From the NCBI GenBank assembly GCA_016124375.1, contig WGNV01000004.1, positions 124,001 through 188,000 of the forward strand: a stretch of DNA of 64,000 nt. The letters run 5' to 3'. A program made the position numbers and the translations under genes. The DNA is from Tepidisphaera sp. (GTDB lineage Bacteria; Planctomycetota; Phycisphaerae; Phycisphaerales; UBA1924). Below, piece by piece: positions 1 to 64,000 of this stretch. Each line of letters begins with the position of its first letter. Position 1 is the stretch's first letter. The notes below the pieces were generated by a model. That model had not been told where the DNA came from. It searched no databases and saw nothing but the letters and a program-made list of their open reading frames with translations.

Positions 1-197
1 CCCGCTTCGCGGATCGCCAGGGCGGCTACACCCGCATCGTCAAGCTCGGCCGCCACCGCATCGGCGACGGCACCGAACTCTGCGTGCTCCAGTTCGTGGG
101 CGCCGAAGACGGCGCCGAGATCAGCGGCCAGCGCAGCACCCGCCGCAAGACCGCCGACAAGCGCCGCGAATACGCCGCGTCGCTCAAGAAGGCCTGA
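1..197 (+). CDS. rplQ: 50S ribosomal protein L17, C-terminal part (5' end outside window)
   Basis: The reading frame enters at base 3 and ends at TGA 195-197, giving about 64 residues. The segment RFADRQGGYTRIVKLG followed by RIGDG matches the conserved core of bacterial L17, a protein of the large ribosomal subunit near the exit tunnel. After the core comes a short basic tail ending SLKKA, which is usual for L17. L17 is normally the last gene of the rpsM-rpsK-rpsD-rpoA-rplQ operon, and the strong terminator just downstream fits that. The upstream part lies outside the window, so the N-terminus cannot be judged. Confidence 0.93.
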   Translation, partial: RFADRQGGYTRIVKLGRHRIGDGTELCVLQFVGAEDGAEISGQRSTRRKTADKRREYAASLKKA

Positions 198-224
198 AAA
201 GCAGCCACATCTCCAATCAAACGA

Positions 225-254
225 AAACCCCGCGACTGCTCGCGGGGTTTTTCT
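225..254 (+). terminator. Rho-independent terminator after rplQ
   Basis: Inverted repeat AAACCCCGCG / CGCGGGGTTT (225-234 and 241-250) around a 6-base loop, continuing into a short T run. It sits 27 bases after the L17 stop and closes the ribosomal operon. Confidence 0.9.
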
Positions 255-278
255 ATTCCCTGAAGCCTCGTCCGCACT

Positions 279-1943
279 TCAGAACCGGGGCCCCCTGAGC
301 TGATTTTCGCTCACATCCGCCTTGGGAGTAATCACAATCGCGTCCAGCATGCCATTGGGTCCCATGATGAGTTTGACCTGACATTGATCCAGCGTCAGCA
401 CCCAGTGCCCCTCGTATTCGGCGAGGGGCTTGAACGCCATGCCTGCGGGCAATCGTTTGTTCACGCTCTGCGGCGTGTCAACGTCCGTGATGGTTGTTCC
501 CAGCAGTTCGAACTCGCCGCCGAAATCAGCACTCTTGGGGCTATCGCTGATCCCGAAATCGTTCATGGAGAGAGCGATCAACTCGATGGTCTGCGTCTTG
601 GGAATCACATACGCATAGACGCCAAGCGAATCCCACGCCCGCAGGTCGACTCCGTCGGTCACGCGCCGCTCGTTGGACCCTATCGCCGCCACCAGGTCGG
701 GGGCCTGAGGCGAGGACGCCAGCGGCTTGCCGTTGACTGTCAAGGCTCCGCTTGTGATCTTGAACTTGATCGAACGCGGAGCGCGATCGCCTTGCAGATC
801 GTTCAACGCTTTGGCGTCGCCGGATTCCCCGGCCTTTCGAAACGCCTCGCTCGCGGCCTTGGCCCGCTCTTCACCTGCTCGATGCAGGGAGTCCTGTTTC
901 GATGCCATCGCCACGTACCGATTCAGGGACTGCCTGTAGCGCTCCAACGCGTCAGTATCTGCAAACTGCAGCTGCCCGAGATGGAGGCGAACGTTGCTCC
1001 CCTGCGAATCCATCAGTGCCAGAATGGCCGAGACTTCATCAAACATCGCGTCGTCGTAGCGATGGCACGCGTCGAGGGTCGAGCGCAGGCTGTCCATCTG
1101 GCCGCTCATGACGCGACGTGCCTCGGCCTCCTCGCCACGCGTGGTCGCGGTCTTCACGATGTCCTCGACCACCTTGGACATCATCGTGCGCATGTGATCA
1201 TGAAACTCCTGAGACGCCTGCCGCGCCTTGGCAACGTTTAGGCGGGTCTCGAGCCTCGCTTGTGGGTTGGCAAGGTTTTTCGGGAGCAGCCACGTCTCCG
1301 GTTTGAGCGCGACCAACCGCCTCTGGTAGTTGACCGCTTCGCGGGCTATTGATTCAAGAAAAGCCTTCAGCGCCAGTTCCTCGTCGCTCAGGGTTTGGCC
1401 TTTGCCGATGATGCCTTCCGGCATCGCTGGATGGGCCTGAGACTGGTTGTCGATCGCCTGCTTCGTAAAGGTCGCCACCGACTTTGAGAACTGTTGCTCG
1501 TGTCGCGTCATGGCCCCGGCGCTTTGGGGCGCGAACGCCCCAGCGACGCAACTGATCGACAGCCCCAGCCCGGCCCCGGCCATCTGGCGACCAAGTTTGT
1601 CTTTGCCGAGTTTCCTAAGCGTGTACCCGCAGCCAGCCGCCAAAATCCCCATCAGCGCCGCACCGAACAGAAACTTGATTCCTTCCGCCATCTGCTCGCC
1701 GTTCTGTGAGTTGACCAGCGCCTCCACCGCGTGGCTGCGGGGTGTGCTCGGAAGCCAAAGATGCACCGCGTTCGCCGCGGCCAGCAGCAGGCACAAGCCG
1801 CCGAATACGCTCACGATCACCAATCGCGTACGCCGCAGCGGCGGGGGCTTGGCCACAGTGTCGTTCGAAGGCGTCGGCCCCGACTCGACAGTCTCCACCG
1901 GCGGGCGCACGGCTCCAAAAGACACCTCTGACTCATGATTCAT
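279..1943 (-). CDS. Hypothetical membrane protein with three N-terminal TM segments
   Basis: Product of 554 residues, not recognised. An ATG at 1943 has GAGGAAC at a good distance upstream, so it is preferred over a longer open frame reaching 2066. Near residues 37-63 there is a clear membrane segment (LVIVSVFGGLCLLLAAANAVHLW), followed by two more hydrophobic stretches near 85-110 and 120-145. The middle of the protein is charged and helix-rich (EEAEARRVMSGQMDSL, then an RQSLNRYVAMASKQDSLHRAGEERAKAASEAF-like amphipathic stretch), and the last 150 residues look like a beta-rich folded domain with KFKITSGALTVNGKPL. The gene is convergent with rplQ and stands alone. No enzymatic motif was seen. 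A membrane-anchored extracytoplasmic or sensor-like role is possible but is only a guess. Confidence 0.7.
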   Translation of the reverse strand: MNHESEVSFGAVRPPVETVESGPTPSNDTVAKPPPLRRTRLVIVSVFGGLCLLLAAANAVHLWLPSTPRSHAVEALVNSQNGEQMAEGIKFLFGAALMGILAAGCGYTLRKLGKDKLGRQMAGAGLGLSISCVAGAFAPQSAGAMTRHEQQFSKSVATFTKQAIDNQSQAHPAMPEGIIGKGQTLSDEELALKAFLESIAREAVNYQRRLVALKPETWLLPKNLANPQARLETRLNVAKARQASQEFHDHMRTMMSKVVEDIVKTATTRGEEAEARRVMSGQMDSLRSTLDACHRYDDAMFDEVSAILALMDSQGSNVRLHLGQLQFADTDALERYRQSLNRYVAMASKQDSLHRAGEERAKAASEAFRKAGESGDAKALNDLQGDRAPRSIKFKITSGALTVNGKPLASSPQAPDLVAAIGSNERRVTDGVDLRAWDSLGVYAYVIPKTQTIELIALSMNDFGISDSPKSADFGGEFELLGTTITDVDTPQSVNKRLPAGMAFKPLAEYEGHWVLTLDQCQVKLIMGPNGMLDAIVITPKADVSENQLRGPRF

Positions 1944-2250
1944 GATTCGTTCCTCGCGCTGACGGGCCGCCGCATTCAAGGGTTCGGCATGTCCAGGCGG
2001 TCCGATACCGCCTGGCCCATCGCCGCCCGGGACAACCCCCGAGTGCATCGAGCGTCTGACTCGCACGCGTGAGATTGATCGCCGAGCCCGGGTGGCCGAA
2101 GTCGGTTTATCCCGCGCGTGCCGCCATGAGCGACCGTCATGAACTCAATGAGATCAGGAAGTTCTTGGACCTCGTTGCGGAAAGGCGCAAAGCCGCACAT
2201 CAAACATGGAAACCATGTCCGACTCGTCGCTCGCGTCGCATGTCAACGTA
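1944..2250. other. Intergenic region without recognised gene
   Basis: About 300 bases between two minus-strand genes. It holds the GAGGAAC ribosome-binding site of the upstream-facing membrane protein near 1949-1955. A short plus-strand frame from 2126 has plausible amino-acid composition but no ribosome site and runs antisense into the neighbouring dehydrogenase, so it is not called. No terminator or repeat was seen. Confidence 0.4.
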
Positions 2251-3303
2251 CTACGCCCGCAGCGACGCCAGATCGATCACAAACCGGTACTTCACGTCGC
2301 TCTTGAGCATCCGCTCGTACGCCTCGTTGATCTGCTGCACCTTGATGATCTCGATATCGCACTGCACGTTGTGCTTGCCGCAGAAATCGAGCATTTCCTG
2401 CGTCTCGGCGATGCCCCCGATGAGCGAGCCCGCCAGTTGGCGCCGGGGCATGATCAGGCTGAACGCCTGCACAGGCTGCGCATTGGGCGGCACGCCCACC
2501 AGCACCATCGTGCCGTCCAGCTTCAGCAGCGACAGATACGCATTCAAGTCATGATCTGCCGACACCGTGTCGAGGATCATGTCGAAACTGGCGGCGTGCT
2601 TCTGCACCGCGTCGGGGTTCTTGGAGATCACCACTTCATCCGCCCCAAGCCGCTTGCCGTCGGCGATCTTGCTCTCCGACGTCGTGAACAGCACGGTGTG
2701 CGCGCCCATCGCGTGCGCGAACTTCACGCCCATGTGCCCCAAACCACCAAGCCCAACAATGCCGACCTTCTTGCCCTTGCCCGCGCCCCAGTGCTTCAGG
2801 GGCGAGTACGTCGTAATCCCCGCGCACAGCAGGGGCGAAGCCCGCGCCGGGTCCAGGTTCGCCGGCACTTTCAGCGTAAACGCCTCGTCGCACACCACCC
2901 GCTCGGAGTACCCGCCATAGGTGATTCCGCCCGAGTGCTTGTCGGCCCCGTTGTACGAGAACACCGTGCCGCCCGGCCCAACGCAGAACTGTTCGAGCCC
3001 CTTCTTGCAGCAATCGCACGTGCGGCACGAATCCACCATGCACCCGACCGCCGCCAGGTCGCCCACCTTGAACTTCTTCACCTTGGCCCCGACCTTGGTC
3101 ACCTTGCCCAGCATCTCGTGCCCGGGCACCACGGGGTACTGCGTGAAGCCCCATTCGTTCTTGGCAAAGTGAAGGTCCGAGTGGCACACGCCGCAGTACA
3201 TCAGCTCGATCGCGACGTCGTGCTCCGTCGGCTCGCGACGATCAATCGCGAAGGGGCCAAGAGGCGAAGTAGGCGAAGTCGCGGCAAATGCTTTGGTATT
3301 CAT
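2251..3303 (-). CDS. Zinc-dependent NAD(P) alcohol/aldehyde dehydrogenase (YahK/AdhC-like)
   Basis: A 350-residue medium-chain dehydrogenase that should interconvert alcohols and aldehydes with NADP(H) in the cytoplasm. The catalytic zinc ligands are visible: C40 in GVCHSD, the GHE motif at 61-63 and C160 in LLCAGIT. The structural zinc site is C93, C96, C99 and C107. The dinucleotide-binding loop is GLGGLG at 184-189. The overall pattern (MNTKAFAATSP start, YPVVPGHE, MPRRQLAGSLIGG) is that of the YahK/CAD subgroup, which reduces broad-range aldehydes. Length is normal for the family. It stands alone; a related enzyme lies at 12324-13337. Substrate is not predictable from sequence. Confidence 0.92.
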   Translation of the reverse strand: MNTKAFAATSPTSPLGPFAIDRREPTEHDVAIELMYCGVCHSDLHFAKNEWGFTQYPVVPGHEMLGKVTKVGAKVKKFKVGDLAAVGCMVDSCRTCDCCKKGLEQFCVGPGGTVFSYNGADKHSGGITYGGYSERVVCDEAFTLKVPANLDPARASPLLCAGITTYSPLKHWGAGKGKKVGIVGLGGLGHMGVKFAHAMGAHTVLFTTSESKIADGKRLGADEVVISKNPDAVQKHAASFDMILDTVSADHDLNAYLSLLKLDGTMVLVGVPPNAQPVQAFSLIMPRRQLAGSLIGGIAETQEMLDFCGKHNVQCDIEIIKVQQINEAYERMLKSDVKYRFVIDLASLRA

Positions 3304-3375
3304 GGCCCAAGCATACGGCCCGCCTTCCCGCTGTCGCCCCCGCCCTCGCGCTCAGGTTTCATCAAGCCAGCCGCG

Positions 3376-4749
3376 TCACCTTCCGATCCACGCCGACAGC
3401 TCCGCCCACGCCCCTTCCGGGTAAATCCACGTCACCTTCCCGTCGCTCACCAGCAGCACGGGCTGGTTTCCCTCCTTCAGCGGCACCTGCGCCCGCGACA
3501 GCGTCAACTCCACGCTGGCGTCCTTGCTCGCCCCCAGGCGCAGCGTCGCCGCCTTCTTGACGCCCGAAGGCGTGTCCGTCACCGCCGTCGCCGCGTCGGT
3601 CTCGCAGAGCATCTTGATGAGCCCCGCCACCCCCGCCCCGTCCGTGCTGCTCAGCGGCACATCGCCGCTCTTCCACCCATCAATCCCCCGCGTCGCGCTC
3701 AACGCCCCCGCCGCCTCATCGCCGCGGATCACCGACACATACCGAATGTCCGCCCCCGTCGCATCCATCGCCCGCCGGCTCAGCAGCGAGCCGGGTTTCA
3801 CATCAAACGCCCCCGCGTCCGCGTCGGAGATGATCGCCACACGCGGGCCCCAACTCACGCCCTGCGATTTGTCGCCATCCCGCTCCACCATTCCCCCCAC
3901 CCGCGCATATCGCTGCCCGCTGCCGGCGATCGCCCCAAGTTCCAGCCGCTGAATCACCAGCCATTTCGAAACCTCACCCCCCGGCCCCGCGGCCCGCACC
4001 TCGGTGCTCACGCTCACCGCCGCCTGCGGCTTCGCGAAGCCCATGTCATCACTCGCCGTGCCCCCGAGCCAACGCACGCCTTGAACTTCGCCCCACCTCT
4101 GCACCACGCTTCGGCACGCCGTCGCATCGCAGCGCGCCAGCAGCGGCGACAGCAAACTCCATCTCGTCTGCGTGCGGCTCAACGTCACCTTCGCATCGCT
4201 CACATCCAACTCGACTGCCGACGGCTCCCCAAACCCCATCAGCAGCGTCGGCTCTCCCCACGCCGCCACGCCCTCGGGCTGAAAAATCTTCGCCAAGTCC
4301 GCGTCCGCCAGAATACTCCCGCCCCCCTCCACCACCAGCGGCACCCTTCCACCCAGCGCCGCCCGCCCCACGCGCACCGCGCGCGACGTGCCCGCCTCGT
4401 CGGTGATCACGACATCCGTCGACTCGTTCTTGTCGATCGTCGTCGGCCCCGACGGTCCGCTGGCTTCACCAATGAGCCGCAGCGCCGCCCGCACCCGCGT
4501 CGGCGGCACGGGCCACGCCGGTTCATCCCGCAGCCTCATCAACCATTCGTCCCCGGCTGGCAGGCGCGTGAACTCCGCTTGCCCGCCTTGAGGCCACACC
4601 ACCTTGACCGTCTTCACCAAATCCGGCTGGAGCACGCCAACCCACGCGCGGGCCTCCGTGGGAGCCGCCACCCGCGGCCGCGTGAGCACCCACGTGACCA
4701 ACCCCCCCACCGCCACGAGCACGAGCATGACAAGCGCGAGTTTCTTCAC
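3376..4749 (-). CDS. DUF4340 domain protein, membrane anchored
   Basis: A 457-residue protein starting MKKLALVMLVLVAVGGLVTW, a signal anchor of about 20 residues, followed by an extracytoplasmic region. The layout (anchor, then VKTVKVVWPQGGQAEFTRLPAGDEWLM and repeated blocks of similar beta-rich sequence) fits the DUF4340 family, which in other bacteria often sits beside the gliding/ABC-2 type GldG-like export genes. No such genes are next to it here. Function is unknown. The start is the first ATG after a hairpin repeat at 4778-4800, 29 bases upstream, which may sit in its 5' leader. Confidence 0.72.
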   Translation of the reverse strand: MKKLALVMLVLVAVGGLVTWVLTRPRVAAPTEARAWVGVLQPDLVKTVKVVWPQGGQAEFTRLPAGDEWLMRLRDEPAWPVPPTRVRAALRLIGEASGPSGPTTIDKNESTDVVITDEAGTSRAVRVGRAALGGRVPLVVEGGGSILADADLAKIFQPEGVAAWGEPTLLMGFGEPSAVELDVSDAKVTLSRTQTRWSLLSPLLARCDATACRSVVQRWGEVQGVRWLGGTASDDMGFAKPQAAVSVSTEVRAAGPGGEVSKWLVIQRLELGAIAGSGQRYARVGGMVERDGDKSQGVSWGPRVAIISDADAGAFDVKPGSLLSRRAMDATGADIRYVSVIRGDEAAGALSATRGIDGWKSGDVPLSSTDGAGVAGLIKMLCETDAATAVTDTPSGVKKAATLRLGASKDASVELTLSRAQVPLKEGNQPVLLVSDGKVTWIYPEGAWAELSAWIGR

Positions 4750-4777
4750 GCCACAAAGATACCGCGCTTCTCACGCC

Positions 4778-4800
4778 CGGGATGAGCGAAGCGAATCCCG
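4778..4800 (+). repeat. Hairpin repeat with constant loop, copy 1
   Basis: Stem CGGGA / TCCCG (4778-4782 and 4796-4800) closing the 13-base loop TGAGCGAAGCGAA. Exactly the same loop occurs with different, self-complementary stems at 7751-7777 and, inverted, at 7828-7854. Confidence 0.75.
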
Positions 4801-4824
4801 AGATCGGAGGCCCGACGCAAGAAG

Positions 4825-4868
4825 AATTCACCACAGAGTCACAGAGGCACAGAGAAGAAGAAAACCCG
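4825..4868 (+). repeat. CACAGAG-rich intergenic element
   Basis: A purine-rich stretch built on TTCACCACAGAGTCACAGAG followed by GCACAGAGAAGAAG. Elements with this ACCACAGAG-ACAGAG core are, from memory, frequent between genes in planctomycete, Geobacter and related genomes. Its function is not known to me. It is part of a repeat-dense spacer between the DUF4340 gene and metF. Confidence 0.6.
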
Positions 4869-4962
4869 GAGCAAAGAGAAAGACGAGAGAAGCGGAGACA
4901 GAAAAGCAGTCCAGAGAAGACTCGTCTCGATGCCTCGATGCCGCATCCCTCGATGCCTTCTT

Positions 4963-5003
4963 GAACTTCTTCTCTCCGTCTCTTCGGAACTTCGTCTCTC
5001 TTC
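4963..5003 (+). repeat. 24-base repeat family (GAACTTCGTCTC type), two units
   Basis: Two consecutive units beginning GAACTTC, the first 24 bases long (4963-4986) and ending TCTCTTCG, the second partial and starting GAACTTCGTCTCTC at 4987. The unit recurs at 13338, 14511, 59295 and 62902. Here it abuts the metF stop codon. Confidence 0.75.
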
Positions 5004-5924
5004 CTACTTCCCCACCAAATCGTGCGAATCCCTCACCCCCAGCGTCGAGTAGATATCCCGCGTCGCCGTCGAGCGATTCAGCGTGTAAAAGTGAATCCCC
5101 GCCACGTCATGATCCAGCAAATCGCGGCACTGCTCCGTCGCCCAGTGCACCCCCACCCGCCGCACCGCCGCCTCATCGCCCCCCGTCCGGTTCACCGCCC
5201 GAATGAGCGGCGCCGGAAACCTCGACCCCAGCGACAGCTCCGCCATGCGTCTCATCCCCGCCATCGACGTCAGCGGCATCACCCCCGCGATGATCGGCAC
5301 CTTGATCCCCGCCATCTCGCAGCGCGACCGGAAGTCATAAAAGTCCCGGTTGTCGAAGAACAACTGCGTCACGATGAAATCCGCACCCTCGTCCACCTTC
5401 GCCTTCAGTCGCTCCAGCTCCAGCAGCCGGTTGGGCGTCTCGGCGTGTCCTTCCGGGTAGCCCGCGACGCCGATGCCGAAGCCCCGCCGATCCGGATGCG
5501 TGTGCCGCCCGTTGAAATCTCGAATGCACTTCACCAGCTCGCTGGCGTAGCGAAAGTCCTTCCACGGGTTCTCGCCCGCTGGCAAGTTCTTGGGCACATC
5601 TCCCCGCAGCGCCATGATGTTGCTGATTCCCGCCGCGGCATACCGCTCCAGGATCCCCTCGATCTCGGCTCGCGTGTGCCCCACGCACGTCAAGTGCGGC
5701 ACCGGATCCAAGGGCGTCGTCGTCCGCAGCTTCACTACCAGGTCGTGCGTCTGCTCACGCGTCGAGCCGCCAGCCCCATACGTCACCGACACAAACGCCG
5801 GCTTCAAGGGCTCCAGCTCGCGGATGTTCGCGAACAGCTCCGACACCCCGGTCTCCGCCTTGGGCGGAAAGAACTCGAAGGAGAACGTCGTCGTCCGGAG
5901 TTTGAAAATGTCCGCGATGTGCAC
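5004..5924 (-). CDS. metF: Methylenetetrahydrofolate reductase
   Basis: A 306-residue flavoprotein that reduces 5,10-methylene-THF to 5-methyl-THF for methionine synthesis in the cytoplasm. The start has the typical SFEFFPPK motif (residues about 15-22), followed by FVSVTYGAGGSTRE, the HLTCVGHTRAEI block, NIMALRGDVPK and DFIVTQLFFD, all family hallmarks of the FAD-binding TIM barrel. Length is normal for bacterial MetF (about 290-310). The gene is monocistronic. An 8-bp hairpin lies 18-37 bases upstream of the ATG. I saw no SAM riboswitch in the 150-base leader. Confidence 0.96.
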   Translation of the reverse strand: MHIADIFKLRTTTFSFEFFPPKAETGVSELFANIRELEPLKPAFVSVTYGAGGSTREQTHDLVVKLRTTTPLDPVPHLTCVGHTRAEIEGILERYAAAGISNIMALRGDVPKNLPAGENPWKDFRYASELVKCIRDFNGRHTHPDRRGFGIGVAGYPEGHAETPNRLLELERLKAKVDEGADFIVTQLFFDNRDFYDFRSRCEMAGIKVPIIAGVMPLTSMAGMRRMAELSLGSRFPAPLIRAVNRTGGDEAAVRRVGVHWATEQCRDLLDHDVAGIHFYTLNRSTATRDIYSTLGVRDSHDLVGK

Positions 5925-5942
5925 TGGTTTCGTTCTTGGTAC

Positions 5943-5961
5943 CGCGGCTCTCCGAGCCGCG
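5943..5961 (-). promoter_or_regulatory. GC-rich hairpin in the metF leader
   Basis: Stem CGCGGCTC / GAGCCGCG (5943-5950 and 5954-5961) with a 3-base loop, flanked by GGTACC on one side. It lies 18 bases upstream of the metF start and could hold up ribosomes or RNA polymerase, or be a dispersed palindromic repeat. No T run follows it. Confidence 0.5.
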
Positions 5962-6072
5962 CCCCTTCCTTGGCCTTCCCATCCACACTATACCCACGTA
6001 TCCGGATAAACGGATGAAGCACGTCGCCTCGCCAACCCTCAATTTCTATCGGTCCTTCCCACCATCGCTATT

Positions 6073-6672
6073 GTGCCCATCGTGACCCCTTCCAAACCCA
6101 TCCGAGGCCTTTCCCGGGCCGTCGCCCAAGGGCCCAAGGTCTTCCTCCGCCACCCGGGGGGCTCAGACATGGCCGAGTGGGTCAAGCTCCGCGAAGTCAG
6201 CGAAGCCTTCCTCGTCCCATGGGATCCCTCACCCCCCGGCGAAGACTTCCCCCGCCCGCCCGAAGAAATGTTCTATCGCCTGCTCGACACCGCCGACACC
6301 GAGCACTCCCAGCGCTTCCTCATCTGCACCCTCGCCGAGGGCGCAATCGTCGGCCAGGTCAGCCTCAACCAGATCTTCCGGGGCCCCTTCTGGAACTGCA
6401 CCACCGGCTACTGGGTTGGCCAGCCCTTCGCCCGCAAGGGCTACATGACCGAGGGCCTGCGCCTGTGCCTGGCCATCGCCTTCCAGAAGTTCAACCTGCA
6501 CCGCGTCGAAGCCAACATCATTCCCCGCAACGAGCCCAGCAAGGCCCTGGTCCGGCGCCTGGGCTTCCGTTACGAAGGTACCGCGCTCCGCTACCTCCGC
6601 ATCAACGGCGTCTGGGAAGATCACGAGCACTGGGCGATCACCCGCGAAGAGTGGACGCCCATCGGCGCCTAG
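6073..6672 (+). CDS. GNAT family N-acetyltransferase (RimJ/RimL-like)
   Basis: A 199-residue acetyltransferase. The RimJ/RimL-type fold is shown by VFLRHPGGSDMAEWVKLRE near the N-terminus, then QVSLNQIFRG (about 90-100), the GYWVGQPFARKGYMTEG acetyl-CoA pyrophosphate loop (about 113-130) and NLHRVEANIIPRNEPSKALVRRLGF (about 142-166), which is the classic RimJ C-terminal pattern. Such enzymes acetylate N-termini of ribosomal proteins or, in related members, other amines; the actual substrate here is unknown. The start is GTG at 6073; there is no clear Shine-Dalgarno. Its stop codon TAG overlaps the stop of the convergent dehydrogenase by three bases. Confidence 0.9.
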   Translation: MPIVTPSKPIRGLSRAVAQGPKVFLRHPGGSDMAEWVKLREVSEAFLVPWDPSPPGEDFPRPPEEMFYRLLDTADTEHSQRFLICTLAEGAIVGQVSLNQIFRGPFWNCTTGYWVGQPFARKGYMTEGLRLCLAIAFQKFNLHRVEANIIPRNEPSKALVRRLGFRYEGTALRYLRINGVWEDHEHWAITREEWTPIGA

Positions 6673-7694
6673 CAGCGCTCCGCGCGTCCGCTCGCCAGGC
6701 TCCGCACCTCCGCCTCCACGACCCGCGTCACCTCCAGCGCCTCGCGCAGCGTCGGGTGCTCGGGTGCCGCCTCCCCCCGCTTCCACGCCGCCACGCATTC
6801 CAGCGCCCGCTTCATCTGCGCCTCGTACGCCGTCTGCGTGCCCGCCTCCACGCCCCGCTGAGCACCCTCGCGCATCACCACCACGCCCGGCTCGCGCGTC
6901 AGATCAAACTCCGCAGTCGCCTCTTCAAACTCCGCGACAAACCGCATCCTGAAACCCCGCCCCGCCGACGCCAGCCACCCGCCCTCCGCCACCACCTGCA
7001 GTGACGCCTGCCCGTATCGGTACATCGTCGTCACATGGTCGCGCGTGCCGACGCTGATGACCTCCCTTGGGCATCCCAACAGCCACACCACAAAATCCAC
7101 GTCGTGCACGTGCAGATCGAAAATCGCCCCGCCCGTGCGCGACACATCCTCATAAAACGCCCCCGACCATTCAGGGCGGCTGCCCAGCCTTGCCAGCTTG
7201 AGCGAGCACAACCCACCCCACTCCCCCGCCGCCACCCGCTCCCGCAGCCACGCCCACCCGGGCCAGAACCGCATGCACATCGCGGGGATCACCCGCCGCC
7301 CGCTGCTCGCCTCCGCCTCCATCAGCCGCGAAACCTCCGCCGATTTCGTCGCCACGGGCTTCTCCAGCAGCACATTCGCCCCCCGCGCGAGCGCCGCAGT
7401 CGCCATCTCCACATGCGAATCCGTGGGCGTGCAGATCACCACCAGGTCCAGCGCCTCGCGCTCGATCATCGCCGCCGCGTCCTCGTACGCCGTCACGCGC
7501 CCCGCATCGAACAGCCGCTCATCGCCCGCCAGCGCACTGAGGTTCCCGGGCACAAACGCCCGCCCCGCCCTGCGCTCCTCTTTCGGGTCCGCCACCGCCA
7601 CCAGTTCGGCCCCGCCCACCTTGGCCAGCGCCCGCACGTGCACCGCGCCCATCAACCCCAGCCCGGCAACACCCACACGCAGCGCGTCATTCAT
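6669..7694 (-). CDS. Gfo/Idh/MocA family oxidoreductase
   Basis: A 341-residue NAD(P)-dependent sugar/inositol-type dehydrogenase. The N-terminal Rossmann motif is VGVAGLGLMGAVHVRAL (about 6-22), followed by the family motif LVVICTPTDSHVEMA and LLEKPVATKSAE, in which EKP carries the catalytic lysine. A later IFDLHVHDVDFVVWLLG supplies the H-x-x-D catalytic region. The chosen ATG at 7694 has AAGGA upstream; the open frame continues to 7811 but without coding character. The sugar-phosphate isomerase-like gene lies just upstream on the same strand, a common pairing in sugar catabolism. Substrate unknown. Confidence 0.92.
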   Translation of the reverse strand: MNDALRVGVAGLGLMGAVHVRALAKVGGAELVAVADPKEERRAGRAFVPGNLSALAGDERLFDAGRVTAYEDAAAMIEREALDLVVICTPTDSHVEMATAALARGANVLLEKPVATKSAEVSRLMEAEASSGRRVIPAMCMRFWPGWAWLRERVAAGEWGGLCSLKLARLGSRPEWSGAFYEDVSRTGGAIFDLHVHDVDFVVWLLGCPREVISVGTRDHVTTMYRYGQASLQVVAEGGWLASAGRGFRMRFVAEFEEATAEFDLTREPGVVVMREGAQRGVEAGTQTAYEAQMKRALECVAAWKRGEAAPEHPTLREALEVTRVVEAEVRSLASGRAERC

Positions 7695-7750
7695 GAAACA
7701 AGTGTCCTTCAAGTCCGATTCACCTGCACTCGAACGGTTCTTCTTAGACG

Positions 7751-7777
7751 CCGGAGGTGAGCGAAGCGAACCTCCGG
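7751..7777 (+). repeat. Hairpin repeat with constant loop, copy 2
   Basis: Stem CCGGAGG / CCTCCGG (7751-7757 and 7771-7777) closing the loop TGAGCGAAGCGAA, identical to the loops at 4783-4795 and (inverted) 7835-7847. It lies between the dehydrogenase start and the isomerase stop. Confidence 0.8.
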
Positions 7778-7827
7778 GTTCCTGTCTCGCACGCGGGTTT
7801 GTCTCGCGCACCCATCATCCCCACCAC

Positions 7828-7854
7828 CCGGACCTTCGCTTCGCTCAGGTCCGG
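7828..7854 (-). repeat. Hairpin repeat with constant loop, copy 3
   Basis: On the minus strand, stem CCGGACC / GGTCCGG around the same 13-base loop TGAGCGAAGCGAA. The first stem is the last codons of the isomerase gene and the TGA that opens the loop is its stop codon. Confidence 0.8.
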
Positions 7855-8756
7855 CGTCCGATCTGCCGCACCACCCGCGCCGCCTCGCGAATGTCCTCCA
7901 CGCGCGTCTCTCCCGCCTCCCGCTCAATCACCAAAGGCGGCATCGCCCCCTCCCGCAACACCTCAAAGAACTCCATCCACCTCACGCCGCCCGTCCCCAC
8001 CACCACCTCCCGCCCCCACTCGCCCGGCGTCGCACTCGGCAGCGCATCCTTGATGTGCACCTGCACCACCCGCCGCCGCAGCAGCCGCAACGCCTCGATC
8101 GGATCCCCCATCCCGTACAAGATCATGTTCGCCGGGTCGAAGTTCACCCCGACCCTCTCCACGCCCGCGGCATCCGTCGCCCGATCCACATCTTCCAAAA
8201 ACCGCACCAGCGTCTCCGCGCGCTCCTGCCCCGTCTCCAGCGCCAGCCGCGCCCCGTGCCCGCCAAAGCACCCCGCCAGCCACGCCACCCGCTCCACCAT
8301 CACCCCGTGCTCCGGGTCCCCCCCGTCCGGCGGCACAAACCCCGCGTGCAACGTCACCAGCCCAACCGACAGCTTTTTGCACCACGCCGCCGCCTTCTCC
8401 GCCGCCTGTCGGTTCGCGTCCCACATCTCCGTCATCCGAACACCACCCGTACGTCGAATGGTCTCCAGCGTGCTGTAGTCCTCCCCCAGCGGCCCAAACA
8501 TGCCGCTGACCACTTGGAGCCCCCCGAGCGACGCCCGCAGGTTATCCATCGTCCAAGGTGCTTGCCCCAATGGGTTTAGGTGCAACTGCACCCCCTGCAC
8601 TCCCGCCAGCGCCAGGTCCCGCGCCAGCCCCTCCGGCCCCTCCGGCCTCAGCGACCAACTGCACGCCGCCAGCAAACCCTGCCCGTCCCGATGATCGATG
8701 CGCGAAGAAATGGGTGCACCCTCCGATATTTTTGAACTTTCTCGCCGTTCCCGCAA
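7845..8756 (-). CDS. Sugar phosphate isomerase/epimerase-like TIM-barrel protein
   Basis: Up to 303 residues, AP endonuclease 2-type (xylose isomerase-like) TIM barrel. Supporting segments are LALAGVQGVQLHLNP, ALETGQERAETLVRFLED, VGVNFDPANMILYGMGDP (the metal-binding D/N region), VVQVHIKDAL and a C-terminal IEREAGETRVEDI. These proteins bind a divalent metal and act on keto sugars or inositol-like compounds. It precedes a Gfo/Idh/MocA dehydrogenase on the same strand, so the two probably belong to one pathway. The start is uncertain: the frame opens with TTG at 8756, and a later TTG near LLAACSW is also possible. The last codons and stop fall inside a repeat hairpin. Confidence 0.85.
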   Translation of the reverse strand: MRERRESSKISEGAPISSRIDHRDGQGLLAACSWSLRPEGPEGLARDLALAGVQGVQLHLNPLGQAPWTMDNLRASLGGLQVVSGMFGPLGEDYSTLETIRRTGGVRMTEMWDANRQAAEKAAAWCKKLSVGLVTLHAGFVPPDGGDPEHGVMVERVAWLAGCFGGHGARLALETGQERAETLVRFLEDVDRATDAAGVERVGVNFDPANMILYGMGDPIEALRLLRRRVVQVHIKDALPSATPGEWGREVVVGTGGVRWMEFFEVLREGAMPPLVIEREAGETRVEDIREAARVVRQIGRRT

Positions 8757-8766
8757 CAGAACCCCG

Positions 8767-8794
8767 TTGACACGCGGATAGTTTTCGGTACATT
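8767..8794 (+). promoter_or_regulatory. Sigma-70-like promoter candidate facing the prepilin gene
   Basis: TTGACA at 8767-8772, a 16-base spacer and TACATT at 8789-8794 (ACATTA gives 17). It faces the prepilin gene and would give a leader of more than 500 bases. Confidence 0.5.
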
Positions 8795-8868
8795 AACCGC
8801 TTGCGTATACGGGTAGGAAGCGACGTTATCCTGGGCATGTTCGGTGATTCGGTTTGAATGCACTTGTC

Positions 8869-9155
8869 GGCGGGTTTCACACCCGCCCCAAATGATCCCC
8901 GCCCGGGGTTTCTGAGCCTCCTGCCGACATTCTGGATGATTCCTCCGCCCGCACGCCAGGCGTTTCGACGGCTGGTGTTTGACGTGCGGCCGGTCGAGGA
9001 ATCAAGCCCGGTCATCGGGTCGCGTGTGCCGCTCTGAAGCACACGCCCTCCCGCTGACTGAGTCGGTTCAGGTGGGCTCGTTCCAAACGAGTCGCCAGCC
9101 GCGTGTGGAGCCTTCCCCACGGGCCTTGAGTTGTGCCAGCGCACCCTTCGGGTGC
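8869..9155 (+). ncRNA. Multi-hairpin structured leader candidate before the prepilin gene
   Basis: This gene-free 560-base region (8757-9318) holds a series of strong inverted repeats. They are 8869-8887 (GGCGGGT/ACCCGCC), a long nested hairpin 8937-9004 (outer TGATTCCTC/GAGGAATCA, inner CCGCACG/CGTGCGG, tip CCAG/CTGG), 9022-9046 (GCGTGTGC/GCACACGC), 9075-9093 (seven pairs, one wobble) and 9141-9155 (GCACC/GGTGC). A promoter-like TTGACA lies upstream and the prepilin ribosome site downstream. I do not see the conserved cores of RNase P, tmRNA, SRP RNA or a known riboswitch. It could be a cis-regulatory 5' UTR or a separate small RNA. Confidence 0.45.
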
Positions 9156-9318
9156 CCTCGCCACGCTCGACGCCTCGAAGAGGTTCCTCCCGCGAACGGT
9201 GACGCCGCACGGGCGAGCGAGACTTCCGGCCGTCATGGTTTGGATGGCGTTCCTGGCGGGTTTTCAAATATTTGGCATCGCTCGATGCCGCCCCGTCCGG
9301 GAACACAAGGAGACAGCA

Positions 9319-10368
9319 ATGAAGAATCGTAAGGGGTTCACCCTCATCGAGCTGCTGGTGGTGATCGCGATCATCGCCCTGCTCATCGGCATCCTGCTGC
9401 CCGCTCTGGGCAAGGCCCGCGCCGCCGCTCGTCAGATCAAGGACAGCACCCAGGTGCGCGGCGTCCACCAAGGCATGGTGCTCTTCGCCCAGAACAACGG
9501 CGATAGCTACCCCCTGCCCAGCCAGATCGACAAGTCCGGCACCACCGTTCTCAACTCCGGTGGCTCCAAGGACCTGCCCCGCCACATCATCTCCGTCCTC
9601 ATCTACAACGGCTTCTTCAGCCCCGAGCTGTGCGTCAGCCCCGCTGAAGCCAACGGCGTGATCAAGGTCTTCGACAAGTACTCCTACTCCGAGCCCCAGG
9701 GCGCGGTCGGCACCGACAAGAAGCAGGCCCTCTGGGACCCCGCGTTCCGCGTCACCACCACTCCGCTGGACACCGTGCAGTACAACCCCACGGTTGACAC
9801 CGGCACCACCGGCAACTTCTCCTACGCCATGATGCCCCCGATCGGCAACCGCCGCGTCAAGTGGAGCAACACCTTCAACGCCACCGAGGCCATCCTCGGC
9901 AACCGCGGCCCGGTGTACTCCGCCCAGGGCTCCGGCTCGAACCTCACCTGGGTTCTCGCCAACGCCATCACCAGCTCCTTCAACGGCTTCACCACCACCA
10001 CCTTCGGCATCGGTTCCAACACCCTGCTGATCCACGGCGGCCGCACCACCTGGGAAGGCAACATCGCCTACAACGACAACCACGTCAACTTCGAAACCCG
10101 TCCTGACCCCGAGACCACCCCCTACACCTTCACCACCCTCCCCGCTGGCTACAAGACCCAGCTGGACAACATCTTCGTGAACGAGAAGGACACCGATCGC
10201 ACGCCGGACAGCGAGTTCCTCGATGCCACCGGCACCGCCACCAGCGGCGCGCAGGCCAACAACTTCCTCCGCGTCTGGTTCAAGGGCACGCCGACCGTCG
10301 CCGGCTCCGGCACCACCCCGCAGGGCGTGATCGGCAAGATCGACAGCAACGGTATCGCTTATGACTAA
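9319..10368 (+). CDS. Prepilin-type N-terminal cleavage/methylation protein (type II pseudopilin-like)
   Basis: A 349-residue exported protein. The start [34 protein letters not shown] has the prepilin peptidase site (G before FTLIE) and a long hydrophobic helix, followed by a beta-rich domain of the planctomycete DUF1559/pseudopilin style containing YNDNHVNFETRPDP, which resembles the usual H-x-x-G/NFLFADGHV ending. AAGGAGA at 9307-9313 is a near-perfect ribosome site and fixes the ATG at 9319. Codon use is markedly GC-optimised (AAC, AAG, ACC), suggesting strong expression. It is monocistronic, flanked by a long structured leader and a strong terminator. Likely roles are a type II secretion or surface filament subunit. 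Confidence 0.9.
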   Translation: MKNRKGFTLIELLVVIAIIALLIGILLPALGKARAAARQIKDSTQVRGVHQGMVLFAQNNGDSYPLPSQIDKSGTTVLNSGGSKDLPRHIISVLIYNGFFSPELCVSPAEANGVIKVFDKYSYSEPQGAVGTDKKQALWDPAFRVTTTPLDTVQYNPTVDTGTTGNFSYAMMPPIGNRRVKWSNTFNATEAILGNRGPVYSAQGSGSNLTWVLANAITSSFNGFTTTTFGIGSNTLLIHGGRTTWEGNIAYNDNHVNFETRPDPETTPYTFTTLPAGYKTQLDNIFVNEKDTDRTPDSEFLDATGTATSGAQANNFLRVWFKGTPTVAGSGTTPQGVIGKIDSNGIAYD

Positions 10369-10433
10369 ATCATCGCCTTGCACCCGGCCCTGCCGGGAGC
10401 ACAGGTGCTGATCGTCAGAAGTTCGTAATCAAG

Positions 10434-10466
10434 GCCCCGCGTCCGCAAGGATGCGGGGCTTTTTTT
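10434..10466 (+). terminator. Rho-independent terminator after the prepilin gene
   Basis: Eleven-pair stem (GCCCCGC then GTCC, one G-U pair) with a GCAA tetraloop, followed by seven T residues. Confidence 0.95.
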
Positions 10467-10627
10467 CGCTTCCGTCACAGCACGCCAAGCCGCCGCATCT
10501 CACCGCCCAGCCGCGGCCCGATGGTCTCGAAGGCGACTCTCGGAAGAGTCTGGCAGTGCGGCTCTCTCGCGGCGAATTCGAACGTCGCGGGGCGAAGACG
10601 GATCCACAATCACGGGAAGAGGCACCG

Positions 10628-11428
10628 ATGTCTGACTCACGCACCCCCTCCGGGGCGAACGATCAGTGGCTGGGTGTTTTCAAAGGGCGCACGGCGCTGG
10701 TCACGGGCGGCACCAGCGGCATCGGCCGGGCCACGGCCCTGGCGCTGGCCAGGGCAGGCGCGAACGTCGTCATCACCGGCCGCCGGCAGAAAGAAGGCGA
10801 GCAGGTAGCCTCGGAGATCAAGGCCCGGGGCGTGCAGGGCGTCTTCGTGCAGGGCGACGTGACGGACGAAGCCCACGTGCGCCGGGCGGTGGAAACAGCG
10901 GAAAAGATCACGGGCAAGCTGCACTACGCCTTCAACAACGCGGGCGTCGAGTTGGCCGGCGTATCGACCGCCGAATCGACCATCGACCAGTACCGCAGGG
11001 TCATGGACATCAACGTGCTGGGCGTGCTGCTCAGCATGAAGCACGAGATCCCGGCGCTGGTGCGGGCCGGGCACGGGGCGATCGTCAACAACGCGTCCAT
11101 CGCCGGGCGCATCGGCATGGCCGGCCTGGGCATCTACATCGCCAGCAAGCACGCAGTAGTCGGGTTGACCAAGAGCGCCGCGCTCGAAGTCGCCAAGCAG
11201 GGCGTGCGCGTCAACGCCGTCAGCCCGGGCGGCGTCCACTCCGAGATGCTGGAGCGATTCACCAACAACGACGCCAACGCCCTGGCATGGATGGAGAGCA
11301 TGCACCCGGTGGGACGCATCGGCAAGCCCGATGAGATCGCCAACCCCGTGCTGTTCCTGCTCAGCGACGCGGCCAGCTTCATCACCGGGCACGATCTGCT
11401 CGTCGATGGCGGGTTCACCGTTCCGTAA
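10628..11428 (+). CDS. Short-chain dehydrogenase/reductase (glucose 1-dehydrogenase-like)
   Basis: A 266-residue classical SDR. The cofactor motif TGGTSGIG is at about 25-32, NNAG at about 104-107, the catalytic Ser in NNASIAG (about 152), YIASK with Tyr and Lys (about 167-171) and the C-terminal FITGHDLLVDGGFTVP ending typical of glucose/3-oxoacyl dehydrogenase-like SDRs. The ATG at 10628 with GAAGAGG upstream is preferred to the longer open frame, which overlaps the preceding terminator. It is the first of four co-directional oxidoreductase genes. Substrate unknown. Confidence 0.92.
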   Translation: MSDSRTPSGANDQWLGVFKGRTALVTGGTSGIGRATALALARAGANVVITGRRQKEGEQVASEIKARGVQGVFVQGDVTDEAHVRRAVETAEKITGKLHYAFNNAGVELAGVSTAESTIDQYRRVMDINVLGVLLSMKHEIPALVRAGHGAIVNNASIAGRIGMAGLGIYIASKHAVVGLTKSAALEVAKQGVRVNAVSPGGVHSEMLERFTNNDANALAWMESMHPVGRIGKPDEIANPVLFLLSDAASFITGHDLLVDGGFTVP

Positions 11429-11491
11429 GCACGCGCCTGGCGCGCTCAGCGCACACCCACTCACAGCACTCACACCAAGGAAGCACACCTC

Positions 11492-12223
11492 ATGACCACC
11501 CAGCGCATCGCACTCATCACCGGCGGCAACAAGGGCATCGGCCTCGAGACCGGGCGCCAGCTTGGCGCCCAGGGCGTCACCATCATCATCGGCGCCCGCG
11601 ACGCCGCCAAAGGCAAGGCCGCGGCCGACCAACTCAAGGCCAAGGGCGTCGACGCCCGCAGCGTGGTGCTGGAGGTGACCAACAAGGCGTCGATCGACGC
11701 CGCGGCCGAGCACGTCGGGCGCGAGTTCGGACGCCTCGACATCCTCATCAACAACGCGGGCGTCCTGAACTACGCCAACGAGCACGTCGCCAGCGGCGTC
11801 GACCTCGGAGCCCTGCGCGAAACCTTCGAGACCAACTTCTTCGGGCTGGTCGCGGTCACGCAGGCCTTCCTGCCCCTCATCAAGAAGAGCCCGGCCGGAC
11901 GCATCGTGAACCTCACGAGCATTCTCGGCAGCATCGCCGAGCACGCCGACCCCAACAGCCCGATCTATCACGCGAAGTTCGCGGCCTATGACAGCAGCAA
12001 AGCCGCGGTGAACATGTTCACCCAGCACCTGGCCCACGAGCTGCGCGGCACCAGCATCAAGGTGAACGCCGCCCACCCGGGCTGGGTCAAGACCGACATG
12101 GGCGGGCCCGAAGCGCCCATGGAACTGGTGGACGGCGCCAAGACCAGCGTGGCCCTCGCAACGCTGCCCGACAGCGGGCCCAGCGGCGGGTTCTACCACA
12201 TGGGCGTGCACATGAGGTGGTAA
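11492..12223 (+). CDS. Short-chain dehydrogenase (carbonyl reductase-like)
   Basis: A 243-residue SDR with the cofactor motif TGGNKGIG (about 10-17), LINNAG, the catalytic Ser in VNLTSILGS, and a YDSSKAA Tyr/Lys pair. The TGGNKGIGLE start and the C-terminal AHPGWVKTDMGG are typical of the carbonyl reductase/CBR1-like branch, which reduces carbonyl compounds with NADPH. It lies 63 bases after the preceding SDR and has AAGGAAG upstream of ATG 11492. A terminator follows at 12241, so the first two genes may form one transcript. Confidence 0.92.
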   Translation: MTTQRIALITGGNKGIGLETGRQLGAQGVTIIIGARDAAKGKAAADQLKAKGVDARSVVLEVTNKASIDAAAEHVGREFGRLDILINNAGVLNYANEHVASGVDLGALRETFETNFFGLVAVTQAFLPLIKKSPAGRIVNLTSILGSIAEHADPNSPIYHAKFAAYDSSKAAVNMFTQHLAHELRGTSIKVNAAHPGWVKTDMGGPEAPMELVDGAKTSVALATLPDSGPSGGFYHMGVHMRW

Positions 12224-12240
12224 GAGTGTGATCGCGGGTG

Positions 12241-12266
12241 GCCCCTCTCTGCGAGAGGGGCGTTTT
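12241..12266 (+). terminator. Terminator between SDR and alcohol dehydrogenase genes
   Basis: Nine-pair stem GCCCCTCTC / GAGAGGGGC with a 3-base loop, then GTTTT. A second hairpin, GGCGCCC/GGGCGCC at 12272-12294, lies between it and the ADH ribosome site and may be regulatory. Confidence 0.8.
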
Positions 12267-12323
12267 CATTTGGCGCCCGCGTCGCGTGGGCGCCTGCATT
12301 TCTGCTACAAGGAGTTGGATCGC

Positions 12324-13337
12324 ATGAAGACTCTGGCAATGGTCGCGTCCGGCCCCAAGGCCAAGCTCGAAAAACGCGAGATCGATCTGGGCCCGATCGG
12401 CGACGATCAGGTCGAGATCGCCGTCGAATCCTGCGGCATCTGCCACAGCGATCTCTCGCTGCTCAACAACGATTGGGGCATCACCTCGTACCCGTTCGTG
12501 CCTGGGCACGAGGCGGTGGGCCGCATCGTCGCCGTCGGCGCCCACGTCAAGCACCGCAAGGTCGGCGAGAAGGTGGGCCTGGGGTGGTACAGCGGCTCGT
12601 GCCTGGGTTGCCGCTCGTGCCTGGCGGGAGATCACAACCTGTGCCCGACCGCCGAGCAGACCATCGTCGGACGCCACGGCGCGTTCGCCCAGCGGGTGCG
12701 CACGCACTGGGTGTGGGCCACGCCCCTGCCCAGCGGCATCGATGAAGCCAAAGCCGGCCCGCTCTTCTGCGGCGGCATCACCGTGTTCAACCCGATCGTG
12801 CAGAACAACATCAAGGCGACCGACCGCGTGGGCGTCGTGGGCATCGGCGGCCTCGGGCACCTCGCCCTGCAGTTCCTGAACAAGTGGGGCTGCGAAGTGA
12901 CGGCGTTTACGAGCTCATCCGCCAAAGCCGCCGAGGCCAAGAGCCTGGGGGCGCACGACACCATCAACTCCACGAGCGATGCCGACCTGGCCAAGAACAA
13001 AGGCCGCTTCGACATGGTGCTGGTGACGGCCAACGTCGACCTCAACTGGCCGGCGTACCTCGACACGCTGGCGCCCAAGGGCAAGCTGCACGTGGTCGGG
13101 GCCGTGCCCAACCCCATCGCCCTGCCCGCGTTCCCGATGCTGGTGGGCCAGAAGAGCCTGGGGGGCTCGCCCCTGGGCAGCCCCGGGCTGACGGCGAAAA
13201 TGCTCGAGTTCTGCGGGCGGCACAAGATCGCGCCCGTGACCGAAACGTTCCCCATGAGCAAGGCCAACGAGGCGCTGCATCACCTGGAGAGCGGCAAGGC
13301 GCGGTATCGCATCGTGCTGACCAATGACCTTGGGTAA
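12324..13337 (+). CDS. Zinc-dependent alcohol dehydrogenase
   Basis: A 337-residue medium-chain dehydrogenase, cytoplasmic, using NAD(P). Catalytic zinc ligands are C40 in GICHSD, the GHE at 61-63 and C149 in LFCGGIT; the structural zinc cysteines are C93, C96, C99 and C107; the cofactor loop is GIGGLG at 173-178. It belongs to the same broad YahK/AdhA group as the enzyme at 2251-3303 but is clearly divergent. ACAAGGAG precedes ATG 12324, which is preferred over the longer frame. It sits in the oxidoreductase block, followed by an Old Yellow Enzyme 94 bases later. Confidence 0.93.
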   Translation: MKTLAMVASGPKAKLEKREIDLGPIGDDQVEIAVESCGICHSDLSLLNNDWGITSYPFVPGHEAVGRIVAVGAHVKHRKVGEKVGLGWYSGSCLGCRSCLAGDHNLCPTAEQTIVGRHGAFAQRVRTHWVWATPLPSGIDEAKAGPLFCGGITVFNPIVQNNIKATDRVGVVGIGGLGHLALQFLNKWGCEVTAFTSSSAKAAEAKSLGAHDTINSTSDADLAKNKGRFDMVLVTANVDLNWPAYLDTLAPKGKLHVVGAVPNPIALPAFPMLVGQKSLGGSPLGSPGLTAKMLEFCGRHKIAPVTETFPMSKANEALHHLESGKARYRIVLTNDLG

Positions 13338-13378
13338 GAAGAGACGGAGTTCTGGAGAGGCGACGAGACGAAGTTCAA
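13338..13378 (-). repeat. 24-base repeat family (GAACTTCGTCTC type), inverted copy
   Basis: Between the ADH stop and the OYE start the minus strand reads GAACTTCGTCTCGTCGCCTC followed by a diverged second unit. It is one of five loci of this family. Confidence 0.65.
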
Positions 13379-13431
13379 AGAACAGGAAGCCGAGGCGTTC
13401 GAACGCCACGGTTTCCTTCGGAGACCATGAC

Positions 13432-14511
13432 ATGTCCGATCTGTTTACACCGCTCAAGGTGGGCGCGATCACCGTACCCAATCGGGTGTGGATGGCTCCG
13501 CTGACGCGATGCCGTGCGGGCGAGGGCAACGTCCCCACCCCGCTCAACCCCACGTATTACGCCCAGCGCGCGGGCGCCGGGCTCATCATCAGCGAGGCGA
13601 CGCAGATCAGCCCCAGCGGCCAGGGCTACCCGTTCACCCCCGGGATTCACTCGAGCGCACAGCGCGACGGCTGGTCGCTGGTGACCAAGGCAGTGCACGC
13701 GGCCGGCGGGCGGATGGTCCTGCAGCTCTGGCACGTCGGGCGCGTGTCGCACCCGGACTTTCAGCCCGGTGGTGCGGCCCCGCTGGCGCCCTCGCCCATC
13801 GAACTGACCACCGAGGCGCACACGCCGCAAGGCAAGAAACGCCGCGGCACGCCTCACGAAATGACGCAGCCGGAGATTCGCGCGTGCATCGAGGATTATC
13901 GCAACGCCGCCCGCCTGGCCAAGCAGGCGGGCTTTGACGGCGTCGAACTGCACGGGGCCAACGGGTATCTGCCCGATCAGTTCCTGCGCGACGGCACCAA
14001 CCGCCGTACCGACGCGTATGGCGGCAGCATCGCCAACCGCGCCCGCTTCATGCTCGAAGCGCTCGATGCGATCATCGACGTGTGGGGGCCAGAGCGCGTC
14101 GGCGTCAGGCTGTCCCCCTCCGGCACGTTCAACCAGATGGAAGACTCAACGCCGCGCGAGACCTTCGGGCACGCGGTGCGCGAACTCTCCGCCCGACGCA
14201 TCGCCTACGCGCACATCACCGAGAGCACACAGCAAGACGCCCCGCCCAAGGACGCCATCCCCGTGTCGTTCTTCCGGCCGCTATTCGAGGGCGTGCTCGT
14301 CACCAATGGGGGCTTCACGTACGAAAAGGCGATGGCGTACCTGAAAGAAGGCTGGGCCGATGCGTTTGCGTTCGGCGTGCCGTACATCGCCAATCCGGAC
14401 CTGGCGCAGCGCTTCCAGAAGTTCGGGGCCAAGGCGCCGCTGAACACGCCCCGACCAGACTCGTTCTATGGCGGAACCGACGTGGGGTACACGGATTACC
14501 CGGCGTTATAG
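13432..14511 (+). CDS. Old Yellow Enzyme family NADH:flavin oxidoreductase (NemA-like)
   Basis: A 359-residue FMN-dependent ene-reductase. The N-terminus LFTPLKVGAITVPNRVWMAPLTR, the QLWHVGR block (98-104), the substrate-binding H174 and N177 in the HGANGYL motif with its Tyr179, and the following DQFLRDGTNRRTDAYGGS are all diagnostic of the classical NemA/OYE group. Such enzymes reduce activated alkenes, nitroesters or N-ethylmaleimide with NAD(P)H. The ATG at 13432 has CGGAGA upstream. With the two SDRs and the ADH it forms a block suited to detoxification of unsaturated carbonyls, which is an inference from order only. Confidence 0.95.
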   Translation: MSDLFTPLKVGAITVPNRVWMAPLTRCRAGEGNVPTPLNPTYYAQRAGAGLIISEATQISPSGQGYPFTPGIHSSAQRDGWSLVTKAVHAAGGRMVLQLWHVGRVSHPDFQPGGAAPLAPSPIELTTEAHTPQGKKRRGTPHEMTQPEIRACIEDYRNAARLAKQAGFDGVELHGANGYLPDQFLRDGTNRRTDAYGGSIANRARFMLEALDAIIDVWGPERVGVRLSPSGTFNQMEDSTPRETFGHAVRELSARRIAYAHITESTQQDAPPKDAIPVSFFRPLFEGVLVTNGGFTYEKAMAYLKEGWADAFAFGVPYIANPDLAQRFQKFGAKAPLNTPRPDSFYGGTDVGYTDYPAL

Positions 14512-14577
14512 GGGAAGAGACGAAGTTGTGAAGAGACGAAGTTGCAAACGGAGGAAGTTCGGAGATCTAAAGTTGTG
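14511..14577 (-). repeat. 24-base repeat family, degenerate inverted copies
   Basis: GAAGAGACGAAGTTGTGAAG followed by a further AGACGAAGTT and a diverged GGAAGTTCGG: shortened minus-strand versions of the GAACTTCGTCTC unit, directly after the Old Yellow Enzyme stop. Confidence 0.6.
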
Positions 14578-14682
14578 AAACGCAGAGAAGCAAGGCCAAA
14601 AAGCCACGTCGTTTGAACGCCCCAGCTTCCTCTCCGTCACGCTGCCACTTTGCCACTCTGCCGCTTCGCCACTTTGCCACTT

Positions 14683-15558
14683 CTACTTCTTCTCCGCCAC
14701 CTTCGCCTTCACATACACCGAGCCGTTGGTGGTTTCGAGGCTGCCCTTGTGCTCCCCAGCGCCAAAGACGCACACCACGTGGGTCTTGCCCGCTTGCGTC
14801 GTCTTCGCGCCCGGGGCTTCGCACTTCACGGCTCCGTTGGTCGTCTGGCAGTCGAGGGTCTGATTGAATGCGGCGGGCACAAAGAGCGTGACCGAGCCGT
14901 TGGTTGTCTCGCAGGTGACCGGGCCCGAGGGTGCGTCCGACAGGGTGACATTCACCGAGCCGTTGACGGTGCTCGCGTGAGCGCTGGGCACATCCACGAG
15001 TTCGACGTTGCCGTTGATGGTGCTCGCCTTCAACTCGCCCGGCATGGCCCAGACCTTCACCGAGCCGTTGTCCGTCGAGAGATCGCCCTTCACGCCGATG
15101 TTCTTGCAGGTGACGTTGCCGTTGGTGGTGTGGACATGCACGTCGGAGGCGTCGGGGATCTTCACGACCAGGGCCGCCCCTTCGTTGTTCTGACGCTTCC
15201 CGTCGGGCCACTTGACGGAGACATGCAAAGCGCCGTCCGTGTCGCGCGTCGCGACGATCGCCGCCTTGTCGGCGCGGTCCTGGGTCTTGCCCTGGATGTC
15301 CGCGTGGATCGTGACCTTGTCTCCCTCGGCCTGGACGATTTCAATCGAGCCGTTCTCGGAATCCACGTACAACGCCTTGGCCTTTTCCTGTGGCACGCTG
15401 GCGTCCTTGGCGGCTTTGAACGTCGGATCCATGCCGACCAAGCCGCACCCCGAGAGCGACGACCCCATAGCGCCCAGCACCCCCACCACCCCCACCACCG
15501 GCGCACTCACGACACACAAACGGCCGGCGGCACACAACACTGAGATCGTCTTTCGCAT
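14683..15558 (-). CDS. Lipoprotein with DUF4097-type repeats
   Basis: A 291-residue predicted lipoprotein. The signal sequence ends in the lipobox LSGC with Cys38. The rest consists of repeated beta-strand units marked by T-x-NG-x-V: TTNGNV, STDNGSV, STINGNV, STVNGSV, TTNGSV, TTNGAV and TTNGSV, spaced about 20 residues apart, which is the pattern of the DUF4097/DUF4098 beta-solenoid (putative adhesin) family. ATG 15558 with GGAGGGAC upstream is preferred over an earlier frame start. It faces the Old Yellow Enzyme convergently. It should reside in the cell envelope; no enzyme activity is implied. Confidence 0.85.
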   Translation of the reverse strand: MRKTISVLCAAGRLCVVSAPVVGVVGVLGAMGSSLSGCGLVGMDPTFKAAKDASVPQEKAKALYVDSENGSIEIVQAEGDKVTIHADIQGKTQDRADKAAIVATRDTDGALHVSVKWPDGKRQNNEGAALVVKIPDASDVHVHTTNGNVTCKNIGVKGDLSTDNGSVKVWAMPGELKASTINGNVELVDVPSAHASTVNGSVNVTLSDAPSGPVTCETTNGSVTLFVPAAFNQTLDCQTTNGAVKCEAPGAKTTQAGKTHVVCVFGAGEHKGSLETTNGSVYVKAKVAEKK

Positions 15559-15689
15559 TCGGTCCCTCCACGATTGATCACGTTCGAGCATGATTCAGGT
15601 CAGACTGGCTTGAGCGTTGGTCGGAATGTGCGTCGGGCGGTTTCGTGGCTGAAAGAAGAAGACGGCACGAGGCACGCGGCATAAGGGCA

Positions 15690-16649
15690 TCAAGTAGACG
15701 CCTTCATGGTGGCGGCCGCCGCGAACACCTCGTCGGCCTTGGGCATGCTGGCGATCGCGCCCAGCTTGGTGGTTGCCAGCGCCCCGGCCGCCGACGCGAC
15801 CTTCAGGGCTTCTTCCGCGTCGCGGAACTCCTCATGGCTGCGGGCGACGGCCTTGAAGGGCCAGACCGCCGCGAGGGCGCCGCAGAAGGCGTCGCCCGCG
15901 CCGGTGGCGTCGGTGGGCGTCACCGGGTGCGCCGGCACTCGCCGCGGGCGCCCACGGTGGTTCAGAATCGCCCCTTGCGAACCCTGCGTCAGCACCACCA
16001 CGGGCACGCCCAGTTCGGGCAATCGCAGCGCCAGTCGCGCGGGGTCGATGGTCGAATCAAGCCCCAGCAGGCGGGCGGCCTCCGAACGATTCACCACGAG
16101 CACATCGATGGTTTTCATCACCTCGGGCGGCAGGGCCCGGGCCGGGGCGGCGTTCAGAATGCTGACCTTGCCCAGTTCGCGGGCGAGGCTGGCCGCGGCG
16201 ATCACCGCCGGGTTGGGCACTTCCAACTGCATCAGCACCACGTCGCACGCTTCGATCGCCCCGCGAGCCGACGCAACGTCGTCGGCGCTGAAGGCCGCGT
16301 TGCACCCGGGCGACACGACGATGGTGTTTTCGCCGCCTTCGGCGACGGTGATGAGCGCCAGGCCGGTGGCCTCGCCCGCCCGCGTGCGCAGGTGCGTCAG
16401 GTCGATGCCCTCGGCTTCGAGCGTCTGGCGCACCTTGATGCCGTGCGGGTCGTCGCCGATGCAGCCGACCAGGGTCACGTGGCAGCCCATGCGCCGGGCG
16501 GCGACGGCCTGGTTGGCGCCCTTGCCGCCGGGAAAAGTTCGGTAGGCTCCGCCCAGCACCGTCTCGCCCGGCACGGGCAGACGGGGGGCGCGGACCACCA
16601 GGTCCATGTTCAGCGAACCGACCACGCACACGCGAGCGGTTTCGGGCAT
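15690..16649 (-). CDS. rbsK: Ribokinase
   Basis: A 319-residue PfkB-family sugar kinase that phosphorylates ribose (or a similar sugar) with ATP. The N-terminal signature GSLNMDLVVRAPRLPVPGET, GGKGANQAVAARRMG (about 41-55) and the C-terminal catalytic motif DATGAGDAFCGAL, whose second Asp is the base, are all intact and typical of RbsK. Length is normal. No ribose transporter is adjacent; the nearest genes on the strand are two unknown proteins 80 bases upstream. The ATG at 16649 is used. Confidence 0.93.
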   Translation of the reverse strand: MPETARVCVVGSLNMDLVVRAPRLPVPGETVLGGAYRTFPGGKGANQAVAARRMGCHVTLVGCIGDDPHGIKVRQTLEAEGIDLTHLRTRAGEATGLALITVAEGGENTIVVSPGCNAAFSADDVASARGAIEACDVVLMQLEVPNPAVIAAASLARELGKVSILNAAPARALPPEVMKTIDVLVVNRSEAARLLGLDSTIDPARLALRLPELGVPVVVLTQGSQGAILNHRGRPRRVPAHPVTPTDATGAGDAFCGALAAVWPFKAVARSHEEFRDAEEALKVASAAGALATTKLGAIASMPKADEVFAAAATMKAST

Positions 16650-16730
16650 GGGAAGAGTGTACAGACTGGCGGCCGGTCGGTCGAAGCGAGTTCGGAGCGC
16701 ATTCGGGGCTGTCGGCTGGCGGGGGGGTGG

Positions 16731-17072
16731 TCAGAGGGTCTTGGCCAGGTCGATGGCGTCGTCGACGGTCGCGAGGAAATCGGTGATGGAGGCCAAGGCG
16801 TCGGCAAAAGCCGCGGCTTCGCGGATGGCTTTGGCGGCCTGGTTCGACGCCTTGTTGACCAGGGCGACCTTGTCGGACAGGGCCTGGGTGTCGGCGGCAA
16901 AGAGCAGCGAGCCCGCCAGCGTGACGCGGTGACTGACCTCCTGCATCTCGCGGACGATCGCCATGGCTTCGTCGGTGTCGGTCGCATCGTCGAGCCGTTT
17001 CTGGAGCTGGGCGAAACGCTTGAGAAGTGCGGCCTGGATATCACGGATGCTCTGGTTCTGGGTGTTGGGCAT
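16731..17072 (-). CDS. Small helical hypothetical protein, partner of the lipoprotein upstream
   Basis: A 113-residue protein, almost entirely predicted helical (SIRDIQAALLKRFAQLQKRLDDA, EAMAIVREMQEVSHRV, then an Ala-rich C-terminus DFLATVDDAIDLAKTL). It has no signal peptide and no Cys. The ATG at 17072 has GGAG upstream and starts MPNTQNQS; a longer frame reaches 17114 but overlaps the upstream gene end. It lies 38 bases after the lipoprotein gene on the same strand, so the two are probably co-transcribed. I do not recognise the family; helical bundle or protein-binding partner is the most that can be said. Confidence 0.7.
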   Translation of the reverse strand: MPNTQNQSIRDIQAALLKRFAQLQKRLDDATDTDEAMAIVREMQEVSHRVTLAGSLLFAADTQALSDKVALVNKASNQAAKAIREAAAFADALASITDFLATVDDAIDLAKTL

Positions 17073-17110
17073 GGCGGGGCTCCGGGGGGCGGGGTGCGGG
17101 CGGCGGCGGC

Positions 17111-18016
17111 TCACTTCGCGGGCTGCAGGTCTTTGAGCACATCGCGGGCGAGCGCGGCGTATTCGCGGGCCTGGGCGAGGATGTGCGTGGCGTCGACGGT
17201 CTGGCCTTGCGCGAGCTGGGCGTGAGCGAGCGCCAAGGCGTCGAGAGATTGCTGCAAGTCGAGCAGGGTCTGGACGGATTGGTCGCGCTTGTCCAGCATC
17301 TCGGCGTATTGAGCCGCGAGCTCGACACGATTGGCGCTGGGAGACAGGTACGCGGCCTGAACTTCGGCCAGGCGCAGCGACCAGTTGGTCTGCACGGTGG
17401 CGATGATGCCGGTGTCGGTGCCGTCGGCGGCGGGCGCGGCGATGGTGTCGCGCAGGGCGTGCAGCAGATCCTGCACCGCGGGGTCGGCCTGGGCGATGAT
17501 GTCGCGGGCGGCGGCGCTGGCGTGGGCCTGGGCGATGGCCGCGGCGACGCCGGCGATGGCGTGGGAGAGCCCGGGACGATCGGTGAACACAGTGGAGCGG
17601 GCCTGCAAGGCGATGCGCTCAGACAGGGCCGCGGCGTTTTGGCCGGTGGATTGCGAGCTGGCAGGATCGACGAGTGTCGCGATCGCGGCGGCATAGGAGG
17701 AGAGGGCATCAAGCGCGGTATCCCACGCGCGGATGCTGGGCGCGTCCAGCGCGGGGCGGAGGAGGGCCTCGCTCAGGCGAGGCTGCGTCACGGCGTAGTT
17801 GATCTGGTTGTCCCGCGCGAGCGCGTTGGTGGCGGCGAAGGCGGCGTTGGATTGATCGCGCACCGCCACGATGGCGTCGCGCCATGGCGTGACCTGGGCG
17901 GAGCCGGGGCCAGCGGCGCAGGCGCCAAGCAGCGCCAGGAGCGGCGAAAGGAGCAGAAGCGCGAGCGAGCGTGGGGCGCGGGAGCTGGGGCGTGACGAGC
18001 CGCGATGGTGAGGCAT
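17111..18016 (-). CDS. Ala-rich helical lipoprotein, unknown function
   Basis: A 301-residue predicted lipoprotein: basic N-terminus, hydrophobic SLALLLLSPLLALLGAC with lipobox Cys33, then an Ala-rich, almost wholly helical region (long stretches such as VELAAQYAEMLDKRDQSVQ and LALAHAQLAQGQTVDATHIL). GGAGGAAG in front of ATG 18016 fixes the start. It is followed by a small helical cytoplasmic-type protein. The helical periplasmic make-up resembles coiled-coil envelope proteins, but no family was recognised. Confidence 0.72.
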   Translation of the reverse strand: MPHHRGSSRPSSRAPRSLALLLLSPLLALLGACAAGPGSAQVTPWRDAIVAVRDQSNAAFAATNALARDNQINYAVTQPRLSEALLRPALDAPSIRAWDTALDALSSYAAAIATLVDPASSQSTGQNAAALSERIALQARSTVFTDRPGLSHAIAGVAAAIAQAHASAAARDIIAQADPAVQDLLHALRDTIAAPAADGTDTGIIATVQTNWSLRLAEVQAAYLSPSANRVELAAQYAEMLDKRDQSVQTLLDLQQSLDALALAHAQLAQGQTVDATHILAQAREYAALARDVLKDLQPAK

Positions 18017-18227
18017 GGACGCTTCCTCCGAGTGTGACGCACGAGCTTCGAGCACGACCGGCGGCCGAGGGAGAGCAGAAAAGAAGAGCGGGGAGCCGGC
18101 GGGAAGCGCCGGGGCCAAGGCAAGCAAACTCTACCTTGTGCGTGTCGCGGCTGGAAGGGGGAATGTGCGCATCACGCGAAAAGCGCGCATAACCGGGTGA
18201 TGCACGCACAATTTTCGCGTGCGGCGG

Positions 18228-20603
18228 TCAGGCGGCCTGGTCGTGGCGATCTGTGCCATCGCGGAACGAGAGATCGGGGATCTTCTCGGGGGGCACGGGG
18301 CGGCTGAAGTAATACCCCTGGCCGAAGTCGCACCCGAGGCTCTGCAGAAGCGCGAGCTGGGTTTCGTCTTCGATGCCCTCGGCCACGACCCGGATGCCCA
18401 GGTTGCGGGCGAGCTGCGTGACCGAGTGGAGCAGGGCGATGAGGTCGCGGCCCTCGTTGACCGCGGCAACAAAGGCGCGGTCGATCTTGAGCACATCGAT
18501 GGGGAACTGGCGCAGGCAGGCCAGGGATGAGTAGCCCGTGCCGAAGTCGTCCATGTCGATCTTGACGCCGAGTTCCTTGAGCTGATGGAGCACGTTGACG
18601 GCGGTGCGCTCGTCGTGCATGATCTCGGACTCGGTGATCTCCAGGTGCAGTCGCTCGGGGGTGATGCGAAACTCTTCAAGAACGGCGCGGACGCGGGTCA
18701 CGATGTCGGCGCGGAGCAGCTGCTGGCGGGCGAGGTTGACGCTGATGCTGGGGGGAGCGGCGGGGCCGAGCTCGGCGCGCCACTGGGCGAGCTGGCGACA
18801 GGCCTCGCGCAGCACCCAGTCGCCGATGTCGAGGATGAGGCCGGATTCTTCGGCGATGGGGATGAAGCGGGAGGGAGGGATCAGGCCGCGGGTGGGGTGC
18901 TCCCAGCGGACGAGGGCCTCGACGCTTTCGAGCGAGCCGTCGTAGAGGGCGACGATGGGCTGGTAGTGCACGCGGAGTTCGCGATTGGCGATGGCGGAGC
19001 GCAGATCGTTCTCGATGGCCATGCGATCGCGCACACGCATGCGCATGGACGCGTCGAAGACGACGTAGCGGCCCTTGCCCGCGGTCTTGGCCTCGTACAT
19101 GGCGGTGTCGGCGTCGCGCAGGACATCATCGGGCGTGCCTTCGGCGAGGTCGCTGGTGACGATGCCGATGCTGGCGCCGGAGAAGATCTCGTGGCCTTCG
19201 AGCTTGTATGGGGCGGCGAGGGCCGCGAGCAGGCGGTTGGCGACGCGGGCGGCGTGGTCGGAATCGGCGAGGGCATCGAGGACGATGACGAACTCATCGC
19301 CCCCGAAGCGGGCGACCATGGTGTCGTCGCCGCGGCCGGAGACCTGTCCGCTGGCGCGAACGTTGGTGCAGAGTCGCTGGCCGATCTCGACCAGGAGCAT
19401 GTCGCCGAAGCGATGCCCCATGCTGTCGTTGACGAGCTTGAAGCGGTCGAAGTCGATGAAGAGCACGGCGAACCGGAACGAGCGGTCTTCGCGGGCGCGA
19501 TCGACCGAAGCGCCCAGGCGCGCCACCAGCGCCTCGCGGTTGGCCAGGCCGGTCAGCTTGTCGGTGAGGGCGGCGGCGCGGAGCTGCTCGGCCAGGCGGC
19601 GCTGCTGGGTGGTCTCTCGCTCGATGGCGATGAAGTGGGTGACGCGGCCCTGTTCGTCGCGAACGGGCTGAGTCTCCACGTGGACCCAGTAGGGCTGGCC
19701 CTGCTTGGAGTAGTTGACGATCTCCTCTTCGAACGCCTCGCCCCTGCCGATGGCCGCACGCATGCGAGCGATGGTGACCGGATCGCTCTCGGGCCCCTGC
19801 AGCACCGAGCCCGGGGTCTTGCCCGCGACTTCGTCGAGGGTGTAGCCGGTCAGGCGGGAGAAGCCGTCGTTGACCCACTCGATGCGTCCCATCGCGTCGG
19901 CGATGATGACGGTGTTGTCGGTGCGGCGGGCGACGGTGGCGAGCTTTCGGGCCTTGGCCTCGCTCTCGGCCAGGGCGTGGGTGCGCTCGGCGACCAGCTG
20001 CTCGAGCTCGCGGTTTTTCTGGGCCAGGGCGTCGTCGAGTTGTCGCTGCAGGGCCTTGGCGGAGAGGCTGACCTTGAGGTCGCGAAGGTTGGCGGCGAAG
20101 CGCCACGAGAACCAGTTGAGGGCGACGAGGAAGATGGCGAGGAGGCGGTAGGCGGGCCAGAAGAACATGATGATGGACATGGCGTAGCCGCAGATGGCGC
20201 ACCAGAGGAAGATGTAGGCCAGGTCCATGAGTTTGTTGTTGCGGTCGCGCTCGGGGACTTCGAGATAGGCGCGGCGCCAGAAGACGAAGATGCGGGCGTA
20301 GGCGATGACGATGCCCAGGGTGAGCCCGATGAGCGAGATGATCCAGGGCCAGTCGGGCTGGCCACCGGCGGTGCTCATGCAATGGACGCGGGGCATGTAG
20401 TTGCCGAAGTTGGTGAAGAAGTCGAAGTGGCTGACGAACCCGGCCTCGTGCGCCGTGCAGGTGCCGGTGTCGGCGGGCGTCGGCCCGGCGCCGGCGGGAG
20501 CCGCGAGGAGGAGGACAAGCGCTCCCGCCAGGGTTCGTGCGACCCCCTGGAGCCTGGCAAGGCGAAGGGGCGAACGCAAGGGTGTGGGAAGCGATGGGTG
20601 CAT
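18228..20603 (-). CDS. Membrane PAS-GGDEF-EAL protein (c-di-GMP cyclase/phosphodiesterase) with ethylene-receptor-like sensor
   Basis: A 791-residue protein from ATG 20603 (an upstream TTG at 20675 is possible). It has a signal-like segment (about 16-40), an extracytoplasmic loop with CTAHEAGFVSHFDFF, then YMPRVHCM and three membrane helices (about 86-108, 127-150, 151-170). This resembles the three-helix ethylene-receptor-like domain (usual motif CGATHL), here CGYAMS. A coiled coil (about 180-215), a PAS domain (about 222-335), GGDEF (about 345-510; active-site GGDEF at 434-438) and EAL (about 530-780; EAL in VEALVRW, TESEIM, DDFGTGYSSL, KIDRAFV) follow. Both catalytic cores look intact, so it may make or degrade c-di-GMP. 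An RGDD lies close to the inhibitory I-site position, offset by one residue. Confidence 0.93.
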   Translation of the reverse strand: MHPSLPTPLRSPLRLARLQGVARTLAGALVLLLAAPAGAGPTPADTGTCTAHEAGFVSHFDFFTNFGNYMPRVHCMSTAGGQPDWPWIISLIGLTLGIVIAYARIFVFWRRAYLEVPERDRNNKLMDLAYIFLWCAICGYAMSIIMFFWPAYRLLAIFLVALNWFSWRFAANLRDLKVSLSAKALQRQLDDALAQKNRELEQLVAERTHALAESEAKARKLATVARRTDNTVIIADAMGRIEWVNDGFSRLTGYTLDEVAGKTPGSVLQGPESDPVTIARMRAAIGRGEAFEEEIVNYSKQGQPYWVHVETQPVRDEQGRVTHFIAIERETTQQRRLAEQLRAAALTDKLTGLANREALVARLGASVDRAREDRSFRFAVLFIDFDRFKLVNDSMGHRFGDMLLVEIGQRLCTNVRASGQVSGRGDDTMVARFGGDEFVIVLDALADSDHAARVANRLLAALAAPYKLEGHEIFSGASIGIVTSDLAEGTPDDVLRDADTAMYEAKTAGKGRYVVFDASMRMRVRDRMAIENDLRSAIANRELRVHYQPIVALYDGSLESVEALVRWEHPTRGLIPPSRFIPIAEESGLILDIGDWVLREACRQLAQWRAELGPAAPPSISVNLARQQLLRADIVTRVRAVLEEFRITPERLHLEITESEIMHDERTAVNVLHQLKELGVKIDMDDFGTGYSSLACLRQFPIDVLKIDRAFVAAVNEGRDLIALLHSVTQLARNLGIRVVAEGIEDETQLALLQSLGCDFGQGYYFSRPVPPEKIPDLSFRDGTDRHDQAA

Positions 20604-20845
20604 GTTGGGCGCGGCTGCGTATTCAACTGATGTCGGTACCGGAAAGGGATCGGGCGGGCCCGCGCCGGACTTCAAACGCCTGCGAACAAACGGCCAAGCG
20701 GGGCGGGAAGAACGCCGGTGGGACCCCTTGGTTGGGGTGGGTGAAGGCCGGAAAGGGTCGGGTTTGCGCGGAATCTCGCGGGCGTTCGAATAATGGACAC
20801 GCGGGTGAGTTGGAACGGGACTGAGAGTCCGTCATCGAAGGGGGC

Positions 20846-21850
20846 ATGATGAAGGTCGCGATGGGGCAGGTTGCGCCGGTGATTTTGGATCGCGAGGCGA
20901 CGCTGCGGCGGGTGGAGCGCGCGGTGCGCGAGGCCGCTGCGGGAGGGGCGAAGCTGGTCGCCTTCGGCGAGAGCCTGGTGCCGGGCTATCCGGTGTGGCT
21001 GAGCCGCACCGACGCGGCCCGGTTTGATGAGCCAGAGGTCAAGGCGATGCACGCGCTGTACCTCGATCAGGCGGTGCGATTGGGGCACGACGGGGGAGAC
21101 CTGGAGGGCGTGTGCCGCGCGGCTCGGGAGGGCGGCATCGGGGTGGTCCTGGGTGTGGCCGAGCGGGGTGTGGATCGGGGCGGGCATTCGATTTATTGCT
21201 CGCGGGTGTTCATCGGGGGCGAAGGGGAGGAGGCGGGGCGTGTGCTGTCGGTGCATCGCAAGCTGATGCCGACGTATGAGGAACGCCTGAGTTGGGCGAT
21301 CGGTGATGGTGCGGGGCTCGTCACGCACCACGTCGGCGAGTTTGAGGTCGGGGCGCTCAACTGCTGGGAGAACTGGATGCCTTTGGCGCGGGCGGCGCTG
21401 TACGCGCAGGGGGAGACGCTGCATGTGGCGCTGTGGCCGGGCTCGGAGCGCAACACGCGGGACATCACGCGGATGATCGCGAAGGAGAGCCGGTCTTACG
21501 TGATGTCGGTGAGCGCGATGATGCGCGCGAGCGACGTGCCGGCGGGCGTGCCGGGGCGCGAACGATGGGTGCACGAGGGGGAGGTGTACTGCGACGGGGG
21601 CTCGGCGATCGCGGGGCCGGACGGGCAGTGGGTGGTGGAGCCGGTGGTCGGGCGCGAGGGGGTGTTTGTGGCGGAGATCGACGCGGCGCGAGTGCGGGAG
21701 GAACGCCAGAACTTCGACCCCAGCGGGCACTACTCGCGCCCCGACGTGCTGAGGCTGACGGTGGACCGGCGGCGGCAGCGTGCGGCGGAGTTCATCGACG
21801 ATCAGCACGCCGACGCAGGCGAGCGAAGCGGCGCCGATCGCAAGGCGTAG
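20846..21850 (+). CDS. Nitrilase / carbon-nitrogen hydrolase
   Basis: A 334-residue member of the nitrilase superfamily that hydrolyses nitriles or related C-N bonds. The catalytic triad is visible: E42 in FGESLVPGYP, K139 in HRKLMPTYEER and C173 in LNCWENWMP. The PGYPVW loop and the HYSRPDVLRL C-terminal motif are typical of true aliphatic/aromatic nitrilases. GAAGGGGGC precedes ATG 20846. The last 49 bases overlap the 3' end of the convergent gene at 21802-22275, and the C-terminal tail (HADAGERSGADRKA) looks like a late extension. Confidence 0.93.
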   Translation: MMKVAMGQVAPVILDREATLRRVERAVREAAAGGAKLVAFGESLVPGYPVWLSRTDAARFDEPEVKAMHALYLDQAVRLGHDGGDLEGVCRAAREGGIGVVLGVAERGVDRGGHSIYCSRVFIGGEGEEAGRVLSVHRKLMPTYEERLSWAIGDGAGLVTHHVGEFEVGALNCWENWMPLARAALYAQGETLHVALWPGSERNTRDITRMIAKESRSYVMSVSAMMRASDVPAGVPGRERWVHEGEVYCDGGSAIAGPDGQWVVEPVVGREGVFVAEIDAARVREERQNFDPSGHYSRPDVLRLTVDRRRQRAAEFIDDQHADAGERSGADRKA

Positions 21851-22275
21851 GTCGACGTGATGTGGGCCGTGGCGTCGGGTGATTGGATCCACCAGCGCAT
21901 GACCAGCGCGTCGGGCTCGGGGAAGATCTGCAGCGAGTAGAGATCGTGCCCGCAGACGTGGGGAGAGGTCGAGACCAGCGCGTCGGAGCTTGCATGCAGC
22001 ACGACGAGCGGAACGGGGTTCTGCGGGCCGAAGCGCAGGTGAGCCACGTGGAGGGTGTGCTCGCGCCGATCGAAGCGGTAGGCATTGACGCCGGGGAATC
22101 GGCGGCCGAGGAAGGAGGAGTGGCCTCGTTCGAGCCAATCGAGGCGGGCGGTGGCGGCTCCGGGGCCGGGGGTCTGAAAGACGTCGGCTTCGAAGGTCAT
22201 TTCCCGATCGCCAACCCGCGAGGCCGAGCAGACGCGGCAGACGCGCGGGAGGCAGTGCCACACCCGATCGAGCAT
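21802..22275 (-). CDS. Hypothetical protein, possibly DUF6314-like
   Basis: A 157-residue soluble protein. The middle to C-terminal order (AYRFDRREHTLHVAHLRFG, then HVCGHDLYSLQIFPEPDAL and MRWWIQSPDATAHITSTYAL) resembles DUF6314, a small beta-rich family whose hallmark is an H-x-C-x-x-D-x-Y segment. This is recognition by pattern and not certain. ATG 22275 starts MLDRVWHCLP; a second Met at residue 26 (REMTFEADVF) might be the true start. The C-terminus overlaps the nitrilase gene by 49 bases, tail to tail. Function unknown. Confidence 0.6.
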   Translation of the reverse strand: MLDRVWHCLPRVCRVCSASRVGDREMTFEADVFQTPGPGAATARLDWLERGHSSFLGRRFPGVNAYRFDRREHTLHVAHLRFGPQNPVPLVVLHASSDALVSTSPHVCGHDLYSLQIFPEPDALVMRWWIQSPDATAHITSTYALRSAPLRSPASAC

Positions 22276-22352
22276 GCCCGGACATTACGAGGTGGGGCGC
22301 GGCGAGCGGGGAAAAACCGGCAGGAACCGACGGACCCGGACGCCGGAGCGGC

Positions 22353-22398
22353 TTGACACACGGGAAGAACGCGCCGACAGTAGATTAGAACGTTTCTA
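22353..22398 (+). promoter_or_regulatory. Catalase promoter region with palindromic operator candidate
   Basis: TTGACA at 22353-22358 and, at 22386-22398, the palindrome TAGAA-CGT-TTCTA. It sits 61 bases before the catalase ATG. The form is reminiscent of Fur/PerR-family boxes. The spacing from TTGACA to an obvious -10 is not standard, so the exact promoter is unclear. Confidence 0.45.
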
Positions 22399-22458
22399 GA
22401 CCGTGATCGAAGGCTTGATCGTTCATCCGCACGACCCACACACCTTGGAGGCGACATC

Positions 22459-23979
22459 ATGGCTCAGGGCAACGGCACGACCAACGGCGCGGCGAACACC
22501 CCGAAGCTGACCAACGCGGACGGGGCTCCGCTGGGCACGCAGCAGAGCCTGACCGCCGGCCCTCGCGGCCCGCTGCTGATGCAGGATGTGACGCTGCTGG
22601 AGCAGATGCAGCACTTCAACCGCGAGCGCATCCCCGAGCGCGTGGTGCACGCCAAGGGCTCGGCCGCGTACGGCACGTTCACCGTCACCAACGACATCAC
22701 TAAGTACACCAAGGCGTCGCTGTTCGCCAAGGTGGGCAAGAAGACCGAGGCGTTCCTGCGGTTCTCGACGGTGGCGGGCGAGCGCGGGGCGGCGGACGCG
22801 GAGCGCGACGTGCGCGGGTTCGCGGTGAAGTTCTACACCGACGAAGGCAACTGGGACCTGGTGGGCAACAACACGCCGGTCTTCTTCGTGCGCGATCCGT
22901 ACAAGTTCCAGATGTTCATCCACACGCAGAAGCGCCACCCCGAGACCAACCTGCGGAACATGGACATGCAGTGGGACTTCTGGAGCCAGTGCCCCGAGTC
23001 GCTGCATCAGGTGACGATCCTGTTTTCGGATCGCGGGATTCCGGCCAGCTACCGGCACCTCAACGGCTACGGAAGCCACACCTATTCGTTTATCAATGCG
23101 GGCGGCGAGCGGGTGTGGTGCAAGTTCCATTTCAAGACGATGCAGGGGATCAAAAACTGGATGGATGATGAGGGGGCGGGGAAGATCGCCGCGGATCGTG
23201 AGACGCACCAGCGCGATTTGTTCGAGTCGATCGCCAAGGGCGACTTCCCCAAGTGGCGGATGTGCGTGCAGATCATGACGCAGGGGCAGGCGGATGCGTT
23301 CCGCTGGAATCCGTTTGACCTGACCAAGGTGTGGCCCCACGGGGCGTTCCCGCTGATCGAGGTGGGCGTGCTGGAGCTCAACCGGAACCCGGCGAACTAC
23401 TTCGCCGAGGTGGAGCAGGCGGCGTTCAACCCCAGCGCGCTGGTGCCGGGCATCGGCCCCAGCCCCGACAAGATGCTGCAGGCGCGGCTCATGAGCTACC
23501 AGGACACACACCTGCACCGCCTGGGCGTCAACTACCGGCAGATCCCGGTGAACAAGCCCCGCTGCCCGGTGATGAACTACATGCGCGACGGGGCGATGAC
23601 CGACGGCTCGTACGGCAGCGCGCCGAACTACTTCCCCAACACCGTGCCGGGCGCACCCAAGCCCGCGGCCCAGTTCGATGAGCCCGCGTGGAACCTGGGC
23701 CAGGCGATCGTGGCACGGTACGACTCGACGATCGATCACGACGACTACACCCAGGTGGCGAACCTGTACAAGCTCTTTGACGAAGGCCATCGCGAGCGCC
23801 TCACCAAGCGCATCGCGGGCGTCCTGGGCCAGGCGCGGATCGAGGTTCAGCACCGCCAGTTGTGCCACTTTTTCCGGGCGGATGCGGATTACGGGCAGCG
23901 GGTGGCCAAGCACCTGGGCGTGGACATCGAGGCGGCGATGAAGGCGGCGCCCCGGGCCGAGCATGCGGGAACGATGTGA
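22459..23979 (+). CDS. Heme catalase
   Basis: A 506-residue monofunctional heme catalase that disproportionates hydrogen peroxide. Distal His64 (RVVHAKGSAAYG), Asn137 in VGNNTPVFF and the proximal heme ligand Tyr347 in RLMSYQDTHLHRLG are present, as are DVRGFAVKFYT and the SHTYSFINAGGERVWCKFHFK block. Length fits the small-subunit clade (about 480-510). TTGGAGG precedes ATG 22459. The stop overlaps the GTG of a small lipoprotein gene (ATGTGA), implying translational coupling. Regulation by a peroxide- or metal-sensing repressor is suggested by the palindrome upstream. Confidence 0.97.
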   Translation: MAQGNGTTNGAANTPKLTNADGAPLGTQQSLTAGPRGPLLMQDVTLLEQMQHFNRERIPERVVHAKGSAAYGTFTVTNDITKYTKASLFAKVGKKTEAFLRFSTVAGERGAADAERDVRGFAVKFYTDEGNWDLVGNNTPVFFVRDPYKFQMFIHTQKRHPETNLRNMDMQWDFWSQCPESLHQVTILFSDRGIPASYRHLNGYGSHTYSFINAGGERVWCKFHFKTMQGIKNWMDDEGAGKIAADRETHQRDLFESIAKGDFPKWRMCVQIMTQGQADAFRWNPFDLTKVWPHGAFPLIEVGVLELNRNPANYFAEVEQAAFNPSALVPGIGPSPDKMLQARLMSYQDTHLHRLGVNYRQIPVNKPRCPVMNYMRDGAMTDGSYGSAPNYFPNTVPGAPKPAAQFDEPAWNLGQAIVARYDSTIDHDDYTQVANLYKLFDEGHRERLTKRIAGVLGQARIEVQHRQLCHFFRADADYGQRVAKHLGVDIEAAMKAAPRAEHAGTM

Positions 23980-24305
23980 AACGCCTCGTGACAGCCGCTG
24001 TGGCCCTCGGAGTGCTCGTGTCGGGCCTGATGGTCGCGGGCTGCGCTGCGGCACCGAGAGACTACCGGGCCGAACTGGATCGTTTGGACGCGGAGCGCGA
24101 CGCCCAGATCGCGGCGCTGGGCGAGAAGCGGGACGCCGAGATCAAACGCTGTGCGCACGAGCCCGACGCCGAGCGCTGCAGCAAGCGAGCTTGGGACCGC
24201 TATTTCGCCAGCGTGCAGGAGACGCGGACGGAACATCTGGCCGCGGTGCAACGAGTGTGGGACGGGCTGCCACCAAAAGAACCGTCGTCGGACACGATCC
24301 GCTGA
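23976..24305 (+). CDS. Small coiled-coil lipoprotein coupled to catalase
   Basis: A 109-residue predicted lipoprotein starting at GTG 23976, four bases inside the catalase stop. The signal peptide ends in the lipobox VAGC (Cys23). The mature part is a charged, heptad-like helix (ELDRLDAERDAQIAALGEKR) with a pair of cysteines (KRCAHEPDAERCSK) and a C-terminal basic/aromatic segment. No family recognised. The overlap means it is translated with catalase; why an envelope lipoprotein should accompany a cytoplasmic catalase is unclear. Confidence 0.72.
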   Translation: MKRLVTAAVALGVLVSGLMVAGCAAAPRDYRAELDRLDAERDAQIAALGEKRDAEIKRCAHEPDAERCSKRAWDRYFASVQETRTEHLAAVQRVWDGLPPKEPSSDTIR

Positions 24306-24315
24306 AAATCAGCGC

Positions 24316-24528
24316 GTGGGGGGAGCATCCGGACCCCGGCCCGGTCCGGCCTTGTGCTCCCGCCCACTACAAAACCCCTTGAGCTCCGCAAACACAAGAG
24401 CTCACAGGGAGCGCCGGAACAACCCCCACGGCAGAACCGGCTTCCTGTGATCGCGGCCAGGGGTAGGCCGCGACGTTCGATGGGGCGCCAAACGCTGGTC
24501 GGCGCCGCTCGCGGCCCAGAACGGGGCC
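24316..24528 (+). ncRNA. Compact multi-stem structured region between catalase operon and pcrA
   Basis: The 420-base gap 24306-24724 has no gene but at least six strong stems in 213 bases. They are 24316-24367 (GTGGG+GGGAGCA with TGCTCCC+CCCAC, one bulge, capped by CCGGACC/GGTCCGG), 24380-24404 (TGAGCTC/GAGCTCA), 24402-24450 (TCACAGG/CCTGTGA enclosing GCCGG/CCGGC), 24451-24473 (TCGCGGCC/GGCCGCGA), 24484-24506 (GGCGCC/GGCGCC) and 24513-24528 (GGCCC/GGGCC). The second and third stems share bases 24402-24404. I could not match it to RNase P, tmRNA, 6S, SRP RNA or a known riboswitch. Strand is assumed plus, towards pcrA. Confidence 0.45.
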
Positions 24529-24724
24529 ACGGTGAGTCTTACCCGGACAAGGGTATCAAGTTTCGCCGAAAATACAACGTTTTGCTGACGATGTTTGCCA
24601 ACGCCGGGATTTGTACGCCTTCGAAGTATTTCCCACCCTCGACGGGGCGAACCGGGGCTTTGCTGGGCCAGCGCGGGGTAATCATCAAGGGAGCTTTTCG
24701 AGGCATTGCCTACGCTGCCACGGC

Positions 24725-27289
24725 ATGGAGGCGACGCCCGAAAACCTGGAAAATCCCCAGGGTTCGCGATCGTGGATCGCGGCCCGCGCGGGGGCGGATG
24801 ACGCGCTGGTGCGTGACCTGACCGGGCCGCAGCGCGAGGCGGTGCTGTGCACGCAGGGGCCGCTGCTGGTGCTGGCGGCGGCGGGGTCGGGCAAGACCCG
24901 CGTCATCACGCGGCGGATCGCACACCTGCTCGCGACGGGCGTGAAGCCCTGGCAGATTCTGGCGCTGACGTTTACGAACAAAGCCGCGGGTGAGATGCGG
25001 GAGCGCATCGGCAAGTTGCTGGAGGAGACGGCGGGCGGGGGCGGAGCGGTGCGCGGGCTGACGGTGACGACGTTTCACTCGCTGTGCGCACGCCTGCTGC
25101 GGAAGTACGCCGAGGCGGCGGGGCTGAAGCCTGATTTCACGATCTACGACAGCGACGACCAGAGCAAGCTGTGCAAGAAGGTGATCGAGCAGTTGCAGCT
25201 CAGCACGGCGAACTTTCCGCCGCGGAGCGTGCTGAGCGCGGTGAGCCGCGCGAAGAACGAACTGATGGACGCTGAGAGCTTCGCCGCGAGAGCGACGGAC
25301 TTTTCGAGCAAGAACATCGCGCGGGTGTATAAGGCGTACAGCGCGGCATTGCGGGCGGCCAACGCGGTGGACTTTGATGATCTGCTTTTGCTCACGGCCC
25401 GCACGCTGGAGCGGAACGCGCAGGTGCGGGGGGAGTGTCAGGCGAGGTGGCGGTATTTGCTCGTGGACGAGTATCAGGACACGAACCGGGCGCAGTTTTT
25501 GATCGCGGCGATGATCGCGGGGGACGGGGAGAGGGCGAGTGGTGGTGAGTTGCCGGCGAGTTCGCTGCCTGGGGTGGAGGATGAAGAAGAAGGGGAGGGC
25601 ACAGGCGGGACGCCCGTGCCACGAGATGGGATAGGGAAGAAAGTCGGCCCGAACATCTGCGTGGTGGGCGATCCGGATCAGGCGATTTATGGCTGGCGCG
25701 GGGCGGACATTTCGAACATCCTGGACTTTGAGCGCAGTTACCCCGGTTGCCGGGTGATCACGCTGGGGGAGAACTTCCGCAGCACGGCGCCGATTTTGGA
25801 GGCGGCGGACACGCTGATCCGGCACAACAAGCGGCGCAAGCACAAGGATTTGTTTACGAGCCGCAAGGGCGGCGAGAAGCCCGAGGCGATTCTCACGAGC
25901 AACGAGAAGGCCGAGGCGCGGGTGGTGGCGGACTGGCTCAAGGCGCGGCACGAAGCCGGCGCGGCGTGGCGCGACATGGCGATTTTTTACCGCACCAACT
26001 CGCTGTCGCGGGTGATGGAGGAATCACTGCGGGCGTTCAATGTGCCGTACAGCATCGCGCGGGGCACGGCGTTTTACGATCGCGAAGAGGTGCGCAGCGC
26101 GCTGGCGTACTTAAGAATCGTGGCCAACCCGGCGGACGGGGTATCGCTTTCACGGATCATCAACGTGCCGGCGCGGGGGATCTCCAAGGCGACGCAGGAC
26201 GTGCTGGAAGCGTTTGCCGAGCGTGACGAGATGCCCTTGATGGAGGCGTGCCGCGGGGCGGGGGGCGTGGCGGAACTGAACGCGCGGGCGCAGGCGGCGG
26301 TGGCGAAGTTCGTCGCGATGGTCGACGCGTGGACGGGCGGGGGCACGTTCATGGGTTCGGACATCTCCGGCTCGCTGGCCGACCTGGTGGACCGGATCAT
26401 TCGGGAGAGCGGGCTGCGGGCGATGTATGTGGCGCAGGCCAACACCAGCAAGAGCGAGACCGACGCCGAGCGCGTGGACAACCTGGACGAACTGGTCAGC
26501 AGCGCCCGGCAGTTTGAGCAGGAGTACGACGCCGCGGCGGACGCGGCCAACGACCCGCTGGCCGCGGATGGGCTGGTCGAGACTCCCCCACTGCTGGCGA
26601 TGCTGCGGGCGTACCTGGAATCGATCGCGCTGGTGGCCGACGCCGACAGCGTGGACCCGACGCAGGGCAGCGTGACGCTGATGACGCTGCACGCGGCCAA
26701 GGGGCTGGAGTTTGATTCGGTCGCGATGATCGGCATGGAAGAGGGGCTGCTGCCGCATAGTCGGGCGATCAGCATGCCCGTGGCGGGCGACGCGGAGCTG
26801 GAGGAGGAACGCCGCCTGTGTTTCGTGGGCATCACGCGTGCCATGCGACGGCTGTTGATGACGAGCGCCAAATATCGCACCATCCGCGGCGTACCGGAAC
26901 GCACCATTCCCAGCCGGTTTCTCGGAGAGATTCCCGAGCGAGGGCTGATCGTCAGCGATCAGTCCGAGACGTTCGCCGAGGACTATGACGCGCCGGCAGG
27001 CGGCTGGGGCGTCGACACCGGGCGCTATTCGCCGCCCCGCGGCGGGGGTTTCAGTGCCGTCTCGCCTTCGAGCGGCGCGTCGTCTGGCAGCGGGTCGTCA
27101 AGCGGCGCATCGCGCGGCCCCGCCGGCGAGTTCCCGGTCGGCTCCAAGGTGCGACACCCGCAGTTCGGCCTGGGCATCGTCGAATCCATCAGCGGCGGGC
27201 CATCGCCCCGCGCGGTGATCAAGTTCAAGGACGTGGGCAGCAAAACCATGGTCCTGGAATACGCCCGGCTGGTCCGCGTCCAGGGATAG
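24725..27289 (+). CDS. pcrA: ATP-dependent DNA helicase PcrA/UvrD
   Basis: An 854-residue superfamily 1A 3'-5' helicase for DNA repair and replication restart. Motifs in order are Q-motif LTGPQREAV (32-40), Walker A AAAGSGKT (51-58), LALTFTNKAAGEM, TTFHSL, Walker B VDEYQDTN (247-254), VVGDPDQAIYGWRGA (313-327), LGENFRST, MTLHAAKGLEFD, and the final FVGITRAMRRL. The last 70 residues carry a Ser/Gly linker and the Tudor-like RNAP-binding end KVRHPQFGLGIVESI. Between Walker B and motif III, residues about 268-307 are an unusual acidic/Gly insertion partly encoded by a palindromic repeat. ATG 24725 is the first Met after non-coding sequence. Confidence 0.95.
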   Translation: MEATPENLENPQGSRSWIAARAGADDALVRDLTGPQREAVLCTQGPLLVLAAAGSGKTRVITRRIAHLLATGVKPWQILALTFTNKAAGEMRERIGKLLEETAGGGGAVRGLTVTTFHSLCARLLRKYAEAAGLKPDFTIYDSDDQSKLCKKVIEQLQLSTANFPPRSVLSAVSRAKNELMDAESFAARATDFSSKNIARVYKAYSAALRAANAVDFDDLLLLTARTLERNAQVRGECQARWRYLLVDEYQDTNRAQFLIAAMIAGDGERASGGELPASSLPGVEDEEEGEGTGGTPVPRDGIGKKVGPNICVVGDPDQAIYGWRGADISNILDFERSYPGCRVITLGENFRSTAPILEAADTLIRHNKRRKHKDLFTSRKGGEKPEAILTSNEKAEARVVADWLKARHEAGAAWRDMAIFYRTNSLSRVMEESLRAFNVPYSIARGTAFYDREEVRSALAYLRIVANPADGVSLSRIINVPARGISKATQDVLEAFAERDEMPLMEACRGAGGVAELNARAQAAVAKFVAMVDAWTGGGTFMGSDISGSLADLVDRIIRESGLRAMYVAQANTSKSETDAERVDNLDELVSSARQFEQEYDAAADAANDPLAADGLVETPPLLAMLRAYLESIALVADADSVDPTQGSVTLMTLHAAKGLEFDSVAMIGMEEGLLPHSRAISMPVAGDAELEEERRLCFVGITRAMRRLLMTSAKYRTIRGVPERTIPSRFLGEIPERGLIVSDQSETFAEDYDAPAGGWGVDTGRYSPPRGGGFSAVSPSSGASSGSGSSSGASRGPAGEFPVGSKVRHPQFGLGIVESISGGPSPRAVIKFKDVGSKTMVLEYARLVRVQG
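25598..25620 (+). repeat. Palindromic repeat inside the helicase coding sequence
   Basis: GGCAC-A-GGCG / CGCC-C-GTGCC around a GGA loop (5 bp, one mismatch, 4 bp). Read in frame it encodes GTGGTPVP. Sequences of this GGCACAGGCGGGACGCCCGT type are, from memory, common intergenic palindromes in planctomycete genomes. Here it lies inside a gene without breaking the frame. Confidence 0.7.
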
Positions 27290-27336
27290 TCGATTCGCAG
27301 CGCCCGCGAAGCCATGCCTCTTCGGGGATTGGCGGC

Positions 27337-27365
27337 TTGACCCTTCCTGTTGTACCTACAACAAT
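27337..27365 (+). promoter_or_regulatory. Promoter overlapped by a MarR-type operator
   Basis: TTGACC (27337-27342), 17 bases, AACAAT (27360-27365). Inside lies the perfect palindrome TGTTGTA-CC-TACAACA (27348-27363), covering the spacer and -10. A repressor bound there would block the polymerase. Transcription would begin at or next to ATG 27371, so the mRNA may be leaderless. Confidence 0.75.
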
Positions 27366-27370
27366 GCGGC

Positions 27371-27820
27371 ATGAAGCACGCCACAGCAGCCATCGAGGAG
27401 ATCGCGGACGGTTGCATCGCCTTCCGGGCCCGGATCCTGGGTCGGGCGATCAGCGCGATCTACGACCGGACCATGGGGCCTTGCGGGATGAGCATCGCGC
27501 AGGTGAACATCTTGGTGTTTGTGGGGAAGGTGGGCGAGGTGTCGCCAGCATTGATCGGCGAGAAGATGGCGATGGAGAAGTCGACGGTGAGCCGCAACCT
27601 GCGGGGGCTGATCGACGACGGGCTGCTGGATGCGGACACCAGCGACGCTCAGCGGGTGCGGGGCGTTCGCCTGTCGGCCAAGGGGCGGCGCCGGGTCGAA
27701 GCGGTGCTGCCGGAGTGGCGCAGAGCCCAGCGTGAGGCGCTGGAGCTGCTGGGGTCGGGCGGATCGGCGGCCATCAAGAGCCTGGGCGACAAACTCCTGC
27801 ACACCTCGGCCTCGGTGTGA
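27371..27820 (+). CDS. MarR family transcriptional regulator
   Basis: A 149-residue winged-helix repressor. The order CIAFRARILGRAISAIYD (15-32), CGMSIAQVNILVFVG, the recognition helix KSTVSRNLRGLID and the wing DTSDAQRVRGVRLSAKG is typical of MarR. A cysteine sits at residue 15, the position of the peroxide-sensing Cys in OhrR, and the next gene is Ohr. The same Cys also occurs in other MarR subgroups, so an OhrR identity is only possible. A palindromic operator overlaps its own promoter, so autorepression is likely. No ribosome site precedes ATG 27371. Confidence 0.9.
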   Translation: MKHATAAIEEIADGCIAFRARILGRAISAIYDRTMGPCGMSIAQVNILVFVGKVGEVSPALIGEKMAMEKSTVSRNLRGLIDDGLLDADTSDAQRVRGVRLSAKGRRRVEAVLPEWRRAQREALELLGSGGSAAIKSLGDKLLHTSASV

Positions 27821-28051
27821 ATCCCCGGCCAGCGTTCGCCAGCTCACGCACGCGTACAGGCGCGAGCATCAACGTCAAGCCCGGCCAGCACGGGCAGGCG
27901 GAGATGGTTGAGTACGCCGCGGGGCGGGCGTGGAGCAGGCATCTGCCGCGCGAGTGATCACGGGCCCGGCTGCTGCACAGCGGGGGCCGCGGCTATCGCC
28001 CATGTCCAAGGGCGCGAGGCTGCTGGGGCCGTTCGGAAAGTGCTTCCCGAG

Positions 28052-28477
28052 TTAGTCCACGAGCGTCGTCGTCACCGGCACGTTGTTGCGGATGGCGTAC
28101 GAATACGGGCACACCTTGTGGGCGGCTTCGATCAGCGCCTGGCCGTCGGCCTTCGAGACGCCGGGCAGGCGCACGCGCATCGCGACCTCGAGTTCGAAGC
28201 CGCTGCCGTCGTCGCGCTGACCGACGGTCACATCGGCCGTGACTTCAACGGTCTCGATGTGCTTCTTTTGGAGTTTCGCGACATAGTCGAGGGCGCTGCC
28301 GTAGCACGCCGCGTAGCCGCTGGCGAAGAGGTGTTCGGGCGTCGTGGTGTTGGGCTTGCCGGGGCCGCCCATCGCCTTGGGCACGGAGAGATCGACTGAC
28401 ACGGAGTTGTCGCTGGCCTGAGCGTGACCATTGCGGCCCCCGGCGGCGGTAGAGGTGGCGGTGAAGAGCTTTTTCAT
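28052..28477 (-). CDS. ohr: Organic hydroperoxide resistance protein Ohr (OsmC family)
   Basis: A 141-residue thiol peroxidase that reduces organic hydroperoxides in the cytoplasm. The start KKLFTATSTAAGGRNGHA with Arg15, PEHLFASGYAACYGSALD with the peroxidatic Cys58, and HKVCPYSYAIRNN with the resolving Cys123 are the Ohr signature (as opposed to OsmC). AAGGA precedes ATG 28477. It faces the MarR gene convergently with 230 bases between. I did not find a copy of the MarR palindrome in its short upstream region. Confidence 0.96.
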   Translation of the reverse strand: MKKLFTATSTAAGGRNGHAQASDNSVSVDLSVPKAMGGPGKPNTTTPEHLFASGYAACYGSALDYVAKLQKKHIETVEVTADVTVGQRDDGSGFELEVAMRVRLPGVSKADGQALIEAAHKVCPYSYAIRNNVPVTTTLVD

Positions 28478-28567
28478 GCAGGTGTCCTTTCGGAGCGGGG
28501 TGGGTGGCGGCGAGATGCGACGCGAGAAGGCAGCATAGTTCGACAAGAGTGATGCGGCTCGGGCGAC

Positions 28568-31500
28568 TCAGCCCCGCACCGTTCTCGCCCATCGACGCAG
28601 GGTTTCGGAGAGGTCGGCGTCTGCATTCGTCGTGCCGTTCTGCGGGCCGAAGTATTTCATCTCGATGAGCGCAATGTCCTGCGCCAGCGCCCCGCGCCGG
28701 GTTTCGTCCAGGCTCGGCCCATGCTCCACCTGCAGGCGTCGCAGGGCCATGACCGTGCTCAGGGGCGTCACGCGCGCGGGCAGCGCCAGTTCGTCGCGGG
28801 CCTCGCTCGGGCGCGACGCCCGCCGGCGCCACCAGAGCATCGCCCCGGCGACGAGCGCCAGCAGCGCGCCGGTCACCACCAGCGGCATGGTCCAAGTCCG
28901 GCGTTCCACCGGCACACTGGCCCCCTTCACCGGCACGATGTCGAGATCTGAGTAGTACTTTGAATCGAGTTCCGCCTTGAGCCCGCTCTTGAGCGTCGGC
29001 AGCGTGAACGCGCCGGCCAGCGAGCCCTCGCCGGGCGTGTACGTCACCAGCCAGGAGCGCTCGATGGGCAGGCGGTAGATGCCGTGGTCGTCGGCCTCGG
29101 GGTAGCCGCCGTCCGGGGCCTTGGGGGGCCCGCCCCAGAAGTAGCGCGAGTTGCTGCTGGTGCCTTCCTGCACCACGCTGATGGGCCGGACCTCGATTCC
29201 CTTGTCGTGATCGATGGTGTAGCCGGGCAGCGCGTCGTCCACTCCAGCGAGCAGATCATTCAGTTCCGGAATCGCGCCCTTGCCGCGGGCGACGACCTCC
29301 AGCGTGACCGTCTTGGCCTTCTGCTGATCGCGCGCGTCGCGCGGGTCCACCACCTGCGTGATCTTGAGATCCGGGCACGGGCGCAGCGCGGCAGAGGCCG
29401 GCCCCACCGCCAGCCCCGGGCTGTTGGAGGGCAGCACCAGCGTCACCGGCCCGGTGCTGTCCTCGAACTGCATGTCCATCGAGATCTGCGGCAAGCGGTC
29501 CGCCGCCGGGTCCTTGCGGGTCAGCACCAGGTACGCCAGCGGCTTTTCGAGCCACCCTTCCTGCCCTCCTTCGCTGACGCCCCGCGCGGGCATGTAGGGC
29601 TCGAAGAAGCCGATGGACTCGACACTGAAGCCCTTGGACAGCGACTCGCGGATGTTCTTTTCCAGCTTCTCGCGATAGTTGATCTCCTGGTACTGGCGGC
29701 CCACGCGGGTGAAGGCGTTGGTCTGCAGGTACTTCGAGAAGCCGCCCGTCTCGCGATCCACCGAGTTGGTGTATCGCAGCGACAGCAGCACGCAGAACGG
29801 GCGGGCGGCACCGACGTCATCGGGCCCGTCGATCGAAAGGCGAAGCTTGATCTCGTCCTTCACGAGATCCCGGTAGAGTTCGTCCAGCGATCGCAGCGAC
29901 GCGCCCGCGGGGTCGTCGCGCACGATCCGCAGCGCCTGCTTCACCAGCTTGGGCTTGACCTCGGGATCGGACCTCGACACTGCCAGCCCGATCGCCCGCG
30001 CAAACTCGCCGATGTGGCGCGAGCGGCTTTCGGCGGGCAGCGCGTCGATCTCATCGCGGATGGCGTCGACCTGGTCGCTCTCCTTGGAGCCTTCGACAGG
30101 CATCTCATCGCTGGCGATGAAGTTGAGCTGCGAGGTGCCCATCGCCGCACCGAACCAGCGGAGGAATATCGTCGGGTCCTCGCGTTCCTCGCCCGCGCTG
30201 ACCGCCTTCACGTATCGCTGCGCCGCGTCCTTGAACGCCGCGAACGCCGCGAGCTTCACCTCGGCGTCCTTGGTGGTGTCGCCGGTTTTCTTCTTCTGGA
30301 GCGCCCGGAACTGCAGCCGGTCGTACGTCAGGGCCGCCTGCAGGACGGCGCACCGCCACGAATCAGGCTGCTGCGTCAGCGCACTTCGAGAAAGATCGAT
30401 CGCCAGCTCATACCCCCGGTCCACGAGCGTGGCGATCTCCGCGTCGGTGCGCTTCACGCCGTTCTCCACCTGCACCGCCCGGTTGCGCCAGTCGCCGTTC
30501 AGGCTCCCGGCCATGGTCGAGGCCAGCGCCATGCACGTGGTCGCGGGGATCTTGTCGATCGGCCCGAACACGTGCTCGATCTCGCCCCGCTCGTACACCT
30601 CGGTGACGCCGTGGCACGCCTTGAAGACCGGGGCGATTGCCGGCAGCGTGCGGGGCTCGAGCCCCGCGTCGCGCATGGTCTGCATCAACTGGCTGAGGCG
30701 ATCGAGGTTCCGGCGCTGGCGCCCGCGAGTCAGCGGCGCCTGGGCGACGTAATCCCGCCACCAGTAGTACATCATCGAGTCATCGTCGTAGTCGTTGCCG
30801 GGCGATAGCCGCTGCTGCCAGGTCGTCAGGAACGCGTTGGCCAGCTCCCTCGCCTCCTCGGGCGTGCGCTTCACGGCGCTCGCCACCAGCTGCAGCGCCA
30901 TGTCCGTCTCGTCGCAGGTGGTCGCGAGCTGGATGCACGCCTTCTCCGCCCGGGCGGCCAGGCTCGGCTCCAGCGCGTCCATCCACTTCCCGCCGGGAAT
31001 CGCCCGCAGCAGCAGCTGCAGGTCCTTCGAGACCGTCCGCTGCCGCCCCTTCTGCGTCACGCTGGTCTCCATCTGCGTCACCAGCGCCGTCGTCAGCATC
31101 CGCAGCGGCACCTGCAGCACCGACCGATTGATCTCCTGGTGATCCAGCAGGATGTCCACCGCTTGCTTGAGCGTCACGATCGCCTGCGCGCGGTCGTCCT
31201 CGGCGACGCCGTTTCCCTCGCTGATCGCCGCGGCACTCGTCGCGATCCCCTCCAGCGCCGCCGGTGCCAGCGTGTCGTCCGCAAACACGACGTTCAGCCA
31301 CGGATCAACCTTCGACCGGGGCATGCGCCCCATCATCCCCAGGGCCAGGCGCACCGCCTCGCGCCGCGAGTCCGTCGAGGCCCGCCCCATCTGCGACACC
31401 TCGGTGTACAGGTCCCATGCCCGCGCCCGCTCGCCCTCCGCCGCCGGGTCGTCGCCCGCCCGGTCCGCAAGGTCCGCCTGATACTGCCCGTGCGCCAGCA

Positions 31501-32473
31501 GCAGCTCGCCATCGCCCGCGGCTCGGGCCTCGTCCAGCGGCGGCAGATAGTCGTACGCCTCCTGCATCAGCCCCGCGCCGGTCAGCAGCTCCACGGTCCG
31601 CCGGCGCTTTTCCGCCGTCCCGGGCCCGAAGAACCGCGTGCCGCTCTTGATGCGCTCCAGCATCGTCGTCGGGCTGTTCTTGACGCACGCCACCTTGGTC
31701 ATCGCGGTCCACGCCTTGATCACCCACTCCTTGGGCTCCTCGTCCGGGCACGCCTCGGAGAGCGCCAGCACCTCTTCGGGCAGCAGCCCCGCCCCCACGC
31801 CCCGGTTCAGCATCTGCACCACCGTGCCGTACAGCGACGACGCATCCTTGGGCGGCAACTGCTGAAAAAACTCGCCGAGCTGCCGCCACTCGCCCGCCAT
31901 CGTCAGCAGGTGAATCCAGCGGGTGATGTCGCCGCCCTGCGCGCTGCTCACGTTGGGCCTGGGCACCTGGCCAAAGCCCAGCTTGGCCCGCGCGCTCAGC
32001 ACGTTGTTGGGCGAGCGCGTGAAGTCCAGCTCGCGCATCGTGTTCGAGGCTTCCTGAAACCGCTGCATCGCCTCGTTGGCCGCGTTCGCCAGCCCGAGCA
32101 CCTGGTCCAGGTCCACGCCCAGGTCCTTGTAGTACGCCCGCATCTCATCCTGCCCTTCCTTGGGCAAGGCCTCGAACTGCGCCTTGAGGTCGGCCGTCTC
32201 TTCCTTCGAGACCGCCGCAGGCGGCCCGCCCGCCGGCGCCGGGGCGGCTCCCTCCGCGCCATCCGGGGGCGAATCCATCTCCGGCGGCGGCGCTGGCGCC
32301 TCGCCTTCGTCCGGCGCAGCTTGCGCCGGCTCGGCCGGGCCCGAGATCACCGTCACGCTCGGGCCGCCGCGGATGATCGTCACCCCGCCCTGGCCCAGCG
32401 CCACGCCCGGCCCAGCGCCCGCCAGCGCGACCAGCACCCCGCCCACGATCACTGCCCGAAGTTGCTGCTGCAT
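28568..32473 (-). CDS. Large secreted membrane-anchored BatD-like protein, last gene of MoxR/VWA operon
   Basis: A 1301-residue protein from ATG 32473 (GGAG upstream). It has a signal peptide of about 28 residues (LRAVIVGGVLVALAGAGPGVALG), a Pro/Ala-rich linker, a long alpha-helical region that looks repeat-like and TPR-like (many L-x-x-A pairs), a beta-rich domain after about residue 880 (KLRLSIDGPDDVG..., PVTLVLPSNSPGLAVGP), one membrane segment near 1196-1218 (MPLVVTGALLALVAGAMLWWRRR) and a cytoplasmic tail of about 80 residues. Position at the end of the MoxR-DUF58-VWA-VWA cluster and the C-terminal anchor point to a BatD-like scaffold. Sequence identity to BatD is not evident, so the name is positional. 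Confidence 0.75.
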   Translation of the reverse strand: MQQQLRAVIVGGVLVALAGAGPGVALGQGGVTIIRGGPSVTVISGPAEPAQAAPDEGEAPAPPPEMDSPPDGAEGAAPAPAGGPPAAVSKEETADLKAQFEALPKEGQDEMRAYYKDLGVDLDQVLGLANAANEAMQRFQEASNTMRELDFTRSPNNVLSARAKLGFGQVPRPNVSSAQGGDITRWIHLLTMAGEWRQLGEFFQQLPPKDASSLYGTVVQMLNRGVGAGLLPEEVLALSEACPDEEPKEWVIKAWTAMTKVACVKNSPTTMLERIKSGTRFFGPGTAEKRRRTVELLTGAGLMQEAYDYLPPLDEARAAGDGELLLAHGQYQADLADRAGDDPAAEGERARAWDLYTEVSQMGRASTDSRREAVRLALGMMGRMPRSKVDPWLNVVFADDTLAPAALEGIATSAAAISEGNGVAEDDRAQAIVTLKQAVDILLDHQEINRSVLQVPLRMLTTALVTQMETSVTQKGRQRTVSKDLQLLLRAIPGGKWMDALEPSLAARAEKACIQLATTCDETDMALQLVASAVKRTPEEARELANAFLTTWQQRLSPGNDYDDDSMMYYWWRDYVAQAPLTRGRQRRNLDRLSQLMQTMRDAGLEPRTLPAIAPVFKACHGVTEVYERGEIEHVFGPIDKIPATTCMALASTMAGSLNGDWRNRAVQVENGVKRTDAEIATLVDRGYELAIDLSRSALTQQPDSWRCAVLQAALTYDRLQFRALQKKKTGDTTKDAEVKLAAFAAFKDAAQRYVKAVSAGEEREDPTIFLRWFGAAMGTSQLNFIASDEMPVEGSKESDQVDAIRDEIDALPAESRSRHIGEFARAIGLAVSRSDPEVKPKLVKQALRIVRDDPAGASLRSLDELYRDLVKDEIKLRLSIDGPDDVGAARPFCVLLSLRYTNSVDRETGGFSKYLQTNAFTRVGRQYQEINYREKLEKNIRESLSKGFSVESIGFFEPYMPARGVSEGGQEGWLEKPLAYLVLTRKDPAADRLPQISMDMQFEDSTGPVTLVLPSNSPGLAVGPASAALRPCPDLKITQVVDPRDARDQQKAKTVTLEVVARGKGAIPELNDLLAGVDDALPGYTIDHDKGIEVRPISVVQEGTSSNSRYFWGGPPKAPDGGYPEADDHGIYRLPIERSWLVTYTPGEGSLAGAFTLPTLKSGLKAELDSKYYSDLDIVPVKGASVPVERRTWTMPLVVTGALLALVAGAMLWWRRRASRPSEARDELALPARVTPLSTVMALRRLQVEHGPSLDETRRGALAQDIALIEMKYFGPQNGTTNADADLSETLRRWARTVRG

Positions 32474-32555
32474 GCCCGATACTCCGCCCAAAGTGTGTCC
32501 GCCCGTGCCCGACGTTCGATCCCTTCACGCTCGACCCCGCCATCCCGCGCCCGGC

Positions 32556-33419
32556 TCACCAACCAGCAGGGATATCGCTCTCGCCCCCGGCCCCGCGGGC
32601 GTCCTTGGGCTGGCCCGGCTTCTTGCCGGGCTTCTTGCCCTTGCCGAGCTTGTTGATCCCGTCGCACTTTCCATTGCAGGGCGAGTTCTTCAGCAGCGGC
32701 ATCGCCACCAGGTCGTCCGAGTCGCTCTGCTCCAGGTTCAGCGCGATCTCCAGGTTCTTCTGCTGATCGCCGATGTCCCCGCCCGCGGCGTCCAGCTCCG
32801 CGACAAACCGGAAGTCCTGCCTCGCCCACGACGCCGCCTCCATCCACTCGCTGGCGGGCTTGCCCGCCAGCCGCATCAGCCGCGCCGCGTAGTAATACCC
32901 CGCCGCCGCCTCCGCCCGCGCGCTCTTGGCGATCGGCGTCTGCGACTGGCCCTTCTCCGTCAGCTCGTCGAGCCATCCGTCCAGGTCATTGACGCCCGCC
33001 GCGATGTCGCCGCTGCGGATCAGCGCCCGGTCGCGTGCGATGCGTGCCTCACCCGCCTTGGGTGATTCCAGCGTCTCCAGCATTCCCTGCGCCTTGCCCA
33101 GCGTGTCCGCCGCGGCGTGCCAGGCGCCGCTCGCCTTCGCGTACGCCTCGTCGGCCTCCTTGGCCGCGGCTTCGGCGGCCCGCTGGTCATCCGCGTTCTG
33201 CGTCTTGATCGCCCGTCGCCGCGCCGCCACCCACGCCAGGTGCTTCTCGTGGGCCGCGTCCTGCGCCGCCTGCGCCGTGTCCTGCTGCGTGCCCGCCTGC
33301 GCGAGCAGCTGCGCCGCCTTGTCACGCTGATAGATCGCCTGCCCCGGACCGAAGTGATACGCCAGCACGATCACCGGCAGGATCGACCACGCCGCCCACG
33401 CGAGTTTGCCCGTGTTCAT
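32556..33419 (-). CDS. Helical envelope protein of the MoxR/VWA operon (BatC-like position)
   Basis: A 287-residue protein with an N-terminal anchor (KLAWAAWSILPVIVLAYHFG) followed by an Ala/Gln-rich coiled coil (about 30-110, QQDTAQAAQDAAHEKHLAW), a helical middle with pairs resembling TPR units (ARAEAAAGYYYAARLMRLAGK) and a Lys/Gly-rich tail containing CNGKCDG. It lies 21 bases after the second VWA gene and 82 before the BatD-like gene. In other bacteria this slot is held by the TPR protein BatC; the resemblance is architectural. Confidence 0.72.
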   Translation of the reverse strand: MNTGKLAWAAWSILPVIVLAYHFGPGQAIYQRDKAAQLLAQAGTQQDTAQAAQDAAHEKHLAWVAARRRAIKTQNADDQRAAEAAAKEADEAYAKASGAWHAAADTLGKAQGMLETLESPKAGEARIARDRALIRSGDIAAGVNDLDGWLDELTEKGQSQTPIAKSARAEAAAGYYYAARLMRLAGKPASEWMEAASWARQDFRFVAELDAAGGDIGDQQKNLEIALNLEQSDSDDLVAMPLLKNSPCNGKCDGINKLGKGKKPGKKPGQPKDARGAGGESDIPAGW

Positions 33420-33440
33420 CGTTCACGCTCCCTTGGCGCC

Positions 33441-34544
33441 TCACACCGGCGCCGACACGCCTTCACGCTCCCGCCGCCCCGACACGCCGCTCGACTCAAC
33501 CCGCTTCGCCCGCACCCTCGCTCCCTCCCGCTCACGCACCACGCTGCGCTTCAGCCCCAGCACCAGCAGCGCCGGGCCCGTCAGCCCCACCAGCCCGCCG
33601 CCAACCCCCACGCACACCAGCGCCGCCTCGCGCAGGCCGATGCCCAGCCCCGCGTCGGGCGTGCTCATCGTCAGCCGCCCCACCACCGACGACGGCAGCT
33701 GCAGCCGGTTCCCCTGGTGGTAATACCCGCCCAGGCGAGCCGCCAACTGCTTCAAGTTCAGCGGCTCCTGCTTCGAGCTGTGCCCCGACACCAGCGTCGG
33801 CGTGAACGGATCACCCACGCCGATCACGATCGCATCCGCGATCGCCGGGGGCATTCGAATATTCCCGATGTTCGTGCTCGCGTCCCCGTCGCTCACCACC
33901 ACCAGCGTCGTCGACCCCCGCGCCCACGCGCGGCTCGCGTCCAGCGCCGCGTTCACCCCCCCCGCCAAATCCGTCGGCCCGCCCTCGAACGCCACGTACA
34001 GCTCCAGCCCATCAAACACGTTCGCCACCACGTTCCGGTCCGTCGTCTGGTCCAGCACCGTCAGCGCCTTGGTGTAAAAGCCCACCAGCGAGATGCGCGT
34101 CTGCTTCATGTCCAATCGGTCGAGTATCCCCTCCACCACCTTGCCCGCCCACTGGCTGCGCGACACCTTGGGCGTGTCGGGCCCCGCGTCCTTGATGAGC
34201 ATGCTGGGCGACACGTCCAGCGCGATCAGCACGTGCCGCGACGCCTTGGGGTCCGGCGCTCCTTCGCCCCCCTGTGGCTGCATCCGCATCAGCACCGTGC
34301 ACCCGAACGCGCACAACACCACCCCAAGCACCCGCGCCAGAGGCGCCAGCCGCGCCCACGCCGCCGGCCCCGCCGAAGGCCCGAACGCCAATCGCGCCAC
34401 CCGCGCCACCCGCCGTGCGTGCAGGCGCTCGCCCAGCACCGCGGCCACCAGCGCGACGCCCGCCGCGCCCATCGCCCAGCTCAGCACCGGGTCGCGCACC
34501 ATCGCCCCAAGCCAGCCGCCCGCCATGTCGCCCAGTGTCACCAT
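33441..34544 (-). CDS. Membrane VWA protein (BatB-like)
   Basis: A 367-residue protein with N-terminal hydrophobic segments (VLSWAMGAAGVALVAAVLG and LARVLGVVLCAFGCTVLM), a von Willebrand A domain (about 100-290) with MIDAS motif DVSPS, a later Thr in GGPTDLAGG and VVVSDGD, and a C-terminal helix ALVCVGVGGGLVGLTGPALLVLG. This layout is that of BatB. VWA domains in these operons are thought to bind partner proteins delivered by the MoxR ATPase. Its ATG overlaps the stop of the preceding VWA gene by seven bases. Confidence 0.87.
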   Translation of the reverse strand: MVTLGDMAGGWLGAMVRDPVLSWAMGAAGVALVAAVLGERLHARRVARVARLAFGPSAGPAAWARLAPLARVLGVVLCAFGCTVLMRMQPQGGEGAPDPKASRHVLIALDVSPSMLIKDAGPDTPKVSRSQWAGKVVEGILDRLDMKQTRISLVGFYTKALTVLDQTTDRNVVANVFDGLELYVAFEGGPTDLAGGVNAALDASRAWARGSTTLVVVSDGDASTNIGNIRMPPAIADAIVIGVGDPFTPTLVSGHSSKQEPLNLKQLAARLGGYYHQGNRLQLPSSVVGRLTMSTPDAGLGIGLREAALVCVGVGGGLVGLTGPALLVLGLKRSVVREREGARVRAKRVESSGVSGRREREGVSAPV

Positions 34545-35440
34545 GGCGTGTACCTCAGGCCCAGCAGCCCCAGCCCGTGCACGCCCAGCAGCACCAGCGC
34601 CGCGATCGCGAACGGCCGGAACGCGTCCAGCGGCAGCGCCCCCACCGGCCGGAACGTCGCCGGCTTCATCTTGTCGATGTGCCGGAACACCTCCTTGATG
34701 CTCGCCGGGTCCGTCGCGGCCATCGCGTCCCCGCCCGTCTCCCGCGCCATGTCGATCACCTCCGACGGGATCGGTTCATCCTCCGCCACGTGGATGTGGT
34801 ACAGCGTGATCCCCGCGTCGCGCAGCTCCGCCGCCACCTTGTCGTTCTCGCCCCCATCAAGGTCCGGGCTCTGCCCGTCCGACACCATGATGATCAGCCG
34901 ATCGCCCGGCGCGGCTTCCGCCAGCATGTTGTCCTTGCAAAATCGCAGCGCCGCCGCGATCCGCGTCCCGCCCATGTGCGATGGCTGGTGCGACGGATCC
35001 GCAAACGGCATCGCGTTGCGGATCACCGACAAGTCCTTGGTCAGAGGCACCCACCGGATCTGCTCGGTGCCGAACAGCGTCAGCCCGAACGCATCACCCT
35101 CGCGCGTCCTCGTGAAGTCCTTGATCGCTTTGGCCGCCAGCTCGTACCTCGCCCCCTCCATGCTGCCAGACACGTCCAGGCACAACTGGATGTTGGTCAG
35201 GCTCCGCTCCGCCTTGGGCTGCTGCAGCATCCTGGGCCCGGCCAGCATCACGATCACCAGCGCCAGCACGCCCAGCGGCGCCAGCTCAAACCCGCCCAGC
35301 AGCCACTTCAGCCAGCGACGCCTGACGTGCGGGCGATGGTCAAAGGGCATCACCACCGACGCCCGCCGCCCCAGCACCACCCACAGCAGCAGCACCGGCA
35401 CACACAGCAGCAGCAGCACCAGGGGGTGCGTGAAACTCAT
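34538..35440 (-). CDS. Membrane VWA protein (BatA-like)
   Basis: A 300-residue protein. N-terminal helix LVLLLLCVPVLLLWVVLG and a second (LGVLALVIVMLAGPRML), then a VWA domain (about 90-270) with MIDAS DVSGS, GGTRIAAAL and MVSDGQSPD, and a C-terminal helix (AIAALVLLGVHGLGLLGL). This is the BatA layout: two helices, VWA, terminal helix. ATG 35440 shares ATGA with the stop of the preceding gene, so translation is coupled. An open frame further upstream is a shadow. Confidence 0.88.
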   Translation of the reverse strand: MSFTHPLVLLLLCVPVLLLWVVLGRRASVVMPFDHRPHVRRRWLKWLLGGFELAPLGVLALVIVMLAGPRMLQQPKAERSLTNIQLCLDVSGSMEGARYELAAKAIKDFTRTREGDAFGLTLFGTEQIRWVPLTKDLSVIRNAMPFADPSHQPSHMGGTRIAAALRFCKDNMLAEAAPGDRLIIMVSDGQSPDLDGGENDKVAAELRDAGITLYHIHVAEDEPIPSEVIDMARETGGDAMAATDPASIKEVFRHIDKMKPATFRPVGALPLDAFRPFAIAALVLLGVHGLGLLGLRYTPW

Positions 35441-36342
35441 GCGTGCACCTCCCGCGCTTCCGCGTTCAAGGCCGCCACGCCCCCACCCTCTGCCCGTGCC
35501 GCCCCCAGCCCCGAGATCGCTTCGATCGCCCCGCGCCCGGCCTCGGCCCGCTGAGCCTGCGTGCCCCCGGCGTGCAGCCATCGCTCGATCGCCACCAGCA
35601 CCGGCCCGGTGCGCTGGTCTTCGCGCAGCGCCCGCAGCGTTCGGGCATGATCCGCTTCGGGCACCATGGGCCGCCCGCTGCGCTCGCTCAGGTAGCGGAT
35701 CACCAGCAACTCCAGCCCCGCGCGATCCTTGGGGCTCATCTCGCGCCCGCCGGCCTCGCGGATCGCCAGCGCCAGCCGCTCGCCCAGCGTCGGTTCGCGT
35801 GCCGGCGCTTCAGCCGGCGGCTCCGGTGGTTTGGCCCGCATCGCCCGGCGCACCAGCACCACGCAGGGCACCATCGCCCACGCCACGCCCAGCGCGACCA
35901 GCACCGCCGTGTAGCCCCCGCCCGTCAGCGTCGGGCGTTCATCCTCGCCAAAGAACTCCCCCGCATGGTCCCGCGGCAATCTCGACACGATGTGCACCGG
36001 CATCGGCGGCAGATCGGAAGTGCTCCCCCCGTCCTCGCGCTCGAGCGCATCGCGCAGGTCAAAGTCACCCGCGACGTTGCCGATGAACACGATCGTCTGC
36101 ATGCCGGGCTTGCCGCCCGAAGCGCCCGCGTCCCCGGCTTCCACCCGCACCCGCACGGGCGAGCGCGAGGTCTGGTCCCCCTTGGGCCGCAGCGTGTGGG
36201 GGTATTCCACGTTCACCCGCGTCGCCAGGCCCCGCGTGGCCTGCGTCGGCTCGGAGATCGCGCCCCACGCGGGCACGGCACTCCCCGCGCCGGCGCCCAG
36301 CGCCAGCATCAACACCGCCACGCTCACTCGCCCGCGCCTCAT
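35437..36342 (-). CDS. Membrane protein of the MoxR/VWA operon, unknown
   Basis: A 301-residue protein from ATG 36342, which overlaps the DUF58 stop by four bases (ATGA). It has a signal peptide (VSVAVLMLALGAGAGSAVPAWGA), a roughly 100-residue extracytoplasmic beta-type part (PVRVRVEAGDAGASGGKPGMQ), one helix (about 138-160, VLVALGVAWAMVPCVVLVRRAM) and a cytoplasmic part that ends in a helical region (EPTLGERLALAIREAG, RAGLELLVIRYLSER). The slot between DUF58 and BatA often holds such DUF4381-type proteins in other bacteria; a family match here is inferred from position. Confidence 0.75.
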   Translation of the reverse strand: MRRGRVSVAVLMLALGAGAGSAVPAWGAISEPTQATRGLATRVNVEYPHTLRPKGDQTSRSPVRVRVEAGDAGASGGKPGMQTIVFIGNVAGDFDLRDALEREDGGSTSDLPPMPVHIVSRLPRDHAGEFFGEDERPTLTGGGYTAVLVALGVAWAMVPCVVLVRRAMRAKPPEPPAEAPAREPTLGERLALAIREAGGREMSPKDRAGLELLVIRYLSERSGRPMVPEADHARTLRALREDQRTGPVLVAIERWLHAGGTQAQRAEAGRGAIEAISGLGAARAEGGGVAALNAEAREVHA

Positions 36343-37208
36343 CCGCGCCCCCTGAGCAGACCGCCCCGCGCCCGCAGAAACTGCCGCAGCACCGGGATCA
36401 CCCGCTCGTCCGTCCTCAGCAGCAGGTAGTCGACGCCCGCGCGGATCAGGTCCCGCCGCACGTGGTCGTGCGCCCACGCCGAGCCCGAATGCGCCAGAAA
36501 CGCCCGGCCCGTCTCGGACTCCTGCCCTGCGAAGAACCCCGCGCCCAGCCGCCCGGTCTCGGCCGGGTCCATCAGGTGCACCACCATGCAGTCGTGGGCG
36601 TGCCCGGCCTGCCGCAGCGCCGCCAGCGCGTCGGGGTCGTGCAAGTCGCTCAGCACCACCAGCACGCTGGATCGGTCCAGCCGCGAGAGCAGCGTTCGCA
36701 GGCGCTCGCCCAGCAGCGTCCGCTCTCCCAGGTCCCCCCTTCGCAGAGGCTCGATCGTCCGCCACAGGTCAGACCTCACCAGGCTCGGGTTCACCCGCGT
36801 TGCGCGTTCCCCTGCGCCCACCACCGCCACCGGGCTCAGCCGCCGCTGGGCAATCAGCCCGACGCCCGACGCGATCCACACCGCAAGATCATGCTTGGAC
36901 AACTCCGTCGAGCTCACCGCCATCGACGCCGACGTGTCCACCACGACGTACACGCTCGTCCGCTTCAGCGCCTCGTATTCCTTGATGAACGGCTTGCCGG
37001 TACGCGCCGACAGCCGCCAATCCAGCAATCGCACCGAGTCGCCCGGCTGGTAAGGCCTCGAGGCCGCGTACTCCAGCCCGCCCCCCATGAACAGCGAGTT
37101 GTCGGCCCCGAACGCGATGTCGTCCGCCAGGCGCCTCACCACCATGTCAAAGTCGCCCCGGGCCAGTTCGTCCGGGCGGCGAAGTTGGGCTGACGCTTCA
37201 ACCGGCAT
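36339..37208 (-). CDS. DUF58 domain protein
   Basis: A 289-residue cytoplasmic protein with the DUF58 signature: GGGLEYAASRPYQPGDSVRLLDWRLSART (about 41-69), where RxYxPGDxxRxIDW is the family core, then a degenerate VWA-like domain VYVVVDTSASM and VLVVLSDLHDP. DUF58 proteins are constant partners of MoxR AAA+ ATPases and are thought to be their substrates or adaptors. It begins 30 bases after moxR and is translationally coupled to the following gene. Confidence 0.92.
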   Translation of the reverse strand: MPVEASAQLRRPDELARGDFDMVVRRLADDIAFGADNSLFMGGGLEYAASRPYQPGDSVRLLDWRLSARTGKPFIKEYEALKRTSVYVVVDTSASMAVSSTELSKHDLAVWIASGVGLIAQRRLSPVAVVGAGERATRVNPSLVRSDLWRTIEPLRRGDLGERTLLGERLRTLLSRLDRSSVLVVLSDLHDPDALAALRQAGHAHDCMVVHLMDPAETGRLGAGFFAGQESETGRAFLAHSGSAWAHDHVRRDLIRAGVDYLLLRTDERVIPVLRQFLRARGGLLRGRG

Positions 37209-37238
37209 GTTCGCTCCGCGCTCGCGTTCCCACCCGAA

Positions 37239-38312
37239 CTACGACAGACTCTCCAGAATCTCCCGCAGCACCTCCGGCCCCTTCACCCCGTCCGCCAGCG
37301 CCTCATACGTCAGCCGCATGCGGTGCAGCATCACGTCCTCCGCCAAGGCGAAGATGTCCTCGGGAATCACATACTCCCGCCCATGAATGAACGCCCGCGC
37401 ACGGCTCGCGTGCGTCAGCGCCAGGGCCGCCCGCGGGCTGCACCCCAGCTCGATGCTCTTGTGCCGTCGCGTCAGGCCCACCAGCTCCACGCAGTCGCGC
37501 ACGAACACATCGCTCACGTGCACCGCCTGCACCCGGGCCATCGCTTCCGACAAGTCCCTCACGCTCTGCCTCGCGCCGTCGGTGATGGCGTCAAAGGCCG
37601 ACATCGGCACCGCGCCCTCGCCCTGTCGCTTGAGCTTCAGCTCCAGGCTGCGCCGCACGACCTCCGCCTCGTCGTCGGGCATCGGGTACGTCAGGCGATG
37701 CCGCAGCATGAAGCGGTCGAGCTGCGCCTCGGGCAGTTCGAACGTGCCCGCCTGCTCCACCGGGTTCTGCGTCGCGATCACCAGGAACGGCGCCGGCAGG
37801 TCGTGCGTCGTGTCGCCGATCGACACCCGCCGCTCCTGCATCGCCTCCAAGAGCGCCGACTGCACCTTGGGGCTTGCGCGATTGATCTCGTCGGCCAGCA
37901 GCAGGTTGGTGAAGATCGGCCCCTTGTGCACGCGGAACTCGCCCGTGCGCTGCTCCAGGATCTCCGCCCCCACGATGTCCGCCGGCAACAGGTCGATCGT
38001 GAACTGCACCCGCGCGAACTTCAGGTCGATCGCCTTGGCCACCGACTGCACCATCAGCGTCTTGGCGATTCCCGGCACGCCTTCCAGCAGCAGATGCCCG
38101 CCCGTCAGCAGCGCGATCATCACCCGCTCGACGACCACATCCTGCCCCACCACCGTCTTGGCCACGTGCCCCCGCACCGAATCCGCAAACGCGCACTTGC
38201 CGGGCGACCACGCGGGCGCTCCAGGCCGGGCGCCCTTCGCCGCCGCACCCCCGGAGCTCTCGATCCCAGGCCGCCCGTCAACCGCCGCGCCGCTCGTCGC
38301 CGCTGGAGTCAC
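37239..38312 (-). CDS. MoxR family AAA+ ATPase
   Basis: A 357-residue AAA+ ATPase of the MoxR class acting as a chaperone for assembly of its VWA partners. Walker A GVPGIAKT, Walker B LLLADEINRASPK, sensor 1 LVIATQNPVEQAGTFELPEAQLDRF and the C-terminal sensor 2 CSPRAALALTHAS are all present. The N-terminal 40 residues are a disordered Ala/Gly/Pro extension. The start is GTG 38312 with AAGGGGG upstream. It heads the DUF58/VWA run, 54 bases downstream of the thioredoxin-like gene. Confidence 0.95.
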   Translation of the reverse strand: MTPAATSGAAVDGRPGIESSGGAAAKGARPGAPAWSPGKCAFADSVRGHVAKTVVGQDVVVERVMIALLTGGHLLLEGVPGIAKTLMVQSVAKAIDLKFARVQFTIDLLPADIVGAEILEQRTGEFRVHKGPIFTNLLLADEINRASPKVQSALLEAMQERRVSIGDTTHDLPAPFLVIATQNPVEQAGTFELPEAQLDRFMLRHRLTYPMPDDEAEVVRRSLELKLKRQGEGAVPMSAFDAITDGARQSVRDLSEAMARVQAVHVSDVFVRDCVELVGLTRRHKSIELGCSPRAALALTHASRARAFIHGREYVIPEDIFALAEDVMLHRMRLTYEALADGVKGPEVLREILESLS

Positions 38313-38366
38313 GTTGCCCCCTTTGCACCTTCGGGTGTCTCGATCCCACGCCCGCCCGCGTTCGGC

Positions 38367-39545
38367 CTAGTTCCCGCCAGCCGCCCCCGGCTTCTTCGCC
38401 CCGTCACCCGTGCCCTCGGCCAGCAGCTTTTCGACGATCGGCTTGACCTTGTCCGCCTTCACGCCCGCGGCTCGCACCACCCCATTCCGATCCACCACGA
38501 ACGTCGCCGGGCACATCGACACCCCATACGCCGCCAGCGTCACGCTGGTCTTTCCCGCGCCCTTGCCGGTCTGCACCTCGTCGCGCACCACCGGCTCTTC
38601 CAGCTTCTTGGCCGTCAGGTGCTCGCCCAGCTTCGTCCACATCGCGTCGGGCGACCGCCCGTCCGCCACGCCGACAAACGTCACGCCCTGCGCCGAAAAC
38701 TCCTTGTACGCCGGCGCCAGCTTGTCCAGCTCATTCACCGACATCGCCAGCGCGGGCGACACGAACGTCACCACGCTCACGCTCCCCTTGAGCGCCATGT
38801 GCTCCAGGGGCTTGCCCGCCCACGTCCCGCCCTTGAGGTCCGGCGCAGGCTTGCCCTCCATCTGCCGCAGCGCCGCCGGGCGGCTCTTCCCGCCGTAATA
38901 AAACTCCGGGCCGAACTCCGCCTCCTTCTCCGCCGTCCCCGCCGGCGCCGGCTCGGCCAGCAACACCTTCACCGCATCCTCCACATGGTCGGGCAACAGC
39001 CCCGCCGCCCGCACCACCCCCGCCCGGTCGATCGCCACGTACGTGGGCCAGAACTGCAGGCCAAACGCCTTCACCGAATCACCGTTCTGGTCCTTGCCCA
39101 CCGGATACGCGATCCCCTGCGAGCGAATCACCTCCGGGGCCCGATCCCACCCGCTGTTGGAATCATGCACCCCGATGATCACCAGCCCCTTGTCCTTGTA
39201 CTGCTTGTAAAGCTCGACATTGTGGGGCAGCGACCTCATGCACGGCCCGCACCACGTCGCCCAGAAGTCCACCACCACCACCTTGCCCCGGTTCTCCTCG
39301 ATCGTCGTCGGCGTCCCGATCCAGTTCGAGATCGCCAGCTTCGGCGCAGGCTTGCCCTCGATCGCCTTCAACGCCTGCGAGTGCCGCGCTTCGTTGAAAT
39401 ACCACTCGTCCGGAAAGGGCTTGAACTTTCCATCCCCCGCCGCCTGCGCCCGCGCCACCCCTGGCCCGCCGCTCCAGCACACCCCGACCTGCGACGCCAC
39501 CACAGCAGCCAAGCCCCACACCAAGACCGCGGCTTTCATGCGCAT
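38367..39545 (-). CDS. Exported tandem thioredoxin-fold protein (TlpA-like), second copy
   Basis: About 392 residues from ATG 39545 (other starts at 39557 and 39584 are possible). It has a signal peptide, then a TlpA/ResA-type thioredoxin domain (about 65-205) with WATWCGPCMR, the active-site C99-C102, and the cis-Pro in FWPTYVAIDR. A second thioredoxin-like domain (about 225-385) keeps the fold and YGVSMCPATFVVDRNG but has PALAMS where the CxxC should be. The neighbour at 39665-40882 has the same two-domain plan. It precedes moxR by 54 bases and probably belongs to that transcript. Confidence 0.88.
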   Translation of the reverse strand: MRMKAAVLVWGLAAVVASQVGVCWSGGPGVARAQAAGDGKFKPFPDEWYFNEARHSQALKAIEGKPAPKLAISNWIGTPTTIEENRGKVVVVDFWATWCGPCMRSLPHNVELYKQYKDKGLVIIGVHDSNSGWDRAPEVIRSQGIAYPVGKDQNGDSVKAFGLQFWPTYVAIDRAGVVRAAGLLPDHVEDAVKVLLAEPAPAGTAEKEAEFGPEFYYGGKSRPAALRQMEGKPAPDLKGGTWAGKPLEHMALKGSVSVVTFVSPALAMSVNELDKLAPAYKEFSAQGVTFVGVADGRSPDAMWTKLGEHLTAKKLEEPVVRDEVQTGKGAGKTSVTLAAYGVSMCPATFVVDRNGVVRAAGVKADKVKPIVEKLLAEGTGDGAKKPGAAGGN

Positions 39546-39664
39546 GCCCGCCCCCATTTCAACGCGTGTTCGTGCGAAAGACACCCCGACGCGAGTATAC
39601 CGGAAGCTTCCGGCGCGGGTTCACACGCCTCGCCAAAAAGTTGCAAACGCCGCAGCCCTTCGCG

Positions 39665-40882
39665 CTACTTCGGCGCCTGTGGCTTCTCCGCGGCCTTGCC
39701 GCCCGAGGGCTCGCCCTCCGGCGTCTTCTCGCCCCCCGCCGCCTTCTTCCCCTCTTCCTTCCCGTTCACCAGCGTTTCCAGCAGCCCCTTCAACTTCTCC
39801 GGGCGCACCGCCGCCGCCACGATCGTCCCCTTCGGGTCCGACACAAACGTCACCGGGGGCTTGCTCACCCCGTACGTCGTCGCCGTCGCGCCCTTCTGCC
39901 GCCCTTCCGCCCCCGCCAGCTCATCCTTCGCCAGGATCACCCCGCCCCCCATCCCCTTCGCCTTCTCCAACATCTTGCCCCACGCCGCATCCTCCGTCTT
40001 GGCGTCGGCGACAAACGTAAACCGCACCTTACGCGAGGCGAACTCCTGCGCCACCGGCGCCAACGCCTCCATCTGCGCCAGCGGCGCCTCGGCACTCAGG
40101 AACGTCAACACCCCGTATCCGTCCGTCTCCCCGGGCTGTGACGCGTGCTCCTCCGACCACGCCCCCGCGATCACGTGAGGTGATGGCTTGCCTTCCATCT
40201 TCGCGATCTCGGGCGTCCGCACCACCTCCGGCATGTAAAACTCCGCGGGGAACTTCGCCGCCTTGCCGTCCTCATCGAGCAGTTTCTTGACGACGTCTTC
40301 CAGGCGCTCGGGCACCAGCCCCGCCGCCCGCACGATCCCCTCGCGATCGACCACGATGTACGTCGGCCAGTTCTTGACGCCCGTCTCGCGCTGCGAGAGC
40401 CCGGCCGAATCCTTCGCGACCGTGTAGTTGATCTGCTTCTCCCGCACCGTCGGCAGCGCCTTGTCATAGCCGCTCTGCGAATCGTGCACGCCCAGGAAGA
40501 TCAGCCCCTTGGGCCGGTACTTGTTCACCAGCGCGATGTTGTCAGGAATCGCCCGCATGCACGGCCCGCACCACGTCGCCCAGAAGTCCACCACCAACAC
40601 ATAACCCTTGGCCTTCTGCACATCAAACCGCGGGCCGATCCACGACGTCAGGTACAGCTTCGGCACCGGCTTTCCCACCAGCGACTGCAGCTTCTCGTTG
40701 TCCAGCATGTCCTGGTAGTACCAGTCCTTGGGAAACTCGTGGCCGCCGGGCTCGCGCGCCGCACGCGCTGCCTGCTGCCCCATCGCCCGCCCCGCCCCGG
40801 CATACTCGAGCAGACCCTGCCCCAGGCCAAACGCTCCCAGCGCGACCAACCCCGCCATCCACACGTTCGTCTTTCCGCGCAT
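39665..40882 (-). CDS. Exported tandem thioredoxin-fold protein (TlpA-like), first copy
   Basis: About 405 residues. CCGGGAG lies directly before the first of two close ATGs and at a better distance from the second (40882), which is taken as the start. A signal segment (WMAGLVALGAFGLGQGLLEYAGAG) is followed by HEFPKDWYYQDML and a TlpA-type domain with WATWCGPCMR (C105-C108) and NWPTYIVVDREG. The second half is again thioredoxin-like with no CxxC (YGVLTFLSAEAPLAQME) and YGVSKPPVTFVSDPKG. The tail is a Lys/Glu/Pro-rich low-complexity stretch. It is a paralogue of the next gene and is the first of the minus-strand run. Confidence 0.88.
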   Translation of the reverse strand: MRGKTNVWMAGLVALGAFGLGQGLLEYAGAGRAMGQQAARAAREPGGHEFPKDWYYQDMLDNEKLQSLVGKPVPKLYLTSWIGPRFDVQKAKGYVLVVDFWATWCGPCMRAIPDNIALVNKYRPKGLIFLGVHDSQSGYDKALPTVREKQINYTVAKDSAGLSQRETGVKNWPTYIVVDREGIVRAAGLVPERLEDVVKKLLDEDGKAAKFPAEFYMPEVVRTPEIAKMEGKPSPHVIAGAWSEEHASQPGETDGYGVLTFLSAEAPLAQMEALAPVAQEFASRKVRFTFVADAKTEDAAWGKMLEKAKGMGGGVILAKDELAGAEGRQKGATATTYGVSKPPVTFVSDPKGTIVAAAVRPEKLKGLLETLVNGKEEGKKAAGGEKTPEGEPSGGKAAEKPQAPK

Positions 40883-41136
40883 CGTCATCTCCCGGAACAA
40901 AGCCACCGACCCGCACGCTGAACCAGTTCGGCCATTATACAAGACGCCCCGCGCCCGCCCCGGTTCACGCGGCGTGCAAAATCCTGTCACACCGCGCTCG
41001 CCGCCGCATCGAACCCCTTGCAAGACATGAACAACGCGGGCTGAGCCGAACGGCACGAAGGGCTCGTGGCCCATCGAGATGGACGCCGCTCGCGCTCCCA
41101 AGTCCCGCACGAACGCATCGAACAAAGGAACCCGTC

Positions 41137-41676
41137 ATGGCACGCATCGCAACCATCAACCCCGCCACCGCCACCGGCAGCGTCAAGCACACCTTCGACA
41201 ACCTCCAGAAGGCCCTGGGCCTGGTGCCCAACCTGCACAAGACCGTCGCCAACTCCCCCGCCGCCCTCCAGGCCTACGTCAGCTTCGCCGGCGCCCTCGC
41301 CGGCGGCGTGCTCGACCCCAAAATCCGCGAGCAGATCGCCATCCTCTCCGCCCAGACCAACTCCTGCGAATACTGCCTCTCCGCCCACACCCTGCTCGGC
41401 AAGGGCGCCGGCGTCAGCGCGGCTGACCTCGACGGCGCCCGCAAGGCCACCGCCACCGACCCCAAGGCCGCCGCCGCCCTCGCCTTCGCCCAGCGCGTCC
41501 TGAGCGACCGGGGCCAGATCTCGCCCGAAGACGTCCAAAAGGCCCGCAAGGCCGGCCTCTCCGACGCCGAACTCTCCGAGATCGTCGCCCACGTCGGCCT
41601 CAACGTCTTCACCAACTACTTCAACTCCGCCTTCGACACCGACCTCGACTTCCCCCGCGTCGCCATCAACCGCTGA
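41137..41676 (+). CDS. Carboxymuconolactone decarboxylase / AhpD-like alkylhydroperoxidase
   Basis: A 179-residue protein of the CMD/AhpD superfamily. The redox motif SCEYCLSAH has C77, C80 and H84, which is the AhpD-type E-x-x-C-x-x-C-x-x-x-H active site with an aromatic spacer. Such enzymes reduce alkyl hydroperoxides or lipoyl adaptors. The C-terminal DAELSEIVAHVGLNVFTNYFN is typical of the YciW/CMD single-domain proteins. AAAGGAAC precedes ATG 41137. It is divergent from the thioredoxin gene and followed by a terminator. Confidence 0.93.
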   Translation: MARIATINPATATGSVKHTFDNLQKALGLVPNLHKTVANSPAALQAYVSFAGALAGGVLDPKIREQIAILSAQTNSCEYCLSAHTLLGKGAGVSAADLDGARKATATDPKAAAALAFAQRVLSDRGQISPEDVQKARKAGLSDAELSEIVAHVGLNVFTNYFNSAFDTDLDFPRVAINR

Positions 41677-41704
41677 TCGCCGACCCTCGCTCCCACGCAC
41701 ACCA

Positions 41705-41741
41705 CCGCGTCGGCTTCCTTCCGGAAGCGGCGCGGCTTTTT
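41705..41741 (+). terminator. Terminator after the AhpD-like gene
   Basis: Stem CCGCG...GCTTCC with GGAAGC...CGCGG (one bulge, one mismatch), TTCC loop, then five T residues. Confidence 0.85.
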
Positions 41742-41766
41742 CTTCCCCACCCTCCCGAGCCCCCCA

Positions 41767-42264
41767 ATGACCACCCCCACCACGCCCACCACCCCCTCCA
41801 CCCCCACCATCATCCGCCCACCCTTCACCCTCGACTCCGCCCGCCAGAAGGTCCGCTTCGCCGAAGACGCCTGGAACTCCCGCGACCCCCAGCGCGTCGC
41901 CCTCGCCTACACGCCCGACAGCCAGTGGCGCAACCGGGGCGAACACATCGTCGGCCGCGACGCCATCGAGCAGTTCCTCACTCGCAAGTGGCGCCGCGAA
42001 CTCGACTATCGCCTCGTGAAAGAACTCTGGGGATGCCGCGAAAACCGCTGCGCCGTCCGCTTCCAATACGAATACCACGACGACACCGGCAACTGGTTCC
42101 GCGCCTACGGCAACGAACTCTGGGAGTTCGACGACGCGGGCCTCATGCGCCGGCGCGAGGCCAGCATCAACGAGATCCCCATCCGCCCCGAAGACCGCCG
42201 CTTCTTCTGGCCCCTCTCCGCCCCGCGCCCAACAGACCACCCCGGCATCCCCGACATCTTCTAG
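41767..42264 (+). CDS. DUF1348 (NTF2-like) protein
   Basis: A 165-residue protein of the nuclear-transport-factor-2-like DUF1348 family. After a low-complexity Thr/Pro start come the family blocks [52 protein letters not shown] and the final [15 protein letters not shown]. These are small alpha+beta barrels of unknown function. Its TAG stop overlaps the TAG of the convergent esterase in a CTAG. No clear ribosome site was found, and the start could be a few codons later. Confidence 0.93.
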
Positions 42265-43667
42265 CGCGGGCGGCCGCCGGGCACGCCCGACCCGTGCGCA
42301 TCAATCCACGCCGCGATCTGGTCCCCCCAGTTCGGCAGCAGATACACCATCATCTCGTGCCCCACGTCCAGCTCCCAGCGCTCAGGCTCGCCCAGCATCT
42401 TCCACAGCGCCAGGCGGCTGGGCCTCCTCACCACCTCGTCCTGCGTCGCCGTCACCAGCAGCGACGGGCGCGACGCCAGCGCCGGCGCCAGCTTCACCGG
42501 GCACAACGCCGACGCCTCGTCAAAATCCTTCGTCAAGAGCGCCCGCTCGTCCGCCGTCAGCCCCCGGCCGCTCACCTTCAGATCCTTCACGTCCGGCCCG
42601 GTCGACCTGAAGTTCAACACCCCGAACGTCACCCGCGCGTTGGGCAAGGGCGAGTGCTCGAACAGGTCGATCATGTCCGAACCGGTATCGATGAACACCG
42701 TCGCCTCGGGCGGGCGGTCCAGCCCCGCGCACGCCGCCGGCGCCGTAAAGCCCCCCAGGCTCGCCCCCACCACCACCCGGGGCAGCCCCTTGAGCCCGCG
42801 CGATTTTTCCAGCAGCGCCAGCGACGTGTTCACCGCGTCGCTGACGATCATCATCCGCTCATCCACCTCACGCGCCACATCCTGCGCCGTGTTCCGGATC
42901 GCCTCGGGCCCCTCCGAAAACATCAGGAACGCCTGGCTCCGCCTCAATGGCCACGGAAACTCGCTCTCCAGCACCCACCAGCCCAGCTTGACCAGCCTCT
43001 TGCAAATGGTCGCCTCGTACGCCGTGCCCCCCGCGCTGTGCAGCCACACCACCACGCCCTTGGCATTCTCCCTGGGCCCATACGCCCACAACACCAGCGT
43101 CTGGGTGGGCATGTTCAGAAACACCGACGGGTCCGCCGCCGGCGCGCTGCCCGGGTCAAACGTCCCCCCGGTTCCAAACCGCTCCGCCAGCGTCGCCGAC
43201 ACCCCCGTGTACAGCAGCGTCGCGTCATCCGGCAAGGGCCCGCGCCAGTTCGGAAACCGGGGCCGGTTCGCCCTGCGATGTGCAGGGATCACCTCCTCCA
43301 CCACCCCCCGCTTCCCCTCTTCCACCCGCTCCACCGACACCCGCGAGAAATACGTCTGCACCACCGTCTGCGGCGGTCCACTCTCGTTCGCCTGCGTCCC
43401 CTCGCGCCCGTCGATCCACCTCCACCCGTCCCCCCGCGCCGCCAGCCCCCGGATCTTCTCCGCATCCGCGCGCCGATTCAGCACCTCGCTCGCCTCAGAA
43501 GGCACCGCCGCTCGCTCCACCTTCGCCCCGGCTCCCATCCCTTCACCCACGCTCGGCCCCAGCGCCGGATACTGCACCATCGTGCAGCCGCCCGGCAGCG
43601 CCGCCGCCGCGAGCAGCATCGCCAGCCCCAGCCCGCCCGCCGCCTTCTTGAGCGCCTTCACTCCCAT
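42261..43667 (-). CDS. Lipoprotein of alpha/beta-hydrolase type
   Basis: A 468-residue predicted lipoprotein. The signal peptide ends in PGGC (about residue 28). The hydrolase core has an oxyanion-loop segment [10 protein letters not shown], the nucleophile elbow GASLGG and a late His in VGHEMMVY; an Asp in TATQDEVV is the likely acid, completing a triad. This would act as an esterase or peptidase on the outer side of a membrane. The start overlaps by ten bases with the gene upstream on the same strand. Substrate not predictable. Confidence 0.82.
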
Positions 43668-44449
43668 CCCTCCTCAAACACCACCTTCACCTCGCCCGGA
43701 TCAAACCCCGGCGGCGGCGCCAGCGGCACCGGCTGCAGCTCTCCCCCCACCACCACCGGCACCAGCAAAGGCTGCCCCCCGGGCAGCTCGCTCCGCATCG
43801 ACACCACCAGGTCCCGCCTCACCCGCCCCGTTCCAAAATCAAACTGCCGATACGCCTGCCGCATCCCCGCCACCCGCACCCCCTTGCCCACCCGCGCGCC
43901 TGTCTGCTCCAGAAACTCCCGCACCACACCCAGCACGTCCTTCCCCGGCTTCGCCCCGGTCCGCGACCTCACAAACCCCGCCGGGCATCCCTCAAACAGC
44001 GGCACCCCCGGCGCCGGCAAATACACATCCCCCGCAAACCCCTGCGCCACCAGCCCCGCGCCCAGTTCGCCCGGATGCTCCGCGATCAGCGGCTCATCCC
44101 CCACGCGAAACTCGACCCCAGCCTCACGCGTCGCCCGCAGCGCCAGCCGCGCATCCCCGATCAACTCACCCAGCGCCTCGGGCAGTGGCTCAGCCCCCCA
44201 CGCGCCGTGAATCTCCCCCGCGTGCCGCTTGATCACGACCTCCGCCCGGTCCTGCCCCAGCGCGTACTCATCCTCCGGCAGCGCGTCCAGCTCCGCCAGC
44301 GCATGGGTGATCGCCTGCAGGCCGATGATCGACGGCACGCACGCCCGCAGCCGCTCGCCCGCTTCGGTCTTGGGCAGCGCCGCCGCGCTCTGCGCAAACT
44401 CCGTCCACTTGGCCAACAGCCCCGCCCAGGTGATCACGCGATCGGTCAT
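43658..44449 (-). CDS. Hypothetical protein
   Basis: A 263-residue soluble protein from ATG 44449 (MTDRVITWAGLLAKW). The frame runs back to 44515, but that region overlaps a tRNA terminator, so a later start is favoured. No ribosome site is evident. It contains helix-rich N-terminal sequence with KTEAGERLRACVPSIIGLQAI and a C-terminal beta region with FDFGTGRVRRDLVVSM, PLLVPVVVGG and [19 protein letters not shown]. No family recognised. It overlaps the following lipoprotein gene by 10 bases, so both are probably one operon. Confidence 0.7.
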   Translation of the reverse strand: MTDRVITWAGLLAKWTEFAQSAAALPKTEAGERLRACVPSIIGLQAITHALAELDALPEDEYALGQDRAEVVIKRHAGEIHGAWGAEPLPEALGELIGDARLALRATREAGVEFRVGDEPLIAEHPGELGAGLVAQGFAGDVYLPAPGVPLFEGCPAGFVRSRTGAKPGKDVLGVVREFLEQTGARVGKGVRVAGMRQAYRQFDFGTGRVRRDLVVSMRSELPGGQPLLVPVVVGGELQPVPLAPPPGFDPGEVKVVFEEGWE

Positions 44450-44513
44450 GTCGAATGCTACGGAGCGCCCACCGACCCGAATCCACGCCACCAGCCGCGC
44501 CGCCAGCGCAACC

Positions 44514-44551
44514 AAAAAAGCCGCGAGCCCGCCGGAACTTCCGGCAGGCTC
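44514..44551 (-). terminator. Terminator of the tRNA-Gly gene
   Basis: On the minus strand, GAGCCTGCCGG-AAGTT-CCGGCGGGCTC (11 pairs, one G-U) followed by GCGGC and six T residues. Confidence 0.92.
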
Positions 44552-44554
44552 GAA

Positions 44555-44626
44555 AGCGGGCGACGGGGGTCGAACCCGCGACCTACGCGTTGGGAACGCG
44601 TCGCTCTACCACTGAGCTACGCCCGC
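44555..44626 (-). tRNA. tRNA-Gly (anticodon CCC)
   Basis: On the minus strand the acceptor GCGGGCG pairs with CGCCCGC, the D arm is GTAGCTCAGTGGTAGAGC, the anticodon stem ACGCG/CGCGT closes a TTCCCAA loop (CCC anticodon, decodes GGG), and the T arm has GCGGGTTCGACCCCCGT. The discriminator is T. CCA is not encoded. Confidence 0.96.
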
Positions 44627-44671
44627 ACGCCGGCAGTATAGCCGTGCGAAATCCCGGTCAATCACGCCCAC

Positions 44672-46570
44672 CTACTTGACGCCCATGTCCGCCAGGTGCG
44701 CCCTGGCGTCCTTCTGCGTGTCGGGATACTGCGCCGCCTTCTTCAGCATCTCGATGCACCCCTTGGTGTCGCCCGTCTCGTCCAGCGCCCCCGCCAGCAG
44801 CAAGTAAGGCCGCCCCGAGTTAAACGTGTTCCCCCCCGCCTCCAGCTCCGCCACCGCCGCCTTGAACTCCGTCACCGCATCCCGGGGCCGGTCCAGGTCG
44901 CTGATGTACAACAGCCCCAGCGCCAGGTGCGACTGCAGCTTGTTCAAGATCAAATCCCGCGAGTTCTTGAGCGCCGCCTCCGACTTCGCGTACAGCTCCC
45001 TGGCCTTGGCCTCATCCCCAGACGCCCGCGCCGCCCGCGCCAGATCGCGCAGCTCCACCCCCAGCCCATACCACCCGGGCACGTACGTCTGCGCCATCTG
45101 CACGCTTCGCAGGAAGTGCTCCGCCGCCCGGGCCTTCATCGCCAGCTTCCGCGCCGGGTCGCGCTCCGCCTCCGCCTCCCGCGACAGGTTCTGCCCCAGG
45201 AAGTCGCGCAGCACCGGCCCATCCCACCCCGAATCAAACTCGTGCTGCAGCAGCGTCAGATCGCTCTTCCATCGCGCCGTCTGCTGCCACGTCAGCGCCC
45301 CCAGCAGCAGCGCCAGCCCCGCCACCACCACCCCCGCCTGCTTCGCCCGCCGCACCCCCCACTCCGTCAGCGCTCCCACCCCCAGCATCACCAGCGGCAT
45401 GATCGCCACGTACGAATACCGGTCCGCCACCAACTGCGGCCCGCTCTGCAGAAAACCCAGCACCGGCCCGATCAACACCCCGTAGGCCGCCAGCGCCGCG
45501 ATCAGCGCCGGCCGCTTCCGCCACCACGCGATTGCCAGCCCGCCCACCGCCAGCACGATCGCCCACGGCACAATCCACCTCGCCCGCGCGGGCGAAAAAT
45601 CCGTCGGCAACTCGTACATCGGCCCCAGCCCCACCGGCAGCAGCGTCTTCCACACATAAAACACCAGCCCGTACCCCGCCTGGCAGATCCGCGCCGTGAC
45701 GCTCCACTGCTCCAGCGTCCGCATCGTGTACGCCGCCGACGCCTGCGCCCGCCCCGCCACCATCGCCGTCGCCACGCCGATCACGACCAATGGCCACTTC
45801 TCGATCAGCACCCCGCGGCTCGCCCGCCCCAGCCACTTCCAGGGCTCCCTCGCCAGCCGCCCAAAGGGATACCAGTCCATCACCAGCGCCACCACGAAGA
45901 ACGTCATCCCCCACGCCTTGCACAACACCGAGATCAGCAGCAGCCCGATCGTCAGGCCATACCACTTCCCGTCCAGCGGCGCAGGCCTCCCGTCCACCGG
46001 CACATCCGCCTCCGCCCTGCCCGCCCCGCTCCCGCTCGCTCCTCGCGTCGCCCGCTCATACGCCAGCGCCGCGCCCAGCAAAAACGCCACCGACAGCACG
46101 TCGCGCCGCTCGGTGATCCACGCGACGCTCTCGACCCGCAACGGGTGCAGCCCCCACAGGAGCGCCACCACCAGCCCCGCCCACGCCGCCGTCGCCCCGG
46201 CCCACGCGGGCCGAGCCCGCCCGAACAGCACCGCCGCCAGCCACCACACCAGCAGCGTGTCGATCGCGTGCAGCACCACGTTGGTCACGTGGAAGACGCG
46301 CTCGTCATCGCCCGCGATCGCGTGATCCAGCGCGTACGACAGGTACGTCAATGGCTCATAGTGCCCCGCCCGGAACGTCGTGAACATCCACGCGATGTTC
46401 GCCGGGAAGGGGCGAAGCCACCCCTTGTCCTCGATCAGCACCGTCAGGTCGTCAAGATTCGAGAGCCCGTGCCCGAACGCGGGCGCAAACGCCGCCCCCA
46501 CGCACAGCACAACGCCCAGGGCCAGCAGCCCCCACATCCATCGCGAGTTTCGGAATTCAGGGGCGGCCAT
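44672..46570 (-). CDS. Multi-span membrane protein with TPR-like C-terminus (TMTC/DUF1736-like)
   Basis: A 632-residue polytopic protein with about ten hydrophobic helices up to residue 440, then a soluble helical C-terminal part with TPR-like pairs (SHLALGLLYISDLDRPRDA, YLLLAGALDETGDTKGCIEML). The motifs FAHGLSNLDDLTVL-type start, RAGHYEPLTYLSYALD, HPLRVESVAWITERRDVLS and ADRYSYVA are typical of GT-C glycosyltransferase-like proteins of the TMTC/DUF1736 group, which in animals O-mannosylate cadherins. Bacterial relatives are numerous in planctomycetes and have unknown acceptors. Catalytic activity is an inference. Confidence 0.85.
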   Translation of the reverse strand: MAAPEFRNSRWMWGLLALGVVLCVGAAFAPAFGHGLSNLDDLTVLIEDKGWLRPFPANIAWMFTTFRAGHYEPLTYLSYALDHAIAGDDERVFHVTNVVLHAIDTLLVWWLAAVLFGRARPAWAGATAAWAGLVVALLWGLHPLRVESVAWITERRDVLSVAFLLGAALAYERATRGASGSGAGRAEADVPVDGRPAPLDGKWYGLTIGLLLISVLCKAWGMTFFVVALVMDWYPFGRLAREPWKWLGRASRGVLIEKWPLVVIGVATAMVAGRAQASAAYTMRTLEQWSVTARICQAGYGLVFYVWKTLLPVGLGPMYELPTDFSPARARWIVPWAIVLAVGGLAIAWWRKRPALIAALAAYGVLIGPVLGFLQSGPQLVADRYSYVAIMPLVMLGVGALTEWGVRRAKQAGVVVAGLALLLGALTWQQTARWKSDLTLLQHEFDSGWDGPVLRDFLGQNLSREAEAERDPARKLAMKARAAEHFLRSVQMAQTYVPGWYGLGVELRDLARAARASGDEAKARELYAKSEAALKNSRDLILNKLQSHLALGLLYISDLDRPRDAVTEFKAAVAELEAGGNTFNSGRPYLLLAGALDETGDTKGCIEMLKKAAQYPDTQKDARAHLADMGVK

Positions 46571-46617
46571 GCGTCGGGGCCATCGTACCCGTCACGCCGG
46601 CGATCGCCCCTGCGCGC

Positions 46618-47235
46618 CTAGTACCCGGCCTTCAGCTCGCGCATCGCCCCGGGCTTGTTCTTGATCAGCCCGAACCACACCATCAGAAACAGCGGCCAAG
46701 GCAACCCCAGCACCACCGCCACGCCCAGCCCGATGTAGATCCCCGCCGTGCCGCCCTTCGCAAACGGGCTCGATTGGTTCGCCGCGATCCACGCCTCCAT
46801 CGCCTTCGCATCCCCGAACTGCACCCACAACTGCAGCAGCAGCACCAGCAAACCCCCAAACGCCCACACCAGGTGCGCCAGCCGCCCCACATCCCTGCGA
46901 CCCACCGTCGTGATCCCCGCGAACAGCAGCAGCCCCGACATGCAGAAGCCCAGCGTAAAGAGCAGGATCTTCAGCGGGCCCATCACCATCGTCGGGGGCA
47001 TGTTGTTGGGGTCAAAGCCCGGCGCGTTCGCCATCAGAATCGGCGTCGCCACCAACCCGATCACCCCGCACACCCCGCCCAGCAACCCCAGCGAGCCCCA
47101 CACGATCGACAAAATCCCCACCACCTTGGGCCACCCCACCGGCTCGCCCAACTGCACATCCCCCAGCACATCCGCATCCGTCGGCGGCGTCGCGCCCCCG
47201 GCCATCGCCATCGGTTGCTGCTCGTGTTCGGTCAT
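46618..47235 (-). CDS. Four-helix membrane protein, unknown
   Basis: A 205-residue protein from ATG 47235, which has a strong GGGAGGGG ribosome site. It has a charged N-terminus and four membrane helices (about 36-65 VVGILSIVWGSLGLLGGVCGVIGLVA, 85-108 ILLFTLGFCMSGLLLFAGITTV, 117-135 VWAFGGLLVLLLQLWV, 163-190 IYIGLGVAVVLGLPWPLFLMVWFGLI). No motif recognised. It lies between pheS and the TMTC-like gene on the same strand but with its own ribosome site. Confidence 0.75.
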   Translation of the reverse strand: MTEHEQQPMAMAGGATPPTDADVLGDVQLGEPVGWPKVVGILSIVWGSLGLLGGVCGVIGLVATPILMANAPGFDPNNMPPTMVMGPLKILLFTLGFCMSGLLLFAGITTVGRRDVGRLAHLVWAFGGLLVLLLQLWVQFGDAKAMEAWIAANQSSPFAKGGTAGIYIGLGVAVVLGLPWPLFLMVWFGLIKNKPGAMRELKAGY

Positions 47236-47351
47236 GCACCCCTCCCGAGAAAAAACGTGCGTCTTCGCGCCCGCTCCGTCACACGCGGCCGCTCCGAGGG
47301 TGTTGGGAACTCCGCCCGCACACTTGCACACCGCCCCGCCCGCTCGACAAT

Positions 47352-48383
47352 CTACAACTGCCGCAGGAATCGCAGGTCGTTGTCAAAGAGCAACCGAATA
47401 TCCGGAATCCGATACTTGCTCATCGCCAGCCGTTCGACGCCGAAGCCGAACGCAAAGCCGGTCCACTCCTCCGGATCCACCCCGCAGGCCTGAAACACCG
47501 CCGGATCGACCATGCCGCACCCGCCCAGTTCGATCCACCGGGGCGGCGCGTCGGGGTTGAGCCTCGCATAAATCTCGAACTGGGCGCTGGGCTCTGTGAA
47601 GGGGTAAAACGTCGGCGTGAAGCGCACGTTCGCCTCGTCGCCGAAGTACGCCTTGACGAACTGGAACAGCGTCGTCTTGAGATCGCTCATGCTCAAGTCG
47701 CGATCCACCGCCAGCCCTTCGATCTGGTGGAACATGAACGAGTGCGTCGCGTCCACGGTGTCGGGCCGATACACCCGCCCCGGCGACACGATGCGGATCG
47801 GCCCGGGCAGCTTGCCCCCGCCCCGCCGCACCGCCTCTTCCATCACCCGCGCCTGCACCGTGCTGGTCTGGCTGCGCAGCATCCGCGCCACGCCCTCGGC
47901 GCTGGGGTCATCCACGTAAAAATTATCGCCCGGGTCCCGCGCCGGATGCCCGGGCGGAATGTTCAGCATCACGAAGTTGTGCGCGTCATCCTCGAGCTCC
48001 GGCCCCTCGGCCACCTCGAAGCCCATGCGGGCAAACACGCCCACCAGTTCATCGCGCACTCTCGAGATGACGTGCCGCCGCCCAAGCGCCTGCGTCTGAA
48101 TCAACCCCGGCTCGGTGACGTCGATCACGTCCTTGGGCCCCGCGGCTCCCGCCGCCTCCTTCCGGGCCGCGAACGCCGCTTCCAGCTCCGCCTTGATCGC
48201 GTTCAGCCGCTGTCCGACCGTCGGCTTCTGGTCCTTGGGCACCTCTTTGAGCCGCGCCATCAGGCCCTTGAGCCGCCCGTTGGCACCCAGATACGCGACG
48301 CGCCAGGTCTCCAGCGCCTCGTGCCCGGCGGCCGTCAGCTCGTCCCTCGCCTGCTTCGCCAGTTGTTCGAGTTCCTCGATCAC
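47352..48383 (-). CDS. pheS: Phenylalanine-tRNA ligase alpha subunit
   Basis: A 343-residue class II aminoacyl-tRNA synthetase subunit that charges tRNA-Phe together with PheT. It has the N-terminal coiled coil (IEELEQLAKQARDEL), then motif 1 GPELEDDAHNFVMLNIPPGHPARD, motif 2 VDATHSFMFHQIEGLAVD and motif 3 GFAFGFGVERLAMSKY. The start is GTG 48383; the longer open frame back to 48440 does not look coding. Length fits PheS (about 330-350). The usual pheT partner is not adjacent in either direction. Confidence 0.96.
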   Translation of the reverse strand: MIEELEQLAKQARDELTAAGHEALETWRVAYLGANGRLKGLMARLKEVPKDQKPTVGQRLNAIKAELEAAFAARKEAAGAAGPKDVIDVTEPGLIQTQALGRRHVISRVRDELVGVFARMGFEVAEGPELEDDAHNFVMLNIPPGHPARDPGDNFYVDDPSAEGVARMLRSQTSTVQARVMEEAVRRGGGKLPGPIRIVSPGRVYRPDTVDATHSFMFHQIEGLAVDRDLSMSDLKTTLFQFVKAYFGDEANVRFTPTFYPFTEPSAQFEIYARLNPDAPPRWIELGGCGMVDPAVFQACGVDPEEWTGFAFGFGVERLAMSKYRIPDIRLLFDNDLRFLRQL

Positions 48384-48509
48384 GGGCCAAGCGTATCCGC
48401 ACGCGCCCCGCCAAGGCGGCGAACGCCAAAAACCCACCAAGGCCGGCGTCTGCCGGCCCCGGTAGGCATGCGCTTCACCAGAGGAGAAACGAAAGAGGAG
48501 TCCTGATAC

Positions 48510-48836
48510 TCAGTTCGGGTGCGAGGCGCTGTCGCAGCAGGCCGAGCCCGTGCCGCAGCACGAGCCGCCAGCTTCGCAGCAGCCCGACGCCTTTGCCTTG
48601 GAGCCCACCATGCCCATGCTGCCGCCGGCGTCCTTGTGATCGGTGCATTCCTTGGCGCCCTCGTGGCACGAGGCCGCACCCTCAGAGCACCCGCCGCCGC
48701 TGCTGCACGAGCCGGCCTTGGCATCGGTGCCCAGGTCGCCCGGGTTGGCCCCGCCGCTGGTCGTCGAGCACGCACCCAAAATGCCCAGGCCCGCCACACA
48801 CGCGCACACGCCGAGAAGGTTCGAGATCCGCTTCAT
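48510..48836 (-). CDS. Cysteine-rich small lipoprotein
   Basis: A 108-residue predicted lipoprotein. The signal ends at the lipobox LGAC (Cys23). The mature part has ten more Cys at 44, 50, 57, 64, 86, 87, 93, 94, 100 and 101, the last six forming the regular pattern CC-x5-CC-x5-CC. GGGAG precedes ATG 48836. A metal-binding or redox role in the envelope is the obvious hypothesis; no family was recognised. Confidence 0.75.
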   Translation of the reverse strand: MKRISNLLGVCACVAGLGILGACSTTSGGANPGDLGTDAKAGSCSSGGGCSEGAASCHEGAKECTDHKDAGGSMGMVGSKAKASGCCEAGGSCCGTGSACCDSASHPN

Positions 48837-49048
48837 GAATCGTGCTCCCTGTTCGTTCGACCAAGACAATTGACCGCTCACGCAACGCTCACACTTCGAT
48901 GCTCTCGGGGCGGGCCAGTCACAGGCACGCCGCTCCATCGACCTCCATCATTACGACCCGCCCAATCCAAGGTTCGCGGCTTACCGCCGAACTCTCCCAA
49001 ACCCCAGCCGCTCAAGGCGTTACAAACCCACTCCAAGACCGATAACCC

Positions 49049-49885
49049 TCACCCCGCCGCGTTCGCGGCGTTCTCGCCCGCCGTCGCCGGCAACTGCTGC
49101 TCCGGCTCATCGCGCAGCCTGAGCAAAATCCTCGCGTCGCTCTCCTGCCGCACCGCGATCCGCCGATGCCGCACCAGGTCCAGCACCGCCAAAAACAGCC
49201 CGATCATCTCGTGCCGCTTCTTGCCCGTGAAGATGCTGGCAAACTCCATCTCGCCCCGCTCGGGCACCTGGCTCAGCGTCTGCACGATCGCCTCGGCATG
49301 CACCTCGATCGGCGTGTCGTCGTACGTCACCTGGTGCTCGCCCAGGCGATCGAAGTTCACCGTCTCGGCGATCCTTCGAAACGCCTCGGCCAGGTCCGCC
49401 AGGTCCAGGTCTTCCAGCTCCACATCCTGCGAGTTCTCGATCGCCGCCTGCAGCGCGTCATCCGGCACCCCCGCCGGAGCCGCCGCATACCGCCGCCGCC
49501 ACGTCTCGGCCCGCTGGTCCAGCGCGTCGGCCGCGTCGCGATATTTCTTGTATTCGAGCAACTGCCGCACCAGTTCGGCCCGCGGGTCGGTCGCTTCTTT
49601 CGCCGGCGCGTCGCCCGCCGCCGCCACCACCGGCTTGGGCCCCAGCATGCGGCTCTTGATCTCCATCAGCGTCGCCGCCACCACCAGAAACTCCCCCGCC
49701 AGGTCAATATCAATCAGCCCGCTGCCGTGCCCGCGCAGGTCCTCCAGATACTTCAAGTACTGGTCGGTGATCGACGCGATCGGGATGTCATGGATATCGA
49801 CCTCATCCTTGCGGATGAGGAACAGCAAGAGGTCCATCGGACCTTCAAAGACTTCCAGGCGTACTCGATAGTCGTGATCCGTCAC
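49049..49885 (-). CDS. scpA: Segregation and condensation protein A
   Basis: A 278-residue kleisin that bridges SMC heads with ScpB. The N-terminus RVRLEVFEGPMDLLLFLIRKDEVDIHDIPIASITDQYLKYL is the diagnostic ScpA block, then FLVVAATLMEIKSRMLGP (about 63-82). The C-terminus has the winged-helix region FASIFTGKKRHEMIGLFLAVLDLVRHRRI. The start is GTG 49885 with GGAGC upstream. scpB is not adjacent. The next gene on the other strand is kdsD. Confidence 0.96.
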   Translation of the reverse strand: MTDHDYRVRLEVFEGPMDLLLFLIRKDEVDIHDIPIASITDQYLKYLEDLRGHGSGLIDIDLAGEFLVVAATLMEIKSRMLGPKPVVAAAGDAPAKEATDPRAELVRQLLEYKKYRDAADALDQRAETWRRRYAAAPAGVPDDALQAAIENSQDVELEDLDLADLAEAFRRIAETVNFDRLGEHQVTYDDTPIEVHAEAIVQTLSQVPERGEMEFASIFTGKKRHEMIGLFLAVLDLVRHRRIAVRQESDARILLRLRDEPEQQLPATAGENAANAAG

Positions 49886-50000
49886 GGGCGTTGCCGCTCC
49901 TTCGCCGCTTCTTCGCCGCTCGTCGCGCCGGCGTCACGAGCCGACACCGGAGGGTATGGCCCGCCCGCGCCCGCTCGCCCCGAGGCGTTTACCCTTCGCC

Positions 50001-51119
50001 ATGGCCAATGCTCCCCGCGCTCCGCTCGCCGGCCGCGCCCCCGTCGGGGTTCACCTCTCTCCCCCCGTCCGCGGCTCCGACGGCATCACCCACCCCGTCG
50101 ACACCCTCGAAGAACTCCAGTTCGCCCGCGGCATCGTCCGCGATGAATCCGACGCCCTCGCCCACCTCGCGTCCATTCTCGGCGCCGACTTCACCCTGGC
50201 CGTCGATCTCATCGTCGCATGCGCAGAGGCCGGCGGCACGCTCATGGTCTGCGGGCTGGGCAAGTCCGGCCTCGTCGGCGCCAAGATCTCCGCCACCCTC
50301 GCGTCGCTTGGCATTCCATCTCACTCGGTGCACCCCTCCGAAGCCGCCCACGGCGACCTCGGCCGCTTCCGCCACACCGACACCGTCATCTGCATCTCCT
50401 TCTCGGGCGAGACCGACGAGGTCGTCGCCCTGGCCGCGACCCTCAAGCAAGACGGCTTGCCCATCATCGCCATCGTCGGGGGCGACAAGGCCAACACCCC
50501 CGACCACAAGCCCAGCAGCCTCGAGCGCCTCGCGACCGTCACCCTCCACCTGGGCGTCCGCACCGAAGCCGGCGGGCCCTACTTCGTCGCGCCCACGTCC
50601 TCAACCACCGCGACCCTCGCCCTGGGCGACGCCCTCGCGCTCGCCGCGGCCAAGCGCCGCAACTTCACCGACGAAGACTTCGCCCGCCGCCACCCGGGCG
50701 GGGCGCTGGGCGAACTGCTGCGCCCCATCACCGAAATCCTCCGGTACACCGTCCCCAAAAACCTTCCCCTGGTGCCCCACACCGTGAGCGTGAGCGAAGC
50801 CCTGGCCAAGGGCCAGGGCCCCGGGCGCCGCCCCGGCGCCATCATGCTGGTCGACGACAAGAGCCACCTCGTCGGCATCTTCACCGATGGCGACCTGCGC
50901 CGCCTGGTGCTGCGCGACCGCACGGAACTCTCGCGCCCCATCGGCGAAGTGATGACCAAGGCCCCCCGCACGCTGCCCGACACCGCCCTGGTGCGCGACG
51001 CCGTCGCCATGTTCCGCGAGTTCCGCCAGGACGAAATCCCGGTCGTGAATAGCGACAACCACCCCATCGGCATGCTCGACGTGCAGGACCTCATCGCCAT
51101 GAAACTGGTGCGCGACTGA
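50001..51119 (+). CDS. kdsD: D-arabinose 5-phosphate isomerase (KpsF/GutQ family)
   Basis: A 372-residue enzyme that makes arabinose 5-phosphate for Kdo, the LPS inner-core sugar. It has an SIS domain (about 45-190) with GLGKSGLVGAKISATLASLG, SEAAHGDLG and ISFSGETDE, the RRHPGGALGELL linker and two CBS domains (about 250-372, IFTDGDLRRL, IPVVNSDNHPIGMLDVQDLIAMKL). ATG 50001 is preferred though no clear ribosome site precedes it. The stop TGA overlaps the next ATG (TGATG), coupling it to the LPS-transport-like gene. Confidence 0.95.
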   Translation: MANAPRAPLAGRAPVGVHLSPPVRGSDGITHPVDTLEELQFARGIVRDESDALAHLASILGADFTLAVDLIVACAEAGGTLMVCGLGKSGLVGAKISATLASLGIPSHSVHPSEAAHGDLGRFRHTDTVICISFSGETDEVVALAATLKQDGLPIIAIVGGDKANTPDHKPSSLERLATVTLHLGVRTEAGGPYFVAPTSSTTATLALGDALALAAAKRRNFTDEDFARRHPGGALGELLRPITEILRYTVPKNLPLVPHTVSVSEALAKGQGPGRRPGAIMLVDDKSHLVGIFTDGDLRRLVLRDRTELSRPIGEVMTKAPRTLPDTALVRDAVAMFREFRQDEIPVVNSDNHPIGMLDVQDLIAMKLVRD

Positions 51120-54100
51120 TGAAGCACGCCCCCCGCCGCTCTTCCCTCCATCGCACCACGGGCTCGGCCCGCGCCACCGGTCTCTTCGCGGCCGCCTTCC
51201 TGCTCCTGGGCTTCGCGGGCGTGATCATCTTCTTCGCCCGCCGCGAGCGGGCCGGCGCCGTCCCGCCCCCGATGACCGATACCTCCCGCCCGCCCGACAT
51301 CACCAAGATCCCCACCGGCAACGGCGGCGGCATGGCCACCGGCCTGGTGCAGGGCAGCGCGATGCAGGTGCAACTCGTCGACGACAAGGACCCCTCGCGC
51401 GTCCAGGCCGAGATCACCGCCGACCGCTCCACCCCGCTGGCCAACGACGAGTTCAGTTTCGTGAAGCCCAAGGCCCGCGTCTACCTGCGCGACGGGCGCA
51501 CCGTCGTCGTCGACGCCGACAAGGGCCGGGCCCGGATGCCCCAGGGCGCCGCCGGACGCCCGCAGAACGGCCTGCTCGAGGGCAACGTCGTCATTCGCCT
51601 CTTCCCGCCGACGCCCGGGCACAAGATCTCCCCCACCGACACGCCCCTGCTCACCACCACCGCCCCAAGCGTCAAGTTCGACGCGTCGCTCGGACGCCTC
51701 GAGTTTCCCGCCGGCGTCAAAACCGTGGGCGATCAGATCGACTTCGAAGGCCAGGGCCTGACCGTCCTCTACGACGAAGCCAAGAAGCGCATCGACGGCG
51801 CCCACCTCGAACATCTCACCCGCCTCATCATCTACCCCGGGCCCGCGCGCCCCGCGCCCCGCATCGCCGCTGCACCCGCGCCGCCCGCGCCCGCTGCGCC
51901 GCAGGCGCCCGCCGCCTCCACCGCCTCGCCTGCCGCAGCGACGATCGCCCCACCCCAACCCGTCGAGACGCTCTACCGCCTCGTCGCCCACGACCAGGTC
52001 AGCGTGCGCCAGGGCGCTCGCTCCATCACCTCCGACGACATGCTCGCGTGGTTGCGCCTGGTCGACGGCAAGCTGCGCCCCGCCGCCGTCGCCTCCCTCG
52101 CCCCGCCGACAGCGCCCGACATCCCCGCTTCGCACGCCTCCGCCTTCCGCGTGCTCCCCGCCGCCTATCAGCCCGTCGGCGCCGCCGTCAAGCTTCCCGC
52201 TCCTTCCGCCAAGCCCGCCTCGCCCGACGACCCGATCGAGATTCACTGGTCGGGCGCGATGGACGCCGCGCTCGAATCCTCCACCCCGGGCGAACTGGCC
52301 CGCAACGACGTCTTCGTCCGCTTCACCTCCCCGCGCCCGCTCGGCGTCCTCGCTCGCGACGAAGCCTCCCGCGCCTCCGCCCGCGGCTCGCTCATCGACT
52401 ACGGCGCCACCGTTCGCGAAGCCACCGTCTCGGGCGCCGACACCCAAGGCGCCAAGCTCGAATCCGACGGCCGGGGCGAGGCCCTGGGCCAGCGCTTCGA
52501 GATCGCGCTCAACACCGGCCTCGTGCGCTCCCCCGGCCCCGGCCAGCTCCGCGCCCTTGGCAAAGCCAACGCCCCCCAAGGCACCCTCGCCTGGGCCAAC
52601 GACGCCGAGTTCCAGATGGCCATGGATAGGGGCCAGATCCAGCCCCGCCCCACCAGCGCCAAGCTCCGCGGCAAGGTCCACGCCTCCGACGGCGCCGCCA
52701 CCGTCAACGCCGAGTCGCTCGACGCCACCTTCTTCCCCGGCACCTCCGCGCTCTCCTACGTCAAGATGGTCGGCAACGCCACCGCCGATGACGGCAAGCC
52801 CGACGCCGGCCGCCTCTCCGCCGACACGCTCGACCTGAACTTCGAACCGCTCGCCGGGGGCGACTCGCGTCCCAGCCGGGTAGACCTCAACGGTCACGCC
52901 AGCGTTGCCCAGCGCGACCAGTCCCTCGCCGCCGGCCGCATCATCGCCGATCTCTCCCCGGGCGAGAACGGCCGCACCGACGTCACCGCCATGAACGCCA
53001 CGCAGGACGTGACGGTGCGTGGCAAGGACGGCCTGACCATCACAGGCGACGAAGTTCGCGCCACGCCCGCCGACGACTGGGCCGAGGTGCGCAGCCGCGC
53101 CGTCGACGGCGTGCGGATGTGCCAGGGCGCCTCGACGATTCTGACCTCGCACGTGCAGTTCGACGGGCGCAGCCGCCTGGTGCACGTCCCCGCGCCGGGC
53201 ACGCTGTGGCACGAGATCACCCCTTCGCCAAGCGACGCTTCCAATCCGAACGACGCGCCCTCCAACCTCCAGCTGACCTGGGGCGACTGGCTGGAGTTTG
53301 ACGACGCCGCGGGCGTCGGGCGCTGCCAGGGCGCCACCGTCGCCATCCTCACCCGCCCGGGCAGCGAGCGCGACACGCTGCGGGCCGACAGCGCCGAGAT
53401 ACGCCTTTCCCAGCCCGCGCCCGGCCAGCGCCGCGTGCTCGATACCGCCATCGCCATCGGCACGCCGCAGCGCCCGGCCAGCGCCGAATCCAAGCACTTC
53501 GCCCCCGGGGGCGAGCAGGTGGTGCAGGCGATGTACGTCGAGGGCGCCCGCATCGAAGCCGATCAGTCCCGCCAGCAGTTCAGCGTTCCCGGCGCCGGCA
53601 AGGCCCTGCTCGCCGACCACCGCGAGGCCGACCCCGGCACGCAAGCCCAAGCCAGCCCGGGCGCCCGGCCGGGCCTGGCCCTGGGCAACACCTCCGCCCG
53701 GGGCGACACGCTCCTCACGTGGAACGACTCCATGCAGTACGACCGCAGCGCCGGTCGCCTGCACGTCGTCGGCAAGGTGCGCTCCATCCACGTGCTCGAC
53801 CAGGAACGCATGCAGCTCGACTGCGAAGACCTCGTCGCCAATCTGTCGACCGACGCCGCGCCCGATCGCCAGGGCCGCCTCACCAGCGCCCTGGCCAGCG
53901 GCGGCGCGTGGCTGCGCACCCAGGGGCGCGAGCTGGCCGCGGGCCAGGTCAGCTTCGACGCGATCAACCAGATCGCCACCGCCGACGCCAACATCGGCGG
54001 GCCCGTGACGATCACCGACCCCAAAACCGGGGTGCCGGTCAAGGCTTCGCACGTCACCTGGTACATGAAAGACGATCGCATCGAGGCCAAGGGCGTTCAG

Positions 54101-54121
54101 CAGATCGCCGCGCCCAAATAA
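51119..54121 (+). CDS. Large LptC/LptA-like envelope protein (LPS transport candidate)
   Basis: A 1000-residue protein with one N-terminal anchor (LFAAAFLLLGFAGVIIFFA), then repeated beta-jellyroll-like blocks. Early segments (LVDDKDPSRVQAEITADRST, FSFVKPKARVYLRDGRTVVVDADKGRARMPQ) match LptC/OstA-type strands, and later ones (DAEFQMAMDRGQIQ, KMVGNATADDGKPDAGRLSADTLDL, TITGDEVRATPADDWAEV, MYVEGARIEADQSRQQF) repeat the OstA pattern several times. A Pro/Ala linker (about 235-285) separates the first part. It directly overlaps kdsD, a common neighbour of lptC and lptA. A fused bridge for LPS export is likely, but the family assignment is inferred. Confidence 0.78.
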   Translation: MKHAPRRSSLHRTTGSARATGLFAAAFLLLGFAGVIIFFARRERAGAVPPPMTDTSRPPDITKIPTGNGGGMATGLVQGSAMQVQLVDDKDPSRVQAEITADRSTPLANDEFSFVKPKARVYLRDGRTVVVDADKGRARMPQGAAGRPQNGLLEGNVVIRLFPPTPGHKISPTDTPLLTTTAPSVKFDASLGRLEFPAGVKTVGDQIDFEGQGLTVLYDEAKKRIDGAHLEHLTRLIIYPGPARPAPRIAAAPAPPAPAAPQAPAASTASPAAATIAPPQPVETLYRLVAHDQVSVRQGARSITSDDMLAWLRLVDGKLRPAAVASLAPPTAPDIPASHASAFRVLPAAYQPVGAAVKLPAPSAKPASPDDPIEIHWSGAMDAALESSTPGELARNDVFVRFTSPRPLGVLARDEASRASARGSLIDYGATVREATVSGADTQGAKLESDGRGEALGQRFEIALNTGLVRSPGPGQLRALGKANAPQGTLAWANDAEFQMAMDRGQIQPRPTSAKLRGKVHASDGAATVNAESLDATFFPGTSALSYVKMVGNATADDGKPDAGRLSADTLDLNFEPLAGGDSRPSRVDLNGHASVAQRDQSLAAGRIIADLSPGENGRTDVTAMNATQDVTVRGKDGLTITGDEVRATPADDWAEVRSRAVDGVRMCQGASTILTSHVQFDGRSRLVHVPAPGTLWHEITPSPSDASNPNDAPSNLQLTWGDWLEFDDAAGVGRCQGATVAILTRPGSERDTLRADSAEIRLSQPAPGQRRVLDTAIAIGTPQRPASAESKHFAPGGEQVVQAMYVEGARIEADQSRQQFSVPGAGKALLADHREADPGTQAQASPGARPGLALGNTSARGDTLLTWNDSMQYDRSAGRLHVVGKVRSIHVLDQERMQLDCEDLVANLSTDAAPDRQGRLTSALASGGAWLRTQGRELAAGQVSFDAINQIATADANIGGPVTITDPKTGVPVKASHVTWYMKDDRIEAKGVQQIAAPK

Positions 54122-54267
54122 TCCTCCCCGCGTCACCCGCCGCCAACGCCGGCATCGGAACGCCGAGGGCGGTCGCGCCCGGTCCGCTCCCCGCCTCACA
54201 ATCCATCGCCACGCGTTCGCTCGCACACGTCGTCAACAAAGACCACCGCCACCAGGGAGACCCTCGC

Positions 54268-55293
54268 ATGAAGGCTTACCGCGTCGAGAGCGATCAGGGG
54301 TTCGGCGCTATCCGCATGGTCGATCTCGCCCCCCCGCTGCCCGGCCCCGGGCAGGTGCGTGTGAGCCTCAAGGCCGCGTCGCTCAACTATCGCGACCTGG
54401 TCATCGCCAAAGGTGGCTACCTGCGCAACCAGACCCGCCCGGTGATCCCCCTCTCCGACGGCGCCGGGGTCATCGACGCCGTGGGCGAGGGCGTCACCTC
54501 CTGGCGCGCGGGCGATTGCGTCGTCGCCAACTTCCTGCGCGACTGGGTCCATGGCCCGCTCCACGAACGCGTGCTGCACAGCGCGCTGGGCGGGGCCATC
54601 GACGGCGTGCTCGCCGAGCAGTTTGTCGTCCCGGCCCACGCGCTCGTGCGCATCCCCGATCATCTCGACTTCGCCGAGGCCTCGACCCTTCCCTGCGCCG
54701 CGCTCACGGCGTGGAATGCCCTCACCGCCGCCAACACCCGCGCGGGCGACAACGTGCTCGTGCTCGGCACCGGGGGCGTGAGCATCTTCGCGCTGCAGCT
54801 CGCCCGCGCCATGGGCGCCCGCGTCATCGCCACCTCCTCCAGCGACGCCAAGCTGGCCAAGGCCCGCGAGCTGGGCGCCCACGCCGCCATCAACTACAAA
54901 TCCCACCCGCTGTGGTCCTCCAAGGTGCTCGAACTCACCGGGGGCGTCGGCGTCGATCACGTCATCGAGATCGGCGGGCCCGGCACCTTCGAACAATCCT
55001 TGAAGTCCACCCGCGTGGGCGGCACCGTCAGCCTCATCGGCTTCCTCGCCTCGGGCGACAACCCCGGCATCGTCCCCGCCATCCTGAACGCCCAGACCGT
55101 TCGCGGCATCTACGTGGGCTCCGTCGAGATGTTCGAGGCGATGAACCGCGCCATCAGCGTCGCCAGGCTGCGCCCGGTCATCGACCGCAAGTTCGCCTTC
55201 GCCGACGCCATCAAGGCCTACGAGTACTTCGCCAGCCAGGCCCACGTCGGCAAGGTCGTCATCACGCGCGATGAGCCCGCCGCCGCCTCATAA
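54268..55293 (+). CDS. Zinc-independent medium-chain dehydrogenase (quinone oxidoreductase-like)
   Basis: A 341-residue MDR superfamily protein. It starts MKAYRVESDQGFGAIRMV and has NYRDLVIAKGGY, PLSDGAGVIDAVGEGVTSWRAGD, LVLGTGGVSIFALQLARAMGARVIATSSSDAKL and the C-terminal FAFADAIKAYEYFASQAHVGKVVI. The zinc-binding Cys/His of alcohol dehydrogenases are absent, so it belongs to the quinone oxidoreductase/enoyl reductase branch using NADPH. AGGGAGA precedes ATG 54268. It overlaps the pyruvate kinase stop by six bases. Confidence 0.92.
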   Translation: MKAYRVESDQGFGAIRMVDLAPPLPGPGQVRVSLKAASLNYRDLVIAKGGYLRNQTRPVIPLSDGAGVIDAVGEGVTSWRAGDCVVANFLRDWVHGPLHERVLHSALGGAIDGVLAEQFVVPAHALVRIPDHLDFAEASTLPCAALTAWNALTAANTRAGDNVLVLGTGGVSIFALQLARAMGARVIATSSSDAKLAKARELGAHAAINYKSHPLWSSKVLELTGGVGVDHVIEIGGPGTFEQSLKSTRVGGTVSLIGFLASGDNPGIVPAILNAQTVRGIYVGSVEMFEAMNRAISVARLRPVIDRKFAFADAIKAYEYFASQAHVGKVVITRDEPAAAS

Positions 55294-56889
55294 CCCGGGC
55301 GAGGGCATCACGCCCGTCGCGTCGCCCACGCGGTGGATCATCACCGTGTTGGTGCGCTTGGCCTGCCCCAGGGGCCGCCCGCCGAGCAAGACGATCGGGT
55401 CCCCCGCCTGCGCCAGCCCGCGCGACGTCAGGTACCTGTCGACGGTCGGGATCCACGCCGTCATCGAGCCATCGGGCGAGCCCGGGGCGCACACCGGCGT
55501 TACGCCCCGCAACAGCGCCATCCGACGGCAACTGTGCGGGTCGCTCGAATACGCGACGATCGGAATCTGAAAACGGTTCTGGCTCAGGTATCGCGCCGTG
55601 CCGCCATTCTCCGACCAGCACACCACGACCTTCGCGCCCAAGTCCTTGGCGATGCCCCACGCCCCGTGCGCCAGCGCCGCCACGCCCCGGTGCTCGGCGA
55701 TCAGCCGCGTCGGCGGATGCTCATGCTGGGTCATCTTCCGCACCCGCTCCTCCGCCGCCGCCACGATGCGGGCCATCGTCTCGACCACCAGCGCCGGGTG
55801 CTTCCCGCTGGCGGTCTCGGCCGACAGCATCACCGCGTCGGCCCCGTCGAAGATGGCATTCGCCACGTCGCTCGCCTCCGCGCGAGTCGGAATCGCGTTG
55901 TCGATCATCGTCTCCAGCATCTGCGTCGCAACGATGCAGGGCTTGCCGTACGCCGCGCTCACCTCGACGATGCGCTTCTGCTCCACCGGCACCTGGGCGA
56001 TATCCATCTCCACCCCCAGGTCACCCCGCGCGACCATGATCCCATCCGACTCGTGCACGATCGCCTCGAGATTCTCCAGCGCCTGGGGCATCTCGATCTT
56101 CGACACCACCGGAATCCAGGGCGATTCGCCCGCGTCCGACGCCTTCGCCAGATAATCCCGCAGTTCCTTCACCTCTCGCGCGTGCCGCACGAACGACAGC
56201 GCCAGCCAATCCAGCTCGTTCTTGCACGCCCAGCGCACGCACTCCCAGTCGCGCTCCGTAATCGCCGGGGCCGACAGGCGGCTGTGCGGCACATTGATCC
56301 CCTTGCCGCTCGTGATCTTCCCCCCCACCACCACGCGGCAGCGCAGCTCCCCCGCTTCCGGGTTCCGCTCCACCGCGATCATCCGGATCGCCCCGTCGTT
56401 GATCAGCACCTTGTGCCCGGGCTCCACCTCATCCACCAAGGGCTGGTACGTGATCGACAACACCGGCTCATCCTGGCCGTCGTGCTTTCGCACCAGCGAC
56501 TCCGTGATCCCCTGCTTGAACACCACATCCTGCCCGGCGCTCACCACGATCGTCCCGCCGCCGCTGGGCGAATCCGGCCCCACGCCCGCCGGCACCTTTC
56601 CCACCCGAATCTTGGGCCCCTGCAAGTCGCCCAGGCACGCCACGCTCACGCCCATGCCGGCCGCGACCTCGCGAACCACCTTGAGGCGTTTCTCGTGGGC
56701 CGCGAAGTCGCCATGGCTGAAGTTAAACCTGAACACCGCGACGCCGGTCTCGATCAGCCGCCGCACGATCTCGGGCGTTTCGCTGGCCGGGCCGATCGTC
56801 GCCACGATGCTGGCCAGGATGGGCGGCGCCGGCAGATCACAATCCTTGCTGCTCGCGGGCCTGGGTGCGGTTCCGGTGGGCGTCGCCAT
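55288..56889 (-). CDS. pyk: Pyruvate kinase
   Basis: A 533-residue glycolytic enzyme converting phosphoenolpyruvate and ADP to pyruvate and ATP. The blocks IVATIGPASETPEIVRRLIETGVAVFRFNFSHG, LGDLQGPKIRVG, KIEMPQALENLEAIVHESDGIMVARGDLGVEM and the active-site region ATQMLETMIDNAIPTRAEASDVANAIFDGADAVMLSAETASGKHP are all intact. A C-terminal allosteric-type domain follows. ATG 56889 is chosen; AAGGAG lies further upstream than ideal and an in-frame GTG at 56913 is possible. Confidence 0.97.
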   Translation of the reverse strand: MATPTGTAPRPASSKDCDLPAPPILASIVATIGPASETPEIVRRLIETGVAVFRFNFSHGDFAAHEKRLKVVREVAAGMGVSVACLGDLQGPKIRVGKVPAGVGPDSPSGGGTIVVSAGQDVVFKQGITESLVRKHDGQDEPVLSITYQPLVDEVEPGHKVLINDGAIRMIAVERNPEAGELRCRVVVGGKITSGKGINVPHSRLSAPAITERDWECVRWACKNELDWLALSFVRHAREVKELRDYLAKASDAGESPWIPVVSKIEMPQALENLEAIVHESDGIMVARGDLGVEMDIAQVPVEQKRIVEVSAAYGKPCIVATQMLETMIDNAIPTRAEASDVANAIFDGADAVMLSAETASGKHPALVVETMARIVAAAEERVRKMTQHEHPPTRLIAEHRGVAALAHGAWGIAKDLGAKVVVCWSENGGTARYLSQNRFQIPIVAYSSDPHSCRRMALLRGVTPVCAPGSPDGSMTAWIPTVDRYLTSRGLAQAGDPIVLLGGRPLGQAKRTNTVMIHRVGDATGVMPSPGL

Positions 56890-56950
56890 GGTCTTCGTCT
56901 CTCCTTGCGTCACTGCTCGCGTTCAGCCGCAGACATCCCGCCGCGCCGCT

Positions 56951-58507
56951 CTACCGCCCCATCTCGATCACCTTCCGATAGGTATCGGCAAAGAAGCGGG
57001 TGTACTGAATCTCGCATTCGCTCCGGCGCTTGGGGTCCTTCCACACATCGCTGATCTTCGCGAAGTTTTCCGGCGTGAACGCCAACGTGTGCCCGTCCGC
57101 CGTGGTCGTTTCCGGAAAGGCGTAAAACAGCCTCTCCATCTCCGGCACCTTGCTCGAACCCGCCTGCCTCGCCCGGATGAGCGCCGCCCACGCCTCGCGC
57201 AGGTCGTGCCCGGTATCCACGCCAAACGCCCCCATCATGATCCCCAGCGCCCCGCGCCAGCCCGCGGGCTTGGCCTGGCTGGCGGACCCGAACGGATCCA
57301 ACTGGTCCACCATGTACTTCGCGTACTTGTCGTACGTCTCGCGCCGCACCGGCATCCGCCGCAGCTCATAGTGCGCCGGGCCCATCAGCGCTCCATCCTC
57401 CCCCCGAGGGTTGGATGCCCCCTGGGGCGTGTCGGTCGCATGAAACTGCCACAGCGCCTGCCCCTCTTCGCTCAGGCAAAACTCGATGAAGTGCCTGGCC
57501 AGCTCCGGGTGCGGCGCCCCGCGCAGCATCGCGATCGGGTCCGCATCCACATACACCGCGCCCTTGGGGTCCACATACCCCACGCGGCTCTTCGCCGGAT
57601 CCTCCCCCGGCTTGGCCACCGCCTGCGCCTGCCCGCGCCCGTAAAAATCAATCGCAAACCCCGCCGCCGCCTCGCCGAAACTCACATCAATCGGCGGCTT
57701 GGGCGACGAGTTCGTGAAATACCGCGCGTTGGCCGAGATCTCCCGCAGGAGCCGCCACCCCGCGTCCCAACCCTTCGCCGACAAAATCGCATCCAGGCTC
57801 GTCGCCACCGACCCCGACTGCCGCGGATCCGCCAGCGCCACCTTGCCGAACAACCTCGGGTCCGCCAGATCGTCGAAACTCGACACGCTCGCCATGCCCG
57901 CCTTCGCGAGCTCATCTCGGTTGAACACGATGCCGAAGCTCGACAGCGCCGCCCCGAACCAATACTTCTGCGGGTCATAGAGCTGCTGCGTGCCCACCTT
58001 GTTCTCGCCGTACCACGCGTCGAGCTGACTCTGCGAAAAATCCACCGGCGCCGCCAGCGGAATCGTCCGCTCGACCGGCTTGCCGTCGGCCCCCGGCACC
58101 GCGACCTTGATCCCCTTCTTCAGCTTGCCGAACTCGTACGACCCGCCCCCGAACATCATGTCGTACGACACCGTGCCGGGCTTGCACGCCGGGTTGGCCG
58201 CGTCGGAAAAATCAAACGCCCCGCCCTTGGCCGCCGCCGAATAACTCGCGGTCAGCAGCGCGCTGATCTCCGTCGTCCCGCCCGGCGTGCGCCAGTCGAT
58301 GAACGCGGGCGACCCATACTTCGCCTGGTGCCACCTCAGAAAACCCTGCGAAAACTCCGACTGGATCTGCGGCACGTGGGGCGTCACGATGATCAGCGTC
58401 TGATGCTCGGGAAACCTCACCGTTCCCGCGTCCTTCGGGCGCATCGCCAGCGGCACGCCCAAGATCAGCGCGAACACCACCAACAACACCACGTGCGAGG
58501 CTTTCAT
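56951..58507 (-). CDS. Extracellular solute-binding protein, type 1-like (orphan)
   Basis: A 518-residue exported protein with a signal anchor (ASHVVLLVVFALILGVPLAM), then a periplasmic binding-protein fold: TLIIVTPHVPQIQSEFSQGF, FDWRTPGG-like segment, YWFGAALSSFGIVFNRDEL, DLADPRLFGKVALADPRQSGS, and an ARHFIEFCLSEEGQALW domain. This is the pattern of iron/thiamine/spermidine-type binding proteins (the NRDEL and GKVALADPRQSG blocks). No ABC permease or ATPase gene is adjacent in the window, so the ligand and its transporter are unknown. ATG 58507 is used; a weak ribosome site only. Confidence 0.87.
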   Translation of the reverse strand: MKASHVVLLVVFALILGVPLAMRPKDAGTVRFPEHQTLIIVTPHVPQIQSEFSQGFLRWHQAKYGSPAFIDWRTPGGTTEISALLTASYSAAAKGGAFDFSDAANPACKPGTVSYDMMFGGGSYEFGKLKKGIKVAVPGADGKPVERTIPLAAPVDFSQSQLDAWYGENKVGTQQLYDPQKYWFGAALSSFGIVFNRDELAKAGMASVSSFDDLADPRLFGKVALADPRQSGSVATSLDAILSAKGWDAGWRLLREISANARYFTNSSPKPPIDVSFGEAAAGFAIDFYGRGQAQAVAKPGEDPAKSRVGYVDPKGAVYVDADPIAMLRGAPHPELARHFIEFCLSEEGQALWQFHATDTPQGASNPRGEDGALMGPAHYELRRMPVRRETYDKYAKYMVDQLDPFGSASQAKPAGWRGALGIMMGAFGVDTGHDLREAWAALIRARQAGSSKVPEMERLFYAFPETTTADGHTLAFTPENFAKISDVWKDPKRRSECEIQYTRFFADTYRKVIEMGR

Positions 58508-58566
58508 CGACGCACAGTGTAGAGGTTCCGGCTCCCCCCACGCCGCCCTGGCGAATATCGTCCCGC

Positions 58567-59280
58567 ATGACCCCCGTCGCCCTCATCACCGGCGGCTCCT
58601 CCGGCATCGGCCTCGCCGCCGCCTCCCTCCTCATCGCGCGTGGCTACCACGCCGCCATCTCCGCCCGCGACCCCGCCAAACTCGCCGCCGCCGCCAACGC
58701 GCTCGGGCCCCGCTGCACCACCTTTTTCGCCGATCTCGAAGACCCCGCCCAGGCCGAACACCTGGTCGACGACGTGCTCGCCCGCCACGCCCGCCTCGAC
58801 GCCATCGTCAACAACGCCGGCTGGTCCCCCGCCGCGACCATTCCCGAAACCACCCGCGACATCGCCTCGCGCGTCTTTGCGCTTAACGCCATCGCGCCCA
58901 CGCTGATCATCAGCCGCGCCTGGCCCGCGATGGTGCGCCAGGCCGAGCAAGAAGGCTCCGGGGGCGTCATCGTCAACGTGTCATCGATGGCGACGGTGGA
59001 TCCCTTCCCCATCCTCTACGCCTACGCCGCGGCAAAGTCGGCAGTGAACTCCCTCGCCCTCTCCGTCTCCATCCAAGGCAAGCCCCACGGCATCCGAGGC
59101 TTCGCAGTCGCCCCCGGCGCCGTCGAAACACCCCTCCTCCGCTCGCTCATCCCGCACGAATCAGTGCCCCAAAACCGCACGCTGGCGCCGCAAGACGTCG
59201 CCAGCGTCATCGTCGATTGCATCACCGGCAAGCGCGCCAACGACAACGGCAAAACCATCCTCATCCCCAGCCCAGCCTGA
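58567..59280 (+). CDS. Short-chain dehydrogenase/reductase
   Basis: A 237-residue SDR: cofactor motif TGGSSGIG (about 8-15), NNAG (about 78-81), catalytic Ser in VNVSSMAT, and YAYAAAKSA Tyr/Lys. The C-terminus is short and ends ANDNGKTILIPSPA rather than the common DGG ending. It is followed by the tandem 24-base repeat array. Substrate unknown. Confidence 0.93.
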   Translation: MTPVALITGGSSGIGLAAASLLIARGYHAAISARDPAKLAAAANALGPRCTTFFADLEDPAQAEHLVDDVLARHARLDAIVNNAGWSPAATIPETTRDIASRVFALNAIAPTLIISRAWPAMVRQAEQEGSGGVIVNVSSMATVDPFPILYAYAAAKSAVNSLALSVSIQGKPHGIRGFAVAPGAVETPLLRSLIPHESVPQNRTLAPQDVASVIVDCITGKRANDNGKTILIPSPA

Positions 59281-59294
59281 ATCGCATTCTTCCT

Positions 59295-59433
59295 GAACTT
59301 CGTCTCTCCGTCTCTCCGGAACTTCGTCTCTCCGTCTCTCCGGAACTTCGTCTCTCCGTCTCTCCGGAACTTCGTCTCTCCGTCTCTCCGGAACTTCGTC
59401 TCTTCTTCCCTCCGGAACTTCGTCTCTTCCCCC
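59295..59433 (+). repeat. Tandem array of the 24-base GAACTTCGTCTC repeat
   Basis: Four units of 24 bases (59295-59318, 59319-59342, 59343-59366, 59367-59390), a fifth diverged (59391-59414) and a partial sixth. Each starts GAACTTCGTCTCTCC and continues GTCTCTCCG. The 24-base period keeps frames open on both strands: SPELRLSV repeats on plus, DGETKFRR on minus. It fills the space between two convergent genes. No spacers, so not a CRISPR array. Confidence 0.95.
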
Positions 59434-59434
59434 C

Positions 59435-61834
59435 TCACGCCTTGTCCAGCGCGATGTCCAACTCCACCACCGCCGGCTCCAGGCACTCCGTGTCGCTGCA
59501 CGCCTGGTACGCCACGCTCAAAATCGGCGTGCCCTTCCACGCCCCGTCGCGCTCCATCGCCACTCGCAGCTCGATCGTGCCGGTGTTCACCTTGATGCGT
59601 TGCTCGCCTTCGCCAAAGTCCTCGCCCGCCGGGTAATCCGCGTACACCTTCACGCCCTGGCCATGCACCACGTCGATCCGCAAAGGCCTCATCGCCCTGG
59701 CCACGGCTGTCTCCCCCGGCTCCGCCGCCACGATGTGCCACCCCTCCGCCACCTTGATCACAACGCCCATCTCGACCGGCTCCAAGGGACGCAGCGCCAC
59801 GCGATCGACCGCCGCGTAAATCTCCACGACGCCCATCGCCGCCGGGTGCTGCCGCTGCGCGGGCACCGCCCGCGCCGTGTGCACTTCCGCCGCGCTCGAG
59901 GGCCGCATCGCCCCCGGGCCGCTCTCCGCATCCAGCAACATCCGCAGCAGCGCCCGCACGCTGGCCGCACACCCCACGGGCGAACTGCTCACGTGCCCGC
60001 TGATCGCATCGATCGCCCGCCGCGCCGCCTCGCGATACCGCTCGCCCCGCGCCGCATCCCCCGCTTCCTCCACCAGTTCCGCCCCATCCAGCAGCGCGTG
60101 CAGCATCATCGCCGTGCCGCTGGGCATCGCCCCGTCGTGCGTGCTGCGGGCCCGCACAAACAAGTCCGTGGCCCCCTCGCGCGTGTCGAACAACCCGCCC
60201 GCCTCGTCGGCGAACAGCGTGAGGCCCCGCTCCAGCATCGCCGCCCCCTGTGACACTCGCTTCGCCCGCGCCGCGCCCTCTTCACATCGCGCGATCTCAA
60301 ACAACCCCAGCGCCACGCTCGCGTAATCCTCGAGAAACCCCGGCGTGTGCGCCTTCCCATCTCGCCACGCCCGCATCAGCTCGCCCTTCGGTTCCACCAT
60401 CGCGCCCAGCAACCAATCCGCCGCCCGCCTCGCCGCGGCGACCATCGCCCCATCCTCCAGCGCCCGCCCCGCGCTCGCCAGCGCCCCGATCATCATGCCG
60501 TTCCACGCGGCGATCACCTTGTCATCGCGCCGTGGCTGCGCCCGCCCGTTCCGCGCCTCCAGCAGCGCCGCGTTCAGCCTCGTCAGCTTCTCCACCAGCG
60601 CCGCAGGCGACGTCTGAAACCCCGCCGCGATCGCCTCCATCCGCCCGCTCAGCCTCAGCACGTTGCTCGCTTCGCCCGGGTGATGCGGGTCGCGAAAGTT
60701 CGGCCCTCCATCCAGCCCATACACCTTCGTCGCAAACTCCAGCGCGTCCAGCGCCGCCTGCCTCGTGCCTTCAAACTCCAGCACCGCCGCGGGCGCAAGA
60801 GCCTCCCTCAGCGACTCAACCGTCCACACGTAGTTCGCGCCCTCTTTCCCATCCACCTCCGCATCCTGCGCGCTGTAAAAGCCGCCCCCCGGCGACGTCA
60901 TCTCGCGCGACACATACGCAAAGACCTCACGCGCCGCCCGCGCGTATTCGCTGTCGCCGTCCCTCCTCGCCGCCCGCGCAAACACCTCCAGCAACTGCGC
61001 CTGGTCATACAGCATCTTCTCAAAATGCGGCACCGTCCACGTCGCATCCACCGCATACCGATGAAACCCGCCCCCCACATGATCGCGAATCCCCCCGATC
61101 ATGATCTGGTTCAGCGTCGTCCGCAGCGCAATATCAATCGCGTCCGCCGTCGAGTCGTCCGCCGCCCGCTCCCGCACCTCCTGCAGCAGCCGGATCAGCG
61201 AGCACTGCGGAAACTTCGGCGCCGCCCCAAAGCCCCCGTTCGCCCGATCAAACATCCGCAGCACGCCCGCCACAGCGTCCGCCACCTGGCTCTGGCCCAG
61301 TTCCTGCCCGGGCGTCGCCGTCGCCAAATGGTCCGCCACACCGAGCGCCAACTGCTCGGCCTGCCTCACCACCCCCTCGCGCTGATCGCGCCACGCGTTC
61401 CGCATCGCCTCCAGCACCTTCGGAAACGTCGGCACGCCGGGCCTTGGCTCCAGCGGGTAATACGTCCCGCAAAAGAACGGCTTCAGCGACTTTGGCTCCA
61501 CAAACACCGACATGGGCCACCCCCCGTGCCCATTCATCAGCACCGTCGCCGCCATGTACAACTCATCCACATCTGGCCGCTCCTCGCGGTCCACCTTCAC
61601 GCACACGAACCCCTCGTTCATCTGCGCCGCCACCTGTTCATTCTCAAAGCTCTCCCGCTCCATCACGTGGCACCAATAGCACGTCGAATACCCGATCGAC
61701 ACGAACAGCGGCACATCCCGCCGCCGCGCCTCCTCAATCGCCCCCTCACCCCAAGGCCACCAATCCACCGGGTTGTGCGCATGCTGCAGCAAGTACGGAC
61801 TCGTCGACGCCGCCAGCCGATTGGTGTGTGCCAT
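59435..61834 (-). CDS. DUF255 thioredoxin-like/six-hairpin protein fused to a DsbD-like N-domain
   Basis: A 799-residue protein. Residues 1-165 are the DUF255 thioredoxin-like domain ([17 protein letters not shown]52-Y-W-C55-[14 protein letters not shown]). About 200-640 form a six-hairpin (alpha/alpha barrel) domain as in the YyaL/SSP411 family, with [32 protein letters not shown] and [11 protein letters not shown]. The last 110 residues are extra: HIVAAEPGE, ...[16 protein letters not shown]..., resembling the N-terminal DsbD domain with C-x4-C. YyaL-type proteins are of uncertain function; the extra domain suggests a redox partner. It is adjacent to the repeat array. Confidence 0.9.
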
Positions 61835-61974
61835 GCACCACTCTAGAGACCGTCTCGGGCGGACTGTTTTTGTTTCACCTTCCTGAGTGGACCTTCCTGG
61901 GTGGACCGGCGGCCCCCGCCGGGCTCTTAATCCCCCTTCCTCTCACACAACCCCACCCGCCGTAAACTCGCCCC

Positions 61975-62850
61975 ATGGGCCGACGCGTCGTCATGTTCGT
62001 GAACCCCACCAAGCCCGCCGCCTCCCAGGCCGCGGCTACCGTCCGCGCCCTCATCCAGCGCCACGGCTCCCTGCTCGGCGAGTTCCCCGCCGACGGCTCC
62101 GACCTCCCGCCTCAAGCCGCCGACGCCGACCTCATCCTCGTCTTCGGCGGCGACGGCACCCTCCTCAGCCAGTGCCGCCGCTGCGTCGGGCTCCACGCCC
62201 CCCTGCTGGGCGTCAACCTCGGCCGCCTTGGCTTCCTCGCCGAGTTCGACGTCAAGTGCCTGCAGGACGAAGCCGCCACCATCTTCGGCGACGGCCCGCT
62301 CCGCACCGACACGCTCAGTTTCATCAAGATCGAAGTCTTCTCGCGCGACGCGTCAACGCCCCGCTTCTCGGGCATCGCGCTCAACGACGCCGTCGTCACC
62401 GCCGGCCCCCCCTTCCGCGTCATCGCGCTCAGCATCTCCATCGACGGGCACATGGGCCCCAGCATGCGGGGCGATGGCCTGGTCGTCAGCACCTCGCTGG
62501 GCTCCACCGCCTACAACCTTTCCGCAGGCGGGCCCATCATGTCCCCCCGCGTCGACGCCCTGGCCATCACGCCCATCGCGCCCCAGTCTCTCTCCTTCCG
62601 CCCCGTCGTCGTCAGCGCCGACAGCCGCGTCGAAATCACCGTCGACAAAGCCAACCAGGAAGGCGGCAGCGACATGGGCACCACGCTCGTGCTCGATGGC
62701 CAAACCATGGCCGGCCTCGACGCCAAAGACCGCATCCTCATCACCCGCAACCACACCAGCGTGCGCCTCGTCCAGAACCCCCGCAGCGGCTACTGGGCCC
62801 GCCTCATCGGCAAGCTCCAGTGGGCCGCCTCCCCACGCATGGAAGCCTGA
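61975..62850 (+). CDS. nadK: NAD kinase
   Basis: A 291-residue enzyme that phosphorylates NAD to NADP. The GGDGT motif (about 59-63) with [43 protein letters not shown] and the C-terminal VLDGQ are characteristic. The usual NE-x-x-D motif reads LNDAVV here, an Asp for Glu change seen in some NadK enzymes. Length is normal. Given the many NADPH-using enzymes nearby, it would supply their cofactor; that is context only. Confidence 0.96.
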
Positions 62851-62901
62851 GCCGCCCGCTGCGCTCGCGTCACGCCGCCTTCCTCTCCCCTCTTCTGCTT
62901 C

Positions 62902-62942
62902 GAACTTCGTCTCTCCGTCTCTTCGGCACTTCGTCTCTACGC
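62902..62942 (+). repeat. 24-base repeat family (GAACTTCGTCTC type), two units
   Basis: One full unit (62902-62925) with the same bases as the first 4963 unit except one position, and a partial GCACTTCGTCTC unit, ending seven bases before the prepilin start. Confidence 0.8.
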
Positions 62943-62948
62943 TTGACC

Positions 62949-63605
62949 GTGCGTCGCGCCTTCACGCTCATCGAGCTCCTCGTCGTCATCGCCATCATCG
63001 GCGTGCTGCTGGGCGTCCTCCTCCCCGCCCTCTCCAAGGCCCGCGACAACGCCCGCGCCGTCGTCTGTCTTTCCAACCTCCGCTCCTGCGGCTCCGTCCT
63101 CGCCGCCTACGCCAACGACTACAAAGGCCTCGCCCCCGCCCTGGGCGTGCCCTACGGCTCCATCCCCAACTGGCGACTCGTCATCCAATCCAGCGTCGGC
63201 CTCAGCGGCTCCACCGGCACCGACCTCTACGCCGTGCGCTCCGTCCTGGTCTGCCCCGCCGCCGCCGCCCGCTTCAGCCGCGACATGAATCGCACCTACG
63301 CCACCAACGTCACCGGCCACGCGGGCCAGCCGGGCGACCCGGACAACTACGACACGACCGAGGTCCACCTGCGCCCGGACCGCGTCGAGATGCCCTCGCT
63401 CACACCGCAACTCTTCGACGCCCTGCCCGACCCCGCCGACCCCACCCACCGCTGCTGGAGCGTGCTGGACTTCCGCCAGAGCGACCACATCGCCCAGCGT
63501 CTGGGCATCTACCACCCGCGCAACACCTTCAACGCGGCGATGTTCGACACCAGCGCCCGCCCCTGGTCCGCCGCGCTCCCGGAATGGTCCCAGCCCCTGC
63601 CCTGA
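62949..63605 (+). CDS. Prepilin-type N-terminal cleavage/methylation protein
   Basis: A 218-residue pseudopilin-like protein. From GTG 62949 it reads [33 protein letters not shown]: prepilin peptidase site (A before FTLIE) and the hydrophobic helix. Then [18 protein letters not shown], which resembles the planctomycete DUF1559-type pattern, and [21 protein letters not shown] at the end. TTG 62943 is an alternative start. It is shorter than the first prepilin (349 residues). A repeat lies directly upstream; no good ribosome site. Probably exported by a type II secretion-like system encoded elsewhere. Confidence 0.87.
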
Positions 63606-63632
63606 CCCCCCACGCCGCGCCGGCACGCCCCA

Positions 63633-64000
63633 TCACGGACACCCGCCCCCCGCCACGGCGTTGATCAACGCATCCACGTCCGTCTGGTCCGCCACGCCGT
63701 CGTGGTTGAAGTCCGTGTCGACGTTCTCCGGGTTGTCGCCGCCGGCGATCACGTTGATCAGGTAATCAACATCGCCCGCATCCACAACGCCGTCGTTGTT
63801 CAAGTCCGGGTCGCACGGCGGATTCACAAACAAATACGTCGGCGCGAGATAGAGACTCATCTCACACGCGTCCCGCACCGAGCCGCTGATCAGCCCGGTC
63901 GCCGCCGGCTCCAACTGATCGATGCGCAGATGCCCAGTGGTGGCACCGCTCACAACACCAACCCCCGGCATCGCGCCATCAGTCAGCGCTGTTGAGCCAA
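63633..64000 (-). CDS. Dockerin type I-containing protein, C-terminal part (5' end outside window)
   Basis: The minus-strand frame is open to the window edge (the Met near 63971 is internal), so this is the C-terminal part of a longer protein. It ends with two calcium-binding dockerin units, DLNNDGVVDAGDVDYLINVIAG and DFNHDGVADQTDVDALINAVAG, each with the D-x-N-x-D-G-x-x-D EF-hand pattern, then the Phycisphaerae-style ending GGGCP. Such tails are common on secreted planctomycete proteins. What the upstream part is cannot be seen; only about 40 residues precede the repeats. Confidence 0.88.
   Translation of the reverse strand, partial: GSTALTDGAMPGVGVVSGATTGHLRIDQLEPAATGLISGSVRDACEMSLYLAPTYLFVNPPCDPDLNNDGVVDAGDVDYLINVIAGGDNPENVDTDFNHDGVADQTDVDALINAVAGGGCP

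Follow-up and report, generated by a model that had tools for sequence, protein, structure and literature searches.

A probable structured RNA preceding pcrA in two related Planctomycetes genomes

Does the gene-free DNA in front of the helicase gene pcrA of a Tepidisphaera genome encode a structured RNA, and would such an RNA control pcrA or act on its own? In the window, by which we mean the whole stretch of 64,000 nucleotides that was analysed, a small lipoprotein-like open reading frame, whose stop codon ends at 24305, is followed after 419 bases (24306-24724) by the ATG of pcrA at 24725, and these borders bear out the gene-free gap described in the original prediction, which had been made from the sequence of the window.

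Extent and conservation of the element

The window's own genome (G000) was compared with a second genome of the genus (G003), whose contig JAKFUN010000128.1 (L053) has the same order of katA, lipoprotein gene, element, pcrA and a MarR-like gene. The genes of G003 were named by similarity, by eye or by alignment to the window genes, except for the lipoprotein gene and two minus-strand open reading frames. Identity between the two genomes is 455 of 504 residues for the katA protein and 719 of 844 for PcrA, and the lipoprotein-like frame that sits between these well-kept genes is itself weakly kept (31 of 107 residues). About 2 kb with the two extra minus-strand frames is inserted between the lipoprotein gene and the element in G003; these frames (L053 2547-4486; 267 and 388 amino acids) have no Pfam match, and the segment is absent from the window at this place. 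In the window, genes for catalase, PcrA, a MarR regulator and an OsmC-like protein are grouped around the RNA (22459-28546), possibly as a peroxide-stress cluster.

The blastn match between the window and G003 spans 24311-24476 at 78% identity with gaps (E 5.4e-36, and 2.2e-36 in a search of 163 genomes of the family). When 24311-24473 was aligned to L053 4606-4789, 139 of 162 aligned bases were identical (86%, against 46% with a standard deviation of 4% in a shuffled control), whereas the 251 bases from there to pcrA (24474-24724) agreed at 93 of 205 aligned bases (45%), the level of their shuffles (43%, standard deviation 4%). Because the identity of the core exceeds both that of the adjoining spacer and that of fourfold sites at which the first two codon bases agree (243/391 or 62% in pcrA, 146/220 or 66% in katA), the core is probably held by selection. 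Its 3' border is sharp, at about 24476. On the 5' side different DNA adjoins the two copies, the window having the end of the lipoprotein gene and G003 the extra segment, and the limit of conservation there therefore coincides with a breakpoint. The two copies of the core differ by gaps of a single base, which argues against a coding role. The candidate that had been drawn over the whole gap thus survives in a smaller form, ending far short of pcrA (Table 1).

The similarity might also come from shared ancestry with little constraint, that is, from a GC-rich palindromic stretch that is yet to diverge, and the restriction to two related genomes, together with the little covariation that two sequences give, would fit this. 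However, the adjoining spacer has fallen to shuffle level and the lipoprotein has diverged widely, yet the core has kept 139 of 162 bases, and we regard this explanation as very improbable.

Folding energy was less telling. The whole region 24306-24724 folds with a z-score of -2.47 on the plus strand (equalled by 0 of 100 shuffles) and -2.46 on the minus strand (by 1 of 100), the core 24309-24478 with -3.40 (0 of 200) or, in a separate run of 60 shuffles, -2.84 on plus and -2.88 on minus, and the G003 copy with -4.48 (0 of 200). When the window was tiled by 752 tiles of 170 nt, with a first pass of 12 shuffles and refolding of the 24 best, the tile at 24311 ranked 7th on the plus and 11th on the minus strand, in the top 1-2% on both strands. 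The fold is better than chance and not extraordinary, and energy alone is only suggestive: it does not pick out the region, because other tiles rank higher and both strands score. It is identity, the conservation in G003, that singles the region out. Tiles that were better than the element in that run (z -3.2 to -3.6) lie at 9011-9180 on the plus strand and at 26861-27030, 46921-47090, 59331-59500 and 12411-12580 on the minus strand. The best-folding tile of the window contains a strong intrinsic terminator at 10434-10466 (GCCCCGC...GCGGGGC, then seven T), which stands after an open reading frame with, by eye, a pseudopilin-like start.

Table 1. Coordinates in the window of the putative RNA element, its predicted parts and its neighbours
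Feature	Position	Strand	Observation
Small lipoprotein-like open reading frame	23976..24305	+	Start picked by eye; no Pfam match; upstream of the element
Conserved, probably structured core (whole predicted RNA element)	24311..24476	+	blastn match to G003
Predicted hairpin H1, 20 pairs	24316..24367	+	All pairs intact; a double change (G-C/A-U) and two wobble changes
Predicted single-stranded joint	24368..24381	+	UACAAAACCC, 10/10 identical in G003
Predicted hairpin H2	24382..24402	+	Loop CGCAAACACAA, 11/11 identical; A-U/G-C double change of the closing pair
Predicted hairpin H3	24403..24449	+	Loop stretch CAACCCCCACGGC, 13/13 identical in G003
Predicted hairpin H4	24450..24474	+	Loop AGGGGUA, in G003 AAGGGUG; outermost pair A-U in G003 but A-C in the window; not followed by a U run
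Unconserved spacer to pcrA, with predicted stems 5 and 6	24477..24724	+	Identity at shuffle level
pcrA (UvrD/PcrA helicase)	24725..27286	+	Pfam UvrD-helicase, 1.2e-83; next gene downstream in both genomes

Hairpins, pairing and strand

The two copies fold independently into four common hairpins. All six inverted repeats behind the six consecutive stems of the original prediction are present (24318-24364, 24329-24349, 24375-24409, 24402-24450, 24451-24473 and 24484-24506); the first two, which had been taken as separate stems, together form the one interrupted hairpin H1, and stems 5 and 6 were dropped from the element, as the spacer is unconserved. The original prediction had proposed an alignment with related Phycisphaerae, in which pairing is indeed kept with compensatory changes, in a single relative (G003) and hence between two sequences. 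In the hand alignment, which was verified against the two sequences, 45 pairs are shared, of which one is broken in the window (the outermost of H4) and two carry compensatory double changes, in H1 and H2. The paired columns hold eight substitutions, and four pairs differ on one side, namely two of H1, one of H3 and the end pair of H4. G003 lacks both partners of one A-U pair in H3 of the window, the window leaves one C-G pair in H3 of G003 unpaired, and five pairs of a second H2 copy in G003 have no counterpart. In a simulation of eight random substitutions on the shared pairs, no more than one broken pair combined with two or more double changes arose with p between 1.2e-4 and 2.4e-3, depending on transition bias; this is supportive and not proof, as there are two sequences, the structure was derived from them and the alignment was made by hand. 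In the automatic alignment, four shared pairs (three in H3, one in H4) are non-standard in the window, those in H3 because this hairpin was misplaced by one base; its register was set by hand. Two sequences are in any case thin evidence and give no proper covariation statistic.

Paired columns are identical at 83 of 91 positions and unpaired columns at 63 of 75 in the hand alignment of the two copies, and since both are kept, stems and loops both appear to be constrained. At most, pairing goes with a slight gain in conservation, and this counts against the explanation that we prefer below. G003 has a tandem duplication of H2, the second copy having its own five-pair stem and the loop CGAGAACACAA. 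Because this copy keeps 9 of 11 loop bases while its stem is changed, the H2 loop may be the working part. As for the strand, four G-U pairs (two in H1 and two in H3) would be mismatches if read on the minus strand, so the wobble pairs favour the plus strand; the end pair of H4 points to the minus strand instead. We consider it highly probable that a constrained structured element exists here.

Two further contacts were seen by eye. The original prediction had suggested a pseudoknot between loop 3 and the outer G run of stem 1, and both copies have GUGGG/CCCAC unchanged, but in G003 an A breaks the G run; this pseudoknot is possible, although it would need the base of the long first hairpin to be opened, and invariance provides no covariation signal. 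A putative contact of loop 3 with loop 4 (ACCCC/GGGGU), with four of five pairs kept in G003, is equally unproven.

Distribution among genomes

Among the 163 genomes of the family, the DNA search reached E 0.001 or better in G000, G003 (the second of the E-values given above) and a third genome (G088, 4.5e-4), whose match we discarded as chance, since its 24 bases fall within reading frames of DNA that is unrelated. A covariance model with 51 pairs (R1) was built from the two copies, so the 191.8 bits of the window against it are a self-match. R1 was run on overlapping samples from the family (163 genomes), the order (400), the phylum (392) and the relatives (41), and it scored the best 15 candidates per genome in the family, 6 in the order and phylum, and up to 62 in the 41 relatives; because only these best first-look candidates were scored, diverged relatives may be missed. 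Convincing matches in these samples came from G000 and G003 only, with one strong match per genome; G003 is not among the matches of the phylum sample, presumably because it was not drawn into it. The next-best matches (E 0.007 and 0.014 per genome) are at chance level over 163 genomes. The weak family matches, in five other genomes and at another site of G003, have rough E-values between 0.007 and 0.84 per genome, with about one at 0.007 expected by chance over the 163 genomes; they were rejected, as were three more places in the 41 relatives (E 0.25 to 0.62). In the two best weak matches, read by eye, neither invariant string was seen.

R1 was also scanned against 55 sources, namely the window and 54 loci around pcrA genes: 21 of 65 (the 20 listed as best and L112; Phycisphaerae or close Planctomycetota), 28 of 30 (the others being G000 and G003) and 5 of 10, with some genomes represented twice. 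Only the window and the G003 contig matched, besides a 10.6-bit match to the opposite strand of that same contig. The five other members of the genus have no R1 match and a different gene order: another gene ends 55-108 bases 5' of pcrA (start codons picked by eye), which in one of them (L043) is by eye amino-acid transporter-like with a UspA-like end and has a similar C terminus in the other four. The loop motif CGNRAACACAAG was followed as well, and it occurs at six sites in G000 and G003, three of them inside the RNA, against seven for the reversed control (2 against 5 in G000, 4 against 2 in G003). Two of the three sites outside the RNA were refolded and neither forms such a hairpin, and the third is on the reverse strand of L158; the motif was discarded.

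The narrow distribution, the sharp 3' border and the GC-rich palindromes would also suit an element that works at the DNA level, such as a cluster of binding sites or the remnant of a mobile element, and merely resembles RNA. Against this, G000 and G003 have one strong match each, plasmid and phage records have none, and R1 gave no match in the seven viral contigs (three and four) with exact matches of 16-17 bases. Moreover, wobble pairs that work on one strand and a pair that was lost on both sides fit an RNA, and we think a DNA-level element unlikely. The element is probably a real but rare structured RNA of about 165 bases, found in two related, poorly known Planctomycetes bacteria.

Possible function and comparison with known RNAs

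Our preferred explanation is that 24311-24476 on the plus strand encodes a discrete structured RNA with four hairpins and invariant single-stranded stretches, which would be separate or processed and act through its loops; we give this a probability of roughly one half. The RNA may be made as a small RNA of its own or cut from a longer transcript, and its conserved A- and C-rich loops could be offered to a protein or to other RNAs. Upstream of either copy, no sigma-70-like promoter was found on the plus strand by a scan that is blind to other promoter types. Candidate mRNA targets of the C-rich loop were also sought: matches to the complement of the H3 loop are fewer than those to the reversed control sequence (17 against 26 in G000, 14 against 25 in G003), and among the sites compared by blastn (16 of 17 in G000, 14 of 14 in G003) only the RNA locus itself is common to both genomes, so that no target was proposed.

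An element that processes, stabilises or terminates the katA-lipoprotein transcript at its 3' end would agree with the position of H1, which begins 10 bases after the lipoprotein stop in the window, and with a strong GC hairpin. In G003, however, the minus-strand frames part the element from the lipoprotein gene by about 2 kb, which indicates that it does not need this gene in front of it, and termination does not need invariant loops. An intrinsic terminator, a GC hairpin followed by a U run, was ruled out, since no U run follows H4; the scan of the window at 24100-24800 and of L053 at 4350-5080 gave no terminator-like site on the plus strand and one on the minus strand, at 24300-24279, outside the element. 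A role at the 3' end of that transcript is therefore improbable in our view.

A cis-acting leader in the 5' untranslated region of pcrA, controlling its transcription or translation via a protein, an RNA or a metabolite, has more in its favour, as the orientation and the next gene are the same in both genomes, the link to pcrA is kept in G003 while that to the lipoprotein gene is broken, and the five other genus members lack both the R1 match and this gene order. On the other hand, the stretch of roughly 210-250 bases that leads from the element to the start codon differs in length and is at shuffle level, and pcrA is, to our knowledge, not among the usual riboswitch targets. The original prediction had further noted that stems 2 and 3 share bases 24402-24404 and could alternate as a switch. 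The overlap is real in the window; in G003 the second H2 copy lies between H2 and H3, so that these bases are not common to two stems, and with the overlap unconserved the switch was abandoned. Conserved mutually exclusive pairing was thus absent, and so was an expression platform among those checked (plus-strand terminator-like sites and conserved sequence between element and pcrA). Judging from the two copies, the element does not resemble a pcrA switch operated by a ligand, and a pcrA leader in the broader sense seems possible but doubtful. A separate or processed RNA fits better because of the sharp 3' end, the missing U run, the lack of a conserved link to the pcrA start and the invariant loops. 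We thus interpret the element as a structured RNA specific to its lineage, and favour a separate small RNA over a pcrA riboswitch. We also speculate, as a rather unlikely extension, that it represents an RNA class confined to one lineage of Phycisphaerales, with a long clamp hairpin, repeatable loop modules (CGNRAACACAA) and a C-rich loop, and tied to the PcrA gene or to neighbouring stress genes (catalase, MarR regulator). The stems found by eye have now become a bounded, testable element (24311-24476, plus strand), for which there is a relative as well as a structure model. Confirmation would give the Phycisphaerae a further structured RNA, and the narrow range of the element limits its wider importance.

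No family of Rfam 15 (4227 families; gathering cut-offs, and permissive scans of both copies) reaches its cut-off for the element in the window or in G003, and the only match in the window at gathering thresholds is a tRNA at 44555-44626. The permissive scans gave two hits below cut-off for the window, the best a group II fragment on the minus strand (E 0.86), and four for G003, the best the Caulobacter small RNA CC1840 (22.6 bits against a cut-off of 50, E 0.67), which is absent from the window list; these hits are at chance level and differ between the copies. The description as an unassigned multi-stem RNA candidate of no known family consequently stands, with a relative that keeps both sequence and pairing.

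T-box leaders have the core AGGGUGGnACCGCG, with a UGGN bulge, and H4 of G003 reads AAGGGUGGGCCGCGA, which is near this core. However, the window loop AGGGGUAGG loses the UGGN bulge, no T-box family of Rfam matches, no terminator was seen, and pcrA is not an aminoacylation gene; with the bulge present in the G003 letters only, we ruled out a T-box leader. There is also a class of small RNAs whose C-rich loops pair with Shine-Dalgarno regions, and the invariant CAACCCCCACGGC stretch of H3 resembles these loops. The element differs from them in having no excess of complementary sites, of which none is shared beyond the RNA itself, and the similarity to CC1840 is at chance level.

In the part of the literature covered, at the level of titles and abstracts, no structured RNA was described before pcrA or in Phycisphaerae. 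Comparative genomics has given structured RNA candidates in bacteria (Weinberg et al. 2010, PMC2864571); in the part of its table covered here, the one Planctomycetes candidate is Rhodopirellula-1, which carries no Rfam number. Such candidates resemble the element in being conserved, structured and intergenic RNAs of unknown function that are sometimes confined to one lineage.
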